Positions 1-64,000 of a DNA stretch of 64,000 nucleotides are shown piece by piece (position 1 is the first letter of the stretch; every line of letters begins with the position of its first letter). The notes beneath the pieces are model-generated. The model made no database searches. It was not told the origin of the DNA and saw nothing but the letters and a program-made list of their open reading frames with translations. Origin of the DNA: Actinoallomurus purpureus (lineage in GTDB: Bacteria > Actinomycetota > Actinomycetes > Streptosporangiales > Streptosporangiaceae); the NCBI RefSeq assembly GCF_024055795.1, contig NZ_JAMXMY010000017.1:1-64000 (forward strand), in the 5' to 3' direction. Both the position numbers and the translations under genes were made by a program.

Positions 1-173
1 CCCCCCCACCCCCCCCCACGGCGGGGACGACGGGCTTCCGTGTACGCGGCTACGGGTGGTGTCACCCGACCCCTACCGGAGACGTACGCGTAAGTGCGGT
101 CGGTGGGGGGACGCGGGTGACAACCGTCGGTTCGTAGCTTCCTGATCACTTGCTGATCAGGAAGGACGCCCCC

Positions 174-1085
174 GTGAACAAGCGCCGGGCAACACTCGCC
201 ACCCTCGCCATCGGCGGCATCGTGATCGCGACCGGTGGGGCCGGCGGGCGCCCCGTCGTGTCACCGCCCGAACAGCCGCTCCCTGTACTGACAGGCCGGG
301 CCCTCATCGCCCGGTACGCCGCCGACCGGTCCGCGATCGAGACGTCCGCGCGCCGCGACCCCCGGCTGGCCCCGCTGGCCTCGCCCGGCCGTACGTTCCT
401 GGGGTTCGATCCGCATGGCCGGGCCGTCGAGGTCGTCGGCGACCTGGCCACCGCCCGGCGGGTGGCGATCCTGGTTCCGGGAGCGGACACCACGCTGCGG
501 AGCTTCGACTCCCGTGGGTCCGCCTCGCCCGGCGGCGGGGCGCGGGCCGTGCTGGCCGAGGCCCGGCGGATCGACCCGCGCGCCCGGCTCGCGGTGATCG
601 CCTGGCTGGGCTACGCGACTCCGGCCACGGTGAGCCTCGACATCGCGACCACCGGCCACGCCGACCAGGGCGCCCGCGCCCTGCGGCCGCTGGTGAACGC
701 GCTGGCCGCCCACGGTGTCGCGGTGAGCCTGCTGTGCCACAGCTACGGCTCGGTCGTGTGCGGGCGGGCCGCTCCCCACGTGAACGCGACGGACATCGCC
801 GTGTTCGGCAGCCCCGGGATGGCCGTCTCGTCCGCGGCGGCGCTGCGCACCCCGGCGAGGCTGTGGGCGGGCCGCGCCTCCGGCGACTGGACGGCGTACG
901 TGCCCAAGGTGCGGGTGCTCGGCTTCGGCTTCGGCGCGGATCCGACGGGCCGCGGCTTCGGCGCCCGGGTGTTCGCGGCCGGGGACGGCGGCCACGGCGA
1001 CTATCTCCGGCCGGGCGGGATCGCGCTGCGCAACCTGGCGCTGATCGCCCTCGGGCGCGGAGCGGAGGTGTCCCGTGACCGCTGA
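174..1085 (+). CDS. Secreted alpha/beta hydrolase, DUF1023 type
   Basis: About 303 residues. A basic N terminus followed by a hydrophobic stretch (VNKRRATLATLAIGG) looks like a signal peptide, so the enzyme probably acts outside the membrane. The nucleophile elbow reads CHSYGS, the form GHSYGS usual in DUF1023 alpha/beta hydrolases, and a late GDGGHGDY segment probably supplies the catalytic histidine. The GTG start is preferred over an upstream TTG because AGGAAGGA lies seven bases before it. The substrate is unknown; esterase or lipase activity is only a family guess. The 3' end overlaps the next gene by 11 bases, so the two are probably translated together. Confidence 0.75.
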   Translation: MNKRRATLATLAIGGIVIATGGAGGRPVVSPPEQPLPVLTGRALIARYAADRSAIETSARRDPRLAPLASPGRTFLGFDPHGRAVEVVGDLATARRVAILVPGADTTLRSFDSRGSASPGGGARAVLAEARRIDPRARLAVIAWLGYATPATVSLDIATTGHADQGARALRPLVNALAAHGVAVSLLCHSYGSVVCGRAAPHVNATDIAVFGSPGMAVSSAAALRTPARLWAGRASGDWTAYVPKVRVLGFGFGADPTGRGFGARVFAAGDGGHGDYLRPGGIALRNLALIALGRGAEVSRDR

Positions 1086-1194
1086 CCCCGTGCTCCGCCC
1101 GCCCATGACCGCCGACCCCGTGGCCCGCCCGCCCATGACCGCCGGCCCTGTGCTCCGCCCGCCCGTGACCGCTGACCCCGTGCTCCGCCCGCCC
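1075..1194 (+). repeat. Four 30-bp tandem repeats at the acyltransferase start
   Basis: Units start at 1075, 1105, 1135 and 1165. The first and fourth are identical; the others differ by a few bases. Each unit encodes ten residues and opens with a GTG or ATG codon in frame. Confidence 0.9.
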
Positions 1195-2412
1195 TCGCCG
1201 TCCCGGCCGGGAGCGTCGGACGAGCGCCCCACGCATGAGCGCCCTGTGCACGAGCGCCCCGCGCGCGAACGCCCTCTGCGCGAACGCCCTCCGTACGAGT
1301 GGCGCGGAACGCTCCGCACCCTCGCGAGGCGCGTCGACGCGGCCACCCCGGAGCACCGCGACCGGGCCGTGGACGCCCTGCGGGCGTTCGCGATCCTGGG
1401 AGTCGTCCTCGGGCACTGGCTGGTCACCGCACTGGTCCCCGCCGGGTCGGGGGACGGCGGCCGGGCGACCTGGAACGTGCGCAGCCCCCTGTCCTTCATG
1501 CCGTGGCTGGCCCCGGTGTCCTGGGTGCTGCAGACGCTCGCACTGTTCTTCTTCGTCGGCGGCTACTCGGCGGCAAGGAGCCTGCGCCGCCCCGCGAACG
1601 TCGGCGGGTGGGTCCGTGCCCGCATGGTGCGGCTGTGCCGCCCGGCGGCGGTGCTGGTGGCCGCCTGGGCGCCGATCACGCTCGTCCTGATGGCGGCCGG
1701 CGTGGACCCGATGCCGCTGGTCCGTCTCATGCTGAGCCCGCTGTGGTTCCTGTGCGTCTTCGCCGGGCTCACCGCGCTGACGCCGCTGCTCGCCCGCTGC
1801 GGACCGTACGCGGCGGCGGTGGCGGCCGCGCTGGTGGCCTGCGTCGATCTCGTCAGGTTCGGCCTGGACGGTCCCGCGTGGGTCGGCTGGCTCAACGTGC
1901 CGGCCGCGTGGGCGGTGCCGTACCTGCTCGGCATCGCCTGGGCGAAGGGCCGGCTCGGCTCCCGGCGTACGGCCCTGGCCCTCCTTGTCGGCGGGGCGGC
2001 GGCCGCCATCGTCCTCGTGGCGTTCGCCGGATATCCGGCGACCATGGTCGGCCTGCCGGGCGCACGGGTGTCCAACCTGAGCCCGCCGACGACGGTCGCG
2101 GTGGCGTTCGGCCTCGCGCAGGTCGGGGCGGCGCTGCTCCTGCGCGACCGGCTGGCGCGCTGGATGCGGCGGCCCTTCGCCTGGGCGCCCGTCGCGCTGG
2201 CGAACCTGTCGGCGATGACGGTGTTCTGCTGGCACCAGACGGCGTTCATGCTGGTGACGGTGGCGACCCGGCCCTTCGGTCGGCTGCCCGGACTGCACGA
2301 CGTCCCCGACCACTGGAGCTGGATCCCGGCCCGGATGGCGTGGCTGCCGGCGTTCGCCCTCGTGCTGGCCGGATGCCGGGCGGCGTTCCGGAGGTTCGAA
2401 CGGAACAGGTGA
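1075..2412 (+). CDS. Membrane acyltransferase 3 family protein
   Basis: 445 residues with about ten membrane segments from residue 100 onward. The segment RAVDALRAFAILGVVLGHW at the first helix is the hallmark of acyltransferase-3 enzymes, which move acyl groups from the cytoplasm onto extracellular sugars or lipids. The first 75 residues are not part of the fold: four 10-residue repeats of (M/V)TADPV(L/A)RPP are followed by a run of ERP(x)(x)(x)ERP motifs. A GGAGG lies six bases before the first GTG, but each of the first four repeats starts with GTG or ATG, so shorter forms are possible. Coupled to the hydrolase gene. The acceptor substrate cannot be told. Confidence 0.8.
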   Translation: MTADPVLRPPMTADPVARPPMTAGPVLRPPVTADPVLRPPSPSRPGASDERPTHERPVHERPARERPLRERPPYEWRGTLRTLARRVDAATPEHRDRAVDALRAFAILGVVLGHWLVTALVPAGSGDGGRATWNVRSPLSFMPWLAPVSWVLQTLALFFFVGGYSAARSLRRPANVGGWVRARMVRLCRPAAVLVAAWAPITLVLMAAGVDPMPLVRLMLSPLWFLCVFAGLTALTPLLARCGPYAAAVAAALVACVDLVRFGLDGPAWVGWLNVPAAWAVPYLLGIAWAKGRLGSRRTALALLVGGAAAAIVLVAFAGYPATMVGLPGARVSNLSPPTTVAVAFGLAQVGAALLLRDRLARWMRRPFAWAPVALANLSAMTVFCWHQTAFMLVTVATRPFGRLPGLHDVPDHWSWIPARMAWLPAFALVLAGCRAAFRRFERNR

Positions 2413-2503
2413 CAGGCGCGGGGTCGGGGGTTCCCGCGACGGCGGTGACATGGGCACGGAGCCAGTGGCACCGGCGCGGCGAACAGGTGGGAGGCTGTTG
2501 GGC

Positions 2504-3679
2504 GTGAAGAAAGAGCTCGACATCCGCGAACAGACCACTGAGCGGCTCGAACACGCGATGGGGGCCCTGGGCACCGCCGCGACCGCCAGCATGGAGGAGC
2601 GCCTGCCGTGGTTCCGCGCGATGTCGGCCGAGTACCGCTCCTGGGTCGGCCTGGTCGCCCAGGCGGGCATCGCCGGGTTCGTCGAGTGGTTCAAGCACGA
2701 GGAGAAGATCCGGCCGGCGATCGCCGGTGAGGTGTTCGGCACGGCGCCGCGCGAGCTGATGCGCGCGGTGCGCCTTCAGCAGACGGTCGAGATCGTCCGG
2801 GTGGTCATCGACGTCGTCGAGGCGCAGGTGAACGAGCTCGCCGCGCCCGGCGGCGAGACGCAGCTGCGCGAGGCCATCCTGCGCTACACGCGTGAGGTCG
2901 CCTTCGGCGCGGCCCAGGTGTACGCGCGGGCGGCGGAGACCCGTGGCGCGTGGGACGCCCGATTGGAGGCGCTCATCGTCGACGCGCTGCTGCGCGGCGA
3001 GGTCGACGAGTCGCTGCACTCGTGGGCCGCCGCGCTCGGCTGGGCGTCGACGTCGGTGGCCGTCCTGGCGGGAAACACGCCGGAGGACGAGCCCGAGGCC
3101 ATCATCGACGACATCCGCATCGCGTCCCGGCGGGCGCGCGTGGACGTGCTCGCCGGGGTGCAGGGCAGCCGCCTCATCGTCATCGTCGGCGGCGTCGAGG
3201 ACGATCCCCTGACTGCGGCCAAGCCCTTCACCTCGAAGTTCGGCCCGGGCGCGGTGGTGATCGGGCCGCGCGTCGAGGACCTGTACTCCGCGACCATGTC
3301 GGCGCGGGCGGCGCTGGCGGGCCTGCGGGCCGTCGCCGCCTGGCCGGACGCGCCGCGGCCGGTGCTGGCCGGTGACCTGCTCGCCGAGCGCGCCCTCGAC
3401 GGCGATCCGGACGCGCGGGCGTTCCTCGTCGAGGAGGTGTACGAGCCACTGCAAGCCGCCGGGGCCCCGCTACTCGACACGCTGACGACCTATCTGGAGC
3501 AGGGCTCGTCACTGGAGGCCACCGCGCGGCTGTTGTTCGTGCACCCCAACACGGTGCGGTACCGCCTGCGCCGGGTCACCGAGCTGACCGGATACGTCCC
3601 CGCCGACGGCCGGGCCGCCTTCACTCTGCGCATCGCCCTGGTGCTAGGCCGCTTCGCCGCGCGCCCTGCCTCGTTGTGA
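2504..3679 (+). CDS. fasR: FasR-like transcriptional activator of fatty-acid synthesis (PucR type)
   Basis: About 391 residues. The C terminus has the PucR-type helix-turn-helix: LDTLTTYLEQGSSLEATARL then LFVHPNTVRYRLRRVTELTG. The middle is the GGDEF-like degenerate domain usual in this family. It lies directly upstream of fabD in the same direction, the position of FasR in Streptomyces, where it activates the fab operon. The GTG start (MKKELDIREQ) follows GGGAGG; an ATG 54 bases upstream is also open but has no better ribosome site. Identification as FasR rests on family plus position. Confidence 0.8.
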   Translation: MKKELDIREQTTERLEHAMGALGTAATASMEERLPWFRAMSAEYRSWVGLVAQAGIAGFVEWFKHEEKIRPAIAGEVFGTAPRELMRAVRLQQTVEIVRVVIDVVEAQVNELAAPGGETQLREAILRYTREVAFGAAQVYARAAETRGAWDARLEALIVDALLRGEVDESLHSWAAALGWASTSVAVLAGNTPEDEPEAIIDDIRIASRRARVDVLAGVQGSRLIVIVGGVEDDPLTAAKPFTSKFGPGAVVIGPRVEDLYSATMSARAALAGLRAVAAWPDAPRPVLAGDLLAERALDGDPDARAFLVEEVYEPLQAAGAPLLDTLTTYLEQGSSLEATARLLFVHPNTVRYRLRRVTELTGYVPADGRAAFTLRIALVLGRFAARPASL

Positions 3680-3694
3680 CGGGGCGGCACCACT

Positions 3695-3763
3695 TGTAGG
3701 ACTCTCACAAGGCTCGCCGCCGGAACTTCGTACCTCACCGCATGAACATGGCGGAGTCCTACA
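3695..3763. promoter_or_regulatory. Candidate FasR operator pair before fabD
   Basis: TGTAGGACTC at 3695-3704 is repeated as its exact reverse complement GAGTCCTACA at 3754-3763. The second copy covers the GGAG that would serve as the fabD ribosome site. The first copy also sits inside a looser CTTGT-N9-ACAAG dyad. Position between fasR and fabD suggests regulator binding; that is inference. Confidence 0.5.
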
Positions 3764-3767
3764 GTGC

Positions 3768-4715
3768 ATGGTTGAGTGCGTGCTCGTCATCGCCGCGCCC
3801 GGGCAGGGCGCCCAGACCCCGGGATTCCTGAACGCCTGGCTCGAACTGCCGGGCGTCGCCGACCGTCTCGCGTGGTGGTCCGCCGTCACCGGGCTCGACC
3901 TGGTCCGCTACGGCACGACCGCCGACGCCGATGAGATCCGCGACACCGCCGTCGCGCAGCCTCTCCTGGTCGGCGCCGCCCTCGCGGCCTACGAGGTGCT
4001 GGGCGCGTCGCCGGACGTGACGGCCGGGCACAGCGTGGGCGAGCTCGCCGCCGCCGCGATCGCCGGTGTCATCTCCCCCGAGTCCGCCATGGTGCTCGTA
4101 CGGGAACGCGGCCGGGCGATGGCCGAGGCCGCCGCCGTCACCGAGACCGGCATGACCGCCGTGCTCGGCGGCGACGCCGAGGAGGTCCTCGCGGCGATCG
4201 AGAAGCACGGCCTCACCCCGGCCAACTCCAACGGCGCCGGCCAGGTGGTCGCGGCCGGCACGAAGGAGCAGCTGGCCGCGTTCGCGGACGCGCCGCCCGC
4301 AGGCGCGCGGCTGCGGCCGCTGTCGGTGGCCGGGGCGTTCCACACCGTTCACATGGCCCCCGCGGTCGACACGCTGCGGCGGATCACCCCCGGTATGCCG
4401 GTGGCGGACCCCGTCACCCGGCTGCTCTCCAACCGCGACGGCGCGGTCGTGGATCACGGCCCCGACTTCGTCGCCCGCCTCGTCGAGCAGGTCAGCGCAC
4501 CGGTGCGCTGGGACTCCTGCATGGCCACGATGGCGGACCTCGGCGTCACGGCGATCATCGAACTGCCCCCCGCGGGCACCCTCGTCGGCCTCGCCCGGCG
4601 CGCGCTGCCCGGCGTCCAGCTGGTCGCGCTGAAGACCCCCGGCGACCTCGACAAGGCGCGCGCCCTCATCGAGCAGGAGACGCGCGCCGGCGACGACACA
4701 TTGGAGAACGCGTGA
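3768..4715 (+). CDS. fabD: Malonyl-CoA:ACP transacylase FabD
   Basis: 315 residues. Loads malonyl from CoA onto the acyl carrier protein, the entry step of type II fatty-acid elongation in the cytoplasm. GQGAQ near the N terminus and GHSVGE (active serine) are diagnostic, and SVAGAFHTVHM carries the catalytic histidine. A GTG four codons downstream (VLVIAAPGQGAQ) matches the usual start of the family better, but GGAG is better spaced for the ATG, so the start is uncertain by four residues. First gene of the operon; its stop overlaps the fabH start by four bases. Confidence 0.95.
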   Translation: MVECVLVIAAPGQGAQTPGFLNAWLELPGVADRLAWWSAVTGLDLVRYGTTADADEIRDTAVAQPLLVGAALAAYEVLGASPDVTAGHSVGELAAAAIAGVISPESAMVLVRERGRAMAEAAAVTETGMTAVLGGDAEEVLAAIEKHGLTPANSNGAGQVVAAGTKEQLAAFADAPPAGARLRPLSVAGAFHTVHMAPAVDTLRRITPGMPVADPVTRLLSNRDGAVVDHGPDFVARLVEQVSAPVRWDSCMATMADLGVTAIIELPPAGTLVGLARRALPGVQLVALKTPGDLDKARALIEQETRAGDDTLENA

Positions 4716-5677
4716 CGTCCTTCCAGCTTCCCACCGGCGCCCCCGGGGCGCGCATCCTCGCGTTCGGTCACTATCAGCCGTCGAACGTCGTCACCAATGA
4801 CGACCTCGCCAAGACCGTCGAGACCAACGACGAGTGGATCCAGAGCCGCGTCGGCATCAAGCAGCGCCGCATCGCGGGGCCGGAGGAGTCGGTCGTCGAC
4901 ATGGCCGTCCAGGCGGGCGGCAAGGCCCTCGCGGCCAGCGGCCTGTCCCCGGAGGACATCGACCTGGTCATCGTCGCCACCTGCACCCAGGAGGCGCAGA
5001 TCCCGAACGCCTCGGCGAGCGTGGCCGACCGGCTCGGCATCGTCGCGCCCGGGGCGTACGACGTCAACGCGGCGTGCGCCGGCTTCTGCTACGCGCTGTC
5101 CAGCGCCGCCGACGCGGTCCGCGCCGGCTCGGCCCGCAACGTCCTGGTCGTCGGCTCGGAGAAGCTCTCGCAGTGGGTCGACTGGACCGACCGTTCCACC
5201 TGCATCATCTTCGCCGACGGTGCCGGCGCCGCCGTGGTGAGCGGTTCCGATGACGCCGCCATCGGCCCCGTGGTCTGGGGCAGCGCGGGGAACCAGGCCG
5301 ACCGGATCTTCATCAAGGACCGCACGGGCTTCCTGTACCAGGAGGGGCAGGCCGTCTTCCGGTGGGCCACGACGGCCCTGCACCCCATCGCCAAGGAGGC
5401 GTGCGAACGCGCCGGCGTCGCGCCGTCCGACCTCGCCGCCTTCATCCCGCACCAGGCCAACCTGCGCATCGTCGAGGCGATCGCCCGTAAGCTCAAGGCC
5501 GAGAACGCCATCGTCGCCGACGACATCGTGAACGCCGGCAACACGTCGGCCGCCTCGATCCCCCTCGCGCTGTCCCGCATGATCGAGCGCGGCGACGTGC
5601 CCTCCGGCGCGCCCGCCCTGCTGATCGGCTTCGGCGCCGGCATGACCTACGCCGCCCAGGTGGTCCGGATCCCGTAG
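4712..5677 (+). CDS. fabH: Beta-ketoacyl-ACP synthase III FabH
   Basis: 321 residues. Condenses an acyl-CoA primer with malonyl-ACP to start fatty-acid synthesis; in actinobacteria it usually prefers branched primers, which sets iso/anteiso composition. The catalytic triad is visible: Cys122 in NAACAGF, His247 in PHQAN and Asn277 in NAGNTSA. The length is normal. The GTG start lies in a GTGA overlap with fabD, so translation is coupled. Confidence 0.96.
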   Translation: MTSFQLPTGAPGARILAFGHYQPSNVVTNDDLAKTVETNDEWIQSRVGIKQRRIAGPEESVVDMAVQAGGKALAASGLSPEDIDLVIVATCTQEAQIPNASASVADRLGIVAPGAYDVNAACAGFCYALSSAADAVRAGSARNVLVVGSEKLSQWVDWTDRSTCIIFADGAGAAVVSGSDDAAIGPVVWGSAGNQADRIFIKDRTGFLYQEGQAVFRWATTALHPIAKEACERAGVAPSDLAAFIPHQANLRIVEAIARKLKAENAIVADDIVNAGNTSAASIPLALSRMIERGDVPSGAPALLIGFGAGMTYAAQVVRIP

Positions 5678-5745
5678 GCCGCCGCGGCCCGTTGAACCTC
5701 CCCCGAAGAACAGATGTCGCACACAAGGAAATGGAGAAATACCTA

Positions 5746-6000
5746 ATGGCGCTTTCCGAGCAGGAGATCCTCAAGGGCCTCGGCGAGATCATCGAAGAGA
5801 TCGCGGGTGTCGAGCCGTCCGAGGTGACCCCGGACAAGTCGTTCGTCGACGACCTGGACATCGACTCGCTGTCGATGGTCGAGATCGCCGTCGCCGCCCA
5901 GGACAAGTTCGGCGTCGAGATCCCCGACGACGAGCTGAAGAACCTCAAGACGGTCAAGGACGTCATCGTCTACGTGCAGAGCAAGGATGTCTCTGCCTGA
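5746..6000 (+). CDS. acpP: Acyl carrier protein
   Basis: 84 residues, acidic. Carries the growing acyl chain on 4'-phosphopantetheine attached to Ser41 in DIDSLS. The ATG (MALSEQEIL) is chosen because ATGGAG sits nine bases upstream and the resulting length matches the family; an in-frame upstream extension would add a non-homologous basic stretch. The gene lies 68 bases after fabH, with its own strong ribosome site as expected for a protein needed in large amounts. Confidence 0.96.
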   Translation: MALSEQEILKGLGEIIEEIAGVEPSEVTPDKSFVDDLDIDSLSMVEIAVAAQDKFGVEIPDDELKNLKTVKDVIVYVQSKDVSA

Positions 6001-6029
6001 AGTCGAGCAGCAAGGGAGAGCGTGACCAT

Positions 6030-7283
6030 ATGAGTACCTCCGTCGTCGTGACCGGACTCGGCGCTACTACGCCTCTCGGCGGCGACGTGGCATCGACCTG
6101 GTCCGCTCTGCTGGCGGGCCGGTCCGGCGTGAAGCGGCTCGCCGCCGAGTGGGCGGAGAGCCTTCCGGTGAGGATCGCGGCTCCGATCGCGGTGGAGCCC
6201 TCGGAGGTCCTGCCGAGGCACCGGCTGCGCCGGCTGGACCGCTGCCAGCAGTTCGCCCTCATCGCCGCGCACGAGGCCTGGCGCGACGCCGGCTTCGCGT
6301 TCGGCGACGAGGCGGGCTTCACCGTCGACAGCGACCGGGTCGGCGCCGTCGTCTCGTCCGGGATCGGCGGGATCATCACGACCCTCGACAACTACGACAT
6401 TTTGAACGAGAAGGGCTGGCAGCGGGTCTCCCCGTTCGCCGTCCCGATGCTGATGCCGAACGGCGCCGCCGGGATCATCAGCATCGAGTTCGGCGCGCGG
6501 GCGGGCGCGCACGCGGTGGCGAGCGCCTGCGCCTCCAGCGCGGAGGCCATCGGCTACGGCATCGACATGATCCGGGCCGGGCGGGCCGACATCGTCATCG
6601 CGGGCGGCACCGAGGCCGCGATCCACCGTCTGAACCTCGCCGCGTTCGGTTCGATGCGCGCCATGTCGACGCGCAACGACGACCCCGACCACGCCTCGCG
6701 CCCGTACGACAAGGCGCGGGACGGCTTCGTGCTCGGTGAGGGCTCCGGGATCGTCATCCTGGAGTCGGAGGAGCACGCGCGGGCGCGCGGCGCCCGCATC
6801 TACGGCGTCGCCGCCGGCGTAGGCTACTCCGCCGACGCGGTGGACATCGTCTCCAACGACCCGGACGGCATGGCGAAGGCCATGCGCCGGGCCCTGGCCG
6901 ACGCGGGCCTGGAGCCGTCGGACATCGTGCACATCAACGCGCACGGCACCTCGACCCCGGTCGGTGACACCGGTGAGATCAAGGCGATCAAACTGGCGCT
7001 CGGCGAGGCGGCCGGTCAGATCGCCATCACCAGCACCAAGTCGATGACCGGGCACCTGCTCGGCGGCACGGGCGCGGTGGAGTCGATCGCCACCATCCTC
7101 GCCCTGCGCGAGAGCCTGGTCCCGCCGACCATCAACATCGAAGAACTCGACGACGAGGTCGACCTGGACATCGTCCGGGACGAGCCCCGGAAGCTGCCCG
7201 GCGGTCCCGCCGCCGCCCTGAACAACTCGTTCGGATTCGGCGGCCACAACGTGACCGTCGCCCTGAGGAGGCATGAGTCGTGA
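6030..7283 (+). CDS. fabF: Beta-ketoacyl-ACP synthase II FabF
   Basis: 417 residues. Elongating ketosynthase of the type II system. The Cys-His-His triad is Cys167 in ASACASS, His305 in INAHGTST and His342 in KSMTGHLLGG. The ending FGFGGHNVTVALRR is also typical. GGGAGAG precedes the ATG. The gene is 29 bases after acpP and overlaps the next by four bases. Confidence 0.96.
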   Translation: MSTSVVVTGLGATTPLGGDVASTWSALLAGRSGVKRLAAEWAESLPVRIAAPIAVEPSEVLPRHRLRRLDRCQQFALIAAHEAWRDAGFAFGDEAGFTVDSDRVGAVVSSGIGGIITTLDNYDILNEKGWQRVSPFAVPMLMPNGAAGIISIEFGARAGAHAVASACASSAEAIGYGIDMIRAGRADIVIAGGTEAAIHRLNLAAFGSMRAMSTRNDDPDHASRPYDKARDGFVLGEGSGIVILESEEHARARGARIYGVAAGVGYSADAVDIVSNDPDGMAKAMRRALADAGLEPSDIVHINAHGTSTPVGDTGEIKAIKLALGEAAGQIAITSTKSMTGHLLGGTGAVESIATILALRESLVPPTINIEELDDEVDLDIVRDEPRKLPGGPAAALNNSFGFGGHNVTVALRRHES

Positions 7284-8719
7284 CCGTTGTCGATAGCAGG
7301 TCGGCCACCCGCGCGCCCGAAGCCCCCGAACCCGCCGGGCCCGACCCGCGCGACCCGCGGGTACGGCTGGAGGCGCTGTTCGACGAGGGGTCGCTGCGGC
7401 TCCTCACCGAGGAGGACACCAGCGGCGCCCTGGCGGGCGTCGGCCGGGTCGAGGGCATGCCGGTCGTGGCGTTCGCCAGCGACCCGCGCGTCCAGGGCGG
7501 CGCGATGGGCGCGGTCGGCTGCGAGGCCATCGTCCACGCCTACGACCACGCGGTACGGGAGCGGCTGCCGATCATCGGCCTGTGGCACTCCGGCGGGGCG
7601 CGCCTCGCCGAGGGCGTCGAGTCGCTGCACGGGGTCGGGCGCATCTTCGCGGCCATGACCAAGGCGTCCGGCGTGGTGCCGCAGATCTCGGTCGTGCTCG
7701 GTGCCGCCGCCGGCGGGGCCGCGTACGGCCCGGCGCTGACCGACATCGTGATCCTGTCCGAGGGCGGCCGCATCTTCGTGACCGGCCCGGACGTCGTTCG
7801 TTCGGTCACCGGCGAGGACGTCGACATGGCGGCGCTCGGCGGCCCCGAGCCGCACAGCAAGCGCAGCGGCGTCGTGCACGTGGTGGCCAAGGACGACACC
7901 GAGGCCCTGGTGAAGGCGAGGCGGGTCGCGACCCTCCTCGGCCACCAGGGGCGGATGCGGCCGGAGGAGGTCGAGGAGATCGACCTCGGCGGCATCCTGC
8001 CCGACAACCCCCGCCGCGCGTACGATGTGCACCCGATCATCAACAGGCTGCTCGACGACCCGGCGGAGGCCATCGAGCTGCACCCCAAGTGGGCGCCGAA
8101 CATCACCACGACGCTCGGCCGCCTCGGCGGCCGCACCGTCGGCGTCATCGCCAACAACCCGATGCGCCTCGGCGGCTGCCTGGACTCGACCTCGGCCGAG
8201 AAGGCCGCCCGGTTCGTGCGCATGTGCGACGCGTTCGGGGTGCCCCTGGTCGTCATCGTGGACGTCCCCGGCTACCTGCCGGGCGTCGGCCAGGAGCACG
8301 ACGGCGTCGTCCGGCGTGGCGCGAAGCTACTGCACGCGTTCGCCGAGGCGGTCGTGCCGCGCGTGACGCTCGTGACCCGCAAGTCGTACGGCGGCGCGTA
8401 CATCGCGATGAACTCCCGGGCGCTGGGCGCCACGCGCGTGTTCGCGTGGCCGACGGCCCAGATCGCCGTGATGGGCGCGGTCGCCGCCGTGCGCATCCTG
8501 CACCGCCGCAAGCTGGCCGCCGTCCCGGAGGAGGAGCGGCACGCGCTGGAGGAGCAGCTCGCCGCCGAGCACGAGAAGATCGCCGGTGGCGTGCAGCGCG
8601 CGCAGGACCTCGGCGTCATCGACGAGATCATCGAGCCGGCCAAGACCCGGCGCGCGATCGCGCAGGCCATCGCCGAGGCGACCCCCGCCCGGGGCGCCCA
8701 CGGCAACATCCCCCTGTAG
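7280..8719 (+). CDS. accD: Acyl-CoA carboxylase carboxyltransferase (beta) subunit
   Basis: 479 residues. Transfers carboxyl from carboxybiotin to an acyl-CoA; in this operon the probable product is malonyl-CoA for FabD. Two carboxyltransferase halves are visible: residues 30-240 with HSGGARLAEGVESL and GAAAGGAAYGPALTD, and residues 250-470 with VDVPGYLPGVGQEHDG and RKSYGGAYIAMNS. This is the biotin-independent half; the biotin-bearing alpha subunit is elsewhere. Location at the end of the fab operon resembles accD6 of mycobacteria, whereas Streptomyces fab operons usually stop at fabF. Start overlaps fabF by four bases. Propionyl-CoA cannot be excluded as a substrate. Confidence 0.9.
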   Translation: MTVVDSRSATRAPEAPEPAGPDPRDPRVRLEALFDEGSLRLLTEEDTSGALAGVGRVEGMPVVAFASDPRVQGGAMGAVGCEAIVHAYDHAVRERLPIIGLWHSGGARLAEGVESLHGVGRIFAAMTKASGVVPQISVVLGAAAGGAAYGPALTDIVILSEGGRIFVTGPDVVRSVTGEDVDMAALGGPEPHSKRSGVVHVVAKDDTEALVKARRVATLLGHQGRMRPEEVEEIDLGGILPDNPRRAYDVHPIINRLLDDPAEAIELHPKWAPNITTTLGRLGGRTVGVIANNPMRLGGCLDSTSAEKAARFVRMCDAFGVPLVVIVDVPGYLPGVGQEHDGVVRRGAKLLHAFAEAVVPRVTLVTRKSYGGAYIAMNSRALGATRVFAWPTAQIAVMGAVAAVRILHRRKLAAVPEEERHALEEQLAAEHEKIAGGVQRAQDLGVIDEIIEPAKTRRAIAQAIAEATPARGAHGNIPL

Positions 8720-8731
8720 CGCCGAAGACCC

Positions 8732-8767
8732 GAGCGCCCCGTCCAGGATCACCTGGGCGGGGCGTTC
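8732..8767 (+). terminator. Terminator of the fab operon
   Basis: A 16-bp stem (two G-T pairs) closes on the four-base loop ATCA, just after the accD stop. There is no long T-run, as is common in GC-rich actinobacteria. It separates accD from the converging DUF3145 gene. Confidence 0.75.
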
Positions 8768-8945
8768 GTCATCTGCGCACGGCGTGACCTCGGCGGTTCG
8801 ATCAGGAGCGGCGCGTCCTTTACATCGCCGAAGTGTCAAGGACGCTTTCCATGTCGTTGGTTCCGCCTGGGCGGTGCACGTGCAGCGACCGAGGGGGAGA
8901 GCCCTTTCGTTCCAGGGCTTCCCGTGAGGTGAAAAGATTCTCGCC

Positions 8946-9440
8946 TCAGCCCGCGGCGTGCAGCCAGCGGACCGGCGCGCCGTCGCCGGCCCGGCGGAAG
9001 GGCTCGAGCTCGTCGTCCCAGGGCTTGCCTAGGAGGCGGTCGACCTCGTGCTCGAACGCGGCCTTGCCGGCGAGCGCGTTGGCCATGGCGGCGCGGAGGC
9101 GGTCCTCGGGCACGTGGATGTCGCCGTTGGCGCCGATCACCGCGGTGAACACGCCCAGGGACGGCGTGAAGCTGTAGCGGACGCCGTCGCAGCCGGGACT
9201 CGCGTCCTCGGTCGCTTCAAAGCGCAGCAACCGCCACTCGCGCAGCGCGGAGACGATGCCGGCGGCCACGCCCGGCTGGCCCTCCCAGCACAGCTCTGCG
9301 CGCATGGTGCCAGGCGCCGCGGGTTGATCACTCCACGGCAGTGACACGGGCACGCCAAGGACACCTGCGGCGGCCCACTCAATGTGCGGGCACAGCGCAG
9401 GCGGCGCTGAGTGGACGTAGAAAACGCCACGTGCGGACAC
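8946..9440 (-). CDS. DUF3145 family protein
   Basis: 164 residues, cytosolic, no signal or membrane segments. The opening MSARGVFYVHSAPPALCPHI and the ending WDDELEPFRR..GDGAPVRWLHAAG are characteristic of DUF3145, an actinobacterial family of unknown function. In Streptomyces this gene also lies next to the fatty-acid operon, so a link to lipid metabolism is possible but unproven. It is transcribed toward accD; the two converge on the hairpin described above. Confidence 0.8.
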   Translation of the reverse strand: MSARGVFYVHSAPPALCPHIEWAAAGVLGVPVSLPWSDQPAAPGTMRAELCWEGQPGVAAGIVSALREWRLLRFEATEDASPGCDGVRYSFTPSLGVFTAVIGANGDIHVPEDRLRAAMANALAGKAAFEHEVDRLLGKPWDDELEPFRRAGDGAPVRWLHAAG

Positions 9441-9664
9441 CGGACCTCCTGGGAACGTTGCGAGGTTCGTCTTCCCCTACGTCCTCGGCGCTCCAGGTAG
9501 ATGACCGCTTGGTTATTGTGCCGCATCATCACCTGTCACACCAGCCCGAATCCGGGCCGTCGATGCGCCTCGCGCGTTCCCTACTCGTTGGTAGGCTCTT
9601 CGATCGGGCGTGATCAACAGCCGCCAACCCTTCGTTCGGTGATGACAGTCGAGGAGAGTCCCGC

Positions 9665-10024
9665 ATGCGCAGAGCCCTGATCCTGGCCGCGATCGCAGGG
9701 CTCATCACCGGATGCGGCGGGCAGCACGGCGGCTCCCCCGCCGGACCGCCCGAAAAGGACGTCCGTCTCACCTCATGCGTACTGAGCCGAAAGTTGCACG
9801 CCGGGCTCGTCCACGGTGTGATCATGAACACGACGGGCCGTACGGCGGGTTACGTCGTCCAGATCGACATCATCGACGGCGGCGGCAACCCCGTCGACAC
9901 CGCGATGCACGCCGAGACGGAGGTCGCGCCGGGCGCCAAGGTCGGGTTCACGGCCAGCGGCGTTCAGACCTACGGCGGGCGGATCAGCTGCCGCGTCGCG
10001 TCCGTGCAGCGCAGCACCCGCTGA
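9665..10024 (+). CDS. Small lipoprotein of unknown function
   Basis: 119 residues. The lipobox ITGC follows a hydrophobic segment (MRRALILAAIAGLITGC), so the mature protein should be lipid-anchored at Cys17. The rest looks like a small immunoglobulin-like beta sandwich: alternating hydrophobics and VVQIDIIDGGGNPVDT, similar in style to FxLYD domains, with two cysteines (Cys38, Cys111) that could pair. GAGGAG precedes the ATG. Its last 41 bases overlap the 3' end of the converging lnt gene, which encodes the enzyme that would N-acylate such lipoproteins. Confidence 0.7.
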   Translation: MRRALILAAIAGLITGCGGQHGGSPAGPPEKDVRLTSCVLSRKLHAGLVHGVIMNTTGRTAGYVVQIDIIDGGGNPVDTAMHAETEVAPGAKVGFTASGVQTYGGRISCRVASVQRSTR

Positions 10025-11492
10025 CGAGCACGACGCCGAAGGCCAGCCAGGGCACGTAGTCGCCGAACCGGTCATAGGGCGTACGGCCCGCGGCGGGCGC
10101 GACCTCGGCCAGTACCGACCCCCGCCGCCACGTGTCGAACCAGGCCAGCCGGCGTCCCTTCGCGTCGAAGGCGGCCGACACCCCGGTCAACGCGGCCTGC
10201 ACGACCGGACGCCCGGTCTCGGCCGCGCGCACGGCGCCGAGCGACGCGTGCTGCGGCGGCGCCCAACTGTCCTGGAAGGACGAGGTCGCCGACTCGTACA
10301 CGATCAGCCGGGCACCGCGCCGTACGACCGCACGGCTCTGGTCGGGGAACGCCGACTCGAAGCAGATCAGCGGCCCGAAGGTCACGGCGTCCGGCCCGCC
10401 GCCGGCCCGCATCAGCACGATGCCCGTGCCGGGGACGCGGTCCTCCGCGGCCGCCGCGCTGATGCGGGCGACCCATCCCAGCTCCCGGCGCAGCGGGATG
10501 TACTCCCCGAACGGGACGAGCAGGTTCTTGACGTACCGGGCCCGGACACCGTCCGGGCCGATCAGCACCGCGGTCTTGGAGATGCGCCCGGACGCGTCGC
10601 GCGCGTCCTCGTTCACGAGCAGGGGGCCGTGAGCGCGGGCCAGCGCGGTCAGCCGGCCGACAAGGTCGGGCCGCCGGTCGAGGTCGAAGCCGACGCTGCT
10701 CTCGCCCCAGACCACCAGGTCGACGGCCGGAAGCGCGGCGGTGATCCGCTCGTTCTCGGAGAACCGGTGATCCGGGCCGTCGACGACGCCCGGCTGGACG
10801 AGGGCGATCCGCATCGGCCGGCCGGCGGCCTCGGAGGACGGCGCGTACACCACCGGGCCGGACAGGCCGATGAGCGCCGCCAGGACCGCGGCGGTCACCG
10901 AGCGGGTGACGAGGATCATGGCGACGGCGGTGTTCACCGCCAGCAGGGCGAAGGTCACCAGCCACACGCCACCGAGCGACGCCAGGCTCAGCACCGCCGG
11001 GTGCCGCCACTGCGTGGCGCCGTACAGCGCCCACGGGCCGCCGAGGGCGTGCCAGGAGCGCACCCACTCGCCCACCAGCCACACGCTCGGTACGACGACG
11101 AGGGCCGCCGCGAGCCGGCCCGGCCGCAGCAGCGCCCAGGCGGCGTATCCCCAGGCCGCCCAGAGCGCGCCGGCGGCCACCACGAGCAGGGGCAGCGCGG
11201 GGCCGAGGTCGGGGAGCAGCCAGTAGAGCGCGGCGGCGAGGAACCCGGTGCCGAACCACCAGCCGCGCACGGCCGCCTCCCGGCCGGTCGCGGCGGCCCG
11301 TACGACCAGCAGGCCGGGCACGAGCGCCACCCAGGCGAACCAGTCGAGCCCCGCGCGGGGGAACGCCAGGACCGGCAGCACCCCGGCGGCCAGGGCGGCG
11401 AGCCGGAGCCGGCCGCGCATCCCCCTCGAGGCGGGCGCGGCCTCGTCCGGCAGGGGACCGCCCGGACCGGTGAACTCCGCCGCCGTTCTCAT
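9984..11492 (-). CDS. lnt: Apolipoprotein N-acyltransferase
   Basis: About 502 residues. Adds the third acyl chain to the N-terminal cysteine of lipoproteins at the outer face of the membrane. Six or more membrane helices fill residues 30-215, followed by a nitrilase-like domain with the catalytic triad Glu264 (WGESS), Lys322 (YVKNLL) and Cys377 (LICFES), then a last helix. No mannosyltransferase domain is fused, unlike some mycobacterial forms. The start could be the ATG or the GTG just before it; the ribosome site is weak. Divergent from the S8 protease gene across about 125 bases. Confidence 0.9.
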   Translation of the reverse strand: MRTAAEFTGPGGPLPDEAAPASRGMRGRLRLAALAAGVLPVLAFPRAGLDWFAWVALVPGLLVVRAAATGREAAVRGWWFGTGFLAAALYWLLPDLGPALPLLVVAAGALWAAWGYAAWALLRPGRLAAALVVVPSVWLVGEWVRSWHALGGPWALYGATQWRHPAVLSLASLGGVWLVTFALLAVNTAVAMILVTRSVTAAVLAALIGLSGPVVYAPSSEAAGRPMRIALVQPGVVDGPDHRFSENERITAALPAVDLVVWGESSVGFDLDRRPDLVGRLTALARAHGPLLVNEDARDASGRISKTAVLIGPDGVRARYVKNLLVPFGEYIPLRRELGWVARISAAAAEDRVPGTGIVLMRAGGGPDAVTFGPLICFESAFPDQSRAVVRRGARLIVYESATSSFQDSWAPPQHASLGAVRAAETGRPVVQAALTGVSAAFDAKGRRLAWFDTWRRGSVLAEVAPAAGRTPYDRFGDYVPWLAFGVVLVSGCCAARTRRGS

Positions 11493-11617
11493 CACTCCAG
11501 GGTGACCTCGGGGTGACCGGACGGCAAGGACCCGTCGCCCGGCCGGGCCGCCGGGTGAAACGACCGGCCATCCGGTGACGATATGTGATCGCACGGATAC
11601 GCGGAGAAGGTGGCGCG

Positions 11618-12781
11618 ATGACCGATCAGGACGCCCGGCTCGAACGGCTCCTCGCCCGCCACCACGACGCGACCCTGGTCGAGCCGCTCCCCGGCCGCCC
11701 GGCGCTCGTGCGCCGCGACCAGATCCTGGTCGCCGACCACGACGTGCCGGCGGTCGAGGACGCCGTGCGCCGCTGGTACGACGCGCGGCACGACGGACCG
11801 GGGGTCGCCCGCGTAATGCTCCGCGCCGCCGCGAGGGTGGACGTGTGCGAGCTGTCCGCACAGCTGGCCGGTGGCGCGCCGCACCGGCGCCTGGCCGTCG
11901 CGCCGAACCACCTCGTCCACGGTCAGCCGATGTGGTGGAGCGGGCCGGCGGGAGCACCCCGCGCCGCCCCGGCGTTCGGGCCGCCCGCGGCCGACGCCGC
12001 GGCCGGCCGCCCGGTGACGGTCGCCGTCCTCGACACCGGCCTGTCGCCGCACCCCTGGTATTCGTCGGCCGCCTGGTACGCCGAGCAGCGCGACGAGGTC
12101 ACCGAGATCCTGGACGCCGACCTCGACTACGCGCTCGACGCGCAGGCCGGTCACGGCACCTTCGTCGCGGGGGTGCTGCTACGCCACGCCCCGTCCGCGC
12201 GCATCCGCGCGAAGCGCGTGATCGGCGGCGACGGTGTCGGCGACGAACTCGGCGTCCTGCACGCCCTGGCCTGGCTGGCCGCGTGGGGCCGGGCCGACAT
12301 TGTCAACCTGTCCTTCGGCTGCCACACCTACGACGACCGCCCCTCTCCCCTCGTGGCCCGCGCCATCGCCGCCCTCGCCCGCCGTACGGTCGTCGTCGCG
12401 TGCGCGGGCAACCACGCGAGCGACCGGCCGTTCTGGCCGGCCGCCCTCAAGCACGTGATCGCGGTGGCCGCGCTGGACGGAGACGAACGCGCGGCGTTCT
12501 CCGACTACGGCTGGTGGGTGGACGCCTGCGCGCCCGGAGTCGACGTCCACAGCTGCTTCGTCCGCTTCGACGGCCCCCGGCCCGGCGTCCACGGGATCGA
12601 CCCCGACGACTTCACCGGCTACGCGCTGTGGAGCGGAACATCCTTCGCGGCACCCGCCGTGGCAGGCACGATCGCCGGCCTCGCCGCCGCCGAGGACCTG
12701 CCCGCCACGGTCGCCGCCGACCGGGTACTCGACCCGGCGGGCCGCCGCACGCACCCCGATCTCGGCGTAGTGATCGGCTGA
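11618..12781 (+). CDS. S8 (subtilisin-like) serine protease, probably intracellular
   Basis: 387 residues. The triad is Asp139 (AVLDTGLS), His179 (AGHGTFVAG) and Ser342 (SGTSFAAPAVAG), with Asn265 (CAGNHAS) for the oxyanion hole, so the enzyme should be active. There is no signal peptide. Residues 1-125 form a prodomain-like region (LERLLARHHDATLVEPL, RRDQILVADHDV) that may act as an inhibitor or partner domain. GAGAAGG precedes the ATG. It leads a run of four same-strand genes ending in a TPR-CHAT protease. The 119-base gap before the sigma factor gene carries its own promoter-like sequence. The natural substrate is unknown. Confidence 0.9.
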   Translation: MTDQDARLERLLARHHDATLVEPLPGRPALVRRDQILVADHDVPAVEDAVRRWYDARHDGPGVARVMLRAAARVDVCELSAQLAGGAPHRRLAVAPNHLVHGQPMWWSGPAGAPRAAPAFGPPAADAAAGRPVTVAVLDTGLSPHPWYSSAAWYAEQRDEVTEILDADLDYALDAQAGHGTFVAGVLLRHAPSARIRAKRVIGGDGVGDELGVLHALAWLAAWGRADIVNLSFGCHTYDDRPSPLVARAIAALARRTVVVACAGNHASDRPFWPAALKHVIAVAALDGDERAAFSDYGWWVDACAPGVDVHSCFVRFDGPRPGVHGIDPDDFTGYALWSGTSFAAPAVAGTIAGLAAAEDLPATVAADRVLDPAGRRTHPDLGVVIG

Positions 12782-12861
12782 GGACGCCGACGTTCGCGCG
12801 ACGCCTACCCCGGCTGGCGGCGTTACTGGACACCGGCGGCGCCACCCCGGCAATCAACCGA

Positions 12862-12901
12862 TTGTAATGTCTCGACTACTTTCCGCTAATATCCCGGCGC
12901 G
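12862..12901 (+). promoter_or_regulatory. Candidate promoter giving a leaderless sigma-factor mRNA
   Basis: This AT-rich patch stands out locally: TTGTAA at 12862-12867 and TAATAT at 12887-12892, 19 bases apart. Transcription would begin seven to nine bases later, at or next to the GTG start codon at 12901. No ribosome-binding sequence is present before that GTG, which fits a leaderless transcript. Confidence 0.45.
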
Positions 12902-13431
12902 TGGAATGGAACGAGACCGGCGACCTGGTGCGGAAGGCGCGCGCGGGCGATCCGGCGGCCTGGCGGGAGCTCGTCGATCGCTACTCGCGGCTGCTGTGCG
13001 CGATCGCGCGATCGTACGGGCTGAGCGGCGCGGACGTCGATGACGTCGTGCAGACGACGTGGCTGCGGCTGGTCGAGCGGCTGCCCCGGCTGCGCGACCC
13101 GGCGCGCGCGGGCGCCTGGCTCGCCGTCACCGCCCGGAGGGAGAGCCTGGCCACGTTGCGGCGGCGAGGCCGCGAACGACCCCTCACCGGCCACGCGCCG
13201 TCGGTCACCGGTCCCCACCACGTGGTGTTCGGACGTGACCTCGCCGGTTCGGTGACGGCCGCCCTCGACGCCGTGCCGCCCCGCTGCCGCGCCCTGCTGG
13301 AGCTGTCCATCGCCTCCCCCCGGCTCAGCTACGTGGAGATCTCGACGGCGCTCGGCGTCCCGCTGGGCAGCGTCGGCCCGACCCGTGCCCGCTGCCTGAC
13401 CCACCTGCGTCGCCGGCTCGGTGTCACATGA
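12901..13431 (+). CDS. ECF-type RNA polymerase sigma factor
   Basis: 176 residues. Region 2 (residues 8-70) includes DPAAWRELVDRYSRLL and ADVDDVVQTTWLRLVERL; region 4 (residues 118-172) includes VPPRCRALLELSIASPRLSY and a helix-turn-helix ending RARCLTHLRRRLG. There is no zinc-binding anti-sigma gene next to it; instead the following small protein overlaps by four bases (ATGA). It probably directs RNA polymerase to a small set of promoters, perhaps including its own operon. Part of the S8 protease/TPR-CHAT cluster. Confidence 0.9.
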   Translation: MEWNETGDLVRKARAGDPAAWRELVDRYSRLLCAIARSYGLSGADVDDVVQTTWLRLVERLPRLRDPARAGAWLAVTARRESLATLRRRGRERPLTGHAPSVTGPHHVVFGRDLAGSVTAALDAVPPRCRALLELSIASPRLSYVEISTALGVPLGSVGPTRARCLTHLRRRLGVT

Positions 13432-13844
13432 ACGACGACGAGCTGATCGAGGGCCTGCGCAGGGCGTTCCCGCCGGTTCCGGACCACCTGGTCGGCCTCG
13501 GGCTGGCGGCGTTCGACTGGCTGGCCCCCGACGCGACGCTGGCCACGCTCGCGTACGACGCCGGCGAGACCCCGGCAGGGGTGCGCGGCGGCGAGCCCAG
13601 GTCGCTGACGTTCGCCGGGCCCGGCGTGCACGTCGAGATCGAGATCTGCGGCAGGGAGATCGTCGGGCAGCTGACGCCCCCGGCGGACGCGGAGGTGATC
13701 CTGCGCTCCCCCCACGGCGAGCGCGGGACCCGCACCGACGTGTCCGGCGCCTTCATCCTGCCCGAGGTCCCGGCCGGCCTGGTCAGCCTCCTGTTCCGGC
13801 CGGCCGATGGCACGTCCGTGGTGACGAGCTGGATCCATGTCTGA
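13428..13844 (+). CDS. Small protein between the sigma factor and CHAT protease, possible sigma partner
   Basis: 138 residues, no signal or membrane segment. The N-terminal third is helical (NDDELIEGLRRAFPPVPDHL, then FDWLAPDATLATLAYD). The rest is beta-rich and ends in a carboxypeptidase-regulatory-like fold (VILRSPHGERGTRTDVSGAF, LPEVPAGLVSLLF). It overlaps the sigma gene by four bases and the TPR-CHAT gene by eight, so the three are made together. By position it could be an anti-sigma factor, an adaptor, or a substrate of one of the two proteases. I do not recognise a named family with certainty. Confidence 0.7.
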   Translation: MNDDELIEGLRRAFPPVPDHLVGLGLAAFDWLAPDATLATLAYDAGETPAGVRGGEPRSLTFAGPGVHVEIEICGREIVGQLTPPADAEVILRSPHGERGTRTDVSGAFILPEVPAGLVSLLFRPADGTSVVTSWIHV

Positions 13845-16332
13845 CCTCCCGGCGCTGGCGGCCGTCGATCCGCGCGGCGTGTACACCACCGCCTCGGCGC
13901 TGCGCGACACCGGCGACCTCGAACAGCGCGTGCTGGCGCTGCGCGCCCTCGGCCTGGCGGGCAAGGAGCTGGGCCGGCTCGCCGAGGGCATCGCGCATCT
14001 GCGCGAGGCGCTCCGGGTCGCCGAGTCCGCGGGGCTGCGCTACGCCGCCGCCCAGGTGCGGATGAACCTCGTCGGCCTGCTGGCCACCGGCGGGGACATC
14101 GAGGGCGCGCTGACCGCCGCCGACGCCGCCGCGCCGGTGCTGACCGGAGCCGACGCCGATCGGCTGCTCGCCAACCGGGCGTACCTCCTCGCCCGCAGCG
14201 GCCACATCGGGGAGGTCGCCCGCCTCGCCCGGAGCTGCACCGATCCGGAGATCCTCGTCGGCCTGCGCATCAACACCGGCCTCGCGAAGGCGTACGCCGG
14301 GCGGCTCGGGCGAGGCGAGGCCGAGCTGCGCACCGCGCTCGCCGTCGCCGAACGGGCGGGCCTGCGGCACCAGGCGGCGATGGTCCGCCACAACCTCGCG
14401 TTCGTCGCCATGCGGCGCGGCGACCTGGCCCGCGCGCTCGCGCTGTACGACGACGTCGAGCCGGAGCTGGCAGGCGCGGACGAGCGTCTCTGCCAGCTGC
14501 GCCTCGACCGGGCGGAGGCGCTCATCGCCGCCCGGCTGCCCGGAGAGGCCCGCGCCCTGCTGACGGACACGCTCGGCCGGCTGACGGCCGGGGGCTACCG
14601 CTGCGACACCGCGGACGCGCTGCTCCTCCTGGCGCACGCCGAGCTGGCCGACGGCGATCCCCGCGCCGCGGTGGCGACCGCCCGGCGGGCCCAGGCCGAG
14701 TTCGCGGACCGCACCGGTTTCGCCCTGCTGGCCGAACAGGTCGGCCTGCGGGCGCGGTGGGCGGACGGCGATCGTTCGGCGGCGCTCCTGGCGTCCGCCG
14801 AGCAGGCCGCCGAACGGCTCGCGCGCCATGACTGGGTCTCCGCCGCGGCCGACGCGCGGACGCTGGCGGGCCTGGTCGCCCTCGCGCGCGGCGACCGGGA
14901 ACGCGCCGAACGCCTCCTCGACCGGGTCGGCGGCGAGACCGTGAGCGCCCGGGTCGCGGGGCTGCACGCCACCGCGCTGCTGCGGCTCGCGCGCGGCGAC
15001 CGGCCCGGCGCGGCCGCCGCTGTGCGCGCCGGGCTGCGGGCCGTGGACGATCACGCCGCCGCCCTCGGCGCCGTCGAGCTGCGCGGACGTGCGGCGGGCT
15101 GGGCGTCGGAGCTGGCCGAGCTCGGGCTGCGGCTGGCGACCGGTCCCCGCGCCCTCCTCCTGGCCGCCGAACGCGCCCGCGCGATCGCCGACCGCCCGCC
15201 CGCCGTACGGCCGCCCCGCGACCGTCGGCTCGGCGGGCTGCTGGCCGAGCTGCGCCGTGTCAGCGCAGAGGTCCCTGACCGCCCGGAGCTCCTGGCCGCC
15301 CAGGCCCGGCTGGAGGACGCCGTGCGAGCCCGGTGCCGCCGGCTGTCGGCCAGCCGCGACGCGGTCCCCGGGGGGGGTTGGCTCGTCCCTGCCCTCGCCG
15401 AGACGCTGGGTGAGCGGATGCTCGTGGAGTTCATCCGCGTGGGCGGGGATCTCGTGGCGGTGACCCTCGCGAACGGGCGCTGCCGCCGCCTGCCACTGGG
15501 TCCGTACGCCCCGGTCCGGGACGACATCCGGCTGCTGCGCTTCGCCGTCTCACGGCTGGCTCGCGACCCCGACGGCGCGGCGGCCCGTTCCTCCCTGGCG
15601 ACGACTGCTGATCGCCTCGGCTCTCGGCTTCTCGCGCCACTGATCGTCGGCGACAGACCCGTCGTGCTCGCCCCCGTGGACGCGCTGCACGGCCTGCCGT
15701 GGCCCGCGCTGCCATCGCTGGCGAGCCGCCCGTTGACCGTCGTGCCATCCGCCGCCGGCTGGCTGCGGGCCATGCGGACGCCCTCGCCCGGCGGGCACGT
15801 GGCACTGATCGCCGGTCCGGATCTCGCGCACGCAGAGGACGAGATCGCGGCTGTACGCGCGCGGCATCCGGATGCGCGGATCCTCACCGGGGCGGCCGCG
15901 ACCGCCGAAGCGGCCCGGTCCGCCCTCGACGGTGCCTCGGTCGCCCATGTCGCCGCGCACGGAGTGTTCCGTTCGGGAAACGCCCTGTTCTCCCGCCTCC
16001 GCCTGGCCGATGGGCCGCTGTTCGCGTACGACCTGGAGCACTTGGAGCGGTCACCGCGCCTGCTGGTGCTGTCCGCGTGCGACGCGGGCCGTGCGGAGAT
16101 CTACGAGGGCGAGGCGGTCATCGGCATGGTCACGGCCGCCCTCGGCTTCGGCACCCCCACAGTGGTCGCCGCCGTCACCCCGGTCGGCGACGCCGCCGCC
16201 CGCGACCTGATGACCGGCTTCCACGAGCACCTGGCCGCTGGCGCCACCCCTGCCGAGGCCCTCGCCTCCGCTCCGAGAGCCGTTTCGGCCCTCGGCTTCG
16301 TCTGCTTCGGCGCCGGCCACGACCGAGCATGA
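13837..16332 (+). CDS. TPR-CHAT protein: tetratricopeptide array with a caspase-like protease domain
   Basis: 831 residues. Residues 15-430 are alanine/leucine-rich helical repeats of TPR type (for example EGIAHLREALRVAESAGLRY and RGEAELRTALAVAERAGL). A linker leads to the CHAT domain at about 560-831, a clan CD cysteine protease fold. The catalytic pair is visible: His708 in VAAHGVF and Cys748 in LVLSACDAG. CHAT proteases are typically switched on through their TPR part, as in the Cas7-11-associated TPR-CHAT protein. Here the partners are probably the S8 protease, the sigma factor and the small protein upstream. No signal peptide, so cytosolic. What activates it and what it cuts are unknown. 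Confidence 0.88.
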   Translation: MSDLPALAAVDPRGVYTTASALRDTGDLEQRVLALRALGLAGKELGRLAEGIAHLREALRVAESAGLRYAAAQVRMNLVGLLATGGDIEGALTAADAAAPVLTGADADRLLANRAYLLARSGHIGEVARLARSCTDPEILVGLRINTGLAKAYAGRLGRGEAELRTALAVAERAGLRHQAAMVRHNLAFVAMRRGDLARALALYDDVEPELAGADERLCQLRLDRAEALIAARLPGEARALLTDTLGRLTAGGYRCDTADALLLLAHAELADGDPRAAVATARRAQAEFADRTGFALLAEQVGLRARWADGDRSAALLASAEQAAERLARHDWVSAAADARTLAGLVALARGDRERAERLLDRVGGETVSARVAGLHATALLRLARGDRPGAAAAVRAGLRAVDDHAAALGAVELRGRAAGWASELAELGLRLATGPRALLLAAERARAIADRPPAVRPPRDRRLGGLLAELRRVSAEVPDRPELLAAQARLEDAVRARCRRLSASRDAVPGGGWLVPALAETLGERMLVEFIRVGGDLVAVTLANGRCRRLPLGPYAPVRDDIRLLRFAVSRLARDPDGAAARSSLATTADRLGSRLLAPLIVGDRPVVLAPVDALHGLPWPALPSLASRPLTVVPSAAGWLRAMRTPSPGGHVALIAGPDLAHAEDEIAAVRARHPDARILTGAAATAEAARSALDGASVAHVAAHGVFRSGNALFSRLRLADGPLFAYDLEHLERSPRLLVLSACDAGRAEIYEGEAVIGMVTAALGFGTPTVVAAVTPVGDAAARDLMTGFHEHLAAGATPAEALASAPRAVSALGFVCFGAGHDRA

Positions 16333-16409
16333 TCTACCGATCACCTATGCGGCAGGACCGCCGCCCGCCGCGTTGACTTTGGGAGTTCCGCCGTTCGCCG
16401 AGGCGCGGG

Positions 16410-16667
16410 ATGGGCGATAATGCCGAACTTGACGAGGGCGGGGGCGGCGCTCAGACTGCAGTGGCTCTCTCGGCGCGGCGCCTGGGGGCCGCCGCGCTCC
16501 GGCGCGTCGGCCTGTCCCCCGAGGACGTGCTGAACGTCCCGCACCGGGGCGTCGGCCACGTCACTCGTTTCGAGGTCCGTACGTCCTTCCTCGACCGTTA
16601 CCCCGTACGGCCGGCGGCCGAAGATCCCTACCGCGGACCGGTCGCGCGGGTAGCGTACGACCCGTGA
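16410..16667 (+). CDS. Possible small protein of unknown function
   Basis: 85 residues if real. The reading frame has a plausible composition from residue 20 (RRLGAAALRRVGLSPEDVL, then FEVRTSFLDRYPV) and its stop overlaps the GTG of the next gene by four bases, the coupling seen throughout this window. Against it: no clear ribosome site, a glycine-rich opening, and no family I recognise. It might equally be leader sequence of the DUF2203 gene. Confidence 0.3.
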   Translation: MGDNAELDEGGGGAQTAVALSARRLGAAALRRVGLSPEDVLNVPHRGVGHVTRFEVRTSFLDRYPVRPAAEDPYRGPVARVAYDP

Positions 16668-17029
16668 CCGACCGCATCTTCACGCTCGGCGAGGCGCGAA
16701 CGCTGCTTTCCGAGGTGCGCGCGCACATCGATGCGATCGTCGCCGCCCGCGCCGATCTCGCCGAGCTGGCCTTCGACCTGCGGTCGGGTCGGTCGTCGCC
16801 GCTGGGCGGCACGCCGGAGCTGAAGGCGTACGAGGCGCGCATCGACGAGGCGATCGGGTGGTTCACCATCCAGGGCATCGAGGTGAAGGGCGTCACGCCG
16901 GTGCTCGTCGACGTCCCCGCCTTCCTGCGCGGGCAGTCCATCCGCCTGTGCCTGCTGGAGACCGAGTCGGCGCTCACGTGGTACCACCGCACCGACCTCG
17001 GCTTCGCCGGACGCCGCCGCCTGCCGTAG
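16664..17029 (+). CDS. DUF2203 family protein
   Basis: 121 residues, cytosolic. The opening FTLGEARTLLSEVRAHIDAI and the end VRLCLLETESALTWYH-type pattern (here IRLCLLETESALTWYHRTDL) are typical of DUF2203, an actinobacterial family of unknown function: two helices in front, then a short beta domain. The GTG start sits in a four-base overlap with the possible upstream frame. It converges on the rhodanese gene. Confidence 0.8.
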   Translation: MTDRIFTLGEARTLLSEVRAHIDAIVAARADLAELAFDLRSGRSSPLGGTPELKAYEARIDEAIGWFTIQGIEVKGVTPVLVDVPAFLRGQSIRLCLLETESALTWYHRTDLGFAGRRRLP

Positions 17030-17148
17030 GCCGGGCGTCCGATCGGCCCGGTACGCCCGGCGCCTCACGGCCGCCGGGCGGACGGTCCCCGGCCCACTCG
17101 ACGCCGGGATTCCGCGGGAACGCCGCGCGGAACCCCGGGTCGGACACC

Positions 17149-18036
17149 CTAGGTCAGGCCCGGGTCGCCGGTCTCGACGGGGCGGGTGCCGTCGGCGACC
17201 CAGCCGGACCAGGAGCCGACGTACAGGGCCGCCGGCACGCCCGCGACGGTGAGCGCGAGGATCTCGTGGGCGGCCGTCACGCCGGAGCCGCAGTAGGCGC
17301 CGACGTCGGCGGCGTCGGTGGCGCCCAGCTCGGCGAACCGCTCGCGGAGCAGGCCGGCGGGCAGGAACCGCCCGTCGACCCCGACGTTGCCGGTCGTCGG
17401 CGCGCTGACGGCGCCGGGGATGTGCCCGGCGACCGGATCGACGGGCTCCACCTCACCGCGGTACCGCTCGGGCGCGCGGGCGTCGAGCAGCACGCCCGCC
17501 TTGGCGAGGGCCGCGGCGCCGTCCGCGTCGAGCGCCGGCAGCCCGCCCGGCCGGGCCGTGAAGTCACCGGGGGTCACCTTCGGCGACTCGGTCGTCACCG
17601 GCCGGCCGGCCTCCACCCAGGCGTGGTAGCCGCCGTCGAGGACCCGGACCCGCTGGTGCCCGAAATAGCGGAGGGTCCACCAGGCGCGGGCCGCGGAGGT
17701 GGAGTCCGCGTCGTCGTAGACCACGACGAGACCGTCGTCGCGCACTCCCGCCCGCCGCATCGCGTCCTGGAAGGCCCGCCGCTCCGGGAGCGGGTGCCGG
17801 CCGTGCGGGCCGGGCGGCCCCGCGAGGTCGCGATCGAGGTCGGTGAAGACCGCGCCCGGCAGGTGGCCTCGCCGGTACGCCTCGATGCCGGGTGGACCGC
17901 CAAGACGCCAGCGGACGTCGAGCAGGACGACGTCACCGCGGAGTTCTCGGACGAGTGACTGGACGTCGATGAGAGGATGCACGCCGCCAGTCTGACCGTT
18001 AATCCGCCCGTCTGCGAGAGGCCGCTCGGCGTTCAT
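17149..18036 (-). CDS. Thiosulfate/3-mercaptopyruvate sulfurtransferase (rhodanese)
   Basis: 295 residues with two rhodanese domains. The first (about 25-150) is the inactive copy, with YRRGHLPGAVFTDLDRDL and WTLRYFGHQRVRVLDGGYHA; the second holds the active Cys249 in AYCGSGVTA. It transfers sulfane sulfur to cyanide or other thiophiles in the cytoplasm. The ATG is chosen because GGGGGAGG lies just before it and it overlaps the upstream phosphodiesterase stop by four bases; a GTG 18 codons later is the more usual family start. Last gene of a three-gene operon. Confidence 0.9.
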   Translation of the reverse strand: MNAERPLADGRINGQTGGVHPLIDVQSLVRELRGDVVLLDVRWRLGGPPGIEAYRRGHLPGAVFTDLDRDLAGPPGPHGRHPLPERRAFQDAMRRAGVRDDGLVVVYDDADSTSAARAWWTLRYFGHQRVRVLDGGYHAWVEAGRPVTTESPKVTPGDFTARPGGLPALDADGAAALAKAGVLLDARAPERYRGEVEPVDPVAGHIPGAVSAPTTGNVGVDGRFLPAGLLRERFAELGATDAADVGAYCGSGVTAAHEILALTVAGVPAALYVGSWSGWVADGTRPVETGDPGLT

Positions 18037-19205
18037 CGGGCCTCCCCCGGGGACAGCAGGGGGACGAGCTGCTCGGCGGCGACGAGCGACCCGTGCATGC
18101 CGACGAGCGTGGACTCGATCGGCTCCGCCCGGGTCGCCACGATGGCGACGTCGGCGTACGGGACGGCGACGACGTCGCCGATGCGCGGGGCCAGGGACGC
18201 CGCGACCGGTCCGAACAGGCCGTCGGCGATCGCCTCCTCGCGGGTCAGCACCCACGCCTGCCCCTCGAGACGCTCGCGCCAGGCGGCGAGCACGTCGCCG
18301 GCGGCCCCGGGCTCGGCGTACACGTGCCGGGCCCGCGCCTCGCCGCCCAGCAGCGCCACGCCCGCCCGCATGTCGGGCTCGGCGTCCACGTCGATCCGGC
18401 CGGCCGGATCGGTCATGCCGTGGTCCGCGGTGATGTACAGGGCCGCGTCCGGCGGCATGACCTCGGCCAGCCGCCGAGCCAGCAGGTCGACGAAGGTCAG
18501 GTGATGCCGCCATGCCGCCGAACGGGAGCCGTGGACGTGGCCGGTGGCGTCGAGGTCGCCGTGGTACACGGTGACGAAGGCGCGCTCGCCCTCGCGGACG
18601 GCGTGCTCGGCGTGGGCGACGAGCGGGCCGAGGGCGTCCGCGGGGAGGTACCGCGCGCCGCGGTAGACCGCGCGGGTCAGCCCGCTGTTCTCGAAGGCCC
18701 GCGCCGAGACGTGCGCCGTCGACACGCCCGCCGCGACGGCCCGGTCGAAGATCGTGGTCGCGGGCTGCCAGGTCAGCGGGTCGATCCCGTCGCTCCAGCG
18801 AAGGCAGTTGAGCAGCCGCCCCTCCCCCGGGACGGCGACCTGGTACCCGAACATGCCGTGGCCGCCCGGCGGACGTCCGGTGCCGAGCGAGGCGAGGCTG
18901 GTCGCGGTCGTCGCGGGGAACCCGGCGGTCAGCGGTCGGCCTGCCAGCGAGGAGAGGAACGGCGCGGCGCCGGCGTGCGCGCGCAGCAGCTCCCAGCCGA
19001 GGCCGTCGATCAGGAGGAGGCAGGCGCGCGGCAGGGAGGGCAGGCCGAGGACGTTCGCCTCACCCGGCACCCCGAGCGCGGCGAGGACGGACGGCCCCAG
19101 CTCGGCCAGCGACTCCCGGCCGTACGCCGGAACGGCCAGCGACTCCCGGCCGTGCGCCGGGCCGGCACGAGATTCCCGGCCGTGCGCCGGGAGGGCATGG
19201 CTCAT
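18033..19205 (-). CDS. Alkaline phosphatase superfamily phosphodiesterase
   Basis: 390 residues. Belongs to the nucleotide pyrophosphatase/phosphodiesterase branch: LLLIDGLGWELL supplies the first metal-binding Asp, GFPATTATSLASLGTG the active Thr/Ser loop, YHGDLDATGHVHG and ITADHGM the remaining metal ligands. No signal peptide is evident; it is probably cytosolic. The first 35 residues are three imperfect decapeptide repeats built on (A)(H/Y)GRES(L/R)A, encoded by 30-bp DNA repeats, and are not part of the fold. Coupled by four bases to genes on both sides. Confidence 0.87.
   Translation of the reverse strand: MSHALPAHGRESRAGPAHGRESLAVPAYGRESLAELGPSVLAALGVPGEANVLGLPSLPRACLLLIDGLGWELLRAHAGAAPFLSSLAGRPLTAGFPATTATSLASLGTGRPPGGHGMFGYQVAVPGEGRLLNCLRWSDGIDPLTWQPATTIFDRAVAAGVSTAHVSARAFENSGLTRAVYRGARYLPADALGPLVAHAEHAVREGERAFVTVYHGDLDATGHVHGSRSAAWRHHLTFVDLLARRLAEVMPPDAALYITADHGMTDPAGRIDVDAEPDMRAGVALLGGEARARHVYAEPGAAGDVLAAWRERLEGQAWVLTREEAIADGLFGPVAASLAPRIGDVVAVPYADVAIVATRAEPIESTLVGMHGSLVAAEQLVPLLSPGEAR
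19101..19190 (-). repeat. Three 30-bp repeats at the phosphodiesterase N terminus
   Basis: Units begin at 19101, 19131 and 19161. The first two differ at three positions; the third is more diverged. Encodes the GRES decapeptides. Confidence 0.85.
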
Positions 19206-19792
19206 CGGCCCTGCTGGGACGTGACCTCCGACAGCGCCTGCGCGAACAGGAGGACCTGCTCGACGGCGTCGGCGCCGTCCGCCGCCTCACTCACCCGGAG
19301 CGACAGGTCGTCGGCCGTGAGCGTGCCGGTGTAGCCGTGGTCGGCCTCACAGGACTCGTCGCCGCAGGAGGCCGGCTCCAGATCGACGTGGGCGATCACA
19401 CCCCAGCCGATGGTGAGCATCACCTCGGTCGGCGGCACGCCGGGGACGTACGACGCGGGCTCGGGTACGACGCGCGTCACCGCCACCGACTGCACCCGGC
19501 CCAGGCGCACCGCCTCCGTCGTCGTGGAGGCGTGCGGATGCGGAACCGACTCGGTCGGCGGGTGCTCGTCGGTGTGGCAGACGAGCAGGCGCGTCGGCGA
19601 CAGCACCAGGACGGTGACGTGCCGCCGGACCTCCATCGCCGGGTCGAACGTCGCCTCGTGATGGACGACGTAGGAGATGATGGTCTCGTTGCCCAGAAGC
19701 GACTCGACCGCATCCGCGACGAGCGCCGGGTAGTAGCCGCTCCGCTCGATCGCGGTGCGCAGCTCCTGAGCCATCGCTCGGGTTTCCCTCAT
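19202..19792 (-). CDS. DUF5998 family protein
   Basis: About 196 residues, cytosolic. LRTAIERSGYYPALVADAVE, VHHEATFDP..EVRRHVTVLVL and CGDESCEADHGYTGTLTADD are close to the conserved DUF5998 sequence of actinobacteria, where it is also found near the same phosphodiesterase gene. Function unknown; the LRVSEAADG ending and lipid-binding-like beta pattern give no firm hint. GGGAG precedes the ATG; an ATG three codons upstream and one six codons downstream are alternatives. First gene of the operon running into the phosphodiesterase and rhodanese. Confidence 0.82.
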   Translation of the reverse strand: MRETRAMAQELRTAIERSGYYPALVADAVESLLGNETIISYVVHHEATFDPAMEVRRHVTVLVLSPTRLLVCHTDEHPPTESVPHPHASTTTEAVRLGRVQSVAVTRVVPEPASYVPGVPPTEVMLTIGWGVIAHVDLEPASCGDESCEADHGYTGTLTADDLSLRVSEAADGADAVEQVLLFAQALSEVTSQQGR

Positions 19793-19850
19793 GGCTCCCA
19801 TCCTGCACTGCCCGGGCGTCACACGCACACCCACGGGTAGAGATGGGGGC

Positions 19851-20120
19851 ATGACCCGCCCGCCCGTCCCTCCGCCAAAGCCCGAACCGCCCACGCCACA
19901 GCCGGAACCGCCCACGCCACAGCCGCCGGTCCCGGCTCCGGAGCCACCGCCGCAGCCGCCCTCTCCCCGGCCGGTCCCCGAACCCGACCCCAGCCCGATC
20001 CCGCCGATGCCGGATCCGGCGCCTCCGCCGCGACCCGTCGATCTCGGCGGCCGCAGTACCGGCGGCGCCGCCCAGGGCTCGGTGACGTCGGGGAGGACCG
20101 CCGACCGGCGCGCCGGCTGA
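19851..20120 (+). CDS. Possible proline-rich small protein
   Basis: 89 residues if translated. About half the residues are proline: KPEPPTPQPEPPTPQPP then PEPPPQPPSPRPVPEPDPSP. ATGGGGG lies just before the ATG. A composition this biased can also arise from a G/C repeat with no coding role, and the opposite strand reads as a glycine-rich frame. No family identified. Divergent from the DUF5998 gene, so it could be a real gene using that promoter region. Confidence 0.35.
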   Translation: MTRPPVPPPKPEPPTPQPEPPTPQPPVPAPEPPPQPPSPRPVPEPDPSPIPPMPDPAPPPRPVDLGGRSTGGAAQGSVTSGRTADRRAG

Positions 20121-20162
20121 GCCGAGAGGCCGTACGCGGCCGGTCGCGGCCCGGCTCTCGGG

Positions 20163-22868
20163 TCAGGACCGCCTGAGCCGCCGTACGTGGTCGATGCGCG
20201 GTCCCGGCTGTCCGGCCGGCCACAGCCGCGCGTTCCGCACGACGGCACCAGAGGCACGGGCGACGACCTCGAGGTCCAGCCGCGCGACCTCCGGCAGGTC
20301 GTCGGACAGGCGGGACGCCCGCAGCAGCAGACGCTCCAGGGCCGCGACGTCGACGGGTTCGGCCCCCCGGTGCCCCAGGAGCAGCGGCGCCGCCCGGATG
20401 GCGCGGACCAACGCGGCCGCCTCCACGTCCGTGAGGGGCGCGAGCCGGTACGCGCGGTCGTCCAGCAGTTCGGCGGTCAGGTCCGCCAGGCCGAAGGACA
20501 CGATGGCCCCGAAGGACGGGTCCTCCGCCGTGCTGATCCGCGTGACGATCCCTCCGCCCTCCGCCTTCTCGGCGTCGCCGGCCAGTTCGATGCCGTAGCA
20601 GGCGAGCAGTGCGGCGGTCTGTTCCGGGCCGGACTCGCGCCGGTCCGCAGGGTCGGAGGTCGGGCCGGCCTCCGGCGCGAAGGTCGGTGCGCCGGCCGGC
20701 CGGGTGGCGAGGAGTTCCTCGACCAGCGCGCGGGCACGGGACCGGTCGATGCCGGGCAGCTCGGGAACCCGGCCCGGCGCGCGCCGACGCCGCTCGGCGT
20801 ACCGGACGGCGTACGCCAGGGCCCGGACGGCATCCTCGGGCGCGGGATAGGAGGGGACGCTGCCGTGCAGCAGCCCGTGCTCGCCGAGGTACGTCGCGAT
20901 GACCGGTTTGCCCGCGCCCTCCGCCTGCCGGACGATCGCGGCGGCCACCTCCGGATCGATGCCGCCCATCACGGGCGGCGCGAACACCGTGACCACCGCG
21001 TCGGCCTCGTCGTCGTCCAAGGCCTCGGCGAGCGCGGACTCGAAGTCGGCCGGACCGGCGGCGGGTCCGAGGTCCACGGGCGTCAGCGGGTCGAGGCCCG
21101 CCGCGGTCGCCGCGTCCTGGACCAGCAGCCCGATGGAGTCGGAGTTGCCGACGATCGCCACGCGGCGGCCGGTCGGCAGGGGCTGGTACGCCAGGATCTG
21201 CGCGACGTCGAACAGCTCGCCGAGCGAGTCGACGCGTACGACTCCGGCCTGCGCGAACAGCGCGCTGACCGCGTGATCGGGCAGGGACAGCGCCCGCGCG
21301 GCGTGGCCGAGCGGCACCCCCTGGGTCGTGCGCCCGCTCTTGACCGCGACGATCGGCTTGACGCGGCTGATCCGCCGCGCCAGGCGGGTGAACTTGCGCG
21401 GGTTCCCGATCGACTCGAGGTAGAGAAGGATCACCTCGGTGGCGGGGTCCTCCTCCCAGTACTGCATGAGGTCGTTGCCGGACACGTCGGCGCGGTTGCC
21501 GGCCGACACGAAGGTCGACAGGCCCAGCCCGCGGTCGGCGGCCCAGCGCAGGATCGTGATGCCCAGGGCGCCGGACTGGGAGAAGAACCCGACCGGCCCG
21601 CGACCCGGCAGGGTCGGGGCGAGCGTGGCGTTGAGCCGCACGCCGGGGTCGCTGTTGGCGATGCCCAGGCAGTTGGGGCCGACGACGCGCATGCCGTTCG
21701 CGCGCGCGAGCCGTACGAGCTCCTCCTGGCGGGCGCGGCCCTCGGGACCGGCCTCCCCGAATCCGGAGGAGACGACGACCAGCCCGTGCACGCCCTTGGC
21801 CGCACACTGCGCCACGACCTCGTTCACGTGCTCGCCGGGCACCGCGACGACGGCCAGGTCGACAGGGTCGGGCACCGCGGACACCGTCGGGTAGGCGCGG
21901 ACGCCCCCCACCGCCGGCGCCGTCGGGTGCACCGGGAAGACCGGTCCGGTGAAGTCGCCGCCGAGGAGGTTGCGCAGGACGGTCTGGCCGACGCTGCCCG
22001 CCTCGCGGCTCGCGCCGATCACCGCGACCGATCCGGGGAACAGCAGCCGCTCGATCGACCGGGACTCCGCGCGGTGCTCGCGGGCCGCCATGACCTCGCG
22101 CGACGTCTCGGTGGGCCGCAGGTCGAGGGTGAGACGGATCACACCCTCCTCGAAACGCTGCTGGGCCTCGTAGCCGGCCGCCCGGAACACCGTGGTCATC
22201 CGGCGGTTCTCCGGGAGGACGTCCGCGATGAACCGCCGGATGCCGCGTTCGCGGGCCGCCGCCGCGATGTGCTCCAGCAGCACCGTCCCGAGGCTGCGGC
22301 CCTGCTGGGCGTCCTCGACGAGAAAGGCCACCTCGGCGGTGTCCGCGGACTCGGCCGTGGACTCCGTACCCGCCGCGCGCGAGGCGTCGGTGCCGGACGC
22401 TGCCGATCCGCCGGACGCTGCCGATCCGCCGGACACCTCTGGGCCGCCGGACGCCGTAGGACCGCCGGACACCTCTGGGCCAGAGGACACCTCTGGGCCA
22501 TCGGGCATCTCTGGGCCGCCGGGCACCGCAGCGCCGCCGGGCGCGGCGGCGCCTTGGCCGGCGGACACGGTCCAGGGCACGACGGGCCCGCGGCCGGCGC
22601 GGTCGTAGCGGACCACCGCCACCATCGCGTCCCCGATGGTGGCGATGAGGGCCACGCGGTCGACGTAGTCGACGGTGGTGAAGTGCTCGATCTCCCGGTC
22701 CGTCAGCCGGGGGCGTGGCGAGAAGAAACGGTAGTAGATAGATTCGGGTGAGAGCCTGGCGTAGAACTCGCGCAGCAGCTCGGCGTCACCGGCCCTGATC
22801 GGGCGCAGGTGCGCCGTCCCGCCGTCGGCGAGGACGACGTCGGCCTCCCAGTGGTCGGGGTACGGCAC
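20163..22868 (-). CDS. GNAT acetyltransferase fused to NDP-forming acyl-CoA synthetase-like domains
   Basis: 901 residues. Residues 1-100 and 165-220 form a GNAT domain (GTAHLRPIRAGDAELLREFY; FLVEDAQQGRSLGTVLLEHI), split by a 60-residue Gly/Ser/Pro repeat. A CoA-binding domain follows at about 235-340 (FPGSVAVIGASREAGSVGQT) and ligase domains to about 560. Related actinobacterial proteins (PatA type) acetylate lysines of acyl-CoA synthetases and use the second half as a sensor. The C-terminal ATP-grasp part looks shortened: after LLACYGIEL near residue 757 the usual lysine-bearing nucleotide-binding segment of roughly 100 residues is missing. Catalytic ligase activity is therefore unlikely. 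Confidence 0.85.
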   Translation of the reverse strand: MPYPDHWEADVVLADGGTAHLRPIRAGDAELLREFYARLSPESIYYRFFSPRPRLTDREIEHFTTVDYVDRVALIATIGDAMVAVVRYDRAGRGPVVPWTVSAGQGAAAPGGAAVPGGPEMPDGPEVSSGPEVSGGPTASGGPEVSGGSAASGGSAASGTDASRAAGTESTAESADTAEVAFLVEDAQQGRSLGTVLLEHIAAAARERGIRRFIADVLPENRRMTTVFRAAGYEAQQRFEEGVIRLTLDLRPTETSREVMAAREHRAESRSIERLLFPGSVAVIGASREAGSVGQTVLRNLLGGDFTGPVFPVHPTAPAVGGVRAYPTVSAVPDPVDLAVVAVPGEHVNEVVAQCAAKGVHGLVVVSSGFGEAGPEGRARQEELVRLARANGMRVVGPNCLGIANSDPGVRLNATLAPTLPGRGPVGFFSQSGALGITILRWAADRGLGLSTFVSAGNRADVSGNDLMQYWEEDPATEVILLYLESIGNPRKFTRLARRISRVKPIVAVKSGRTTQGVPLGHAARALSLPDHAVSALFAQAGVVRVDSLGELFDVAQILAYQPLPTGRRVAIVGNSDSIGLLVQDAATAAGLDPLTPVDLGPAAGPADFESALAEALDDDEADAVVTVFAPPVMGGIDPEVAAAIVRQAEGAGKPVIATYLGEHGLLHGSVPSYPAPEDAVRALAYAVRYAERRRRAPGRVPELPGIDRSRARALVEELLATRPAGAPTFAPEAGPTSDPADRRESGPEQTAALLACYGIELAGDAEKAEGGGIVTRISTAEDPSFGAIVSFGLADLTAELLDDRAYRLAPLTDVEAAALVRAIRAAPLLLGHRGAEPVDVAALERLLLRASRLSDDLPEVARLDLEVVARASGAVVRNARLWPAGQPGPRIDHVRRLRRS
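22392..22553 (-). repeat. Nine 18-bp repeats inside the GNAT domain gene
   Basis: The unit is close to GCCGGACACCTCTGGGCC on the plus strand and encodes six residues of the (G/S)GP(E/T)(V/A)S type on the gene strand. Copies 3 and 5 are identical; others have diverged. Frame is kept throughout. Confidence 0.8.
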
Positions 22869-23009
22869 ACGTCGAGACTATGGGAGATCCCGAATTCACG
22901 CCGGTTCGGGACCCACCCGGGTACCGGGAGCTGTTAGGTTTTCTCCGGGTCACGCAGGCAGGCCGCCGTTCGTGGGGTGGCAGCCGCAGGGAACAGGGTG
23001 GGTGACGTC

Positions 23010-23903
23010 ATGACGCGCGTGGTCGTTGTCGGCGATCTGATGACCGATGCCGTCGCGCGAGCCGCGTTCCCGCTTGCCAAAGGCGGAGACACGCCGGCCA
23101 ACGTGTCGATGCACGGCGGCGGCTCGGGAGCCAACGTCGCGGCCTGGCTGGCCGTCGAGGGCGTCGAGTCCGCGTTCATCGGACGCCGTGGTGCCGACAT
23201 CGCGGGCCGCAACCGGGACATGGAGCTCATGGGCTACGGCGTGGACGCCCGGCTCGTGATGGACCCGGAGCGTCCCACCGGCACATGCGTGGTCATGGTG
23301 ACCCACAAGGGTGACCGGACGATGCTGTCCGACCCGGGGGCCAACGCCGCGCTGCTCCCCGAGGATATCCCGCAGGACCTCTTCGGTCCCGGCGCCCATC
23401 TGCACCTGTCCGGCTACTCCCTGCTCAACGAGGGGTCCCGGCAGGCGGCCCTGCGCGCGATGAACCTCGCGCAGCAGGCGCAGATGTCCATCACCGTGGA
23501 CGGCGGCGCCAACTCCCACCTCAAGCGGGCCGGCGCGGAGCCGTTCCTGGAGTGGACCCAGGGCGCGGGGCTGCTGTTCGTCAACACCTCCCAGGCCGAG
23601 GTCCTGACCGGCCGCGACAACCCGGAGCAGGCGGCCAAGGTGCTCACCGCCTGGTACTCCCAGGTCGTCGTCAAGATGGAGGACGAGGGCGCCCTGTGGT
23701 TCAGCAACGGCCGCGGCGACCCCGTCCGGGTGCCGGCCGAGCCGGTCGAGGAGATCGCCGACGGCACGGGTGCCGGTGACGCCTTCATCGCCGGGTTCCT
23801 GCCGGGCTGGCTCGACGGCAAGCCGCCCGCCGAGGCCCTCGCGAACGGATGCCGCCTCGCCTCCCTCGCGATCAGCCATCTCGGCGCCCGCCCCATCCTC
23901 TGA
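23010..23903 (+). CDS. PfkB-family carbohydrate kinase
   Basis: About 297 residues. Phosphorylates a sugar or nucleoside with ATP in the cytoplasm. HGGGSGANVAAWLA near residue 35 is the N-terminal PfkB signature and DGTGAGDAFIAGFL near 253 the C-terminal one, with the catalytic Asp in GAGD. Ribokinase or adenosine kinase-like specificity cannot be decided. The ATG is preferred over a GTG four codons upstream. Divergent from the GNAT fusion gene; the AT-richer spacer between them probably holds both promoters. Confidence 0.88.
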   Translation: MTRVVVVGDLMTDAVARAAFPLAKGGDTPANVSMHGGGSGANVAAWLAVEGVESAFIGRRGADIAGRNRDMELMGYGVDARLVMDPERPTGTCVVMVTHKGDRTMLSDPGANAALLPEDIPQDLFGPGAHLHLSGYSLLNEGSRQAALRAMNLAQQAQMSITVDGGANSHLKRAGAEPFLEWTQGAGLLFVNTSQAEVLTGRDNPEQAAKVLTAWYSQVVVKMEDEGALWFSNGRGDPVRVPAEPVEEIADGTGAGDAFIAGFLPGWLDGKPPAEALANGCRLASLAISHLGARPIL

Positions 23904-24036
23904 CGCGTCCGTCGCCGAGACCCACGCCGGCGATCGGCCTGCCCGGCTGCACGCCTGCCGGGTGAAACCGTTCGTGAGTTGATGGTCACACTGAGTGAAG
24001 TGGCAGATTGTCCTCGCCATCGGGTTGCATGGGGGC

Positions 24037-26196
<2,160 letters not shown>

Positions 26197-26241
26197 ACAG
26201 CCGTCGCGGCCAACGGACGGATGGAGAGCCCGGGCTCGTTG

Positions 26242-26619
26242 TCAGGGCAGCGCATCCTCCGTCGCCAGGGCCAACGCCCCCGCGATGAACGCCGCATACG
26301 CCCAGCGGGTGCGTCCGCGCCGCGCCAATTCCGCACTCAGACCTGCGAAGCCGAGGCCCATGCCGTACACCACGGTCCAACCACCCGCCTGAGCACCACC
26401 CTTGAAGCGCCACACAAGCTCGTACAGGCTGAGCAACGCCAGCACCACCGCAGCAGCCATACGCACACCGCGCGTCCGCCGTGCCTGCCGGGACCGGTCC
26501 CGCACAAGGCCCGCATCCGACTGACTCTGGAAATGCGCCCTCAGCTCGTCCGCCCCTGGCCGGACCGTATCGCCCTCGCCGCCTCGCTGCGTCGGCTGTC
26601 CCCTGTCGCCCATCGCCAT
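26242..26619 (-). CDS. Small membrane protein of unknown function
   Basis: About 125 residues. An acidic/basic cytoplasmic head (RAHFQSQSDAGLVRDRSRQA) is followed by two or three membrane helices (MAAAVVLALLSLYELVW; WTVVYGMGLGFAGLSAEL; WAYAAFIAGALALA). No family recognised. No good ribosome site at either candidate ATG (the other is two codons in). It converges on the helicase gene, 45 bases apart. Confidence 0.6.
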   Translation of the reverse strand: MAMGDRGQPTQRGGEGDTVRPGADELRAHFQSQSDAGLVRDRSRQARRTRGVRMAAAVVLALLSLYELVWRFKGGAQAGGWTVVYGMGLGFAGLSAELARRGRTRWAYAAFIAGALALATEDALP

Positions 26620-26675
26620 GACGAGCGAGCGTAGCGCCTGTCGCACGGTCCCGAGCAGCAGCGGCCGATTACATA

Positions 26676-26860
26676 CTTTGACTTCCTCCCCCTTCTGAAG
26701 AAAGGGGGATTCCCATCGGCCTTGTGGCCGATCCGGCCTTTAGGCCGGGCGCCTCACGGCGCGGGTTTCCTGTTTCAGCGCCGACTGCGGAAGGGAGGAC
26801 CCTTGCCGTCTGACACCAGCTCCACAGGCATCACCGGGGTTGTGCCCGGCTACGGCTCGA
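26676..26860 (-). ncRNA. Candidate omega (guide) RNA and right end of a TnpB element
   Basis: Read on the minus strand, the tnpB stop lies inside a CCGGCC-TTTA-GGCCGG hairpin, followed by ATCGGCC-TTGT-GGCCGAT and by AAGGGGG/CCCCCTT, then GGAGGAAGTCAA. This stack of hairpins at the 3' end of tnpB is the usual right end of IS200/IS605-type elements and the scaffold of their guide RNA. The guide would be the sequence directly below about 26676. The 5' limit inside tnpB is a guess. Confidence 0.45.
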
Positions 26861-27947
26861 CCAGCCGCAACGATGTTCTCGGCCGCGTTGATGTCCCGGT
26901 CATGCCGGGTGCGGCAGCCCGGACACGTCCAGTGCCGGGTGGAAAGGCTCAGCTTGGCGAGCAGGTGCCCGCAGTTCGAGCAGGTCTTGGAGGAGGGGTA
27001 CCAGCGGTCGATGACCACGAGGGTGCGCCCGGCGCGTTCGGCCTTGTACTCCAACTGCCGGCGGAACTCCCCCCACCCCGCATCGGAGATCACCCGCGCC
27101 AGCCTGCGGTTCTTCACCATGTTGGCGACCGCGAGGTCTTCGATGACGATGGTGTCGGCCCGGCGGATCAGGTTGGTGCTGGTGCGGTGCAGGAAGTCGG
27201 CGCGGGCGTTACGGACCTTACGGTGGGCGCGGGCGACCTTCGCCTTGGCCTTACGCCGGTTCATGCTCCCACGCTGGCAGCGGGCCATCCGCCGCTGATA
27301 GCGGGCCAGGTTACGGGCCTTGCGCTCCAGATGCCGGGGGTTGGCGACGCGCTCCCCGTCGGAGGTGACCGCAAGTCCTTGATCCCCAGATCGATGCCGA
27401 TGGCGTGCCCGGCCTCATCGATGGGGTCGGGCACTTGGGTGTCGATGGCGAACGTGACGTACCAGCGGCCGTCCGGATCCCGGGAGATGACGACCATGGT
27501 GGGGTTGAGCGTGGAGACCTCGACGTCGTCGAAGGACCACACGAACCTCAGCGGGGTGGCGGTCTTGGCCATGGACAACTCGCCGTTCTTCATGCGGAAC
27601 GCCGAGCGGGTGTAGTGCGCGGTCTGCCGGGAGTTGCGGTTCTTGAACCGCGGGTACTTCGCGCGGCCGGCGAAGAAGTTCGCGAACGCCGCGTGCTGAT
27701 GCCTCAGCGCCTGCTGCAACGGAACCGACGACACCTCCGACAAGAACGCCAGGTCCTCGGTCTTCTTCCACCCGGTCAAAGCGGCGTCGGTCTGCCGGTA
27801 GGAGGTCTTTTCGCCCCGCTGGTGGTACGCGGCGTGGCGTTCGGCGAGGGTCTTGTTCCACACCAGGCGCACACACCCGAACGTACGGCTGAACACCGCC
27901 GCCTGTTCGGGGTCCGGGTAGGCCCGGCACTTGTACGCCGTCCGCAT
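26740..27947 (-). pseudogene. tnpB: TnpB RNA-guided nuclease with a single-base frameshift (IS200/IS605 type)
   Basis: About 400 residues when the frame is repaired. The N-terminal part (MRTAYKCRAYPDPEQAAVF; VRLVWNKTLAERH) runs to GIDLGIKDL, the first RuvC Asp. One base is then missing near 27372; the expected DLAVTSDGERVANPRHLERK is recovered in the next frame. The second part keeps the RuvC Glu (IVIEDLAVANMV), the zinc finger (CSNCGH, CPGC) and the last Asp (RDINAAENI). No tnpA transposase is nearby. It could be recent decay, a programmed shift or a sequencing error. Confidence 0.8.
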
Positions 27948-28058
27948 GACCAACACCTTACAACTGTCGCGCTCCCATGTAAGTCGAATGACCGAACGTC
28001 GGCGGACTCCGTTCTCAGGCCGTCCCGGCTACGCCGGGCCGCTCCTGACCGAGTCCGG

Positions 28059-28095
28059 AATCCTCCCCGGCCTGAAGGCCGGGGCATCCTCCGGA
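28059..28095. other. Possible relic IS605-type end (hairpin)
   Basis: CCCCGGCC-TGAA-GGCCGGGG is a perfect 8-bp stem framed by GGAATCCT and CATCCTCC, much like the subterminal hairpins of IS605 elements. It lies about 115 bases upstream of tnpB and may be its left end or the end of another copy. A further stem (CCCGGC-TAC-GCCGGG) lies at 28023-28037. Confidence 0.35.
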
Positions 28096-28179
28096 GGACT
28101 AGGTGAAGCGCCTTTCCGGCTTGTCCGCGATCCGGCAAGCCCACCGATCGCGCGGAGGCTTTCGCTAGGCTCACGCACC

Positions 28180-28833
28180 ATGTTGCCGCCGAGTACGCCC
28201 TCCCCCGCACCGAATGCCGCGGTCATACGTACCGGCCGCCGCAGCGCCATGACCGGGCTCCCCTGCTCCATTCTTCTCATGGCGATCGGTGCCTTCGGCA
28301 TCTTCGGCGTCGTCCTGGTCGCTACCGGGAACCAGAAGGGAGAGTCCACCGCCAGAGGATTCGCGGGACTCGGGTTCATGGTGGCCCTCGGCGTTCTCGG
28401 CGTCATCGTCTTCATCGGTGTCTGGACGAACCGCCGCACCAGGATTCTCATCGACACAACAGGGCTGTGGCTCGAGAAGGGAAACCTTCGGAACGTCATC
28501 CCCTGGCACACCCTGGCCGGCGTCGGCCTCTGCTGGAGCGAGTTCGGGCGCAACCAGAAGGTCTACTCCCTGGAGCTGTACCCCACCGGCCCCATCGACC
28601 GGGACGACCCGGTCCTGTGGGCCCTGGTCCGCGACGAGGAGCCGTTCCACCCCGCCCTTCCCCGCCTGCGTTACCGTCTCCCCCTCAGTGCCGCCAACCA
28701 GCGGCCGGTTGTCGCAGCCGTCCAGCAGTACGTCCCGCAGATCTGGCTCGGCGAGTCCCAGCGCGCCGCGGGCCACATCGGCCGTCCCGACGTCAAGGGA
28801 CACCGGCAGCGCACTCGGGGCCGTACGACGTGA
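28180..28833 (+). CDS. Membrane protein of unknown function
   Basis: 217 residues. Two membrane helices (about 28-50 and 62-85: SILLMAIGAFGIFGVVLVA; FMVALGVLGVIVFIGVW) are followed by a soluble, PH-like beta domain (RRTRILIDTTGLWLEKGNLR, IPWHTLAGVGLCW) and a basic tail. The ATG is chosen because the upstream part of the frame reads through the IS end and does not look like protein. No strong ribosome site. No named family. Confidence 0.6.
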   Translation: MLPPSTPSPAPNAAVIRTGRRSAMTGLPCSILLMAIGAFGIFGVVLVATGNQKGESTARGFAGLGFMVALGVLGVIVFIGVWTNRRTRILIDTTGLWLEKGNLRNVIPWHTLAGVGLCWSEFGRNQKVYSLELYPTGPIDRDDPVLWALVRDEEPFHPALPRLRYRLPLSAANQRPVVAAVQQYVPQIWLGESQRAAGHIGRPDVKGHRQRTRGRTT

Positions 28834-28925
28834 ACGACCCCGCATCGGCGCGGCCCTGGCACCCAGCCGGGGCCGCACCGAGCAGAAAGAATCGATCCGG
28901 TGGGACCGGTCGACCGCGCACCCGA

Positions 28926-28973
28926 CCACCCGGCCACCCGGCCACCCGGCCACCCGGCCACCCGGCCACCCGG
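28926..28973. repeat. Six perfect copies of CCACCCGG
   Basis: An 8-bp unit repeated head to tail between the membrane protein gene and the 3' end of the ArsR gene. Copies are identical, pointing to recent slippage. It stops one base before the ArsR stop codon. Confidence 0.9.
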
Positions 28974-28974
28974 T

Positions 28975-29304
28975 TCAGCCGACCTCGGTGAGCTCCGAGT
29001 GGAGGACGGCGTCCAGGAGGCCGGGGAAACGCCGGTCAAGGTCGTCACGGCGGAGCGTGAGCAGGCGGCGGGCGCCCTGGACGCGCGAGTGGGTGATGCC
29101 CGCCTCGCGCAGGATGCGCAGGTGGTGCGACATGGTGGACTTGCTGACCTCCAGCCCCGCGTCGTGCTGGATCTGCCCACACGCCGACTCGCCGGCGCGG
29201 GCCAGCGTCCGGACGGTCGCCAGCCGCGCCGGATCGGCCAGGGCCGCGAGCACCTTCGGGAGGGTCAATTCCTCGACGGGGGGATGGAAGACCTCTTCGC
29301 TCAC
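28975..29304 (-). CDS. ArsR-family winged-helix regulator
   Basis: About 109 residues. ALADPARLATVRTLARAG and a recognition segment VSKSTMSHHLRILREAGI are the ArsR winged-helix pattern; no metal-binding cysteine pair (ELCVCDL type) is present, so the signal is probably not a metal. The GTG start (VSEEVFHPPVEEL) is preferred; longer in-frame starts exist upstream but add sequence unlike the family. It lies between an IS-derived region and the hydroxyacid oxidase gene on the same strand, which it may control. Confidence 0.75.
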   Translation of the reverse strand: MSEEVFHPPVEELTLPKVLAALADPARLATVRTLARAGESACGQIQHDAGLEVSKSTMSHHLRILREAGITHSRVQGARRLLTLRRDDLDRRFPGLLDAVLHSELTEVG

Positions 29305-29438
29305 GGACCGAGCATATTTCACGGTGTAGTGAGTTCGACCGTCGTCGTACTCACCGGCCGGCCAGAGCATCGTCACAGCCGGCCCATGACCGGCCCGCCG
29401 CACGGTCCCCATCCGGGCGCGGATGCGCTCACGGGGTG

Positions 29439-30569
29439 CTACGCCTGCTCGTGCAGGGAGTCCGAGGACAGGGCGGCGATCGCGTCGTGGCCGGACAGCC
29501 GGAGCGTGAGTTCGAGTTCGGCGAGCAGGCAGCGGAGCACGTGCCGGACGCCCGCCTCGCCGTCGAGCGCCAGGCCGTACACGTAGGGGCGGCCCAGCAG
29601 GACCGCCTTCGCGCCCAGCGCCAGGGCCTTGACGACGTCGGCGCCGGTCCGTACACCGCTGTCGAACAGCACCTCGATCTGGTCGCCGACCGCGTGCGCG
29701 ATGATCGGCAGCGCGTCGAGCGAGGCCACCGCGCCGTCCACCTGGCGCCCGCCGTGGTTGGACACGACGATCCCGTCCATGCCGGCGTCCACCGCGTGGC
29801 GGGCGTCATCGGTCGCCTGAACGCCCTTGAGGGCGATCGGCCCGTCCCAGTGCTCACGCAGGAACGCCAGGTCCTCCCAGGTCAGGCCGGGGTTCCCGAA
29901 GACACCGGCCCAGTGGAGGATCGGATCGTCCCCGGCCTTGGCGGTGAACACCGGATCGGCGAGGTAGTTCTGGATCCCAATGCCGCGCAGGAACGGCAGG
30001 TAGGCGTTGTCGAGGTCGCCGGGCCGCCAGGCCAGCGTGAACGTGTCGAGTGTGACGACCAGGGCGGTGTAGCCCGCCGCCCGCGCCCGCTCCAGGAAGC
30101 TGACCGCCAGGTCGCGGTCGCCCGGCCAGTACAGCTGGTACCAGCGGGAGCCCGCCGCCTCGGCCACCTCCTCGAGGGTGTGCGACGCGGCCGTGCTCAG
30201 GACCATGGGCAGCCCGAGGGCCCGCGCCGCCCGCGCCACCGCGAGCTCCCCCTCCGGGTGCACGATCCGGAGCACGCCGACCGGTCCGAGGACGACCGGG
30301 GCGGGAAGTTCCGTGCCGAGCACCTGCGTGGTCAGGTCGCCCCCGGTGACGCCGCGCAGCATGCGCGGGACGATCCGCCGGCGCCGGAACGCCTCGCGGT
30401 TGGCGACCGCGGTGTCCCCGGTGCCCGCCGAACCGGCGACGTAGTCGTACGCCTCGCGCGGCAGCTTCTCGCGGGCGAGCGCCTCCAGGCGGGTCAGGTC
30501 GGTCGGCAGCGAGGGCAGGACGTCGTTCAGACCGCCCAGGTAGATCTCGAACTGGAAGTCGGCGTACAT
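29439..30569 (-). CDS. FMN-dependent alpha-hydroxyacid oxidase (lactate 2-monooxygenase-like)
   Basis: 376 residues. Oxidises an L-2-hydroxyacid such as lactate with FMN. The N terminus YADFQFEIYLGGL and the active-site stretch IVVSNHGGRQVDG (catalytic His) match lactate 2-monooxygenases; FDSGVRTGADVVKALALGA and LLGRPYVYGLALDG bind the FMN phosphate. AAAGGAG lies eight bases before the ATG, so this is the natural start and the enzyme is full length. The frame also continues upstream without a stop into a truncated TnpB, so a fused product is possible if transcription starts in the transposon remnant. Confidence 0.87.
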   Translation of the reverse strand: MYADFQFEIYLGGLNDVLPSLPTDLTRLEALAREKLPREAYDYVAGSAGTGDTAVANREAFRRRRIVPRMLRGVTGGDLTTQVLGTELPAPVVLGPVGVLRIVHPEGELAVARAARALGLPMVLSTAASHTLEEVAEAAGSRWYQLYWPGDRDLAVSFLERARAAGYTALVVTLDTFTLAWRPGDLDNAYLPFLRGIGIQNYLADPVFTAKAGDDPILHWAGVFGNPGLTWEDLAFLREHWDGPIALKGVQATDDARHAVDAGMDGIVVSNHGGRQVDGAVASLDALPIIAHAVGDQIEVLFDSGVRTGADVVKALALGAKAVLLGRPYVYGLALDGEAGVRHVLRCLLAELELTLRLSGHDAIAALSSDSLHEQA

Positions 30570-30589
30570 GCGGGCGCTCCTTTGGTGGT

Positions 30590-31373
30590 GATGGTGCCGC
30601 CCGGCCTTCCGCTGCCGGGCCCGGAACTTCCGCCACCGCCTTGACCCGACCTGCCCCGGCTTCGGGGCCCGGACGGCCATCGTCCGGCGGCGACGTTTGG
30701 TGTCTTTGAGGTGCAGGTGGCTCTCGGCGCGAATCGCCCGCCCCGACACCACCAAGCCTTCCCCATCCGGTCCGGCCACCGCGAACGGATGAATCACCCC
30801 CGGATCGACCCCCGCCACCCGGTCCGGGTCGGGTTCAGTGCCGGGTGCATAGGTGGTGACGGGGACTTCGGCGGTCACCTCGACGAACAACCGGCCGCCC
30901 TCGTTCAGCAGGGTGACCGACCGTACCTGTTCCACCGGGTAGGGAACCTCCCGGTCCAGCCGCACCCACAACGGCACGCACCCACGACTGACCGGAAGCC
31001 GTATCCGCCGGTCCTCCAGGGTGAACGTGCCGTGGTAGTACCGCACCGGCATCAACCGGCGTTTGCGGCGCGGGAACCGGGCCGAGGCATCCCCGTTCTT
31101 GCGACGCTTGGCGGCGGCGAACCAGGCATCGCTGTACCGGCGCAGCACCGACCGCGCCCCCTTGGTGTCCAGCTCACCGAACGTGCCCGGACCCGCCGCC
31201 GACAACTCCTGGCACAACGCCTGATACGAAGCCACGGCCCACAGACCACGCTGCCGCCGCCACCGGTTTACATCCAGCACACACGCCCACACATCCCCAG
31301 CCGCGACCAGCAGCCCGAAACACCGCTCCCGCTGCGCGGGCGTGACGCGCAGGCCGACCCGGGCGGTACGCAT
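30590..31373 (-). pseudogene. Truncated TnpB (N-terminal half) joined in frame to the oxidase gene
   Basis: Begins MRTARVGLRVTPAQRERCFG and continues through FPRRKRRLMPVRYYHGTF and the first RuvC motif AGVDPGVIHPFAVAG, then stops resembling TnpB near RARQRKAGRHHHH. The second RuvC residue, zinc finger and last Asp are gone, so it cannot be a nuclease. It belongs to a different TnpB subgroup from the copy at 27 kb. The break lies just before the oxidase ribosome site. Either the element inserted there and lost its 3' half, or a deletion joined the two. Confidence 0.75.
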
Positions 31374-31633
31374 CACCACCTTGGCAGCATCCGGATCACT
31401 ACGTCGAGGCACGAGGCGATTACAGCAGGTGCCTACGACAAGACAGAGACGATCGCCGAGATCGCACCCCGATCACCCAGATCCGATGATCGACCGATTA
31501 CACGAACAACGATTCTGGACACGGCATTAGCCAAGCGGGGCAGGCGCCGCCTCGGCCGCCGAAGAGATCGAGGAGAGCTGCGCCGCTGGCCGGAGGCCCG
31601 CAGCGTCGTCTGGGCGCGCGTGCGCCCAGGCCG

Positions 31634-32151
31634 TCACGCCGCCTGTCCGCCGGTGGCCAGAGTCGGCCGTTCCTCCTGGTCTCGCGCACTCGAGGCATCG
31701 CCCTCGTCGGCGCCGTCCCGGTCCACCGCCTCGTGGAACCGGTGCAGCGCGGCGGTCAGAACCGCGCGGTCGGACGGGCTCAGCCGGCCGGGGATCCGCG
31801 CCAGCTCATCGCGCCGCCACCGCATGACCTGGTCGACCAGTCGCCGGCCGGCGGGCGTGAGCGCCAGCGTGACGATGCTGCGGCTGCGTGGATCGTGGCC
31901 GCGCACCACTGCCGCTCGCCTCCAGACGGTCGGCGAGCCGGGTCACCGAGGCGTTCATTCCGAGCTCGCGCGACGCTCAACGAAGGGGAGGTGCCGAGAT
32001 CGGCGAACACGACGAGCACCCGGAACTGCGGGAGGGAGACCCGCCCTTCTAGCAGCTCCAGGCTGCGAAGGGTCACGCCGACCAGGCCCTTCGTGGCGGT
32101 CTGGAACGCGTCGATCTCCTCGTTCAGCAGCGTGTCCGTTTTGTCCCCCAT
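31634..32151 (-). pseudogene. Broken MarR-family regulator
   Basis: Repaired, it would be about 170 residues of MarR type: LLNEEIDAFQTATKGLVGVT, then VSLPQFRVLVVFADLGTSP, ELGMNASVTRLADRLEASG and RGHDPRSRSIVTLALTPAGR. These pieces lie in three successive frames. The first shift is near 31970 in a CGCGCG run, where loss of one CG explains it; the second is near 31913. Two lesions make a sequencing error less likely. It starts 113 bases from parC, on the other strand. Confidence 0.75.
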
Positions 32152-32252
32152 GACCGAAGGTATTGCATACGACAAGACTTGTCGTTGCCAAGCGTCAGGC
32201 CGAGACATGCCGAATGAGGCGGAGAGCGACCAAAGATGTCACCGGAACCCGC

Positions 32253-32265
32253 GACAATGGCTGCA
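32253..32265 (+). promoter_or_regulatory. Candidate -10 element for a leaderless parC mRNA
   Basis: GACAAT at 32253-32258 is followed seven bases later by the parC ATG. No ribosome-binding sequence lies between, so the transcript may start at the A of the start codon. No convincing -35 box is seen. Confidence 0.3.
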
Positions 32266-34787
32266 TGGCACGACGCGGTTCGCAGACCCCTCCCCCGCCG
32301 GACTTCGAAGAGAACATCGTCGACGTCGACGTCTCCGAGGAGATGCGGGGCAGCTACCTGGAGTACGCCTACTCGGTCATCTACCAGCGGGCGCTTCCCG
32401 ACGCGCGCGACGGGCTCAAGCCCGTGCAGCGCCGCATCCTCTACTCGATGAACGAGATGGGCCTGCGGCCCGACCGCGGACACGTCAAGTGCGCCCGCGT
32501 CGTCGGCGAGGTGATGGGCAAGCTCCACCCGCACGGTGACAGCGCCATCTACGACGCGCTGGTCCGCCTCGCGCAGCCGTGGGCGATGCGGATGCGGCTC
32601 GTCGACGGGCACGGCAACTTCGGCTCGCTCGGCGGCGACGACTCCCCCGCCGCGATGCGGTACACCGAGGCCCGCATGGCCCGCGAGGCCATGCTGATGG
32701 TGGAGACCATCGACGAGGAGACCGTCGACTTCCGGCCCAACTACGACGGCCAGGAGACCGAGCCGGAGGTGCTCCCCGCGGCCTTCCCGAACCTCCTGGT
32801 CAACGGCGCCTCCGGCATCGCGGTCGGCATGGCGACCAACATGGCGCCGCACAACCTCACCGAGGTGATCACCGCCGCCCGCCACCTGATCGACAACCCC
32901 GAGGCGTCGCTCGACGAGCTCATGCGCTTCGTGCCCGGGCCCGACCTGCCCACCGGCGGCAAGATCGTCGGTCTGGAGGGCATCCGCGACGCGTACGCGA
33001 CCGGGCGCGGCACGTTCCGCACCCGTGCCACCGCGCACATCGACCAGGTCACGCCGCGCCGCAAGGGCATCATCGTGACCGAGCTGCCGTACGCCGTCGG
33101 CCCCGAGCGCGTCGTCGCCAAGATCAAGGACCTGGTCAACGCGAAGAAGCTGGCCGGCATCGCGGACCTGAAGGACCTCACCGACCGGCAGCAGGGCCTG
33201 CGCCTCGTCATCGAGATCAAGAACGGTTTCCACCCGGAGCGGGTGCTGGAGGAGCTCTACCGGCTCACGCCGATGGAGGAGACCTTCGGCATCAACAACG
33301 TCGCGCTGGTCGACGGCCAGCCGCGCACCCTGGGCCTGCGCGACCTGCTCCAGGTGTACGTCGACCACCGCATCGAGGTCGTGCGCCGCCGCAGCATGTT
33401 CCGCCGCACCAAGCGGCAGGACCGCCTGCACCTCGTCGACGGCCTGGTCATCGCGCTGCTCAACATCGACGAGGTCATCCAGGTCATCCGGGCCAGCGAC
33501 GACTCCGCCGCCGCCAAGGCGGGGCTGATGGAGGTCTTCGAGCTGTCGGAGATCCAGTCGCAGTACATCCTCGACACGCCGCTGCGCCGCCTCACCAAGT
33601 ACGACCGGCTCGAGCTGGAGAAGGAGAAGAAGCAGCTCACCAAGGAGATCGCCCAGCTCACCGCGATCCTCGAGTCCGAGACGAAGCTGCGCAAGATGGT
33701 CTCCGACGAGCTCGCCGAGATCGCCAAGACGTACGGCACGCCGCGCCGCACCGTGCTGCTGGAGTCCTCCGGCGAGACCAAGACCGCCGCGGTGCCGCTG
33801 GAGGTCGCCGACGACCCGTGCTTCGTACTGATGTCCTCCACCGGCCTCCTCGCCCGGACGATGTCCGCCGAGCCGCTGCCCGCGGACGGTCCCCGGGCGG
33901 CGCACGACGTGGTCGTCTCGGCGGTCGCCGCGACCGCACGCGGCCAGCTCGGCGCGGTGACCAACATCGGTCGCCTGATCCGGGTGGACGTCATCGACAT
34001 CCCCGCCATACCGCCGACGGCGTCGCCTCCGTCGCTGGCCGGCGGCGCGCCGGTGAGCGAGTTCGTCGAACTGGGCTCCGGCGAGACGGTCGTCGGGCTG
34101 GCCTCGCTCGACGCCGGCGGCGGCCTGACCCTCGGCACCGAGCAGGGCGTCGTGAAACGCGTCGCCCCCGACTACCCGAAGAACGCCGACGAGTTCGAGG
34201 TGATCGGCCTCAAGGACGGCGACCAGGTCGTCCGCGCGATCCAGCTCGACTCCGAGGACCGCGACCTGGTCTTCGCCACCAGCGACGCGCAGGTGCTGCG
34301 GTTCCCCGCCTCGTCCGTACGCCCGCAGGGCCGCGCCGCCGGCGGCATGGCGGGCATCCGCCTCGGCCCGGACGCCAAGGTCATCTGGTTCGGGGCCCTC
34401 GACGGCTCCCTGGAGTCCGTGGTGGTCACCATCGCGGGCAGCTCGACCGCGCTGCCCGGCACCCAGACCGGTGCGATCAAGATCTCCGACTACGCCGACT
34501 TCCCGGCGAAGGGCCGCGCGACCGGCGGCGTCCGGGCGCACCGGTTCCTCAAGGGCGAGGACGCGCTGCTGTTCGCGTGGGCCGGCCCGGTCCCGGCCAA
34601 GGCGGCGGGGATGACCGGCAAGACGATCGACCTGCCCGCCGAGCTGGGCCGCCGCGACGGATCCGGCGAGAAACTGGCCACGCCGATCGCCGCGATCGGC
34701 GGCCCGGTCACCCTCGGCGCCCCGGGCACGGCCGACCAGGCCGGAGACGCCACCGCCCCCGAGGCGGAGCAGCCTCCGGAGGAGTAG
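32265..34787 (+). CDS. parC: DNA topoisomerase IV subunit A (GyrA/ParC family)
   Basis: 840 residues. Cuts and rejoins double-stranded DNA through Tyr133 ([10 protein letters not shown]) to unlink daughter chromosomes. The quinolone-determining region reads [15 protein letters not shown], with the Ser and Asp that are normally lost in resistant strains both present. The winged-helix/tower core is followed from about 510 by a beta-propeller C-terminal domain ([40 protein letters not shown]). The partner parE is 12 kb downstream; gyrA/gyrB proper would be elsewhere, near the origin. The start lacks a ribosome site. Confidence 0.92.
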
Positions 34788-34800
34788 ACCCGAGACGGAC

Positions 34801-34825
34801 GGGCCGCCCGCACGGCGGGCGGCCC
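34801..34825 (+). terminator. Terminator after parC
   Basis: GGGCCGCCCG-CACGG-CGGGCGGCCC, a perfect 10-bp stem 14 bases after the parC stop, between parC and the converging efflux gene. No T-run. Confidence 0.65.
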
Positions 34826-34873
34826 ACCGTGGGAGCGGCCTGTCATGAGTGCGCGTGAGCAGGCGAAGAGACG

Positions 34874-36286
34874 TCAGGAGACCAGTGCTTCGGGCTTGTC
34901 CCTGCTCGGCCGGCGCTGCGCGACCACGGCTCTGGCCAGCCGTACCGTCAGCACCATCATCGTGAGCACCAGGGCCAATGCGATCCATGCGGCCACCTCC
35001 GCGGCCGTCGCGTACCCATCACGGTCGAGCACCGCGAAATAGATCCCGCCCACGACGGCGACACCGGTCACGCCGGCGAACTGCTGGATGGTGGAGAGCG
35101 TGCCCGAGGCGACGCCGGCCCGCTCGGGGGCGATCCCGGCCATCGGCGCGCCGACCAGGGACGGCAGGATCAGGCCGTTACCGACGCCCATCAGGCCCAT
35201 CGCGGTGAGCAGCCACGGGACGGCGACGCGGTGCCCTTCGGCCTGCAACCCGACCGCGACCAGCAGCACGCTCAACCCAGTGATCGCCGCGCCCGCGGTC
35301 ATGACCCGCAGACCGTACTTGACGATCAGACGCTTGCCCGCCAGCGACGTGACGATGGCCAGCACCGCCGTGGGGGTGAAGATGAGCCCCGCCCCGAGTG
35401 CGCTGTACCCGAAACCGGTCTGCAGGGTGAGGCTGATCACGAAGGTGTAGCTGGAGAAGAAGGCCATGAACGCGGCGTTGATGGCCATACCGATGGTGAA
35501 CACCTTCCGGTGGAACAGTGTCAGGTCGAGCAGCGGCTGACCACCGCGGGCAGCCAGGCGGCGCTCCCACATCACGGCTGCCCAGAACGCGGGCACGGAG
35601 GACACCAGGAGCGCCCAGATCCACACCGGCCAGCCTTCCTCCCGGCCGAGGACCAAGGGCACGAGGGCCAGCGCCAGCGATCCAGAGACACCCAAGGCTC
35701 CGATCCCGTCCAGGGCCGGGCGGCCGTTGGCGGTGGTGCGCGGCAGCAGGGCGGGGGCGAGGGCAAAGACGATCAGGCCGACGGGCAGGTTGATGAAGAA
35801 GATCGCCCGCCAGCCGAGGCCGAGGACGTCGGCGCCGAGCAGCAGGCCGCCCAGCAGTTGGCCGCACACGCCGCTGAGTCCGCCGGTGACGCCGAACCAC
35901 GCCAGCGCGCGTGGCCGTTGCTCCCCAGGGATGACGGTGGTGATGAGGGCGAGTACCTGCGGCACCATGGCGGCGGCCGTCAGTCCCTGCAACATACGGG
36001 CGAGCACGAGTTGGACCGGGCTTTGCGCCAGCCCGCACAGCACGGAGGCCAGGGTGAAGGCCGCCACACCCGTCACGAACATCCTCCGTCGGCCGAGAAG
36101 GTCGCCCAGACGGCCCCCGAGGACGAGCCCGGCGGCGTAGCTGAAGACGTAGCCGCCGACGACCAGTTCCAGTGCCGCCGCCCCGGCACCGAGGTCGGAC
36201 TGGATGGCGGGAAGGGCGACGTTGACCACGTTGCCGTCGAAGCCGTACATGAAGAAGGCCGCCAGGATGACGGGCAGCAGGGGCAT
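34874..36286 (-). CDS. MFS drug-efflux transporter, DHA2 (14-helix) type
   Basis: 470 residues with about 14 membrane helices. LGGRLGDLLGRRRMFVTG is the loop 2-3 motif of the major facilitator superfamily, and GGYVFSYAAGLVLGG and WRAIFFINLPVGLIVFALA are typical of EmrB/QacA-type proton-driven exporters. CGGAGGA precedes the ATG. A TetR gene lies upstream in the same direction, and matching 22-bp operators lie before each, so expression is probably induced by the exported compound. Confidence 0.9.
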   Translation of the reverse strand: MPLLPVILAAFFMYGFDGNVVNVALPAIQSDLGAGAAALELVVGGYVFSYAAGLVLGGRLGDLLGRRRMFVTGVAAFTLASVLCGLAQSPVQLVLARMLQGLTAAAMVPQVLALITTVIPGEQRPRALAWFGVTGGLSGVCGQLLGGLLLGADVLGLGWRAIFFINLPVGLIVFALAPALLPRTTANGRPALDGIGALGVSGSLALALVPLVLGREEGWPVWIWALLVSSVPAFWAAVMWERRLAARGGQPLLDLTLFHRKVFTIGMAINAAFMAFFSSYTFVISLTLQTGFGYSALGAGLIFTPTAVLAIVTSLAGKRLIVKYGLRVMTAGAAITGLSVLLVAVGLQAEGHRVAVPWLLTAMGLMGVGNGLILPSLVGAPMAGIAPERAGVASGTLSTIQQFAGVTGVAVVGGIYFAVLDRDGYATAAEVAAWIALALVLTMMVLTVRLARAVVAQRRPSRDKPEALVS

Positions 36287-36297
36287 GGAATCCTCCG

Positions 36298-36319
36298 TTT
36301 TTGATAGATCAGTCAAAAA
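36298..36319. promoter_or_regulatory. TetR operator before the efflux gene
   Basis: TTTTTGATAGATCAGTCAAAAA, an inverted repeat of TTTTTGA and TCAAAAA that also holds a central GATC. An almost identical copy lies before the tetR gene. Confidence 0.75.
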
Positions 36320-36352
36320 CTTGGGCGCGCGAAGACGCTTTCCCGCCAACAC

Positions 36353-36928
36353 TCAGGCGCGCAGGTCGGCGACCACCGCGTCGACGGTCTCGTGCAGCGA
36401 CTGGGGGTTGTAGCCGGCCTTGGCCTGCACGAGCAGACCGTGGAAGGCACTCATCACCTGGCGAGCGAGCAGGCGGGCCGGCCGGTCGGCCCGGACCTCA
36501 CCCTGGGCCCTGCCGTCCTCGATCGCCTCCACCAGCGCCGCTTCGAGCTGAGTGAAGCACTGGCGGGCCAGCGCCGACAGCTCGGGTTCCGCACCGGCCA
36601 GTTCAGTGACGGTATTGACCGCGAGGCAGCCGCGGCGGTCGGCCACCGTCCGATCCACGCCACTGAGCATGAGCCACCGAATGCGCTCCAGCGGCGGCCG
36701 GTCGGCCTGAATCGCGTTCTGCCCGGCCGCGCCCTTGTCCCGGTAACGGCGCAGCGCCAGCTCGAACAGGCGCCGCTTGCTGCCGAAGGCGTTGTAGAGG
36801 CTGCCGCGGAGCATCCCGGTCTCGTTGATCAGATCATCGGTCGAGGTCGCGGTGTACCCCTTGGCCCAGAACGTCTCCATCGCCGCCTCGACGGCCGCGT
36901 CGGCATCGAACTTCCTCGGACGTGCCAT
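36353..36928 (-). CDS. TetR-family repressor of the efflux gene
   Basis: 191 residues. The N-terminal helix-turn-helix is clear (FWAKGYTATSTDDLINETG, MLRGSLYNAFGSKRRLFEL); the rest is the helical ligand-binding domain ending in LVQAKAGYNPQSLHETVDAV. It belongs to the group with a single conserved Cys (GCLAVNT). It is 66 bases upstream of the MFS gene on the same strand and is flanked by two copies of the same operator, so it very probably represses itself and the pump. Confidence 0.9.
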   Translation of the reverse strand: MARPRKFDADAAVEAAMETFWAKGYTATSTDDLINETGMLRGSLYNAFGSKRRLFELALRRYRDKGAAGQNAIQADRPPLERIRWLMLSGVDRTVADRRGCLAVNTVTELAGAEPELSALARQCFTQLEAALVEAIEDGRAQGEVRADRPARLLARQVMSAFHGLLVQAKAGYNPQSLHETVDAVVADLRA

Positions 36929-36945
36929 GCCGGCAGGTTGTCAGT

Positions 36946-36967
36946 TTTTGATGGATCTGTCAAAAAT
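36946..36967. promoter_or_regulatory. TetR operator before tetR
   Basis: TTTTTGATGGATCTGTCAAAAA, two mismatches from the copy before the efflux gene. It overlaps the stop codon of the upstream acetyltransferase gene. Confidence 0.75.
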
Positions 36968-37475
36968 CACGCAGAGGGCGCAGCATGCAGACCCGCGGCC
37001 AGCGGTCCAGGCCGAGGGCGGCCTCCCGCCGGCGGATGGCTCGCAGGCCAGGGGTGAGCTCGGCGTCCGTCAGCGTCCGGAATCCGCACCGCAGGTAGTA
37101 CGGGGCGTTCCACGGCACGTGTTCGAAGGTCGCCAGAGTGAGCGCGGACGCCCCTTCGCCCCCGGCCTGGGCGGCCACGTGGTCGAGGAGTGACCGGCCG
37201 ATCCGCCGACGCGCGCTGTTCGGATGCACCGACACCTGCTCCACGTGCACCCCGGCGTCGATGCGCGCGGCGATGAGGTAGGCGACCGGCCGATCGGCCG
37301 CGTCCACCGCCGCCCACGCCATCCCGGCTTGTTGGTAGTGGGCGAGCTCGCCGAGCGGAAGCGGCTCGTCCCCCGCGATCTCCGGCATGTCGACGTCGCG
37401 GAACCACCGTCCGGCGGCCACCTCGATGTCCTGGAGGATCGGGAGGTCACCGGCTTCCACCGCACGGATGCGCAT
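36960..37475 (-). CDS. GNAT-family N-acetyltransferase
   Basis: 171 residues. IRAVEAGDLPILQDIEVAAG opens the fold and VEQVSVHPNSARRRIGRSLL holds the acetyl-CoA pyrophosphate loop (motif A, Q/RxxGxG/A form). NAPYYLRCGFRTL is motif B. It transfers an acetyl group to an unknown small molecule or amino group. The 3' end runs into the tetR operator. The 267 bases between this gene and the next on the plus side hold no gene that I can support. Confidence 0.85.
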   Translation of the reverse strand: MRIRAVEAGDLPILQDIEVAAGRWFRDVDMPEIAGDEPLPLGELAHYQQAGMAWAAVDAADRPVAYLIAARIDAGVHVEQVSVHPNSARRRIGRSLLDHVAAQAGGEGASALTLATFEHVPWNAPYYLRCGFRTLTDAELTPGLRAIRRREAALGLDRWPRVCMLRPLRDF

Positions 37476-37703
37476 CCGGTCATCTTCCCCGCCCTGCCAG
37501 CGACGGGCATCCGCATTTCCGTACGAGGCCGGCGGTGACCGGCATCCCTGCCGCCCGCGCGGCGGGCGCCGGAACCGTCAGTGCCGTGGCGAGGCGTTCG
37601 CGGCGCGCCGCTGAATCCGGGCGGCCTTGCGGACGTGACGAGCCAACTCCCCGGCCGAGCCGACCATGAAAGGCTCCCGGTCCCGGCCACGCGTGACGGC
37701 CCA

Positions 37704-37744
37704 GACCCGCAGCACTCGGCGTCGCTCGCGCGGCGCTGCGGGTC
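37704..37744 (-). terminator. Hairpin at the end of the 37.7-38.1 kb gene
   Basis: GACCCGCAGC and GCTGCGGGTC form a 10-bp stem around a 21-base loop, touching the stop codon of the minus-strand gene. Possible terminator. Confidence 0.35.
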
Positions 37745-38099
37745 AGCGGCGCAGCGAGCGGCCGCCGTCCCGCTGGGCGGGGATCTTGGGCGGTCGTACG
37801 GTCTCGGCGATGGCCGTGAGCAGGTCGGCCGGGCCGCCGGCGGCCTCCTCGTAGTGCCAGAAGCGCACGATGCGCTCCGCGATCTCGTTCAGCCGGAACT
37901 CGTCGCCCGAGAAGCACCCGGCTGCGGCGAGACGGGTGATGACGGCCACGTCGTCCGGGAGATCGGCGGCGTACGCCGCCGCGTCGAGAAGGGCGACCGC
38001 GCTCCGCGCGTTGCGCCCGTCATCGCGTGCGTCGGCTCGGTTGAGTCGCCACCAGGCGTGACGACGCAGGCATTCAGCGATCATGTGGGACTTCCGCAT
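37743..38099 (-). CDS. Conserved-looking protein of unknown function
   Basis: 118 residues, all-helical by appearance, cytosolic. It opens MRKSHMIAECLRRHAWWRLN and contains AVALLDAAAYAADLPDDVAV, AAAGCFSGDEFRLNEIAERI and FWHYEEAAGGPADLL. The ATG has an excellent ribosome site (AAGGAGG, four bases). I do not recognise the family. Isolated gene. Confidence 0.65.
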   Translation of the reverse strand: MRKSHMIAECLRRHAWWRLNRADARDDGRNARSAVALLDAAAYAADLPDDVAVITRLAAAGCFSGDEFRLNEIAERIVRFWHYEEAAGGPADLLTAIAETVRPPKIPAQRDGGRSLRR

Positions 38100-38252
38100 G
38101 CGGCCTCCTTGGAAAGGCATTCACTCCGGCCAATGGCGCACAGTAGTCGACAAGGGACCCACTGTCACCGTTGATGTCCGGCCGAAGCCCGAAACACACC
38201 GACCTCTTGCATTCGGATGAGCCCCCATTGCCGCTCAGGTCCCAATACCGCG

Positions 38253-38909
38253 TCATCCAGGTGAGACGAGACCCTTGCGATAGGCGTACGTGACGGCCTG
38301 CGCCCGGTCGCGCACCCCGGTCTTGGCGAAGAGGTTGTTGATGTGCGTCTTCACGGTCGCCTCGCTGATGAACAGCTCCCGGGCGATCTCCGCGTTCGAC
38401 TTCCCCTCGGCGATCAGCACCAGGACCTCGGCCTCCCGCTGGGTGAGCCCGTCCGGCAGATCCCCCTTGCGGCGGCGCTGCGGTTGCCCGCCCGCGGCGA
38501 GCGCGTCGACGAGCCGTCGCTGGACGGACGGGTCCAGCTGAGCCGCCCCGTCACGGACGGCCTCGATGGCCCGCGCGATCTCGTCCGCACCGGCGTCCTT
38601 CGTCAGGTACCCGCGCGCGCCCGCCTGGAGGGCGGCGAACACCGACTCGTCGTCGCTGTACGTCGTCAGCACGACGATCTGCACGGCCGGATGCGCGGCC
38701 TTGATCCGCCGGGTGGCCTCGACGCCGTCCACGCGCGGCATGCGCAGGTCCATGAGCACGACCTCCGGCTCGTGCTCGCCGACCAGGCGCACCGCCTCCT
38801 CGCCGTCGGCCGCCGACCCGACCACGTCGATGCCGGGCAACAGCCCGAGCAGCAGGACGAGGCCGTCACGCACCACCGTCTGGTCGTCCACCACCAGCAC
38901 GCGCGTCAC
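38253..38909 (-). CDS. LuxR/NarL-type response regulator
   Basis: 218 residues. The receiver domain (1-120) holds the acidic pocket VVDDQ and phosphorylated Asp in VVLMDLRMPRVDGVEA, and the Lys in LTKDAG. The C-terminal LuxR helix-turn-helix reads LTQREAEVLVLIAEGKSNAE, then LFISEATVKTHINNLFAKTG. The GTG start overlaps the kinase stop by four bases, so the pair is made together. Targets are unknown; the membrane gene upstream is a candidate. Confidence 0.93.
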   Translation of the reverse strand: MTRVLVVDDQTVVRDGLVLLLGLLPGIDVVGSAADGEEAVRLVGEHEPEVVLMDLRMPRVDGVEATRRIKAAHPAVQIVVLTTYSDDESVFAALQAGARGYLTKDAGADEIARAIEAVRDGAAQLDPSVQRRLVDALAAGGQPQRRRKGDLPDGLTQREAEVLVLIAEGKSNAEIARELFISEATVKTHINNLFAKTGVRDRAQAVTYAYRKGLVSPG

Positions 38910-40069
38910 AGCGGCACTCTGAGCAGCACTCGGTACCCCTCCTCCTGCGGACCCGCCTCCAACGCGCCGCCGATCAGCTCCGCACGCTCGCGCATCCCGA
39001 CCAGACCGTAGCCGCCACCGGTCACCGCCAGCGGACCGGGTCCCCCACCGCCCGTGTCGCGGACCTCCAGCTCGCACCAGTGGTCGAGATAACGCAGGTC
39101 GACCGCCACGTCGGCTCCCGGCGCGTGCTTACGCGCGTTGGTCAGCGCCTCCTGCGCCGTACGGATGACCGCCAGGCCGGCCTTCGGTTCCAGCTCGCGG
39201 GGCTCTCCGGTGACGGTCACGTCGCAGCGGACGTCCGCGACCGACCGATGCTCGTCGGCGAGCTCCCGGATCACCTCGTCGGTCGGCGGGATGTCCCCGC
39301 GCAGCGTGGCCAACGCCCGGCGGGTCTCCTCCAGGCCGCTCCGTGCCAGGCCCCGCGCGCGTTCCACTCGGTCGAGGGCCTCGTCGGTCCTGCCGTTCGC
39401 GATCAGCAGTCGGGCGCCTTCGAGGTGCACCAGCTGCGCGGACAGGGAGTGGGCGAGGATGTCATGGATCTCCCGGGCGATGTGCGCGCGCTCGGCCAGC
39501 ACGAGATTCTCCTGCTCGGCCCGCCGCGTCGCCTCCCGGGCCCTGCTGGCGCGCACCCCGGCGAACACGCCGACCAGGCCGACGATCGCCCACAGGTCTC
39601 CCAGCGGGCGGCCCTGCAGCTCCGTACCGAACCCGATGCCGAAGCCCGCGATGACCGCCGTCGGCAACGCCCGGCGGGTCGGGTAGTACTCCGCGGCGAA
39701 CCCGGACACCGCGAAGAGCAGGGCGCTGGCCGGCCTGTCCGGCGCGCCGAGGTAGAGCAGGACGCCGATGACCGCGTCGGCCGCGAAGAACAGGTGCTCG
39801 TACGGCCACCTGAGCCGATGCGCGACGATCCCCAGAACGAGACCGGCGACCGCGAGACACACCCCGACGGTGTACACGAGGTCTGTACGGTCCAGCCCGA
39901 GGCCCGGCCGGCCGGTGCCGTGCAGCATCGCGTAGCAGAACCACACGAGCCCGCCCGCGAGCGCACCGATCCGGATGACCAGCCGCTCCGGGCTGTCCGT
40001 CCCGTTGACGACGGCACGCAGCCGGCACAGCAGGCGAAGCTCGCCGCGGAGAAGGGGGACTCGGGTCAC
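38906..40069 (-). CDS. Sensor histidine kinase, HisKA_3 type
   Basis: 387 residues. Five or six membrane helices occupy residues 30-175, with little outside the membrane, so it may sense the membrane itself or a partner. The dimerisation helix carries the phosphorylated His in AHIAREIHDILAHSLSAQ, followed by the HATPase domain (AQEALTNARKHAPGADVAV; GGGYGLVGMRERAELIGG). Starts with GTG overlapping the upstream gene by four bases. Confidence 0.92.
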   Translation of the reverse strand: MTRVPLLRGELRLLCRLRAVVNGTDSPERLVIRIGALAGGLVWFCYAMLHGTGRPGLGLDRTDLVYTVGVCLAVAGLVLGIVAHRLRWPYEHLFFAADAVIGVLLYLGAPDRPASALLFAVSGFAAEYYPTRRALPTAVIAGFGIGFGTELQGRPLGDLWAIVGLVGVFAGVRASRAREATRRAEQENLVLAERAHIAREIHDILAHSLSAQLVHLEGARLLIANGRTDEALDRVERARGLARSGLEETRRALATLRGDIPPTDEVIRELADEHRSVADVRCDVTVTGEPRELEPKAGLAVIRTAQEALTNARKHAPGADVAVDLRYLDHWCELEVRDTGGGGPGPLAVTGGGYGLVGMRERAELIGGALEAGPQEEGYRVLLRVPL

Positions 40070-40542
40070 AGCTGAACGCTAACCGGCGCCGGAAGCGTAC
40101 GGGCCCGCCAGGCGAGCATGAGGTTCTGGGTGAGCATCCAGGCGGCCACGGACAGCACGATCGCTCCCGTTCCGGACGTGACCCCGGCCGCGTACCCCAA
40201 GCCCGCGCCCCCGCCCCGCACGGCGATCGAAGCGAGAAAGACGCCGAAGGTCGCCCACGTTCCACGGCTCCAGACGGACCCGTCGCGCTCCCGCCAGACC
40301 CGCATCGTGGCCCCGAGCCCGCAGCCGAGCGCGAGCGCGGCGACGATCTCCCCCGCCAGCAGGACCGCGCCGAGCACCGGGTGATGGGGATCGATCACGT
40401 GGCCCCGGGTCAACCCGATGACGGCGATGATGCCGGGAAGGAGGTACGGCCTGTCCGCCGCGACCCGCCGTGCCGAGAACCGGCGGACGATGACGAAGAC
40501 GATGACGGCGGCGACCAGCAGGCCGTTGAGGAGATCGTGCAT
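40066..40542 (-). CDS. DUF1453/CcdC-like membrane protein
   Basis: 158 residues, five membrane helices: NGLLVAAVIVFVIVRRF, YLLPGIIAVIGL, AVLLAGEIVAALALGCGLGA, WATFGVFLASIAV and GAIVLSVAAWMLTQNLMLAW. The pattern RRFSARRVAADRPYLLP matches CcdC-like DUF1453 proteins. First gene of the operon with the kinase and response regulator; it may modulate the kinase, or be its regulated output. A GGTGGAG hairpin sits about 60 bases upstream. Confidence 0.75.
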   Translation of the reverse strand: MHDLLNGLLVAAVIVFVIVRRFSARRVAADRPYLLPGIIAVIGLTRGHVIDPHHPVLGAVLLAGEIVAALALGCGLGATMRVWRERDGSVWSRGTWATFGVFLASIAVRGGGAGLGYAAGVTSGTGAIVLSVAAWMLTQNLMLAWRARTLPAPVSVQL

Positions 40543-40747
40543 GACCTCGACGGTAGGGATCCGCCGCCCCCTGCGGATCGGAGCCGGGTTGGATCCCGGC
40601 CCCCTCCACCCCCGGGTGGAGCTCTCTCCGACCCCTCGACCCTCGCCGAATCGCTTCGCGCGAAGGATGATCCCTGACCGTGACCAGGTACCCGGAGCGA
40701 GTGCCCAGCCGGGTTGATGACCGTCGACATGTGTTCGGCCGGGTGCG

Positions 40748-41283
40748 TTACCGATGGGCGGGTGGCTGCGGGCGCGTGGTCGGACGGCTAGTGATCGCGG
40801 GCATGTGACGGGCGAGCTCCACGGGCAGGTCGATCTCGGCCCACACGACCTTGCCGCCGATCGGGGAGTCGGATGGGTAGTAGTCCCATGCCTTGGCCAA
40901 GGCGGTGACCAGGAGCAGCCCTCGCCCGTTCTCTCCGAGGTCACCCGCGTCGACGAGAACGGGCGGGTGGGGATCGGCGTCCCAGACCTCCACGAACAGG
41001 CTGCGGCGGATGAGCCGAAGCCGAAGGACGATGGTGACCGGTTCAGGGCCTGTGGTCCGGCGACAAGCCGAGGGAGAGAGACGGTGGCCTTCAGGCTGTT
41101 GGTTACGAGCTCGCTCGTGATCAGCTCGGTCGTGCCGGGCAGGTCGTAGCCGGTCGGCTCGTCCAGCCGCCAGTTGTGCAGCTCGTCGCGGACGAACGCG
41201 CGAGCGGCGCTAACGGCGGTGGGCTCCGCGGCGAGCCGCAGGTCACCCGAGACACGCTCGGGTCGGGGACGAAATGGTGGCAT
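40748..41283 (-). pseudogene. RsbW-like ATP-binding protein with a frameshift
   Basis: Repaired length is about 178 residues. The first part, AAEPTAVSAARAFVRDEL and GTTELITSELVTNSLKAT, is the N box of a GHKL ATPase of the anti-sigma/serine-kinase type. A one-base loss near 41041-41046 shifts the frame; the continuation PVTIVLRLRLIRRSLFVEVW, then GENGRGLLLVTALAKAW (the G box) is in the next frame. Either a decayed anti-sigma factor or a sequencing error. No ribosome site is seen at the ATG. Confidence 0.7.
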
Positions 41284-42584
41284 CCGACTGTGACGTCGTC
41301 CTGGTGCACGTTCCCCAGCGAGGAATCACGGTGCCGGTATCACGAAGACAGCTGTTGGCCGCTTTGGGCATCGGAGCCCTCGGCGGAACCATGTTCGGCT
41401 GCCTGCAGCAGGCCACCACTGGCCTGGCCCCCGACGAGGAATTCCTGGCCGAGCTCACCCGAGCCCTGGGCGGGTTCAAGGCCGCCGGGCGAACCCTGCC
41501 GCCGGCTCGGCTGATCGACCCATCTGACGGGGCATGTAGCCGTCATCGATGCGGTCCGCCGCCGTGCGCCCGTTGGCCCGCGAGATCACAATCTTGCAGA
41601 CTCGCTGCGCCGAATCACTGAGCTGGATGGCCGAGGAGAGCGGAGACCTCAGCGCGGCACTGTATTGGACCGACCGGGTTCAGCAGTGGTTCTCGGTCGC
41701 CCGCTGGCAGGCGATGGCCTCCTATACGCACGTACGCCGCTCCATGCTGGCGATCAGCGCCTGTTCAGCGACCGGCCTAGCCGCCGCCGAACAGGCGCTG
41801 CTCGCGCTCAACACCCCCGGCACCCCACTGCGGATCTGTGGCCTTGCCGCCAAGCAGGCAGCGTCTCTGATTGGCTAAGCGATCCCGAGGAATCCTCGGG
41901 AATCGTCCCGGCTGGATGCCGGGTATATGCCAATCGCCTTCGTGCCCTGGTGTCGGCAGGCAGAGCCGCCGACCCGCGTGGCACGTCCCTCCGGACGCTA
42001 TCGGTCCAGCCTGCACAGCTATCGGACCGAGGAGGGCGCCCCGCGTCGCCTGGGCACGGGGCATGCTGATGACAGAACGATACCACTAGATTACCAAGAG
42101 CGACCAAGGAAAGGAGTGATCCTATGGATACGCTCTCGCGCGGCGCCCGGACGCCAGCAAGCGGGCGTTGGAGAAAACGGTGGACTTCTTCGACCGTGCC
42201 GCCCGGAATGGTGAGGAGGACGGGCCGGTGGTCGGCCAGTACAGTGTCAACGACCCTGACCTGCTCGCCATCTACGAGGCCACCTGCCAGGTCTATCTCG
42301 GCGGTGGAGACGCAATCGAGGCGCTCGTCCCACGGATGAAGGGCATCGGCAACGGATCCCCGCGTACCCGCATCATCACCCGGGCCAAACTCGCCCATGC
42401 CTATGCCAACGCAGGCGAGCCCGCCCTCGCCTGTGGCCTGATCCTCGACGTCGTCGACGAAGCCACCACGGTCGACTCCCAGACCACCCGCAGCGAGTTG
42501 CACCGCGTCCTGCCCGCGCTCGCCCGCTGGCCCGCACGCGACGACGCGAACGAGGTCCGCCACCGCCTCGGCGTCCTGGGCTGA
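41274..42584 (+). pseudogene. Broken TPR-type regulatory protein
   Basis: Fragments of one protein appear in order in three frames: SRRQLLAALGIGALGGTMFG and DEEFLAELTRALGGFKAAGR, then TGHVAVIDAVRRRAP, then CAESLSWMAEESGDLSAALY, and finally FFDRAARNGEEDGPVVGQYS with AKLAHAYANAGEPALACGLI. This is the C-terminal TPR part of a common actinobacterial regulator that usually has an N-terminal XRE helix-turn-helix, which is missing here. Lesions: one inserted base near 41522, a second shift near 41570, and an insertion of about 260 bp after KQAA at 41864. Confidence 0.75.
41865..42122. mobile_element. About 258-bp insertion inside the TPR pseudogene
   Basis: The protein reads KQAA up to 41863 and resumes with YGYALARRPDASKR at 42123, so the sequence between is foreign to it. 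It contains two hairpins close to one end, CCCGAGGA-A-TCCTCGGG (41884-41900) and CCCGGC-TGGAT-GCCGGG (41907-41923), as in small IS605-related elements. No terminal inverted repeats or clear target duplication, and no gene that I can support. Confidence 0.5.
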
Positions 42585-42641
42585 ACACGGGGCTGCGACC
42601 TGGGTCGAGCCACAGCGGATGATCGTCAAGGCCACCGTGCC

Positions 42642-43358
42642 CTAACGCAGCCGTCGCGGCTCGAGCGCTGTCTCGCTCACCGTGCCGTCTGCGTTTCGCT
42701 CGACCCGGTAGGCACCGGCGCCGGCCCGGTCGGTGATTGTCTCGACCAGTTCCGTGCCGCGGTAGTACAACCCTGCACCTATGTCGGTGGCATACCCGGG
42801 CGCGGGCACCACGCCGTCTCCGATCAGAGTGTGGAATGACGTCCGGCGGTGGGCGTAGTGGACAGCGTTGGAGAAGGGCAGGAAGCCCAGCCCGTCAGCA
42901 GGGGCGACCTTCGGCCCGAAGGAGTCCGTGGTGCCCGCGGCATGCCAGCACAACGAGCCGGCCGACTCGCCGGCCAGCACGACCCCCGCTTGCCAGCACT
43001 CCCGCAGGATCTCGCTGAGGCCGTGCGCCCGCCAGACCGCGATGAGGTTCACCAGGCTGCCTCGATCCACCCAGATCACGTCCTGGGCCGATAGGTGCTC
43101 GGCGATGTCGTCGACGTTGGGCATGTCGAACAGGGCCAGGTGCGAAGCCCGTACGTCGGTGTCGGCCAAGGCCCCGTAGAAGCCGCTGACGCTGGCAGGC
43201 TGGTCACCGCCCGCCGTGGCGATGAAACACACCCGCGGCCGCTGCGGCTTCCCCGCCAACTCGAAGGCGAAGTCGAAGATCGGACCCGGCCTCCAGCGCC
43301 GACTGCCTCGATGGAACCCCATCGTTGTGGCAAGGATCGTCGGTACGCCAGCTGCCAT
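42642..43358 (-). CDS. Peptidase S51 (dipeptidase E-like)
   Basis: 238 residues. GESAGSLCW carries the nucleophilic Ser in the elbow that defines family S51, with RVCFIATAGGDQPASVSGFY ahead of it and VHYAHRRTSFH after. Members cut Asp-X dipeptides or cyanophycin-type bonds in the cytoplasm; the specificity here is not known. No signal peptide. The 210 bases between it and the MMPL gene hold nothing that I can support. Confidence 0.87.
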   Translation of the reverse strand: MAAGVPTILATTMGFHRGSRRWRPGPIFDFAFELAGKPQRPRVCFIATAGGDQPASVSGFYGALADTDVRASHLALFDMPNVDDIAEHLSAQDVIWVDRGSLVNLIAVWRAHGLSEILRECWQAGVVLAGESAGSLCWHAAGTTDSFGPKVAPADGLGFLPFSNAVHYAHRRTSFHTLIGDGVVPAPGYATDIGAGLYYRGTELVETITDRAGAGAYRVERNADGTVSETALEPRRLR

Positions 43359-43568
43359 GCGCTCGATCGTTTCACAGACTCACAGAACCGGCCCGAAGTC
43401 CCGGATCGTCGCCCCCGCACTCATGACCCGCTCTTTTCAGGCTTCGGACGCCGCACCGGATCTGAAGCTGGGATCGGCCGCGTGCATGGGTGAGACGGCC
43501 TGCCCCACCTCGCCCAGGGCTGGGCAGGCCGTATCCGCTCCCGGCACATCGTCGTGTGTGATGCGGAC

Positions 43569-45878
43569 TCAGATCGGACCGTGGTGGCGCGGCTCCGCGG
43601 ATCCCGGGAGCCATCGGAGCCATCGTGGAAGCGTCCAGCTCCGGGGGCCGAGCAGGGCGATGGCGGCGGGCAGGAGCACTCCACGGACGATCGTGGCGTC
43701 GATGATGATGGCCACCGCCATGCCGACGCCCATCATCTTGTACTCGATGGCGGTCAGGGTGACGAACACGCTGAACACCGCCGTCATGATCACAGCGGCG
43801 CTGGTGACGACTCCCGCGCTGCCGGCGATACCGCCGACGACCGCGTCACGGACGTCCGCTCCGGCGCTCCAGCGCTCGCGGATCCGGCTGAGGATGAAGA
43901 TGTGGTAGTCCATGCTCAGCCCGAACAGGATCACGAACATGAACATGGGCAGCCAGTCGACCACCCCGCCGTACGAGCGGAAACCGAGCAGCGAGCCCAG
44001 GTGACCATCCTGGAACACCCAGGTGAGCACTCCGTACGCCGCGCCGATCGACAGCAGGTTCAACGCGACGGAGATGACCGGGACGGCCAGGGAACGGAAC
44101 GACGCGACGAGCAGGACGAACGCCAGGATCAGCACGAAGGCGAAGACGATCGGCGTGCGGGAGTCGAGCTGCTCGGCGAAGTCGTGGGCGACGGCGGTCT
44201 TCCCGGCGACCGCGTAGTCGATGCCGTCCACTCGGCCGAGCGTCGCGGGCAGGATCCGGTCGCGCAACGTCTCCAGCGCCCGGTTCGCCGCGTCGTTCGT
44301 ACGGAAGTCCGCCAGCGGCACCCGCACGACCAGGGTGTGGTCGACCGTCACCGCTGAGATGGGTTCGCCGAGCGTGCGGTCACCGGCGGCGACGCGCCCG
44401 TGCAGGTCCTCGATCGCCTGGCGCACGGCCGGGCCGTCCACCGTGCCGCCCCCCTTCGCCCAGATCACCACCCGGGCCGGCGCGGGCGTGCCCGGGAACG
44501 CTTCTTGCATGCGGAGCGCGGCGTCCACGACCGGAACGCTGCGCGGCAGGCTGTCGGTGGTCGCCGCGTCCTGCAGCCGCATCCCGAAGGCGGGCAGCGC
44601 CAGCACGACCAAGGCCAGTGTCGCCGCTCCGCCCCACAGCAGCGGCCGCCGTACGACCGCGCGGGCCACCAGTGACCAGGTCCGCGACTCCGTGGCGGTG
44701 GTCCGGCGGCGGCCGAGCCACGGGACGCGGGCCTTGTCCACCCAGCGGCCCAGCAGGGCCAGCAGGGCGGGCAGGACCGTGACCGACCCGACCATGGCCA
44801 GGCCGACCACGAGGACCGATCCGACCGTGAGCCCGCGGAAGTTGTCCAGCCCGGTGAACAGCAGCCCGCTGAGGCAGAGCATCACGGTCAGCCCCGAGAC
44901 GACCACGACCCGTCCCGAGGTGCGCGCGGCGATCTTCAGCGCCTCGACGACGCCGCGTCCGGCGGCGCGTTCCTCCCGCTCACGACGCAGGTAGAAGAGG
45001 GAGTAGTCGATCCCCACCGCCATACCGATCAGCAGGACCATCGACGACGTCGCGCTGTTCACCGGGACCCAGTGCGCGATCACCTGCAGGAAGCCGAACG
45101 TACCGACCACAGTGGTCACCGCCAGCAGCAGCGGGATGCCCATCGCGATCAGCGAGCCGAACACCACGAGCAGGATGAGCACGGTGAGCGGCAACGAGAC
45201 GAACTCAGCGCTCTTGAAGTCGTCCTTGATGCCCTGGTCCACGGCGAGCGACAGGCTGTGGTCCCCCGCCTGCGCCAGCCTGACCTGCGGATGGCGGGCC
45301 TGTACCGACCGCACGGCCCGTACGGCGGCGTCGTAGTGGGCGCGCAGGTCGTGGTCCACCGCGATCTGGAACGTGACGAGACCGGAGCGGCCGTCTCTCG
45401 ACACCAGTCGGTTCGCGTTCCCGCCCGCCGTCTCGCCTCGCGCCCGCGATCCGTCGCCGGTCTCCTCCAACGGGGATCGGACCTCGGTCACCGCGCCCGA
45501 CATGCGGCGCAAGGTCGCCGCGAGATCGCGCGTGGCGTTCCCCAGCTCGGCACTGTCGGCGAACCGCTCCCCGCCCGGCGTACGGGACTGGATGAGCACG
45601 TTCTCCAGGCTCGGCACGTACCCCTGCTGGGCGGACAGCACTCGATCGACACGGCCTGACTCGCCGGGGTCCGTGCTGTTCATCGTCTTCCCCGGCATCA
45701 GCGCGCTCGACAGGACGGCGACGATGACGAGAACGAACCAGCCGCTGATCGCGAGGGCGCGGTGCCGGACCGACCAGCCCGCGATCCGCTCGACCAGGGC
45801 ACCCCGGGGCGGCCCGGTCGCCGCCGACGGATCGGCCGGTCCGGGGCGCCCGCGGGTCGATTTGCCAGTAGGCAGCAT
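43569..45878 (-). CDS. MMPL-family RND transporter
   Basis: 769 residues. Two repeats, each with one helix, a large outer-face loop and five more helices. Characteristic pieces are SSMVLLIGMAVGIDYSLFYL and FVILFGLSMDYHIFILSRIR, the MMPL signature with its Asp-Tyr pairs for proton transfer. It probably exports a lipid or hydrophobic compound, as MmpL proteins do. It follows an ArsR gene and a small coiled-coil membrane gene on the same strand, which suggests regulated export. The C-terminal tail is short. Confidence 0.9.
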   Translation of the reverse strand: MLPTGKSTRGRPGPADPSAATGPPRGALVERIAGWSVRHRALAISGWFVLVIVAVLSSALMPGKTMNSTDPGESGRVDRVLSAQQGYVPSLENVLIQSRTPGGERFADSAELGNATRDLAATLRRMSGAVTEVRSPLEETGDGSRARGETAGGNANRLVSRDGRSGLVTFQIAVDHDLRAHYDAAVRAVRSVQARHPQVRLAQAGDHSLSLAVDQGIKDDFKSAEFVSLPLTVLILLVVFGSLIAMGIPLLLAVTTVVGTFGFLQVIAHWVPVNSATSSMVLLIGMAVGIDYSLFYLRREREERAAGRGVVEALKIAARTSGRVVVVSGLTVMLCLSGLLFTGLDNFRGLTVGSVLVVGLAMVGSVTVLPALLALLGRWVDKARVPWLGRRRTTATESRTWSLVARAVVRRPLLWGGAATLALVVLALPAFGMRLQDAATTDSLPRSVPVVDAALRMQEAFPGTPAPARVVIWAKGGGTVDGPAVRQAIEDLHGRVAAGDRTLGEPISAVTVDHTLVVRVPLADFRTNDAANRALETLRDRILPATLGRVDGIDYAVAGKTAVAHDFAEQLDSRTPIVFAFVLILAFVLLVASFRSLAVPVISVALNLLSIGAAYGVLTWVFQDGHLGSLLGFRSYGGVVDWLPMFMFVILFGLSMDYHIFILSRIRERWSAGADVRDAVVGGIAGSAGVVTSAAVIMTAVFSVFVTLTAIEYKMMGVGMAVAIIIDATIVRGVLLPAAIALLGPRSWTLPRWLRWLPGSAEPRHHGPI

Positions 45879-45995
45879 GAACTGCTGTCCTTTCAGTGAA
45901 GGAGCGTTCCTGTGAGAACTCGCCCCGAGGGGCGAGGTGGTGCTTCTTCGTCACCTGGGCCGTCGAGTTGCCGCTCGGCGGCCCAGGGCCTGCCG

Positions 45996-46265
45996 TCACT
46001 CGACCGTCTGAAGGATCCGTTCGAGTGACTCCATGCGGGACTGCATCTCCGTGAGGCGCCCGTTGAGTTCTGTCAGCAACTGCTCGGTGCTCTGCTGGGT
46101 GGCGACGGCCTCTTCGGCGATTTTTCGGTACTCCTGCTCCCGGACCACCAGCACCTTGGCCCGCCGGGTGCCGGCGAGCTGCCGGATCGAAACCGTGATC
46201 ACACTCGTGGCCAGGGTGAACATGCCGAAGGCTCCGACGGCCTCCGCCAAGCCGTGTCCGCTCAT
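45996..46265 (-). CDS. Small membrane protein with a coiled coil
   Basis: 89 residues. One membrane helix (GAFGMFTLATSVITVSI) followed by a basic turn and a 45-residue coiled coil (EYRKIAEEAVATQQSTEQLL, RLTEMQSRMESLERIL). No family recognised. It overlaps the ArsR gene by four bases and precedes the MMPL gene, so it may be a scaffold or accessory subunit of that transporter. Confidence 0.7.
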   Translation of the reverse strand: MSGHGLAEAVGAFGMFTLATSVITVSIRQLAGTRRAKVLVVREQEYRKIAEEAVATQQSTEQLLTELNGRLTEMQSRMESLERILQTVE

Positions 46266-46615
46266 TCTCGAGATCCCTTCGTTTCGCCGCCCGGACCGTC
46301 GCCCGGCGTGCTCAGTGTTCGTTCCGCGGCTTCGATGACCTCAGGTGTCAACTCGATCGCGAACGGGTTCACCTCATAGAACTTCATTGCCTTGCCGTCC
46401 TCCGAGACTTCGAGCCGCGCTGAGACGAGGCCGGCCGACTCCAGTTTCCGCAGGTGCACCTGGAGCAGTGGCCGGCTGATGCCCAGCACGCGGGCCAGTT
46501 CGCTGACGTACGCGCGTTCGCGCGCCAGCGCCGCGACCACCCTCATCCGATGCGGATTGGCCAGCGTCGCCAGCACCCGCACCAGCTCGTCACCGTTCGG
46601 AACGGAGCCGCTCAT
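46262..46615 (-). CDS. ArsR-like winged-helix regulator
   Basis: 117 residues. LATLANPHRMRVVAALARER and the recognition part YVSELARVLGISRPLLQVHL are a clear ArsR-type winged helix with SARLEVSEDGKAMKFYEV as the wing. No metal-binding cysteines. The ATG MSGSVPNG is preferred; a longer frame to 46658 (MAPANISLHV) would include the operator-like dyad. Probably represses the operon with the coiled-coil and MMPL genes. Confidence 0.85.
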   Translation of the reverse strand: MSGSVPNGDELVRVLATLANPHRMRVVAALARERAYVSELARVLGISRPLLQVHLRKLESAGLVSARLEVSEDGKAMKFYEVNPFAIELTPEVIEAAERTLSTPGDGPGGETKGSRE

Positions 46616-46651
46616 CGCGATGTCCCGCACATGCAAAGAAATGTTAGCAGG

Positions 46652-46674
46652 TGCCATAGGAAGTTGGCATGGCA
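46652..46674. promoter_or_regulatory. Candidate operator before the ArsR/MMPL operon
   Basis: TGCCAT-N11-ATGGCA, perfect six-base arms in an AT-richer stretch, about 37 bases before the regulator's ATG. Spacing suits a winged-helix dimer. Confidence 0.45.
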
Positions 46675-46744
46675 AAGTGGTCCACGGCGAGCACTGCGCT
46701 CTGTCGGCAGCGTTGGCCAAGGATCATGGAGCGTCCGCGCGGCA

Positions 46745-46784
46745 CGAAAACGGCCTGTCCCCCCGATTCGGGAGGACAGGCCGT
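46745..46784 (-). terminator. Rho-independent terminator of parE
   Basis: ACGGCCTGTCC and GGACAGGCCGT pair exactly, extended by CCC/GGG around a short loop. On the minus strand the stem is followed by TTTT. Placed 28 bases after the parE stop. Confidence 0.8.
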
Positions 46785-46811
46785 ACGTTGGTCCGGCTGA
46801 GCGCCGTGATG

Positions 46812-48905
<2,094 letters not shown>

Positions 48906-49091
48906 CGGCTGTGCTCCTCGGGGGTAGGGCGTGCGGGCAGCAGGCTACCCGCCGGGACCGACACTACGCGGACCGGCGCGCCGTCCGGTACGTCCTCCAC
49001 CTCCGGGAGGAGATGCCGCAGAACGGTCTCAGACGGCGGAATCCACCAGAGGGAGGGTGTTCGGCGATCAAAGCGTCCCTATGGTTCAGCC

Positions 49092-49994
49092 ATGCCCAAC
49101 ACGATTGTCGCCACGGATCTGCGGAAGCGCTACGGCGACGTGAAAGCCGTCGACGGAGTGACGCTCGCCGTCGAGGAGGGGGAGTTCTTCGGCATCCTCG
49201 GGCCGAACGGTGCGGGGAAGACGACGACTCTCGAGATCATCGAGGGGTTGCGGCAGGCGGACGGCGGCGAGGTCACGGTGCTCGGCCGGTCGCCGTGGCC
49301 GCGCGATCCCGCACTGCTGCCCAGGATCGGGGTACAGCTTCAAGCCTCCTCCTTCTTCGAACGGCTGACCGCGCGGGAGCAGCTGCGGACGTTCGGTTCG
49401 CTGTACGGGGTGCCGGAACGCAAGGCCGACGCGATGCTGGAGACGGTCGGCCTGACGGAGAAGGCCGACACTCCGGTGGAGAAGCTGTCCGGCGGACAGG
49501 CGCAGCGGCTGTCGATCGCCTGCGCGCTGGTGCACGAGCCGGAGCTGGTCTTCCTCGACGAGCCGACGGCGGCACTGGACCCCCAGGCGCGCCGCAACCT
49601 GTGGGACGTCCTGCGGGCGATCAACACGGAGGGCCGCACGATCGTTCTCACGACGCACTACATGGACGAGGCCGAGACGTTGTGCGACCGGGTGGCGATC
49701 ATCGATCGGGGGCGGATCCTGCGGAGCGGTCCGCCCGCCGCGCTGGTTCGTGGTCTGGACGCCGCGACGCGGATCAGCGTCGTCAGCGGCGTGCTCGGCG
49801 TCGACGAGGCGCGTGCGCTGCCGGGCGCGGACGACGTGACCGACGACGGGGTCTCCCTCGTCATCGCCACCCGCGACCCCTCCTCCGTCGTCGCCGCGCT
49901 GGCCGGCCGCGGTGCGCTCGACGGCGTCCAGATCAAGGGCGCCACCCTCGAAGACGTCTTCCTCAACCTCACCGGGCGGGAGTACCGGATATGA
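49092..49994 (+). CDS. ABC exporter ATP-binding protein (ABC-2 type)
   Basis: 300 residues. Walker A GPNGAGKTTT, signature LSGGQAQRLSIA, Walker B ELVFLDEPTAALD and the His loop TTHYMDEAE are all intact. The last 80 residues form the accessory domain seen in drug and lipid exporters of the DrrA type. It overlaps its permease by four bases. The substrate is unknown. Confidence 0.93.
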   Translation: MPNTIVATDLRKRYGDVKAVDGVTLAVEEGEFFGILGPNGAGKTTTLEIIEGLRQADGGEVTVLGRSPWPRDPALLPRIGVQLQASSFFERLTAREQLRTFGSLYGVPERKADAMLETVGLTEKADTPVEKLSGGQAQRLSIACALVHEPELVFLDEPTAALDPQARRNLWDVLRAINTEGRTIVLTTHYMDEAETLCDRVAIIDRGRILRSGPPAALVRGLDAATRISVVSGVLGVDEARALPGADDVTDDGVSLVIATRDPSSVVAALAGRGALDGVQIKGATLEDVFLNLTGREYRI

Positions 49995-51055
49995 CGAGTT
50001 TCCGGAGCCTGGCGCGGGCCATGTTCCTCGGGTTCCGCCGGGACCGGGGCGCGCTGTTCTTCACGATCGCCCTCCCCCTGCTGTTCCTGCTGATCATCGG
50101 CGGGGTGTTCGCCCGGCAGTCGACCCCGAAGTCGAAGGTGCTGGAGATCGGGTCGGTGCCGGTCGTGGACCAGATGCCGGCGGAGATGCGGGCGGGGGTC
50201 GACAAGTCCCTCAAGTTCACCAGGATCTCCGACCGGAACGCGGCGGTAGAGAAAGTACGGAAGGGCGACTATTCGGCGGCGATCGAGCAGAGCGGCGATC
50301 GGGTGGTCGTCCATTTCTCGGCGGCCGACCAGGTCAAGGCGGGCACCGCCCAGGGCCAGATCGAGGGCCTGGTGCAGGCCGCCAACCAGGCGTCGTCCGG
50401 CAAGCCGCCGAAGTACCGCCTGGAGGGGCAGCAGGTCGAGGACAAGTCGCTCAAGCCGATCCAGTACATCACCCCCGGCCTACTCGGATGGGCGCTCGCC
50501 TCGGCCGGCATGTTCGGCGCGTCCACCACGCTCGTGACATGGCGGACAAAGGGTCTCCTTCGTCGGTTGCGCCTGTCGCCGGTGCCCATCCGGAGCGTGT
50601 TCGCCGCGCGGGTCGTCGTCAGCCTCGGGGTCGCGATGGTGCAGACGGCGCTGTTCATCGGGGTGGCGACGCTACCGATGTTCGGACTCGAGCTCGCGCA
50701 CTACTGGTGGATGGCGATCCCGATGGTGCTGTGCGGCGTGCTGGCCTTCCTCGCCATCGGCATGCTGATCGGGGCATGGGCGAAGACCCAGGAGGCGGCG
50801 CAGGGGGTCACCCAGATCGTCGTGCTGCCGATGGCCTTCCTCGGTGGATCGTTCTTCAACATCGACGACGCGCCCCCGTGGCTGCGGGTCGTGTCGGAGA
50901 TCTTCCCGTTGCGCCATCTCAACAACGGGATGCTCAAGGTCCTCGTACGCGGTGAGGGACCGGCGTCGGTCCTGCCACAGATGGGCGTTCTACTGGGTTT
51001 CGCGCTTGTGGCCACTCTCATCGCGGTTCGTGTGTTCCGCTGGGAACAAATCTAA
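49991..51055 (+). CDS. ABC-2 type permease
   Basis: 354 residues. One helix near the start (LFFTIALPLLFLLIIGGVFA), an outer domain of about 150 residues, then five helices (for example GWALASAGMFGASTTLVTW; FLAIGMLIGAWAKTQEAAQG; IVVLPMAFLGGSFFNIDDAP). This is the ABC-2/DrrB layout. It pairs with the ATPase in front to make a full exporter. A GGTGAC-CTTT-GTCACC hairpin at 51065-51089 may end the transcript. Confidence 0.92.
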   Translation: MTSFRSLARAMFLGFRRDRGALFFTIALPLLFLLIIGGVFARQSTPKSKVLEIGSVPVVDQMPAEMRAGVDKSLKFTRISDRNAAVEKVRKGDYSAAIEQSGDRVVVHFSAADQVKAGTAQGQIEGLVQAANQASSGKPPKYRLEGQQVEDKSLKPIQYITPGLLGWALASAGMFGASTTLVTWRTKGLLRRLRLSPVPIRSVFAARVVVSLGVAMVQTALFIGVATLPMFGLELAHYWWMAIPMVLCGVLAFLAIGMLIGAWAKTQEAAQGVTQIVVLPMAFLGGSFFNIDDAPPWLRVVSEIFPLRHLNNGMLKVLVRGEGPASVLPQMGVLLGFALVATLIAVRVFRWEQI

Positions 51056-51064
51056 CAATCCGTG

Positions 51065-51089
51065 CCTCGGTGACCTTTGTCACCTGAGG
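51065..51089 (+). terminator. Hairpin after the ABC exporter operon
   Basis: CCTC-GGTGAC-CTTT-GTCACC-T-GAGG, ten base pairs with one bulge, directly after the permease stop. Plausible terminator. Confidence 0.45.
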
Positions 51090-51187
51090 GCCTATTCCGC
51101 TCTCGGCGTACACAGAACCCGCATGGGAACGCCCGCGTCAGGTTAGATGTTGTCCTAAGCGACCGACCCCGAGACGAGGAAGGCGAC

Positions 51188-51418
51188 GTGACTGGAGCTC
51201 TTGCCCCAACAAAGCCGCTGACGGCCGTGGACCGCTGCGACCGCTGCGGTGCTCAGGCCTACGTCCGCGCGGTCCTCGCGGGCGGCGGAGAGTTGCTGTT
51301 CTGTGCCCACCATGGTCGTAAGTACGGCGAGCCGCTGCGTGCGACGGGCGCGGAAATTCACGACGAAACCGACCGGCTGCTTGAGACCCCTGCATCCCCT
51401 ACGGAGGACGACCGGTAG
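51188..51418 (+). CDS. DUF7455-type small zinc-ribbon protein
   Basis: 76 residues. Cys pairs CDRCGAQAYV and LFCAHHGRKY form a likely zinc site, and VRAVLAGGGELLFCAHH is typical of this small actinobacterial family, which in Streptomyces also lies near hrdB. AGGAAGG precedes the GTG. Function unknown; nucleic-acid binding or a structural role is possible. A strong terminator follows. Confidence 0.78.
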   Translation: MTGALAPTKPLTAVDRCDRCGAQAYVRAVLAGGGELLFCAHHGRKYGEPLRATGAEIHDETDRLLETPASPTEDDR

Positions 51419-51445
51419 GCCAGGCCAGCCGACCCGATAATCCAT

Positions 51446-51482
51446 GAGACGGCGGCCACCCATCCAGGGTGGCCGCCGTCTC
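51446..51482 (+). terminator. Strong terminator after the zinc-ribbon gene
   Basis: Sixteen perfectly paired bases (GAGACGGCGGCCACCC and its complement) around the loop ATCCA. Confidence 0.8.
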
Positions 51483-51530
51483 GCGTTGCATGATCCGCCG
51501 TCCGAGGGCACCGGGTGGCGAAGGAGGACG

Positions 51531-52253
51531 ATGCTGATCCTGCTCCCCCCGTCGGAGGGCAAGGCCTGCGACGGCGATGGGCCGCCGCTGGACCTGACGG
51601 CGCTGAGCCTCCCCGCGCTGACCGCCACCCGCGAGCGGGTGCTCGGCGCTCTGGAGGCCCTCTCCTCCGGCCCGGTGGAGAACGCCCGGCGCGTCCTCGG
51701 CCTGTCCGCCGGGCAGATCGCGGCGATCGAGCGGAATCGGGAGATGCGCGCCGTGCCGACCCTGCCGGCCTCACGGCTCTACACCGGCGTGTTGTACGAC
51801 AACCTGGGCCTGGCCACCCTGGACCCGGAGCGCGCCACCCGCTCCGTCCTGATCTTCTCGGCGCTGTGGGGCACGCTGCGGCCCGGCGACCGTGTTCCGC
51901 CGTACCGGCTGTCGATGGGCGTGAAACTGCCTCCCCTGGGCCCTCTGGCGGCCGCGTGGCGTCCCGTCCTCGCCGCCGCCCTGCCGGCGGACGGCCTCCT
52001 GATCGACATGCGCTCTGCGCCGTACGCCGCCGCCTGGAAGGCCCCGACGATCCGGGTGCGGGTGTTCCGCGAGCACCAGGGGCGGCGTTCGGTGGTCAGT
52101 CACATGGCGAAGGCGACGCGCGGGGCGCTGGCCCGTGCCCTGCTGGCGAACGGCGCCGATCCGGCCACCCCGGAGGAACTTCTCAAGACCGTGCTGGACC
52201 TGGGGTACACGGCCGAGCTGAACGGCACGAACCTCGACGTGGTCACCGGGTGA
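51531..52253 (+). CDS. yaaA: YaaA-family peroxide stress protein
   Basis: 240 residues. LLPPSEGKA at the N terminus, LFSALWGTLRPGDRVPPYRL-like (here IFSALWGTLRPGDRVPPYRL) in the middle, and RSAPYAAAWK are diagnostic for the YaaA/DUF328 family. In E. coli YaaA lowers free iron during peroxide stress and binds DNA; the role here is inferred from that. AAGGAGGA lies six bases before the ATG. It converges on the principal sigma factor gene. Confidence 0.88.
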   Translation: MLILLPPSEGKACDGDGPPLDLTALSLPALTATRERVLGALEALSSGPVENARRVLGLSAGQIAAIERNREMRAVPTLPASRLYTGVLYDNLGLATLDPERATRSVLIFSALWGTLRPGDRVPPYRLSMGVKLPPLGPLAAAWRPVLAAALPADGLLIDMRSAPYAAAWKAPTIRVRVFREHQGRRSVVSHMAKATRGALARALLANGADPATPEELLKTVLDLGYTAELNGTNLDVVTG

Positions 52254-52270
52254 TCACGTCGAGGCGATGA

Positions 52271-52309
52271 CGAAGGGCCCGGACCGGCCGTGCCGGTCCG
52301 GGCCCTTCG
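52271..52309. terminator. Bidirectional terminator between yaaA and the sigma factor gene
   Basis: An uninterrupted 18-bp stem (CGAAGGGCCCGGACCGGC and its complement) on a three-base loop, 17 bases after yaaA and 11 bases from the sigma factor stop. Confidence 0.8.
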
Positions 52310-52320
52310 CCGAGCCGCCG

Positions 52321-53958
52321 TCAGTCGAGGTAGTCGCGCAGCACCTGCGACCGGGACGGGTGACGCAGCTTCGACATGGTCTTCGACTCGATCTGGCGGA
52401 TCCGCTCGCGGGTCACGCCGTAGACCTTCCCGATCTCGTCGAGAGTCTTCGGCTGCCCGTCGGTCAGTCCGAACCGCATCGAGACCACGCCGGCCTCCCG
52501 CTCGCTCAGCGTGTCGAGCACCGAGTGCAACTGCTCCTGCAGCAGCGTGAAGCTGACCGCGTCGGCGGGCACGATCGCCTCGGAGTCCTCGATCAGGTCA
52601 CCGAACTCGCTGTCGCCGTCCTCGCCGAGCGGGGTGTGCAGCGAGATCGGCTCACGACCGTACTTCTGGACCTCGACGACCTTCTCGGGCGTCATGTCCA
52701 GCTCCTTGGCCAGCTCCTCCGGGGTCGGCTCGCGGCCGAGGTCCTGGAGCATCTGACGCTGCACGCGGGCCAGCTTGTTGATGACCTCCACCATGTGGAC
52801 CGGGATGCGGATCGTCCGCGCCTGGTCGGCCATGGCACGGGTGATCGCCTGCCGGATCCACCACGTGGCGTAGGTCGAGAACTTGTAACCCTTGGTGTAG
52901 TCGAACTTCTCCACCGCGCGGATCAGACCGAGGTTGCCCTCCTGGATGAGGTCCAGGAACAGCATCCCGCGCCCGGTGTACCGCTTGGCGAGCGAGACGA
53001 CGAGCCGGAGGTTGGCCTCGAGCAGGTGGTTCTTGGCCCGGCGGCCGTCCTCGGCGATCCACTCCAGGTCCTCGAGCACCTGGAACTCCAGGATGTGCCG
53101 CTCGAGGGCGAGCTTCTCCTCCGCGAACAGGCCGGCCTCGATCCGCTTGGCGAGCTCGACCTCCTGCTCGGCGTTGAGCAGCGGAACCTTGCCGATCTGC
53201 TTGAGGTAGTCCTTCACCGGGTCGGCGGTGGCACCGGCCGCGGCGATCTGCTGAGCCGGGGCGTCCTCGTCGTCGTCTCCGATGACGAAGGAGTCGTCTT
53301 CCTTGGGCTTCTTCTCGGCCACCACCACGGCGGGGGCCTCCTCGACCTCCGCCTCGGCCTCGACGGCGACTTCGGTTTCGGCGTCGTCTCCTGTCTCCAG
53401 GTCGGCGGCGACCTCCACCTCCTCGAGGTCGGTGAGGTCCGCGTCCTCGAGGTCGGTGACCTCGAGATCGGCGTCGGCTGCCTCGTCGGTGCCCTCGGGG
53501 TTCTTCGCCGCGTCCTTGGCCGCCTTCTTCACGACCGGCGGCTCGGCGGTCTTCTTCTTGGGCGCTGCCTTCTTGGGCTTGACCGCGGTCTTCTTGGCGC
53601 GGGCGGGCCGCACCGGCGCGTCGACCTCGTCGTCGACGACGGCGGTCACCGTGTCCTGATCTTTGGCGGCGGCGGTGGTCGTCTTGGGCTTCTTGGTCGC
53701 GGGCGTCGCACGCTTGCTGCTGTTGCGCGCGCGCTTAGGCGCCGCGGAGTCGGCAGCGCTCACCATGACGGTCACACCCTCCTTGCTAAGACTCCGCAAG
53801 ATGCTCGAGGCCTTCGACACGGGAATGTCGGCCTCCTCGAACGCACGGCGCACGTCATCGGCCTCGAGGTAGCCCTGGGAACGCCCACGCTCGATCAATT
53901 GCCTGACAACGTGCTCGTGCAGCTCGGACGGCTTGGAGGTCGAACTCGCAGGCGACAC
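52321..53958 (-). CDS. hrdB: Principal RNA polymerase sigma factor (RpoD/HrdB/SigA)
   Basis: About 545 residues. Region 1.1 is at 5-65; a long charged and Ala/Lys/Glu-rich linker fills 70-235, as in HrdB. Then come region 1.2 ([20 protein letters not shown]), region 2 ([57 protein letters not shown]), region 3 and region 4 ([20 protein letters not shown]). It directs housekeeping transcription. The second of two neighbouring GTG codons is chosen because GAGAGG is five bases from it but too close to the first. Confidence 0.95.
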
Positions 53959-54156
53959 AAACACCTCTCGAACGAAACGTGTGGCTATGTTTACCCAGTG
54001 CTCTGTCGGGCGCCGGCCCTGCAGGCCCTATGCGCTGAGCAGCGTACCCCTGCCTCACAGTCGGTTTAGCAGTCTGGCACGCCTGCCTATTCCGCGCGGC
54101 GGAGTCCTGCCCGGTGACACCCACCTTAGAGGGCACTGAGCGGTCCTTCGTACGTG

Positions 54157-56256
54157 CTACGCCGTTCTCGGCGGAACATGTAGGGCAAGTACTGTCACGT
54201 CATCATCATGGTCGTACCCGGCCAGCATCCGGTCGACCAAGAAGTCCACGAGTATCTCAGGATCTGCAAGCACCTCCGATGGGGCGGCGGCGGCGATCGA
54301 GACGATCTCGTCGAGACCGGCATCGAGCCCCCGTCTACGGTTCTCCACCAGTCCATCGGAGTAGAAGACCACAGTGTTGCCGGATGGGACCGAAAAAATT
54401 GTCTCTTCTCGCTCGGAGGGCCAACCGAGCGGGGTTCCCGCCTCCGCTGTGCTGACCCGCGGAGGGGCGTCCGGGAAGATCCGAAGCGGCGGCAGATGGC
54501 CGGCGTTGCTGATCATGCCTTCGCCGGTCGCGGGGTCGATGACGGCGTACGCGAGGGTGGTGATCTGCTCCCAGCCCTCCGTCGCAGCGAACAGCCGGTC
54601 GAGGCCGGTGATCACGGCCGCCGGGCGCGGGTCGTTCAGCGCGAGGGCGCGCAGCGCGTTGCGCACCCGGCCCATGCCCGCCGCGGCCTTGACGCCCTTG
54701 CCCATGACGTCGCCGATCGCGATCGCCACCCGGCCGTCCTGCAGCGGGAAGGCGTCGTACCAGTCGCCGCCGACCTGCACGTGCCGCGTCGCCGGGTGGT
54801 AACGAGCGGCCAGGCGCATCTGCGGCAGCTGCGGGAGGCGGTCCGGCAGCAGGCTGCGCTGCAGCGCCTCGGCGGTCTTGTGCTCCCGCTCGAACAGGGT
54901 CGCCCGCTCGACGGCGAGCGCGCACTGACCGGCCAGGGCCTCGAGGAAGACCCGCTCCTCCTCTGTGATCTCCCGCGGCCGGGTGAAGGAGAAACGCAGC
55001 GCGCCGAGGGCGCGCCCGGCGGCCAGCAGCGGCAGGCCGACCCACGCGCGCTCGTCGGTGCGCCGGACGAAATCGGCGATCTCGTCGCCCTTGAGCTGCA
55101 GCCGCAGGCTGACGGGGTTCTCGGCGAGGAACGGGCGCCGCTCGCGGACCGCGACGGACATCACGCTGGGGCCGTCGATCCCGATCTCCTCCCGGGCGGG
55201 GCCGGGAAGCTCCGGGATGCCGCCGGGCGTGATCATGCGCAGGCGGAGCTTGTCGTCCTCGAGGAGTGCGACGGCCGACCTGTCGGCGCCGATCGCCGAC
55301 CGGCCGACCTCCGTGATGACCGAGACCACCTGGTTGACGGTCAGCGCCTCGGCCAGCATGGACGTCGCCTGCTGGAGCCGCGCGGTGCGCAGCGCGGCGG
55401 CCGACAGCTGCTCGGTGAGCCGGCCGCGCATCTCCTCGGCCTCACGCTTGCCGGTGACGTCGGTGTTCGCGCCGACCCACTCGACGATCTCGCCGTCGCG
55501 GCGGATCGGCACCGCGCGCACGTCGTAGTTGCGGTAACCGCCCGCGCGGGTGCGGATGCGGTAGGTGGACTCGAAGATCCGGTCGTTCGCCACGCAGGCT
55601 CGCCAGGCCTCCTCGATGTGCTGGTGGTCCTCCGTGTGCACGGCGCCCAGCCAGCCCTCGGTGGCGTACTCCTCGTGGGTCTGGCCGGTGATCGCCCGCC
55701 ACTCGGGCGCGTCGTCGACGACCTCACCCGCGGGCGTGGTCACCCACACGACCTGGGAACTGGCCTCCACCAGGGAGCGGTAGCGCTCCTCCTTGCGGCG
55801 GATCGACCGCTCGGCCAGGACACGGTCGGTGACGTCCACGGCGACCAGCACGACGCCGGACACCTCACCCTCCGCCGTGTGGGAGGGGAACCAGGAGTGG
55901 GCCCAGTGGCGGTCGCCGAGGGCCAGGTCGACGTCCAGGACCGGGCGGTCCTCGTCGAGGACCTTCCGGGCCGACGCCTCGATGACGCCGCCGATCTCCC
56001 CGGAGATGGCCTCGGCGGGCCGTCTGCCCTCCAGGTCGGCGACGCTCACGCCGTGGATGCGCGCCAGCATCTCGTTGGCGCGCTTGAAGCGCAGCTCGTT
56101 GTCGAAGAGCGCGAACCCGATCGGAGCCTCCCGAAGCAACGTGGCGAACAGCGCCGAGTCCGACGCGTCGAGACCAGAGATCCGGGGGTGCGGTACAGAC
56201 GTCTCGGTGCTCACCGTCGACACCTCCGTCGCGCGCTCGGCCCTACTGCGAGGCAT
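54157..56256 (-). CDS. PAS-PAS-GAF-SpoIIE (PP2C) serine phosphatase
   Basis: 699 residues. PAS domain 1 at about 35-150 (PIGFALFDNELRFKRANEML), PAS 2 at 160-285 with a PAC end (VRAVPIRRDGEIVEWVGAN), GAF at 310-460, and the SpoIIE phosphatase at 475-699 with metal ligands in GGDWYDAF, IGDVMGKG and YSDGLVE. Such proteins dephosphorylate anti-anti-sigma factors and so release stress sigma factors. No membrane segment, so it senses an internal signal such as redox or a ligand. The partner kinase is not adjacent. Confidence 0.92.
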   Translation of the reverse strand: MPRSRAERATEVSTVSTETSVPHPRISGLDASDSALFATLLREAPIGFALFDNELRFKRANEMLARIHGVSVADLEGRRPAEAISGEIGGVIEASARKVLDEDRPVLDVDLALGDRHWAHSWFPSHTAEGEVSGVVLVAVDVTDRVLAERSIRRKEERYRSLVEASSQVVWVTTPAGEVVDDAPEWRAITGQTHEEYATEGWLGAVHTEDHQHIEEAWRACVANDRIFESTYRIRTRAGGYRNYDVRAVPIRRDGEIVEWVGANTDVTGKREAEEMRGRLTEQLSAAALRTARLQQATSMLAEALTVNQVVSVITEVGRSAIGADRSAVALLEDDKLRLRMITPGGIPELPGPAREEIGIDGPSVMSVAVRERRPFLAENPVSLRLQLKGDEIADFVRRTDERAWVGLPLLAAGRALGALRFSFTRPREITEEERVFLEALAGQCALAVERATLFEREHKTAEALQRSLLPDRLPQLPQMRLAARYHPATRHVQVGGDWYDAFPLQDGRVAIAIGDVMGKGVKAAAGMGRVRNALRALALNDPRPAAVITGLDRLFAATEGWEQITTLAYAVIDPATGEGMISNAGHLPPLRIFPDAPPRVSTAEAGTPLGWPSEREETIFSVPSGNTVVFYSDGLVENRRRGLDAGLDEIVSIAAAAPSEVLADPEILVDFLVDRMLAGYDHDDDVTVLALHVPPRTA

Positions 56257-56611
56257 TTCCGCATCACTATGGGTGAATGGGAGCAGGCTAGCGCTCCCGC
56301 CTCCATCACAACACCGCTCGGAGTCAGGTTTTCATCATCTCGGTGCTTCGGCGCCGACGGAAGTCCCGTTCGGCATCGTTATTCCGGCGACCGCGCAGGG
56401 CGCACCTCCGGTCACCCTCCGGTCACACGGCACGAGGCCGCGTATCCGGCGGGAAGCATGATGATAGGGGCCGATCGTCACCCGGCGGGCGACATCCCCG
56501 ATCTCGGCGAGTCCCGTGTCGCCGGCGCGGCGCGGTGATCGGTTCGCAGCGGGTACTTCGGGTGACGCGCCGTCTCCGCGCCGCATTTCTCGCTCTGACG
56601 AGCTCCGTAAA

Positions 56612-57184
56612 TCAGCTCCGCGCCTTGGCCGCGGCCTTCATCTCCTGCTTGTAGGCGCGGACCCGGCCAAGAGACTCCTCGTCGACGATGTCCGCGACTG
56701 AGCGGTACGCGCCCTCGTCGCCGTAGTGGCCGGCCGCCTCGCGCCAGCCCTCCGGGCGCACGCCGAGCCGCTTGCCGAGCAGCGCGACGAAGATCCGGGC
56801 CTTCTGGTCGCCGAAGCCGGGCAGGGCGCCGACCCTCTCCAGGAGCTCCCCGCCGGTCGCCGCCTCCGTCCAGACCCGCTCGGCCGCCCCGTCGTACCGC
56901 TCCAGCACGGTGCCGCCGAGAGCCTGCACACGGGCCGCCATCGCCTTGGGGTACCTGTGCAAGGCGGGGCGCTCGCTGAAGACGGCCACGAGCGCGTCAG
57001 GGTCGTACCGGGCCAGTTCCTCGGCGTCGGGGTCTCGGCCGATCCGGCGCGCGAGTTCGTACGGTGCCGCGAACGCGCGCTCGAGGGGCACCTGCTGGTC
57101 GAGCAGCATCGCCATCAGCAGGGCCAGCGGGCTGCGGTTCAGCAGTGCGTTGGCCTCGGGATCGATGGGCAGCGAGATCGTCAT
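56612..57184 (-). CDS. HhH-GPD-type base-excision repair protein
   Basis: 190 residues. LALLMAMLLDQQVPLERAFA opens the domain and LLERVGALPGFGDQKARIFV is the helix-hairpin-helix (GxxGFGxxKA form). The Gly/Pro-rich loop and a later Asp in the usual position are less clear, so catalytic activity as a glycosylase is probable, not certain. It would remove damaged bases from DNA. GGAGG lies five bases before the ATG. Confidence 0.82.
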   Translation of the reverse strand: MTISLPIDPEANALLNRSPLALLMAMLLDQQVPLERAFAAPYELARRIGRDPDAEELARYDPDALVAVFSERPALHRYPKAMAARVQALGGTVLERYDGAAERVWTEAATGGELLERVGALPGFGDQKARIFVALLGKRLGVRPEGWREAAGHYGDEGAYRSVADIVDEESLGRVRAYKQEMKAAAKARS

Positions 57185-57350
57185 GGTGTCCTCCCGGAGC
57201 GTTCGGCTCTCATCCTGCACCCTCCGGGCCCCGCCGGTCACGCGGGGTCACCATCGGCGCTCCGTGGCCGCCGGCCCGCGAATGTGACGGTTCGCTGACG
57301 TGCCGCCCGGCGCCGTTCCGGAACGACGCCCGCGATGGTCGAATAGGAAC

Positions 57351-58037
57351 ATGACCGGCGAAGAAACACCTGTCGGGCGGCGTATCGTCCTCGGCATGCT
57401 CGGCCTCGGTGCCGTGGGCGTCGCGATCGGCGCGCGCGTCCAGAGCGGCGTGAACCGTGCCGTCGGACCGGTCGGCTCCCGGGTATCGGGCCTGATCCCG
57501 GCGGCCGGCGGATTCCGCTTCTACTCCGTGGTCGACTCGGTCAAGCGCGTCGAACCGGCGGACTATCGCCTCACCGTCGGCGGACTGGTGGAACACCCGC
57601 GTTCCTTCCGTTTCGCCGACCTGCAGGCGCTGCCGCAGACCCGGATGACCGACACCTTCCACTGTGTCACCGGCTGGACGGTGCCGAACGTCGCCTGGGC
57701 CGGAGTGGCCCTGCCCGACCTCCTGGAGGTGGTCGGCGTACGGCCGGGGGCCAAGGGCGTGCGGTTCACCTCGTTCGACCGCGCGTACACCGAGACGCTC
57801 ACCCTGGAACAGGCGCGCCGCCGTGACGTGATCGTCGCGACCAGCATGCTGGGCGGCCCGGTGAGCCACGATCACGGCGGGCCGGTGCGGATGTACGTCG
57901 CCCCGATGTACGGCTACAAGTCGACCAAGTGGCTCGGCGGGATCGACCTGGTGGACACGGTCAAGCCGGGGTACTGGGAGACGCGCGGCTACGACGTGGA
58001 CGCGTGGATCGGCCGCTCCAACGGGTTCGCGTCGTGA
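57351..58037 (+). CDS. Molybdopterin-dependent oxidoreductase (YedY/sulfite-oxidase fold)
   Basis: 228 residues. The start carries a twin-arginine-like signal (GRRIVLGMLGLGAVGVAIGA), so it is probably exported folded and tethered. The oxidoreductase domain shows HCVTGWTVPNVAWAGVAL, with the Mo-ligand Cys, and FDRAYTETLTLEQARRRDV and MYGYKSTKWLGGI. It is coupled by four bases to a cytochrome b gene, as MsrP/MsrQ-type pairs are. It could reduce methionine sulfoxide in envelope proteins; that is inference. Confidence 0.85.
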   Translation: MTGEETPVGRRIVLGMLGLGAVGVAIGARVQSGVNRAVGPVGSRVSGLIPAAGGFRFYSVVDSVKRVEPADYRLTVGGLVEHPRSFRFADLQALPQTRMTDTFHCVTGWTVPNVAWAGVALPDLLEVVGVRPGAKGVRFTSFDRAYTETLTLEQARRRDVIVATSMLGGPVSHDHGGPVRMYVAPMYGYKSTKWLGGIDLVDTVKPGYWETRGYDVDAWIGRSNGFAS

Positions 58038-58783
58038 TCCGGTTCGTCCGCGCCGTGCGCGGCGTGCACCACGCGACGGCCGTCCTCATGCTCGTCTGCC
58101 TCGTCACGGCGGCCATGCTGTACGTGCCGGCGCTGGCCGAGGCGGTCGGCCGGCGCCACCTCATCCGGATGATCCACATACTCGCCGGGTTCGGGCTGCC
58201 GGTCCCCGCGCTGCTCGGGTGGGCGTCGCGGGCGTTCCGGGGCGACGTCCGCCGGCTCAACCGGTTCTCCCCCGCCGACTGGGGGTGGCTGCGGGGCCGC
58301 GACCGGCGGGCGACCGTCGGCGGCCGCGGGATCCACCCGGTCGGCAAGTTCAACGCCGGTCAGAAGCTCAACGCGGCTTTCGTCGCGGGCGCGATCCTCG
58401 TCATGCTCGGCACCGGGTCCATCCTCACGTTCCCCCACCCGTGGCCGGACACCTTCCGCACCGGGGCGACCTTCGTCCACGACTGGCTGACCCTGGCGAT
58501 CTTCGTGGTGATCCTCGGTCACCTCTGGTACGCCCTCCGGGACCCGGGAGCGCTGTCCGGGATGTTCCTCGGTCGTGTCACGCCCGAATGGGCGGCCCGT
58601 CATCATCCGGCCTGGCTCGACGAGACCCGGACGTCGGAGGCGGCGGCCGAGACGCCCGAAACAGAGAGCCCTGCCCACTCCCGCCCACTTTCGACCAGGA
58701 ATTTCGTCCACCCCGGTGAGCCCACCGACCCCGGCGGGAACACTGAGGAGGGCAAGGACGACCTGTCCCCCCGGAGGTCTTGA
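58034..58783 (+). CDS. Cytochrome b membrane subunit for the molybdoenzyme
   Basis: 249 residues. Four membrane helices with histidines suited to bind two hemes: VRGVHHATAVLMLVCLVTAA, IRMIHILAGFGLPVPALLGW, KLNAAFVAGAILVMLGTG and TFVHDWLTLAIFVVILGHLW. It resembles formate-dehydrogenase/Ni-Fe hydrogenase-type cytochrome b and would pass electrons from quinol to the molybdoenzyme. The last 55 residues are a hydrophilic Glu/Thr/Pro-rich tail in the cytoplasm. GTG start in a four-base overlap. Confidence 0.85.
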   Translation: MIRFVRAVRGVHHATAVLMLVCLVTAAMLYVPALAEAVGRRHLIRMIHILAGFGLPVPALLGWASRAFRGDVRRLNRFSPADWGWLRGRDRRATVGGRGIHPVGKFNAGQKLNAAFVAGAILVMLGTGSILTFPHPWPDTFRTGATFVHDWLTLAIFVVILGHLWYALRDPGALSGMFLGRVTPEWAARHHPAWLDETRTSEAAAETPETESPAHSRPLSTRNFVHPGEPTDPGGNTEEGKDDLSPRRS

Positions 58784-58864
58784 CACTTCTTCGGGGGAGG
58801 ATCGAGATTGGGCGCTGAGCGGGACGCAGGTGGACTGAGATCGTCTGGTGCGAGAGGTGTCCGC

Positions 58865-59116
58865 ATGACCTCCACGCAGTTGGTCCAGCAGGCCGACGTA
58901 CGAGATCCGGTGGTCGGGCGGCTCCTTCGGGAGTTCCCCTCGATCGCCCGCGACGCCGTGGAGCGCTGCGTCTGCGACGTGCGGCTGCGCGCCCGGCATC
59001 TGGGGGTCGACCTGACGCCGAGGCTCGTCGAGGCGGTCGCGCGCGAGCATCTGATGTCGATGATCAAGTCGGAACCACCGTCGGGACGCCGACCCGAACC
59101 CCTGTCGGGCGAGTAG
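58865..59116 (+). CDS. Small three-helix protein of unknown function
   Basis: 83 residues. Predicted helices VGRLLREFPSIARDAVERCV, RLRARHLGVDLTPRLVEAVA and REHLMSMI; the pattern resembles the three-helix DUF3562 type but I cannot confirm it. GAGAGG precedes the ATG. It stands alone, 81 bases after the cytochrome gene. Confidence 0.6.
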   Translation: MTSTQLVQQADVRDPVVGRLLREFPSIARDAVERCVCDVRLRARHLGVDLTPRLVEAVAREHLMSMIKSEPPSGRRPEPLSGE

Positions 59117-59354
59117 GGTGAGTGGCCGGACACTGGACCACTAATCCCTCGCGTACCCGTCACGGGCGCGCATCGGGACGTACTCCGAAAAGGTAGACCG
59201 TGAGCGACCTGCGCGAGGTGGGCCTGCGCGCCCCCGCGGACGCCGCTTCCCGAGCGTGTCCCGCGAATCCGGCAATCAGGCGAGGTCGATCGGTGCGCGA
59301 GCCCGTCGGCGGGCCTCTCCGTACCATCGGCGCGTCCTTCCGCGGGGAGGCCGC

Positions 59355-60854
59355 ATGACACGGCGTTCCGCCCCGCCGCCGGACGCCGTGTTCGCCGAGA
59401 TGCTCCGCGCCGCCCGCGAGCTCCTGGCCGTACGCAGCCCGCTCGACGCCGAGCTCATCGTCAGCGAGATGCTCGGCACCTGGTGGGGGAAACGGCTCGC
59501 GCACGACGACGTCGAGAAGGTCATCGGGGAGGCGCTGGTCGACCACGCCGCCATGGCAGGCACACCGGCGGCGCTGGCCCTCCTCACCGGCATCGCCGGC
59601 CTGGGCACGGCGCGCCAGGCCGCCAAGGCCGAGCGGGCCGCGCTGCCGCTCATGCGGGCCGGGGTCGCCCGCCCGGGCTGGGCCGACCGTGTCGGCGTGG
59701 TCGTCTCCGAGGAGTGCCACGTCTCCCGTGACGTCTACGAGGACCAGGACTCCATCGTCTGCATCTACACCTACGGCGGCGAGGAGCGCCACGCGCTGGT
59801 CGTGGTGATCGACCACAACGAGCGCGGCATGGTGACCGACGCGTGGGTGTCCTCGCAGGTGGACAAGCTGCTCGGCTACTGCCGCAAGGAGGCCGAGGAG
59901 AACCCCCTGATGCGATTCGAGCCGATCCCCGCGGCGCAGGCCCGCGCGCGGCTGGAGAGGGCGCTCGCCGTCACGGACGACACCGAGGACCCGCCGGTCA
60001 AGGAGACCTTCGGCAACTACCACGCGTTCGTACGGGCCCGGGTGCGCGCGCTGCCGCCCGGCGGCCACTCCACCGTCCCGCCCGTCTACGGCCACGACCG
60101 CCGGGCCACGATGGCGGCGCAGTTCCTCGCCTCCGACGAGGCCGAGGAGCTGTCGGACCGGTCCGCGGCGAGCCGCTGCGTCGACCGCATCATCGACTAC
60201 GGCTGCGACCACGACTTCGGCCGCCCGCTCCGGGTCAGCCCGATCAAGTGCGAGACGTTCCTGCTGCACTGGCTGCCGCGCAAGGTGATGCTGTCGCCGG
60301 AGGAGCAGGAGGCGATGCCGCACGTGCTCGCGGCCTGGGTACGGTGGGCGAGCAAGCGGACCGGGCTGCCCGAGGAGGGCGTCCGCCAGACCCTCGACAA
60401 GGTCTGGGACATCACCGGCAAGTTCGCCAAGGCGTACCGCGACCCGACCACGTTCGGGCTCGACCGGGAGCTCGTCGGGCGACTGCTGCCGGACGGCGAC
60501 CTGGAGGCCCTCGCCCGGCGGGCGTTCGCGTTCCCGTTCCTGACGGGCGGGAACGCCGACATCGACCTGTACCGCCTCGACCCGTCCGTCGACGAGGACC
60601 GGCGCCGGCTGCTGGAGTTCGAGCACCCGGACGCCGACCCGGCGCACATCGAGGCCCATCTCCGGCTCGCCGCCCGCATCTGGGACGGTGACCCGCCGCA
60701 GCTGTGGACGGTGGCCGAGCGCCTGCTCGACCGGGGACACGATCGTCACTCCATCCTGCACCGGTTCATGGCGATCCTCCGCGAGACCGACGGGGATCCC
60801 CGGGCGCTTCGCGCCGCGCTGCTGGCGTTGCGCGACGCCCCCGACCTCTCCTGA
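59355..60854 (+). CDS. Large conserved-looking protein of unknown function
   Basis: 499 residues, cytosolic. A helical N terminus (AARELLAVRSPLDAELIVSE, MLGTWWGKRLAHDDV) is followed by a beta segment with several acidic and Cys residues (VVSEECHVSRDVYEDQDSIV, RHALVVVIDHNERGMVTDAW), then a mainly helical C-terminal half with DYGCDHDFGRPLRVSPIKCE, FLLHWLPRKVMLSPEE and VRQTLDKVWDITGKFAKAYR. No motif I can assign to an enzyme class. GGGGAGG before the ATG makes the start good. Similar unnamed proteins are common in actinobacteria. Confidence 0.7.
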   Translation: MTRRSAPPPDAVFAEMLRAARELLAVRSPLDAELIVSEMLGTWWGKRLAHDDVEKVIGEALVDHAAMAGTPAALALLTGIAGLGTARQAAKAERAALPLMRAGVARPGWADRVGVVVSEECHVSRDVYEDQDSIVCIYTYGGEERHALVVVIDHNERGMVTDAWVSSQVDKLLGYCRKEAEENPLMRFEPIPAAQARARLERALAVTDDTEDPPVKETFGNYHAFVRARVRALPPGGHSTVPPVYGHDRRATMAAQFLASDEAEELSDRSAASRCVDRIIDYGCDHDFGRPLRVSPIKCETFLLHWLPRKVMLSPEEQEAMPHVLAAWVRWASKRTGLPEEGVRQTLDKVWDITGKFAKAYRDPTTFGLDRELVGRLLPDGDLEALARRAFAFPFLTGGNADIDLYRLDPSVDEDRRRLLEFEHPDADPAHIEAHLRLAARIWDGDPPQLWTVAERLLDRGHDRHSILHRFMAILRETDGDPRALRAALLALRDAPDLS

Positions 60855-60876
60855 GGGCCCGCTCCGGCCGCTAGGC

Positions 60877-60899
60877 TTGACTGGTACACCTGTACCAGT
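60877..60899 (+). promoter_or_regulatory. Promoter with palindromic operator before the TetR gene
   Basis: TTGACT (60877-60882) overlaps ACTGGTACA-CC-TGTACCAGT (60880-60899), a perfect nine-base dyad. A dimeric TetR bound here would block the -35 box, so self-repression is likely. Confidence 0.65.
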
Positions 60900-60911
60900 T
60901 CTGGAGAGGTC

Positions 60912-61031
60912 ATGGACCGGGCCACACCCACACCGCCCCGCGGGCGTGCGAAGGGCGCGGCGGGCGAGCCGGACGGGCCGGACACCGGCCGGACGGAGAG
61001 GGGCGTCCGGTGCGACCCGGGCGGCGCCTGA
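60912..61031 (+). CDS. Possible 39-residue leader ORF overlapping tetR
   Basis: ATG with GGAGAGG eight bases upstream, better than any site before the TetR GTG. It encodes a Pro/Gly/Arg-rich 39-residue peptide and stops 21 bases inside tetR, in another frame. It may couple translation to tetR, or it may be the true tetR start cut off by a one-base change. Confidence 0.35.
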   Translation: MDRATPTPPRGRAKGAAGEPDGPDTGRTERGVRCDPGGA

Positions 61032-61795
61032 AGACGCTCGGCGGGCGTGCAGGCGACCCGGTCGCCGGGCCCGGGGCGGGCCGGCCGGAGCCGGCGCAGG
61101 CGCGCGGACGGCAACGCAAGGAGGCGCTGCTCGACGCCGCCGTCGACCTCCTCGAGACGGGTGGGTTCACCCAGGTGACCCACCGGGCCGTGGCCGACCG
61201 GGCCGCACTGCCCCTGGCCGCGACCACGTACTACTTCCGCTCCCTTGAGGACCTGCTGGCGCAGGCGTTCGCCCGGCTCGTCGAACGCGACGTGGCGGCG
61301 ATGCGGGGACGGGTGCGGCCTGTCGCCGACCCCGAGCCGGTCGCGGTCGCCGACGCCGTCGTCAGCGCCCTGGCCCCCGGGGACGAAGCGGAGCGGAGCC
61401 GCCAGCTGGCCTTGTGGGAGCTGTACTTCCAGGTCGGCCGCGAGCCCGCGCTCCGGTCGTTCGCGCGGGCCTGGACCGACGGCTGCCACAAGATCGTCGC
61501 CGAAGTGCTCGAGAAGTGCGGCCACCCGCACTCCCCGGTGGACGTCGACATCCTCGTCGCCACGATCGAGGGGATGATCGCCCGGGATCTGGTCGAGGCG
61601 CGGCCGGGTGCGATCCAGACGATGGTGGACACGGTCGCGCGGCTGCTGCCCGCCTTGCGGGTGATGGCCTCGCGGGAGTCCGCGTCACGGGAGCCCGCGT
61701 CACCCGAGTCCGCGTCACCGGGGTCCGCGTCACCGGGGTCCGCGTCACCGGGGTCCGCGTCGCGGCCGGTTCCGGTCGAGAGTTCCCGCCCCTGA
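61010..61795 (+). CDS. TetR-family regulator
   Basis: About 261 residues. The helix-turn-helix starts near residue 33 ([54 protein letters not shown]), followed by a TetR C-terminal domain ([20 protein letters not shown]). The first 30 residues are Gly/Arg/Pro-rich and the last 40 are a Ser/Ala/Pro repeat coded by 15-bp DNA repeats; neither belongs to the fold. The GTG lacks a ribosome site. It may regulate the 5-oxoproline genes that follow on the same strand, as well as itself. Confidence 0.85.
61681..61755 (+). repeat. Five 15-bp repeats at the tetR 3' end
   Basis: Unit GCGTCACCGGGGTCC. The last three copies are identical, the first two diverged, with degenerate copies on both sides. Encodes (S)PGSA/(S)PESA-type pentapeptides. 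Confidence 0.9.
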
Positions 61796-61841
61796 GGGGA
61801 GACATGGGCGGCGGACGCGCTCCAAACGGCGTCCAGCGGGC

Positions 61842-62648
61842 ATGAACCTTGCCATGACGACCATGGATCGACCCGCGATCCTCACCCCCTCCCAGGCCCG
61901 TGAGGTGTTCCGGACCGGTGAGACACCGGTGACCACGAGCGGCTGGTGCCGCGGTTACGTCCAGGCGAACCTCCTCGCCGTCCCCCGCGACCTGGCCTTC
62001 GAGGCGCTGCTGTTCGCGGTGCGCAACCCCGCGGCCTGCCCGATCCTGGAGGTCACCGATCCCGGCGACCCGTACGCCCGCGAGGTGGCAGCCGCCGATC
62101 TGCGCACCGACCTGCCCGCCTACCGCGTCTACCAGGACGGCGCGCTCGTCGCCGAGGCGCCCGACGCCACGGAGTACTGGCGGGACGACCTCGTCGCCTT
62201 CCTGATCGGGTGCAGCTTCACGTTCGAGACGGCGCTCGCGACCGCGGGCGTGCCCTTGCGCCATATCGAGCAGGGCCGGAACGTCCCCATGTACGTCACG
62301 TCGCGGCAGTGCCGCCCGGCCGGGCGGCTGTCCGGCCCGCTGGTGGTGTCGATGCGCCCCATCCCCGCCGACCTGGTCGACGTCGCGATCGAGGTGACCG
62401 CGCGCTATCCGGCGATGCACGGCGCCCCGGTGCACGTCGGCGACCCCGCCGAGCTCGGAATCGCGTCGCTCGCGGTCCCGCAGTTCGGGGACGCGGTCGC
62501 GTTCGAGCCGGGGGACGTGCCGGTCTTCTGGGCGTGCGGCGTCACCCCGCAGGCGGTGGTGATGGCGAGTGCCCCGCCGTTCGCCATCACGCACGCGCCG
62601 GGCAGGATGCTGATCACCGATCGTTCGGATGAGAGTGTGGCAGGGTGA
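61842..62648 (+). CDS. Putative hydro-lyase (DUF1445/D-glutamate cyclase-like)
   Basis: 268 residues, cytosolic. [20 protein letters not shown] and [40 protein letters not shown] and [20 protein letters not shown] are the conserved blocks of DUF1445, whose members are annotated as hydro-lyases or D-glutamate cyclases. It directly precedes pxpA (overlap of four bases), a frequent arrangement that suggests it feeds 5-oxoproline or a related compound to the oxoprolinase. In-frame ATGs four and seven codons later are alternative starts. Confidence 0.87.
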
Positions 62649-63388
62649 TCGACCTCAATGCCGACCTGGGCGAGGGATTCGGGCCGTGGCGGCTCGGCGA
62701 CGACCTGGCCCTCATGTCCGTCATCACCAGCGCGAACGTCGCCTGCGGTTTCCACGCCGGAGATCCGCTGATCCTCCGACGCACGTGCGCGGCGGCCGTC
62801 GAGCGCGATGTGGTGATCGGCGCCCAGGTCTCCTACCGGGATCTGGCCGGATTCGGCCGCCGGGAGATGGACGTCGCCCCGGAGGAGCTGACCGCGGAGG
62901 TGCTCTACCAGATCGCCGCGCTCGACGGCATCGCCCGCGCCGAGGGCGGCCGGGTGCGCTACGTCAAGCCGCACGGCGCGCTGTACAACCGGATCGTGCG
63001 CGACCCGGTCCAGGCCGGGGCGGTGGCCTCCGCCATCGCCGCGTACGACCCGTCGCTGCCGGTGCTGACCCTTCCCGGCTCCGCCCTGCACCAGGTGACG
63101 GACCTGACGATCGTCCACGAGGCCTTCGCCGACCGTGCCTACACCCCGGCGGGCGCTCTGGTCTCCCGGCGGGAGCCGGGCGCGGTGATCCACGACGTCG
63201 AACGGGTGACGCGACGGGCGTTGCGGATGGCCGTCGACGGCGTGGTCGAGGCGGTCGACGGCACCGAGGTGCGCCTCGACGCCCGGTCGATCTGCCTGCA
63301 CGGCGACACGCCGGGCGCGGTGGAGCTGGCCCGCTCGGTACGGGAGGCCCTGGAGAAGGCGGGTGTGAGCGTGGAGCCGTTCGCTTGA
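62645..63388 (+). CDS. pxpA: 5-oxoprolinase subunit A (LamB/YcsF family)
   Basis: 247 residues. Opens [19 protein letters not shown] and has [32 protein letters not shown] and [13 protein letters not shown], the signatures of the LamB/YcsF family. With PxpB and PxpC it opens 5-oxoproline to glutamate at the cost of ATP. GTG start in a four-base overlap with the hydro-lyase gene; its stop overlaps the pxpB start by four bases. Confidence 0.93.
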
Positions 63389-64000
63389 GCGCCGGCGGCG
63401 GGATCGAGGGCGCGGACCGCGCCGGCGGCGATGTGGCGGCCGATCCGGGGGCGGGCGACGGGGTCGAGGGGGCCCGCGGTGCCGAGAGCGGCCAGGGCGG
63501 CTTCGCGAACGCACCGAAGCCGGACGACGGGGTCGAAGAGCCAATCGGAGCCGAGAGCGGGCGCGGCGGCGTCGTGAACGCCCCGGAGGCGGGCGAGGAG
63601 ATCGCGAAGCGCGGTGGAGCCGGGAGCGGGCGTGTCGGCGGCGTCGGGGAGGTCCGGCGAGCGGGCGACGCCGCGCTCCTGATCGAGACGGACGCGCCGC
63701 ACCGGCTGCACACGGCGGTGCGGGGGCTCGCCCGGCCGGAGATCGTGGACGTCATCCCCGGCGAGCGCACGGTCCTGGTGACGACGCGCCCCGGAACCGA
63801 CCTGGCCCGGCTCGACGGGCTGCTGCGGGACCTGCCGCTGCCCGAGGCGACGGAGGCGGGCGGGGAGCCGCTGCGGATCCCGGTCGTGTACGACGGGCCG
63901 GACCTGGAGGAGGTCGCCTCGCTCACCGGCCTGTCCGCGGACGAGGTCGTCGAACGCCACGCCGCCGCCGACTACGTCGTGGCCTACCTCGGCTTCTCCC
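63385..64000 (+). CDS. pxpB: 5-oxoprolinase subunit B, start of gene (runs off the window)
   Basis: About 205 residues are visible. The PxpB/allophanate hydrolase subunit 1 domain begins near residue 94 with VRRAGDAALLIETD, and continues with RPEIVDVIPGERTVLVTTRP, LRIPVVYDGPDLEEVASLTG and HAAADYVVAYLGFS. Before it lies an unusual extension of about 90 residues made of three imperfect 23-residue repeats rich in Gly, Ala and Glu. The TTG start overlaps the pxpA stop (TTGA); later GTG codons could also serve. The rest of the gene is outside the window. Confidence 0.82.
   Translation, partial: MSAGGGIEGADRAGGDVAADPGAGDGVEGARGAESGQGGFANAPKPDDGVEEPIGAESGRGGVVNAPEAGEEIAKRGGAGSGRVGGVGEVRRAGDAALLIETDAPHRLHTAVRGLARPEIVDVIPGERTVLVTTRPGTDLARLDGLLRDLPLPEATEAGGEPLRIPVVYDGPDLEEVASLTGLSADEVVERHAAADYVVAYLGFS
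63457..63663 (+). repeat. Three imperfect 69-bp repeats at the pxpB 5' end
   Basis: Copies start near 63457, 63526 and 63595. The first two keep GACGGGGTCGA, GCCGAGAGCGG and the NAP codons; the third is more diverged. The frame is kept. Confidence 0.65.

Follow-up and report, generated by a model that had tools for sequence, protein, structure and literature searches.

A conserved actinobacterial gene set joining an ECF sigma factor, a small partner protein, a TPR-CHAT protease and a subtilase, and its possible role as a proteolysis-linked sigma switch

Four genes in a 64,000-nucleotide stretch of Actinoallomurus purpureus DNA (hereafter the window), encoding an S8 protease (S8), an ECF sigma factor (SIG), a small protein (SML) and a TPR-CHAT protease (CHAT), form a real and widely conserved actinobacterial set. 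The genes are linked and conserved across many genomes, the active sites of both proteases are invariant, a promoter motif is common to SIG and S8, and in one clade S8 is absent from the locus. We read the locus, tentatively and with rather less than even confidence, as a cytoplasmic proteolysis-linked ECF sigma switch. Its features in the window are as follows.

11618..12781, + strand: S8 (subtilase) protease, 387 aa (ORF; Pfam Peptidase_S8 1.5e-27, residues 130-359)
12864..12892, + strand: putative SIG-SML-CHAT promoter, GTAATG-N15-GCTAATAT, located 8 nt upstream of SIG and spotted by eye in a genus alignment
12901..13431, + strand: SIG, ECF sigma factor, 176 aa, regions 2 and 4 (Pfam Sigma70_r2 3.4e-15; NCBIfam)
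13428..13844, + strand: SML, 138 aa, N-terminal helices and a beta-sandwich (fold from a model of the relative L269), putative sigma partner
13837..16332, + strand: TPR-CHAT protein, 831 aa (Pfam CHAT 4.7e-35)
15607..16284, + strand: CHAT protease domain with His708 and Cys748 (domain matches, alignment)

Gene order and conservation

An ORF check of the window found S8, SIG, SML and TPR-CHAT at their predicted positions on the + strand, with overlaps of 4 nt between SIG and SML and 8 nt between SML and CHAT, and with S8 set apart by 119 nt; these coordinates confirm the first-pass annotation, which had described four same-strand genes, the last three overlapping. That annotation had also proposed searching for the four-gene order across actinobacterial genomes. 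The genes are indeed conserved together, in 11 arrangements among 172 distinct actinobacterial loci having exactly one of each gene, and this linkage and conservation support the view that the four make up one functional unit. Already in the first 20 regions fetched SML adjoined CHAT in 20/20, while SIG was present in 19/20 and S8 in 19/20, and a Geodermatophilus chilensis locus (L133) also carries the set. A chance neighbourhood is ruled out, as the grouping recurs far beyond chance across the fetched loci.

The tightest association is that of SIG and SML. SIG lies directly upstream of SML in 171/172 distinct loci and, among 274 distinct SML genes, directly upstream of 255, the other 19 having no adjoining SIG. 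The pair remains together where CHAT can be unlinked; CHAT nevertheless stands downstream of same-strand members of the set in 90/172 loci, so that its independence from SIG is limited to part of the loci. The SML family occurs in 125 of 394 class genomes (E 1e-8) and, within 246 Actinomycetota genomes, in all 24 that have a CHAT match at E <1e-60 (a cut set after the list had been inspected), sometimes unlinked from it. One clade keeps SIG, SML and CHAT with no S8 beside them, part of the evidence for this absence coming from seven genomes.

Plasmid and phage collections contain almost none of the relatives: matches, each partial, came from 2 of 72,556 plasmid records and 1 of 50,697 phage records, and one of the plasmid-set pair has a length of 11.85 Mb. 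We rejected a recent mobile element as the source of the locus, given this near-absence and the same housekeeping site in three loci of the genus.

Two intact proteases

Ahead of its Pfam domain S8 carries about 129 residues of N-terminal sequence. Its Asp139, His179 and Ser342 are invariant in an alignment of 20 sequences, as are His708 and Cys748 of CHAT in an alignment of 22. In a wider set, with gapped sequences left out of each column's count, the tallies were Asp 162/162, His 170/170, Asn 178/178 and Ser 185/185 for S8, and His 203/203 and Cys 204/204 for CHAT. Full active sites had thus been correctly assigned to both proteases, and the proposed lack of signal peptides agrees with inspection by eye, which found no hydrophobic N-terminus.

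The first-pass annotation had gone on to suggest that CHAT, once freed by a signal, cuts either SML, acting as anti-sigma, or the S8 prodomain. A cascade through the S8 prodomain was considered here, with the pair acting in phage defence or cell death. Invariant active sites in both enzymes fit such a scheme, and SAVED-CHAT proteins are described, in the relevant text of PMC11229360, as acting via a proteolysis cascade; we nonetheless regard it as very improbable. The clade without S8 keeps an intact CHAT, and in 31/156 S8 proteins, taken from predicted start codons, fewer than 110 residues precede the catalytic His motif. The loss of S8 in one clade, its resemblance to an output gene (see below) and the variable length of its N-terminal region leave the prodomain trigger unsupported. 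Nor did evidence for a defence role emerge: a PADLOC scan of the four proteins returned a generic subtilase model (8.7e-13) and weak matches and nothing else, hence no defence-system match, the neighbouring proteins that were run through Pfam are metabolic, and the near-absence of relatives from plasmids and phages and the same housekeeping site in the three same-genus loci also speak against it.

A promoter motif common to SIG and S8

A bipartite promoter motif, TGTATCA-N14-16-GCTC, occurs before S8 and before SIG, even when the two genes are far apart. A matrix built from 20 S8 sites recovered 36/130 SIG regions (5 with the reversed matrix; control rate 2%), and one built from 16 SIG sites recovered 44/156 S8 regions (reversed, 5); this cross-class test separates training and test gene classes, although the site-collecting pattern had been spotted in both classes and related species were kept in. 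By matrix count, training regions included, the motif is present in just ~31% of SIG-first and S8-first regions, and it is not a feature of regions in which CHAT opens a gene run (2 and 4 of 149 CHAT-first regions with the two matrices). In two genomes (G224 and G293) the SIG and S8 modules lie on different contigs, well inside the contig ends, with the motif at both (scores 19.1 and 18.2 for SIG, 17.9 and 17.5 for S8); only the G224 SIG site among these four belonged to the training set.

The exact motif was found in 15 of 1450 control genes. In each of 12 genomes the exact motif occurs 1-6 times and its backward control 0-6 times, which makes genome-wide regulon counting unreliable. In a word count, other spaced words were equally or more frequent, e.g. 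GATC-13-GGAG before S8 and CCCA-14-ACCA before SIG.

The window genus has a variant of its own, before SIG only; the motif is absent before the window S8. The variant, GT[AG][AG]T-N15-18-CGCTAAT[AG]T, lies 7-8 nt before SIG in all six same-genus genomes having the SIG upstream region, was found nowhere else in fetched loci totalling ~4.1 Mb (searched on both strands, with repeated counting of overlapping loci), and has one strict match in the whole 9.25-Mb genome of the source organism. It shares with the TGTATCA/GCTC motif a 21-nt GTA-to-GCT spacing, and the window SIG site scores -4.7 with the matrix of that motif, below threshold.

From these patterns we infer that SIG reads the motif shared by SIG and S8. 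They suggest that SIG turns on one of the two proteases, S8, which would be an output gene in the motif-bearing clades. That the sigma factor amplifies its own locus, as had been proposed, is probable in view of the common motif together with the window variant.

A sigma-type motif before S8 is also what would be expected of a feedback gene, and it enters into a different account that dispenses with an anti-sigma factor: the proteases degrade SIG to keep it off, SML is an adaptor or scaffold, and sigma-driven S8 is a negative-feedback protease that ends the response. Section 3.3 of PMC8999054 proposes control of ECF54 sigma factors by proteolysis, and the properties of SML described next, its want of a recognised anti-sigma domain in Pfam and NCBIfam and the undocked SIG-SML prediction, are compatible with it. 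The clade with no S8 beside SIG-SML-CHAT makes S8 unlikely as a general off-switch, and the strict order and overlap of SIG and SML point to a direct relation between the two; on balance we think this account unlikely, though worth serious consideration.

SML and its partners

SIG itself is of the ECF type, with sigma regions 2 and 4 and no extra domain; its region 4, which contains the motif GSVGPTRARCL, gave Pfam matches below cut-off and an NCBIfam sigma70-ECF match above it. A 4-nt overlap, which is a usual arrangement for sigma and anti-sigma genes, is seen in 66/162 SIG/SML pairs. By gene order SML sits at the position of an anti-sigma gene, though Pfam and NCBIfam detected in it neither an anti-sigma domain of known type nor an enzyme domain, the sole Pfam match being a sub-threshold one to CarboxypepD_reg (E 0.0059). 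A known anti-sigma fold was dropped from consideration after a PDB sequence search yielded no relative (best E 0.83). Arg53 and Arg58 of SML are conserved and lie in a loop joining the helices to the beta domain; judged from conservation, this loop might be where CHAT cuts, which is no more than a guess.

Two of the complexes that the first-pass annotation had suggested predicting were modelled as fused chains, and neither model docked the partners. For SIG-SML the domains were confident and pTM was 0.48, which indicates no docked complex; for SML-CHAT pTM was 0.76, about the value expected, by our estimate, of undocked SML. A Foldseek search with the SIG-SML model returned sigma factors first and then weak beta-domain matches, e.g. 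to a pilin (E 0.033), which we take to reflect the SML part of the model. The suggestion that SML is a sigma partner is plausible from gene order and overlap.

A first fusion alignment, A5, was left out because SML rows were misaligned onto SIG. Coupling analysis gave a SIG-SML maximum at N=253 above all 8 shuffles and, at equal depth, the highest maximum among five gene pairs. The margin is small: the top-10 mean of the second SIG-SML sample (1.15) is below that of SIG-S8 (1.19), and one of two nearest-relative controls lies above SIG-SML. At N=108, using loci with all parts, the analysis is underpowered and no pair stands out.

Comparison with known systems

The combination of a sigma factor with two unrelated proteases had been called unusual; it is not, as it matches a grouping already in print. 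In the passages of PMC8999054 on ECF54 (citing Casas-Pastor 2021 and Huang 2015), the genomic context comprises subtilase, CHAT and 'carboxypeptidase' domain proteins, with no anti-sigma factor; the model member of the group is SFT86700.1 from Geodermatophilus amargosae. The window locus likewise combines an ECF sigma factor with a subtilase and a CHAT protein, the comparison of SIG resting on context and architecture; its presumed 'carboxypeptidase' partner, SML, differs in having only the sub-threshold CarboxypepD_reg match. Added here are the strict SIG-SML pairing, the loss of S8 in a clade and the common promoter motif.

Craspase (type III-E; Csx29, Csx30, CASP-sigma) also links a TPR-CHAT protease, with catalytic His and Cys as in the window protein, to an ECF sigma factor and to a partner resembling a sigma inhibitor, and Csx29 cleaves a sigma inhibitor. 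The window locus differs in adding an S8 protease, in the lack of a PDB sequence relative of SML, and in its surroundings: positions 4-28 kb hold short tandem repeats and no CRISPR-like array, and no Cas family was detected among 19 window proteins scanned with Pfam. In CalpL-CalpT-CalpS, as outlined in PMC11417357, a protease cuts a soluble anti-sigma factor and frees an ECF sigma factor, much as we propose here; that protease is a Lon protease with a SAVED sensor, responding to a CRISPR-dependent second messenger.

When a model of the TPR-CHAT protein (of the relative L080) was compared with known structures, the first match by E-value was DdvA (PDB 8rw5, 8rot), by title a CHAT-containing transmembrane anti-sigma factor, and the third was Csx29 of Craspase, with low TM-scores throughout (0.26-0.38); the CHAT protein also has a profile match to 8rot_B (2.1e-9), a sequence present in 8rw5 as well. 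The title of DdvA ties the TPR-CHAT fold to anti-sigma function, and the TPR-CHAT protein might itself sequester SIG, as DdvA may do, with SML serving as sensor or release factor. We consider this improbable, since TPR and CHAT are the sole Pfam domains of the window protein, SIG and SML stay paired where CHAT can be unlinked, and in each of the two samples the nearest-relative control exceeds the SIG-CHAT coupling maximum.

Proposed mechanism and implications

In the proteolysis-linked switch that we favour, SML, the soluble product of the gene directly after SIG, would hold SIG off. The TPR-CHAT protease would be the sensor or trigger and, once activated by some signal, would cleave and so inactivate SML or the SIG-SML pair. 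The released SIG would then transcribe its own SIG-SML operon and, in motif-bearing clades, the S8 gene. On this view S8 would be induced, as effector or feedback protease, and would not be the trigger. A CHAT gene that opens its own run would lack a SIG-type promoter; in the window genus SIG, SML and CHAT overlap and would form one transcript, with a putative SIG-type promoter 8 nt before SIG. That SML is an anti-sigma factor, that CHAT cuts it, and the order of events are offered solely as a hypothesis. A bolder version, which we hold to be possible though not likely, is a CRISPR-free CHAT-to-sigma switch in which TPR-CHAT responds to an internal signal by destroying SML, a new type of soluble anti-sigma factor, and freed SIG induces, besides the operon that encodes it, a cytoplasmic subtilase as effector.

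The ECF54 group is listed in PMC8999054 with proposed proteolytic control, and AntA (ECF282) is, per the same 2022 review, the only ECF case experimentally shown to be under such control. The promoter motif gives this group a likely target gene, S8. If CHAT does act on SML by proteolysis, Craspase-like protease-to-sigma signalling without CRISPR would be present in many actinobacterial genomes. Should the CRISPR-free switch prove true, it would be chromosomal and Actinomycetota-wide, and the stock that supplied CRISPR type III-E and related systems with their protease-sigma module could have been similar to it.

Conservation and arrangement of the gene set

The locus in the window consists of four open reading frames, of which SIG overlaps SML and SML overlaps CHAT, while a gap of 119 nt separates the end of S8 from the start of SIG.

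11618-12781, +, S8, subtilase protease (Pfam S8, 1.5e-27)
12901-13431, +, SIG, ECF sigma factor (Pfam sigma region 2, 3.4e-15)
13428-13844, +, SML, small protein of 138 residues (Pfam CarboxypepD_reg only, sub-threshold)
13837-16332, +, CHAT, TPR-CHAT protease (Pfam CHAT, 4.7e-35)

Of 149 genomes searched for CHAT, 105 had a match (the window's own included). Among 20 fetched regions, SML adjoined CHAT in all 20, SIG was present in 19 and S8 in 19, with gene order and strand as in the window in 15. The best 80 CHAT relatives in a public scan include Actinomadura, Amycolatopsis, Lentzea, Saccharothrix, Salinispora, Micromonospora, Kribbella, Solirubrobacter and Acidimicrobiia. Counting genes within 4 kb at usable loci (at least 4 kb either side) in three partly overlapping sets of 80 fetched loci each, we found all four genes at 48 of 57 named CHAT-anchored loci, 38 of 64 loci of a second CHAT-anchored set and 46 of 66 SML-anchored loci (SIG 64, CHAT 59, S8 48). 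The first-pass annotation had suggested looking for the four-gene order in other actinobacterial genomes; joint conservation is borne out by these counts, but the order varies, with 11 arrangements among 172 distinct loci holding exactly one of each gene, and one clade has no S8 adjoining the other three. SIG directly precedes SML in 171 of the 172. Linkage retained despite such rearrangement argues for selection. One locus (L380, 6281-7183, -) has SIG broken across two frames, with one piece continuing in frame into SML, possibly an assembly or decay event.

Catalytic residues are invariant among sequences with a letter in the relevant column, both in CHAT (His 203/203, Cys 204/204) and in S8 (Asp 162/162, His 170/170, Asn 178/178, Ser 185/185). 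In SML, an Arg between the helical part and the beta domain (Arg53 in the window) is present in 272 of 273 sequences, and a Gly and a Phe of the beta domain are near-invariant.

Neighbours scanned in the window comprise fatty-acid synthesis genes, lnt, DUF2203, rhodanese and similar genes. The locus occupies the same genomic site in three neighbourhoods from the genus (L034, L035, L037), and thus looks to be vertically inherited. Some relatives carry extra genes between S8 and SIG:

L034 4951-5646, GH12 glycosyl hydrolase (Pfam)
L035 4977-5672, GH12-like glycosyl hydrolase (resembles that of L034 by eye)
L042 3564-5003, FG-GAP repeat protein

The window's genome holds two more CHAT-domain proteins (C14:44139-45020, L001; C11:894211-895137, L003), and an HTH_OrfB_IS605 domain protein at 27264-27956 (-) of the window probably belongs to an OrfB/TnpB gene of IS605 type.

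A shared promoter motif upstream of SIG and S8

Spaced words were counted upstream of first-in-run genes; among the words listed, GTATC...GCTC stood upstream of both SIG and S8, with the reverse complement upstream of CHAT, and inspection of the sites gave TGTATCA-N14-16-GCTC with differing flanks. The weight-matrix threshold was one that 2% of 1179 control genes exceed. With training regions included, 41 of 134 SIG-first regions (5 reversed) and 51 of 164 S8-first regions (8 reversed) reached it, whereas of 149 CHAT-first regions 4 did so in forward orientation and 71 in reverse, the latter taken to be mostly the motif of a divergent S8 gene. When the matrix was trained on one gene class and tested on the other, excluding loci that supplied training sites, S8-derived matrices matched 36 of 130 SIG regions (reversed 5), SIG-derived matrices matched 44 of 156 S8 regions (reversed 5), and CHAT-first regions gave 2/149 and 4/149 forward. 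At the 0.5% level the same test gave 20/130 for SIG (reversed 1), 34/156 for S8 (reversed 3) and 0/149 for CHAT. The exact pattern lies upstream of 16 of 134 SIG genes (reversed 1), 20 of 164 S8 genes (reversed 0) and 15 of 1450 control genes. Two SML genes without adjoining SIG (L135, L142) carry the motif as well. The simplest reading of these sites is that SIG would recognize the motif and activate its own gene along with SML and S8, but would not drive a CHAT gene that starts separately. At 90 of 172 loci, including those arranged like the window, CHAT instead lies downstream of other members of the set on its own strand.

Further copies occur elsewhere. Two genomes of genus g87 have one upstream of a LuxR-type AAA gene adjoining CHAT, and four other genomes have one at the same distance.

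L217 8416-10353 (-) and 10448-11530 (+), LuxR-type AAA regulator adjoining CHAT, sigma-type motif just upstream; also a divergent astacin-like metalloprotease
L394 342-2060 (+), LuxR-type AAA regulator adjoining CHAT, sigma-type motif just upstream

In four genomes an exact copy lies between genes (L384 499, L385 452, L386 446, L387 1557), with no same-strand gene called downstream; at three of these four loci the preceding ORF resembles, by eye, the final stretch of a secreted protein of chitinase type.

The window lacks the main motif: its S8 region has no copy, and the SIG region scores -4.7 with the matrix. Alignment within the genus revealed instead GT[AG][AG]T-N15-18-CGCTAAT[AG]T, which shares the 21-nt spacing of the main motif. 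It lies 7-8 nt before SIG in all six same-genus genomes with SIG upstream sequence and has no other occurrence in the fetched loci, about 4.1 Mb in all; as the pattern was derived from these very sites, this speaks to conservation rather than enrichment.

Two modules and the apparent dispensability of S8

Across 246 genomes of the phylum, SML occurs in 27, and the 24 with a CHAT match at E < 1e-60, a cut chosen after the lists were inspected, all fall within those 27. SIG-SML and S8-CHAT lie on separate contigs in G224 and G293, where both modules carry the motif (scores 17.5-19.1); in G254 SIG-SML and CHAT are 1.2 Mb apart, and G308 has SML without SIG, 25 kb from CHAT. One clade in the window's family retains SIG-SML-CHAT with no adjoining S8, so S8 seems dispensable for the core. 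In seven genomes with such loci (G028, G030, G082, G037, G678, G528, G013) the top genome-wide S8-profile match reached only 80 bits, and two had no match at E 1e-10; by comparison, S8 genes adjoining CHAT in named loci scored at least 127 bits, except for one extra hit of 64. Five loci have S8-SML pairs without their own SIG (L201, L216, L307, L310, L330), and four of them sit in genomes with SIG at another locus (G089, G029, G392, G040), which suggests control in trans.

Relationships among SIG, SML and CHAT

Gene position and overlap suggest that SML regulates the sigma factor SIG. Over 253 SIG-SML pairs, mean-field coupling reached a top score of 1.55; eight shuffles, which ignore phylogeny, reached 1.005 at most. 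Of the 12 top pairs, six link helical SML positions with SIG regions 2 or 4 (about four expected by column number). Among five gene pairs compared at equal depth, SIG-SML had the highest maxima (1.60 and 1.41; next 1.38), but when top-10 means are compared its second sample (1.15) ranks under SIG-S8 (1.19), and of the two nearest-relative controls one scored above SIG-SML. The first-pass annotation had cast SML as an anti-sigma factor, and its docking to SIG or TPR-CHAT was not supported by the structure predictions. An AlphaFold2 model of the read-through SIG-SML fusion of relative L269 (pLDDT 89, pTM 0.48; 69 rows, only 7 paired) has good domains and poor mutual placement, and the SML-CHAT model of relative L080 (pLDDT 85, pTM 0.76; 38 rows, 14 paired) predicts the SML helices poorly; SML therefore stays a hypothetical anti-sigma factor.

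The association of sigma factor and protease genes is not new, since passages of a review (PMC8999054) report conserved nearby carboxypeptidase-, subtilase- and CHAT-domain proteins for ECF54 sigma factors and mention an existing proposal of proteolytic control without an anti-sigma factor. Kaur 2020 has neither CHAT nor sigma in its main text, and Kaur 2021 treats ECF factors with caspase-type systems and no CHAT; neither shows the gene set in the passages covered. The promoter motif, S8 loss and nature of SML were not found in passages of open PMC papers. By E-value, the best structural matches to the SML-CHAT model are DdvA (8rw5), titled a transmembrane anti-sigma factor, then a ciliary central-pair protein, Csx29 and separases, all with low TM-scores. 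As described in passages on the type III-E CRISPR system Craspase, Csx29 cleaves Csx30, an inhibitor of an ECF sigma factor (PMC10028731), and CalpL is described as playing the same role as Csx29 but via a Lon domain (PMC11417357). We favour a model in which CHAT would act on SML or SIG, mainly because two structure-solved CHAT proteins touch ECF sigma pathways.
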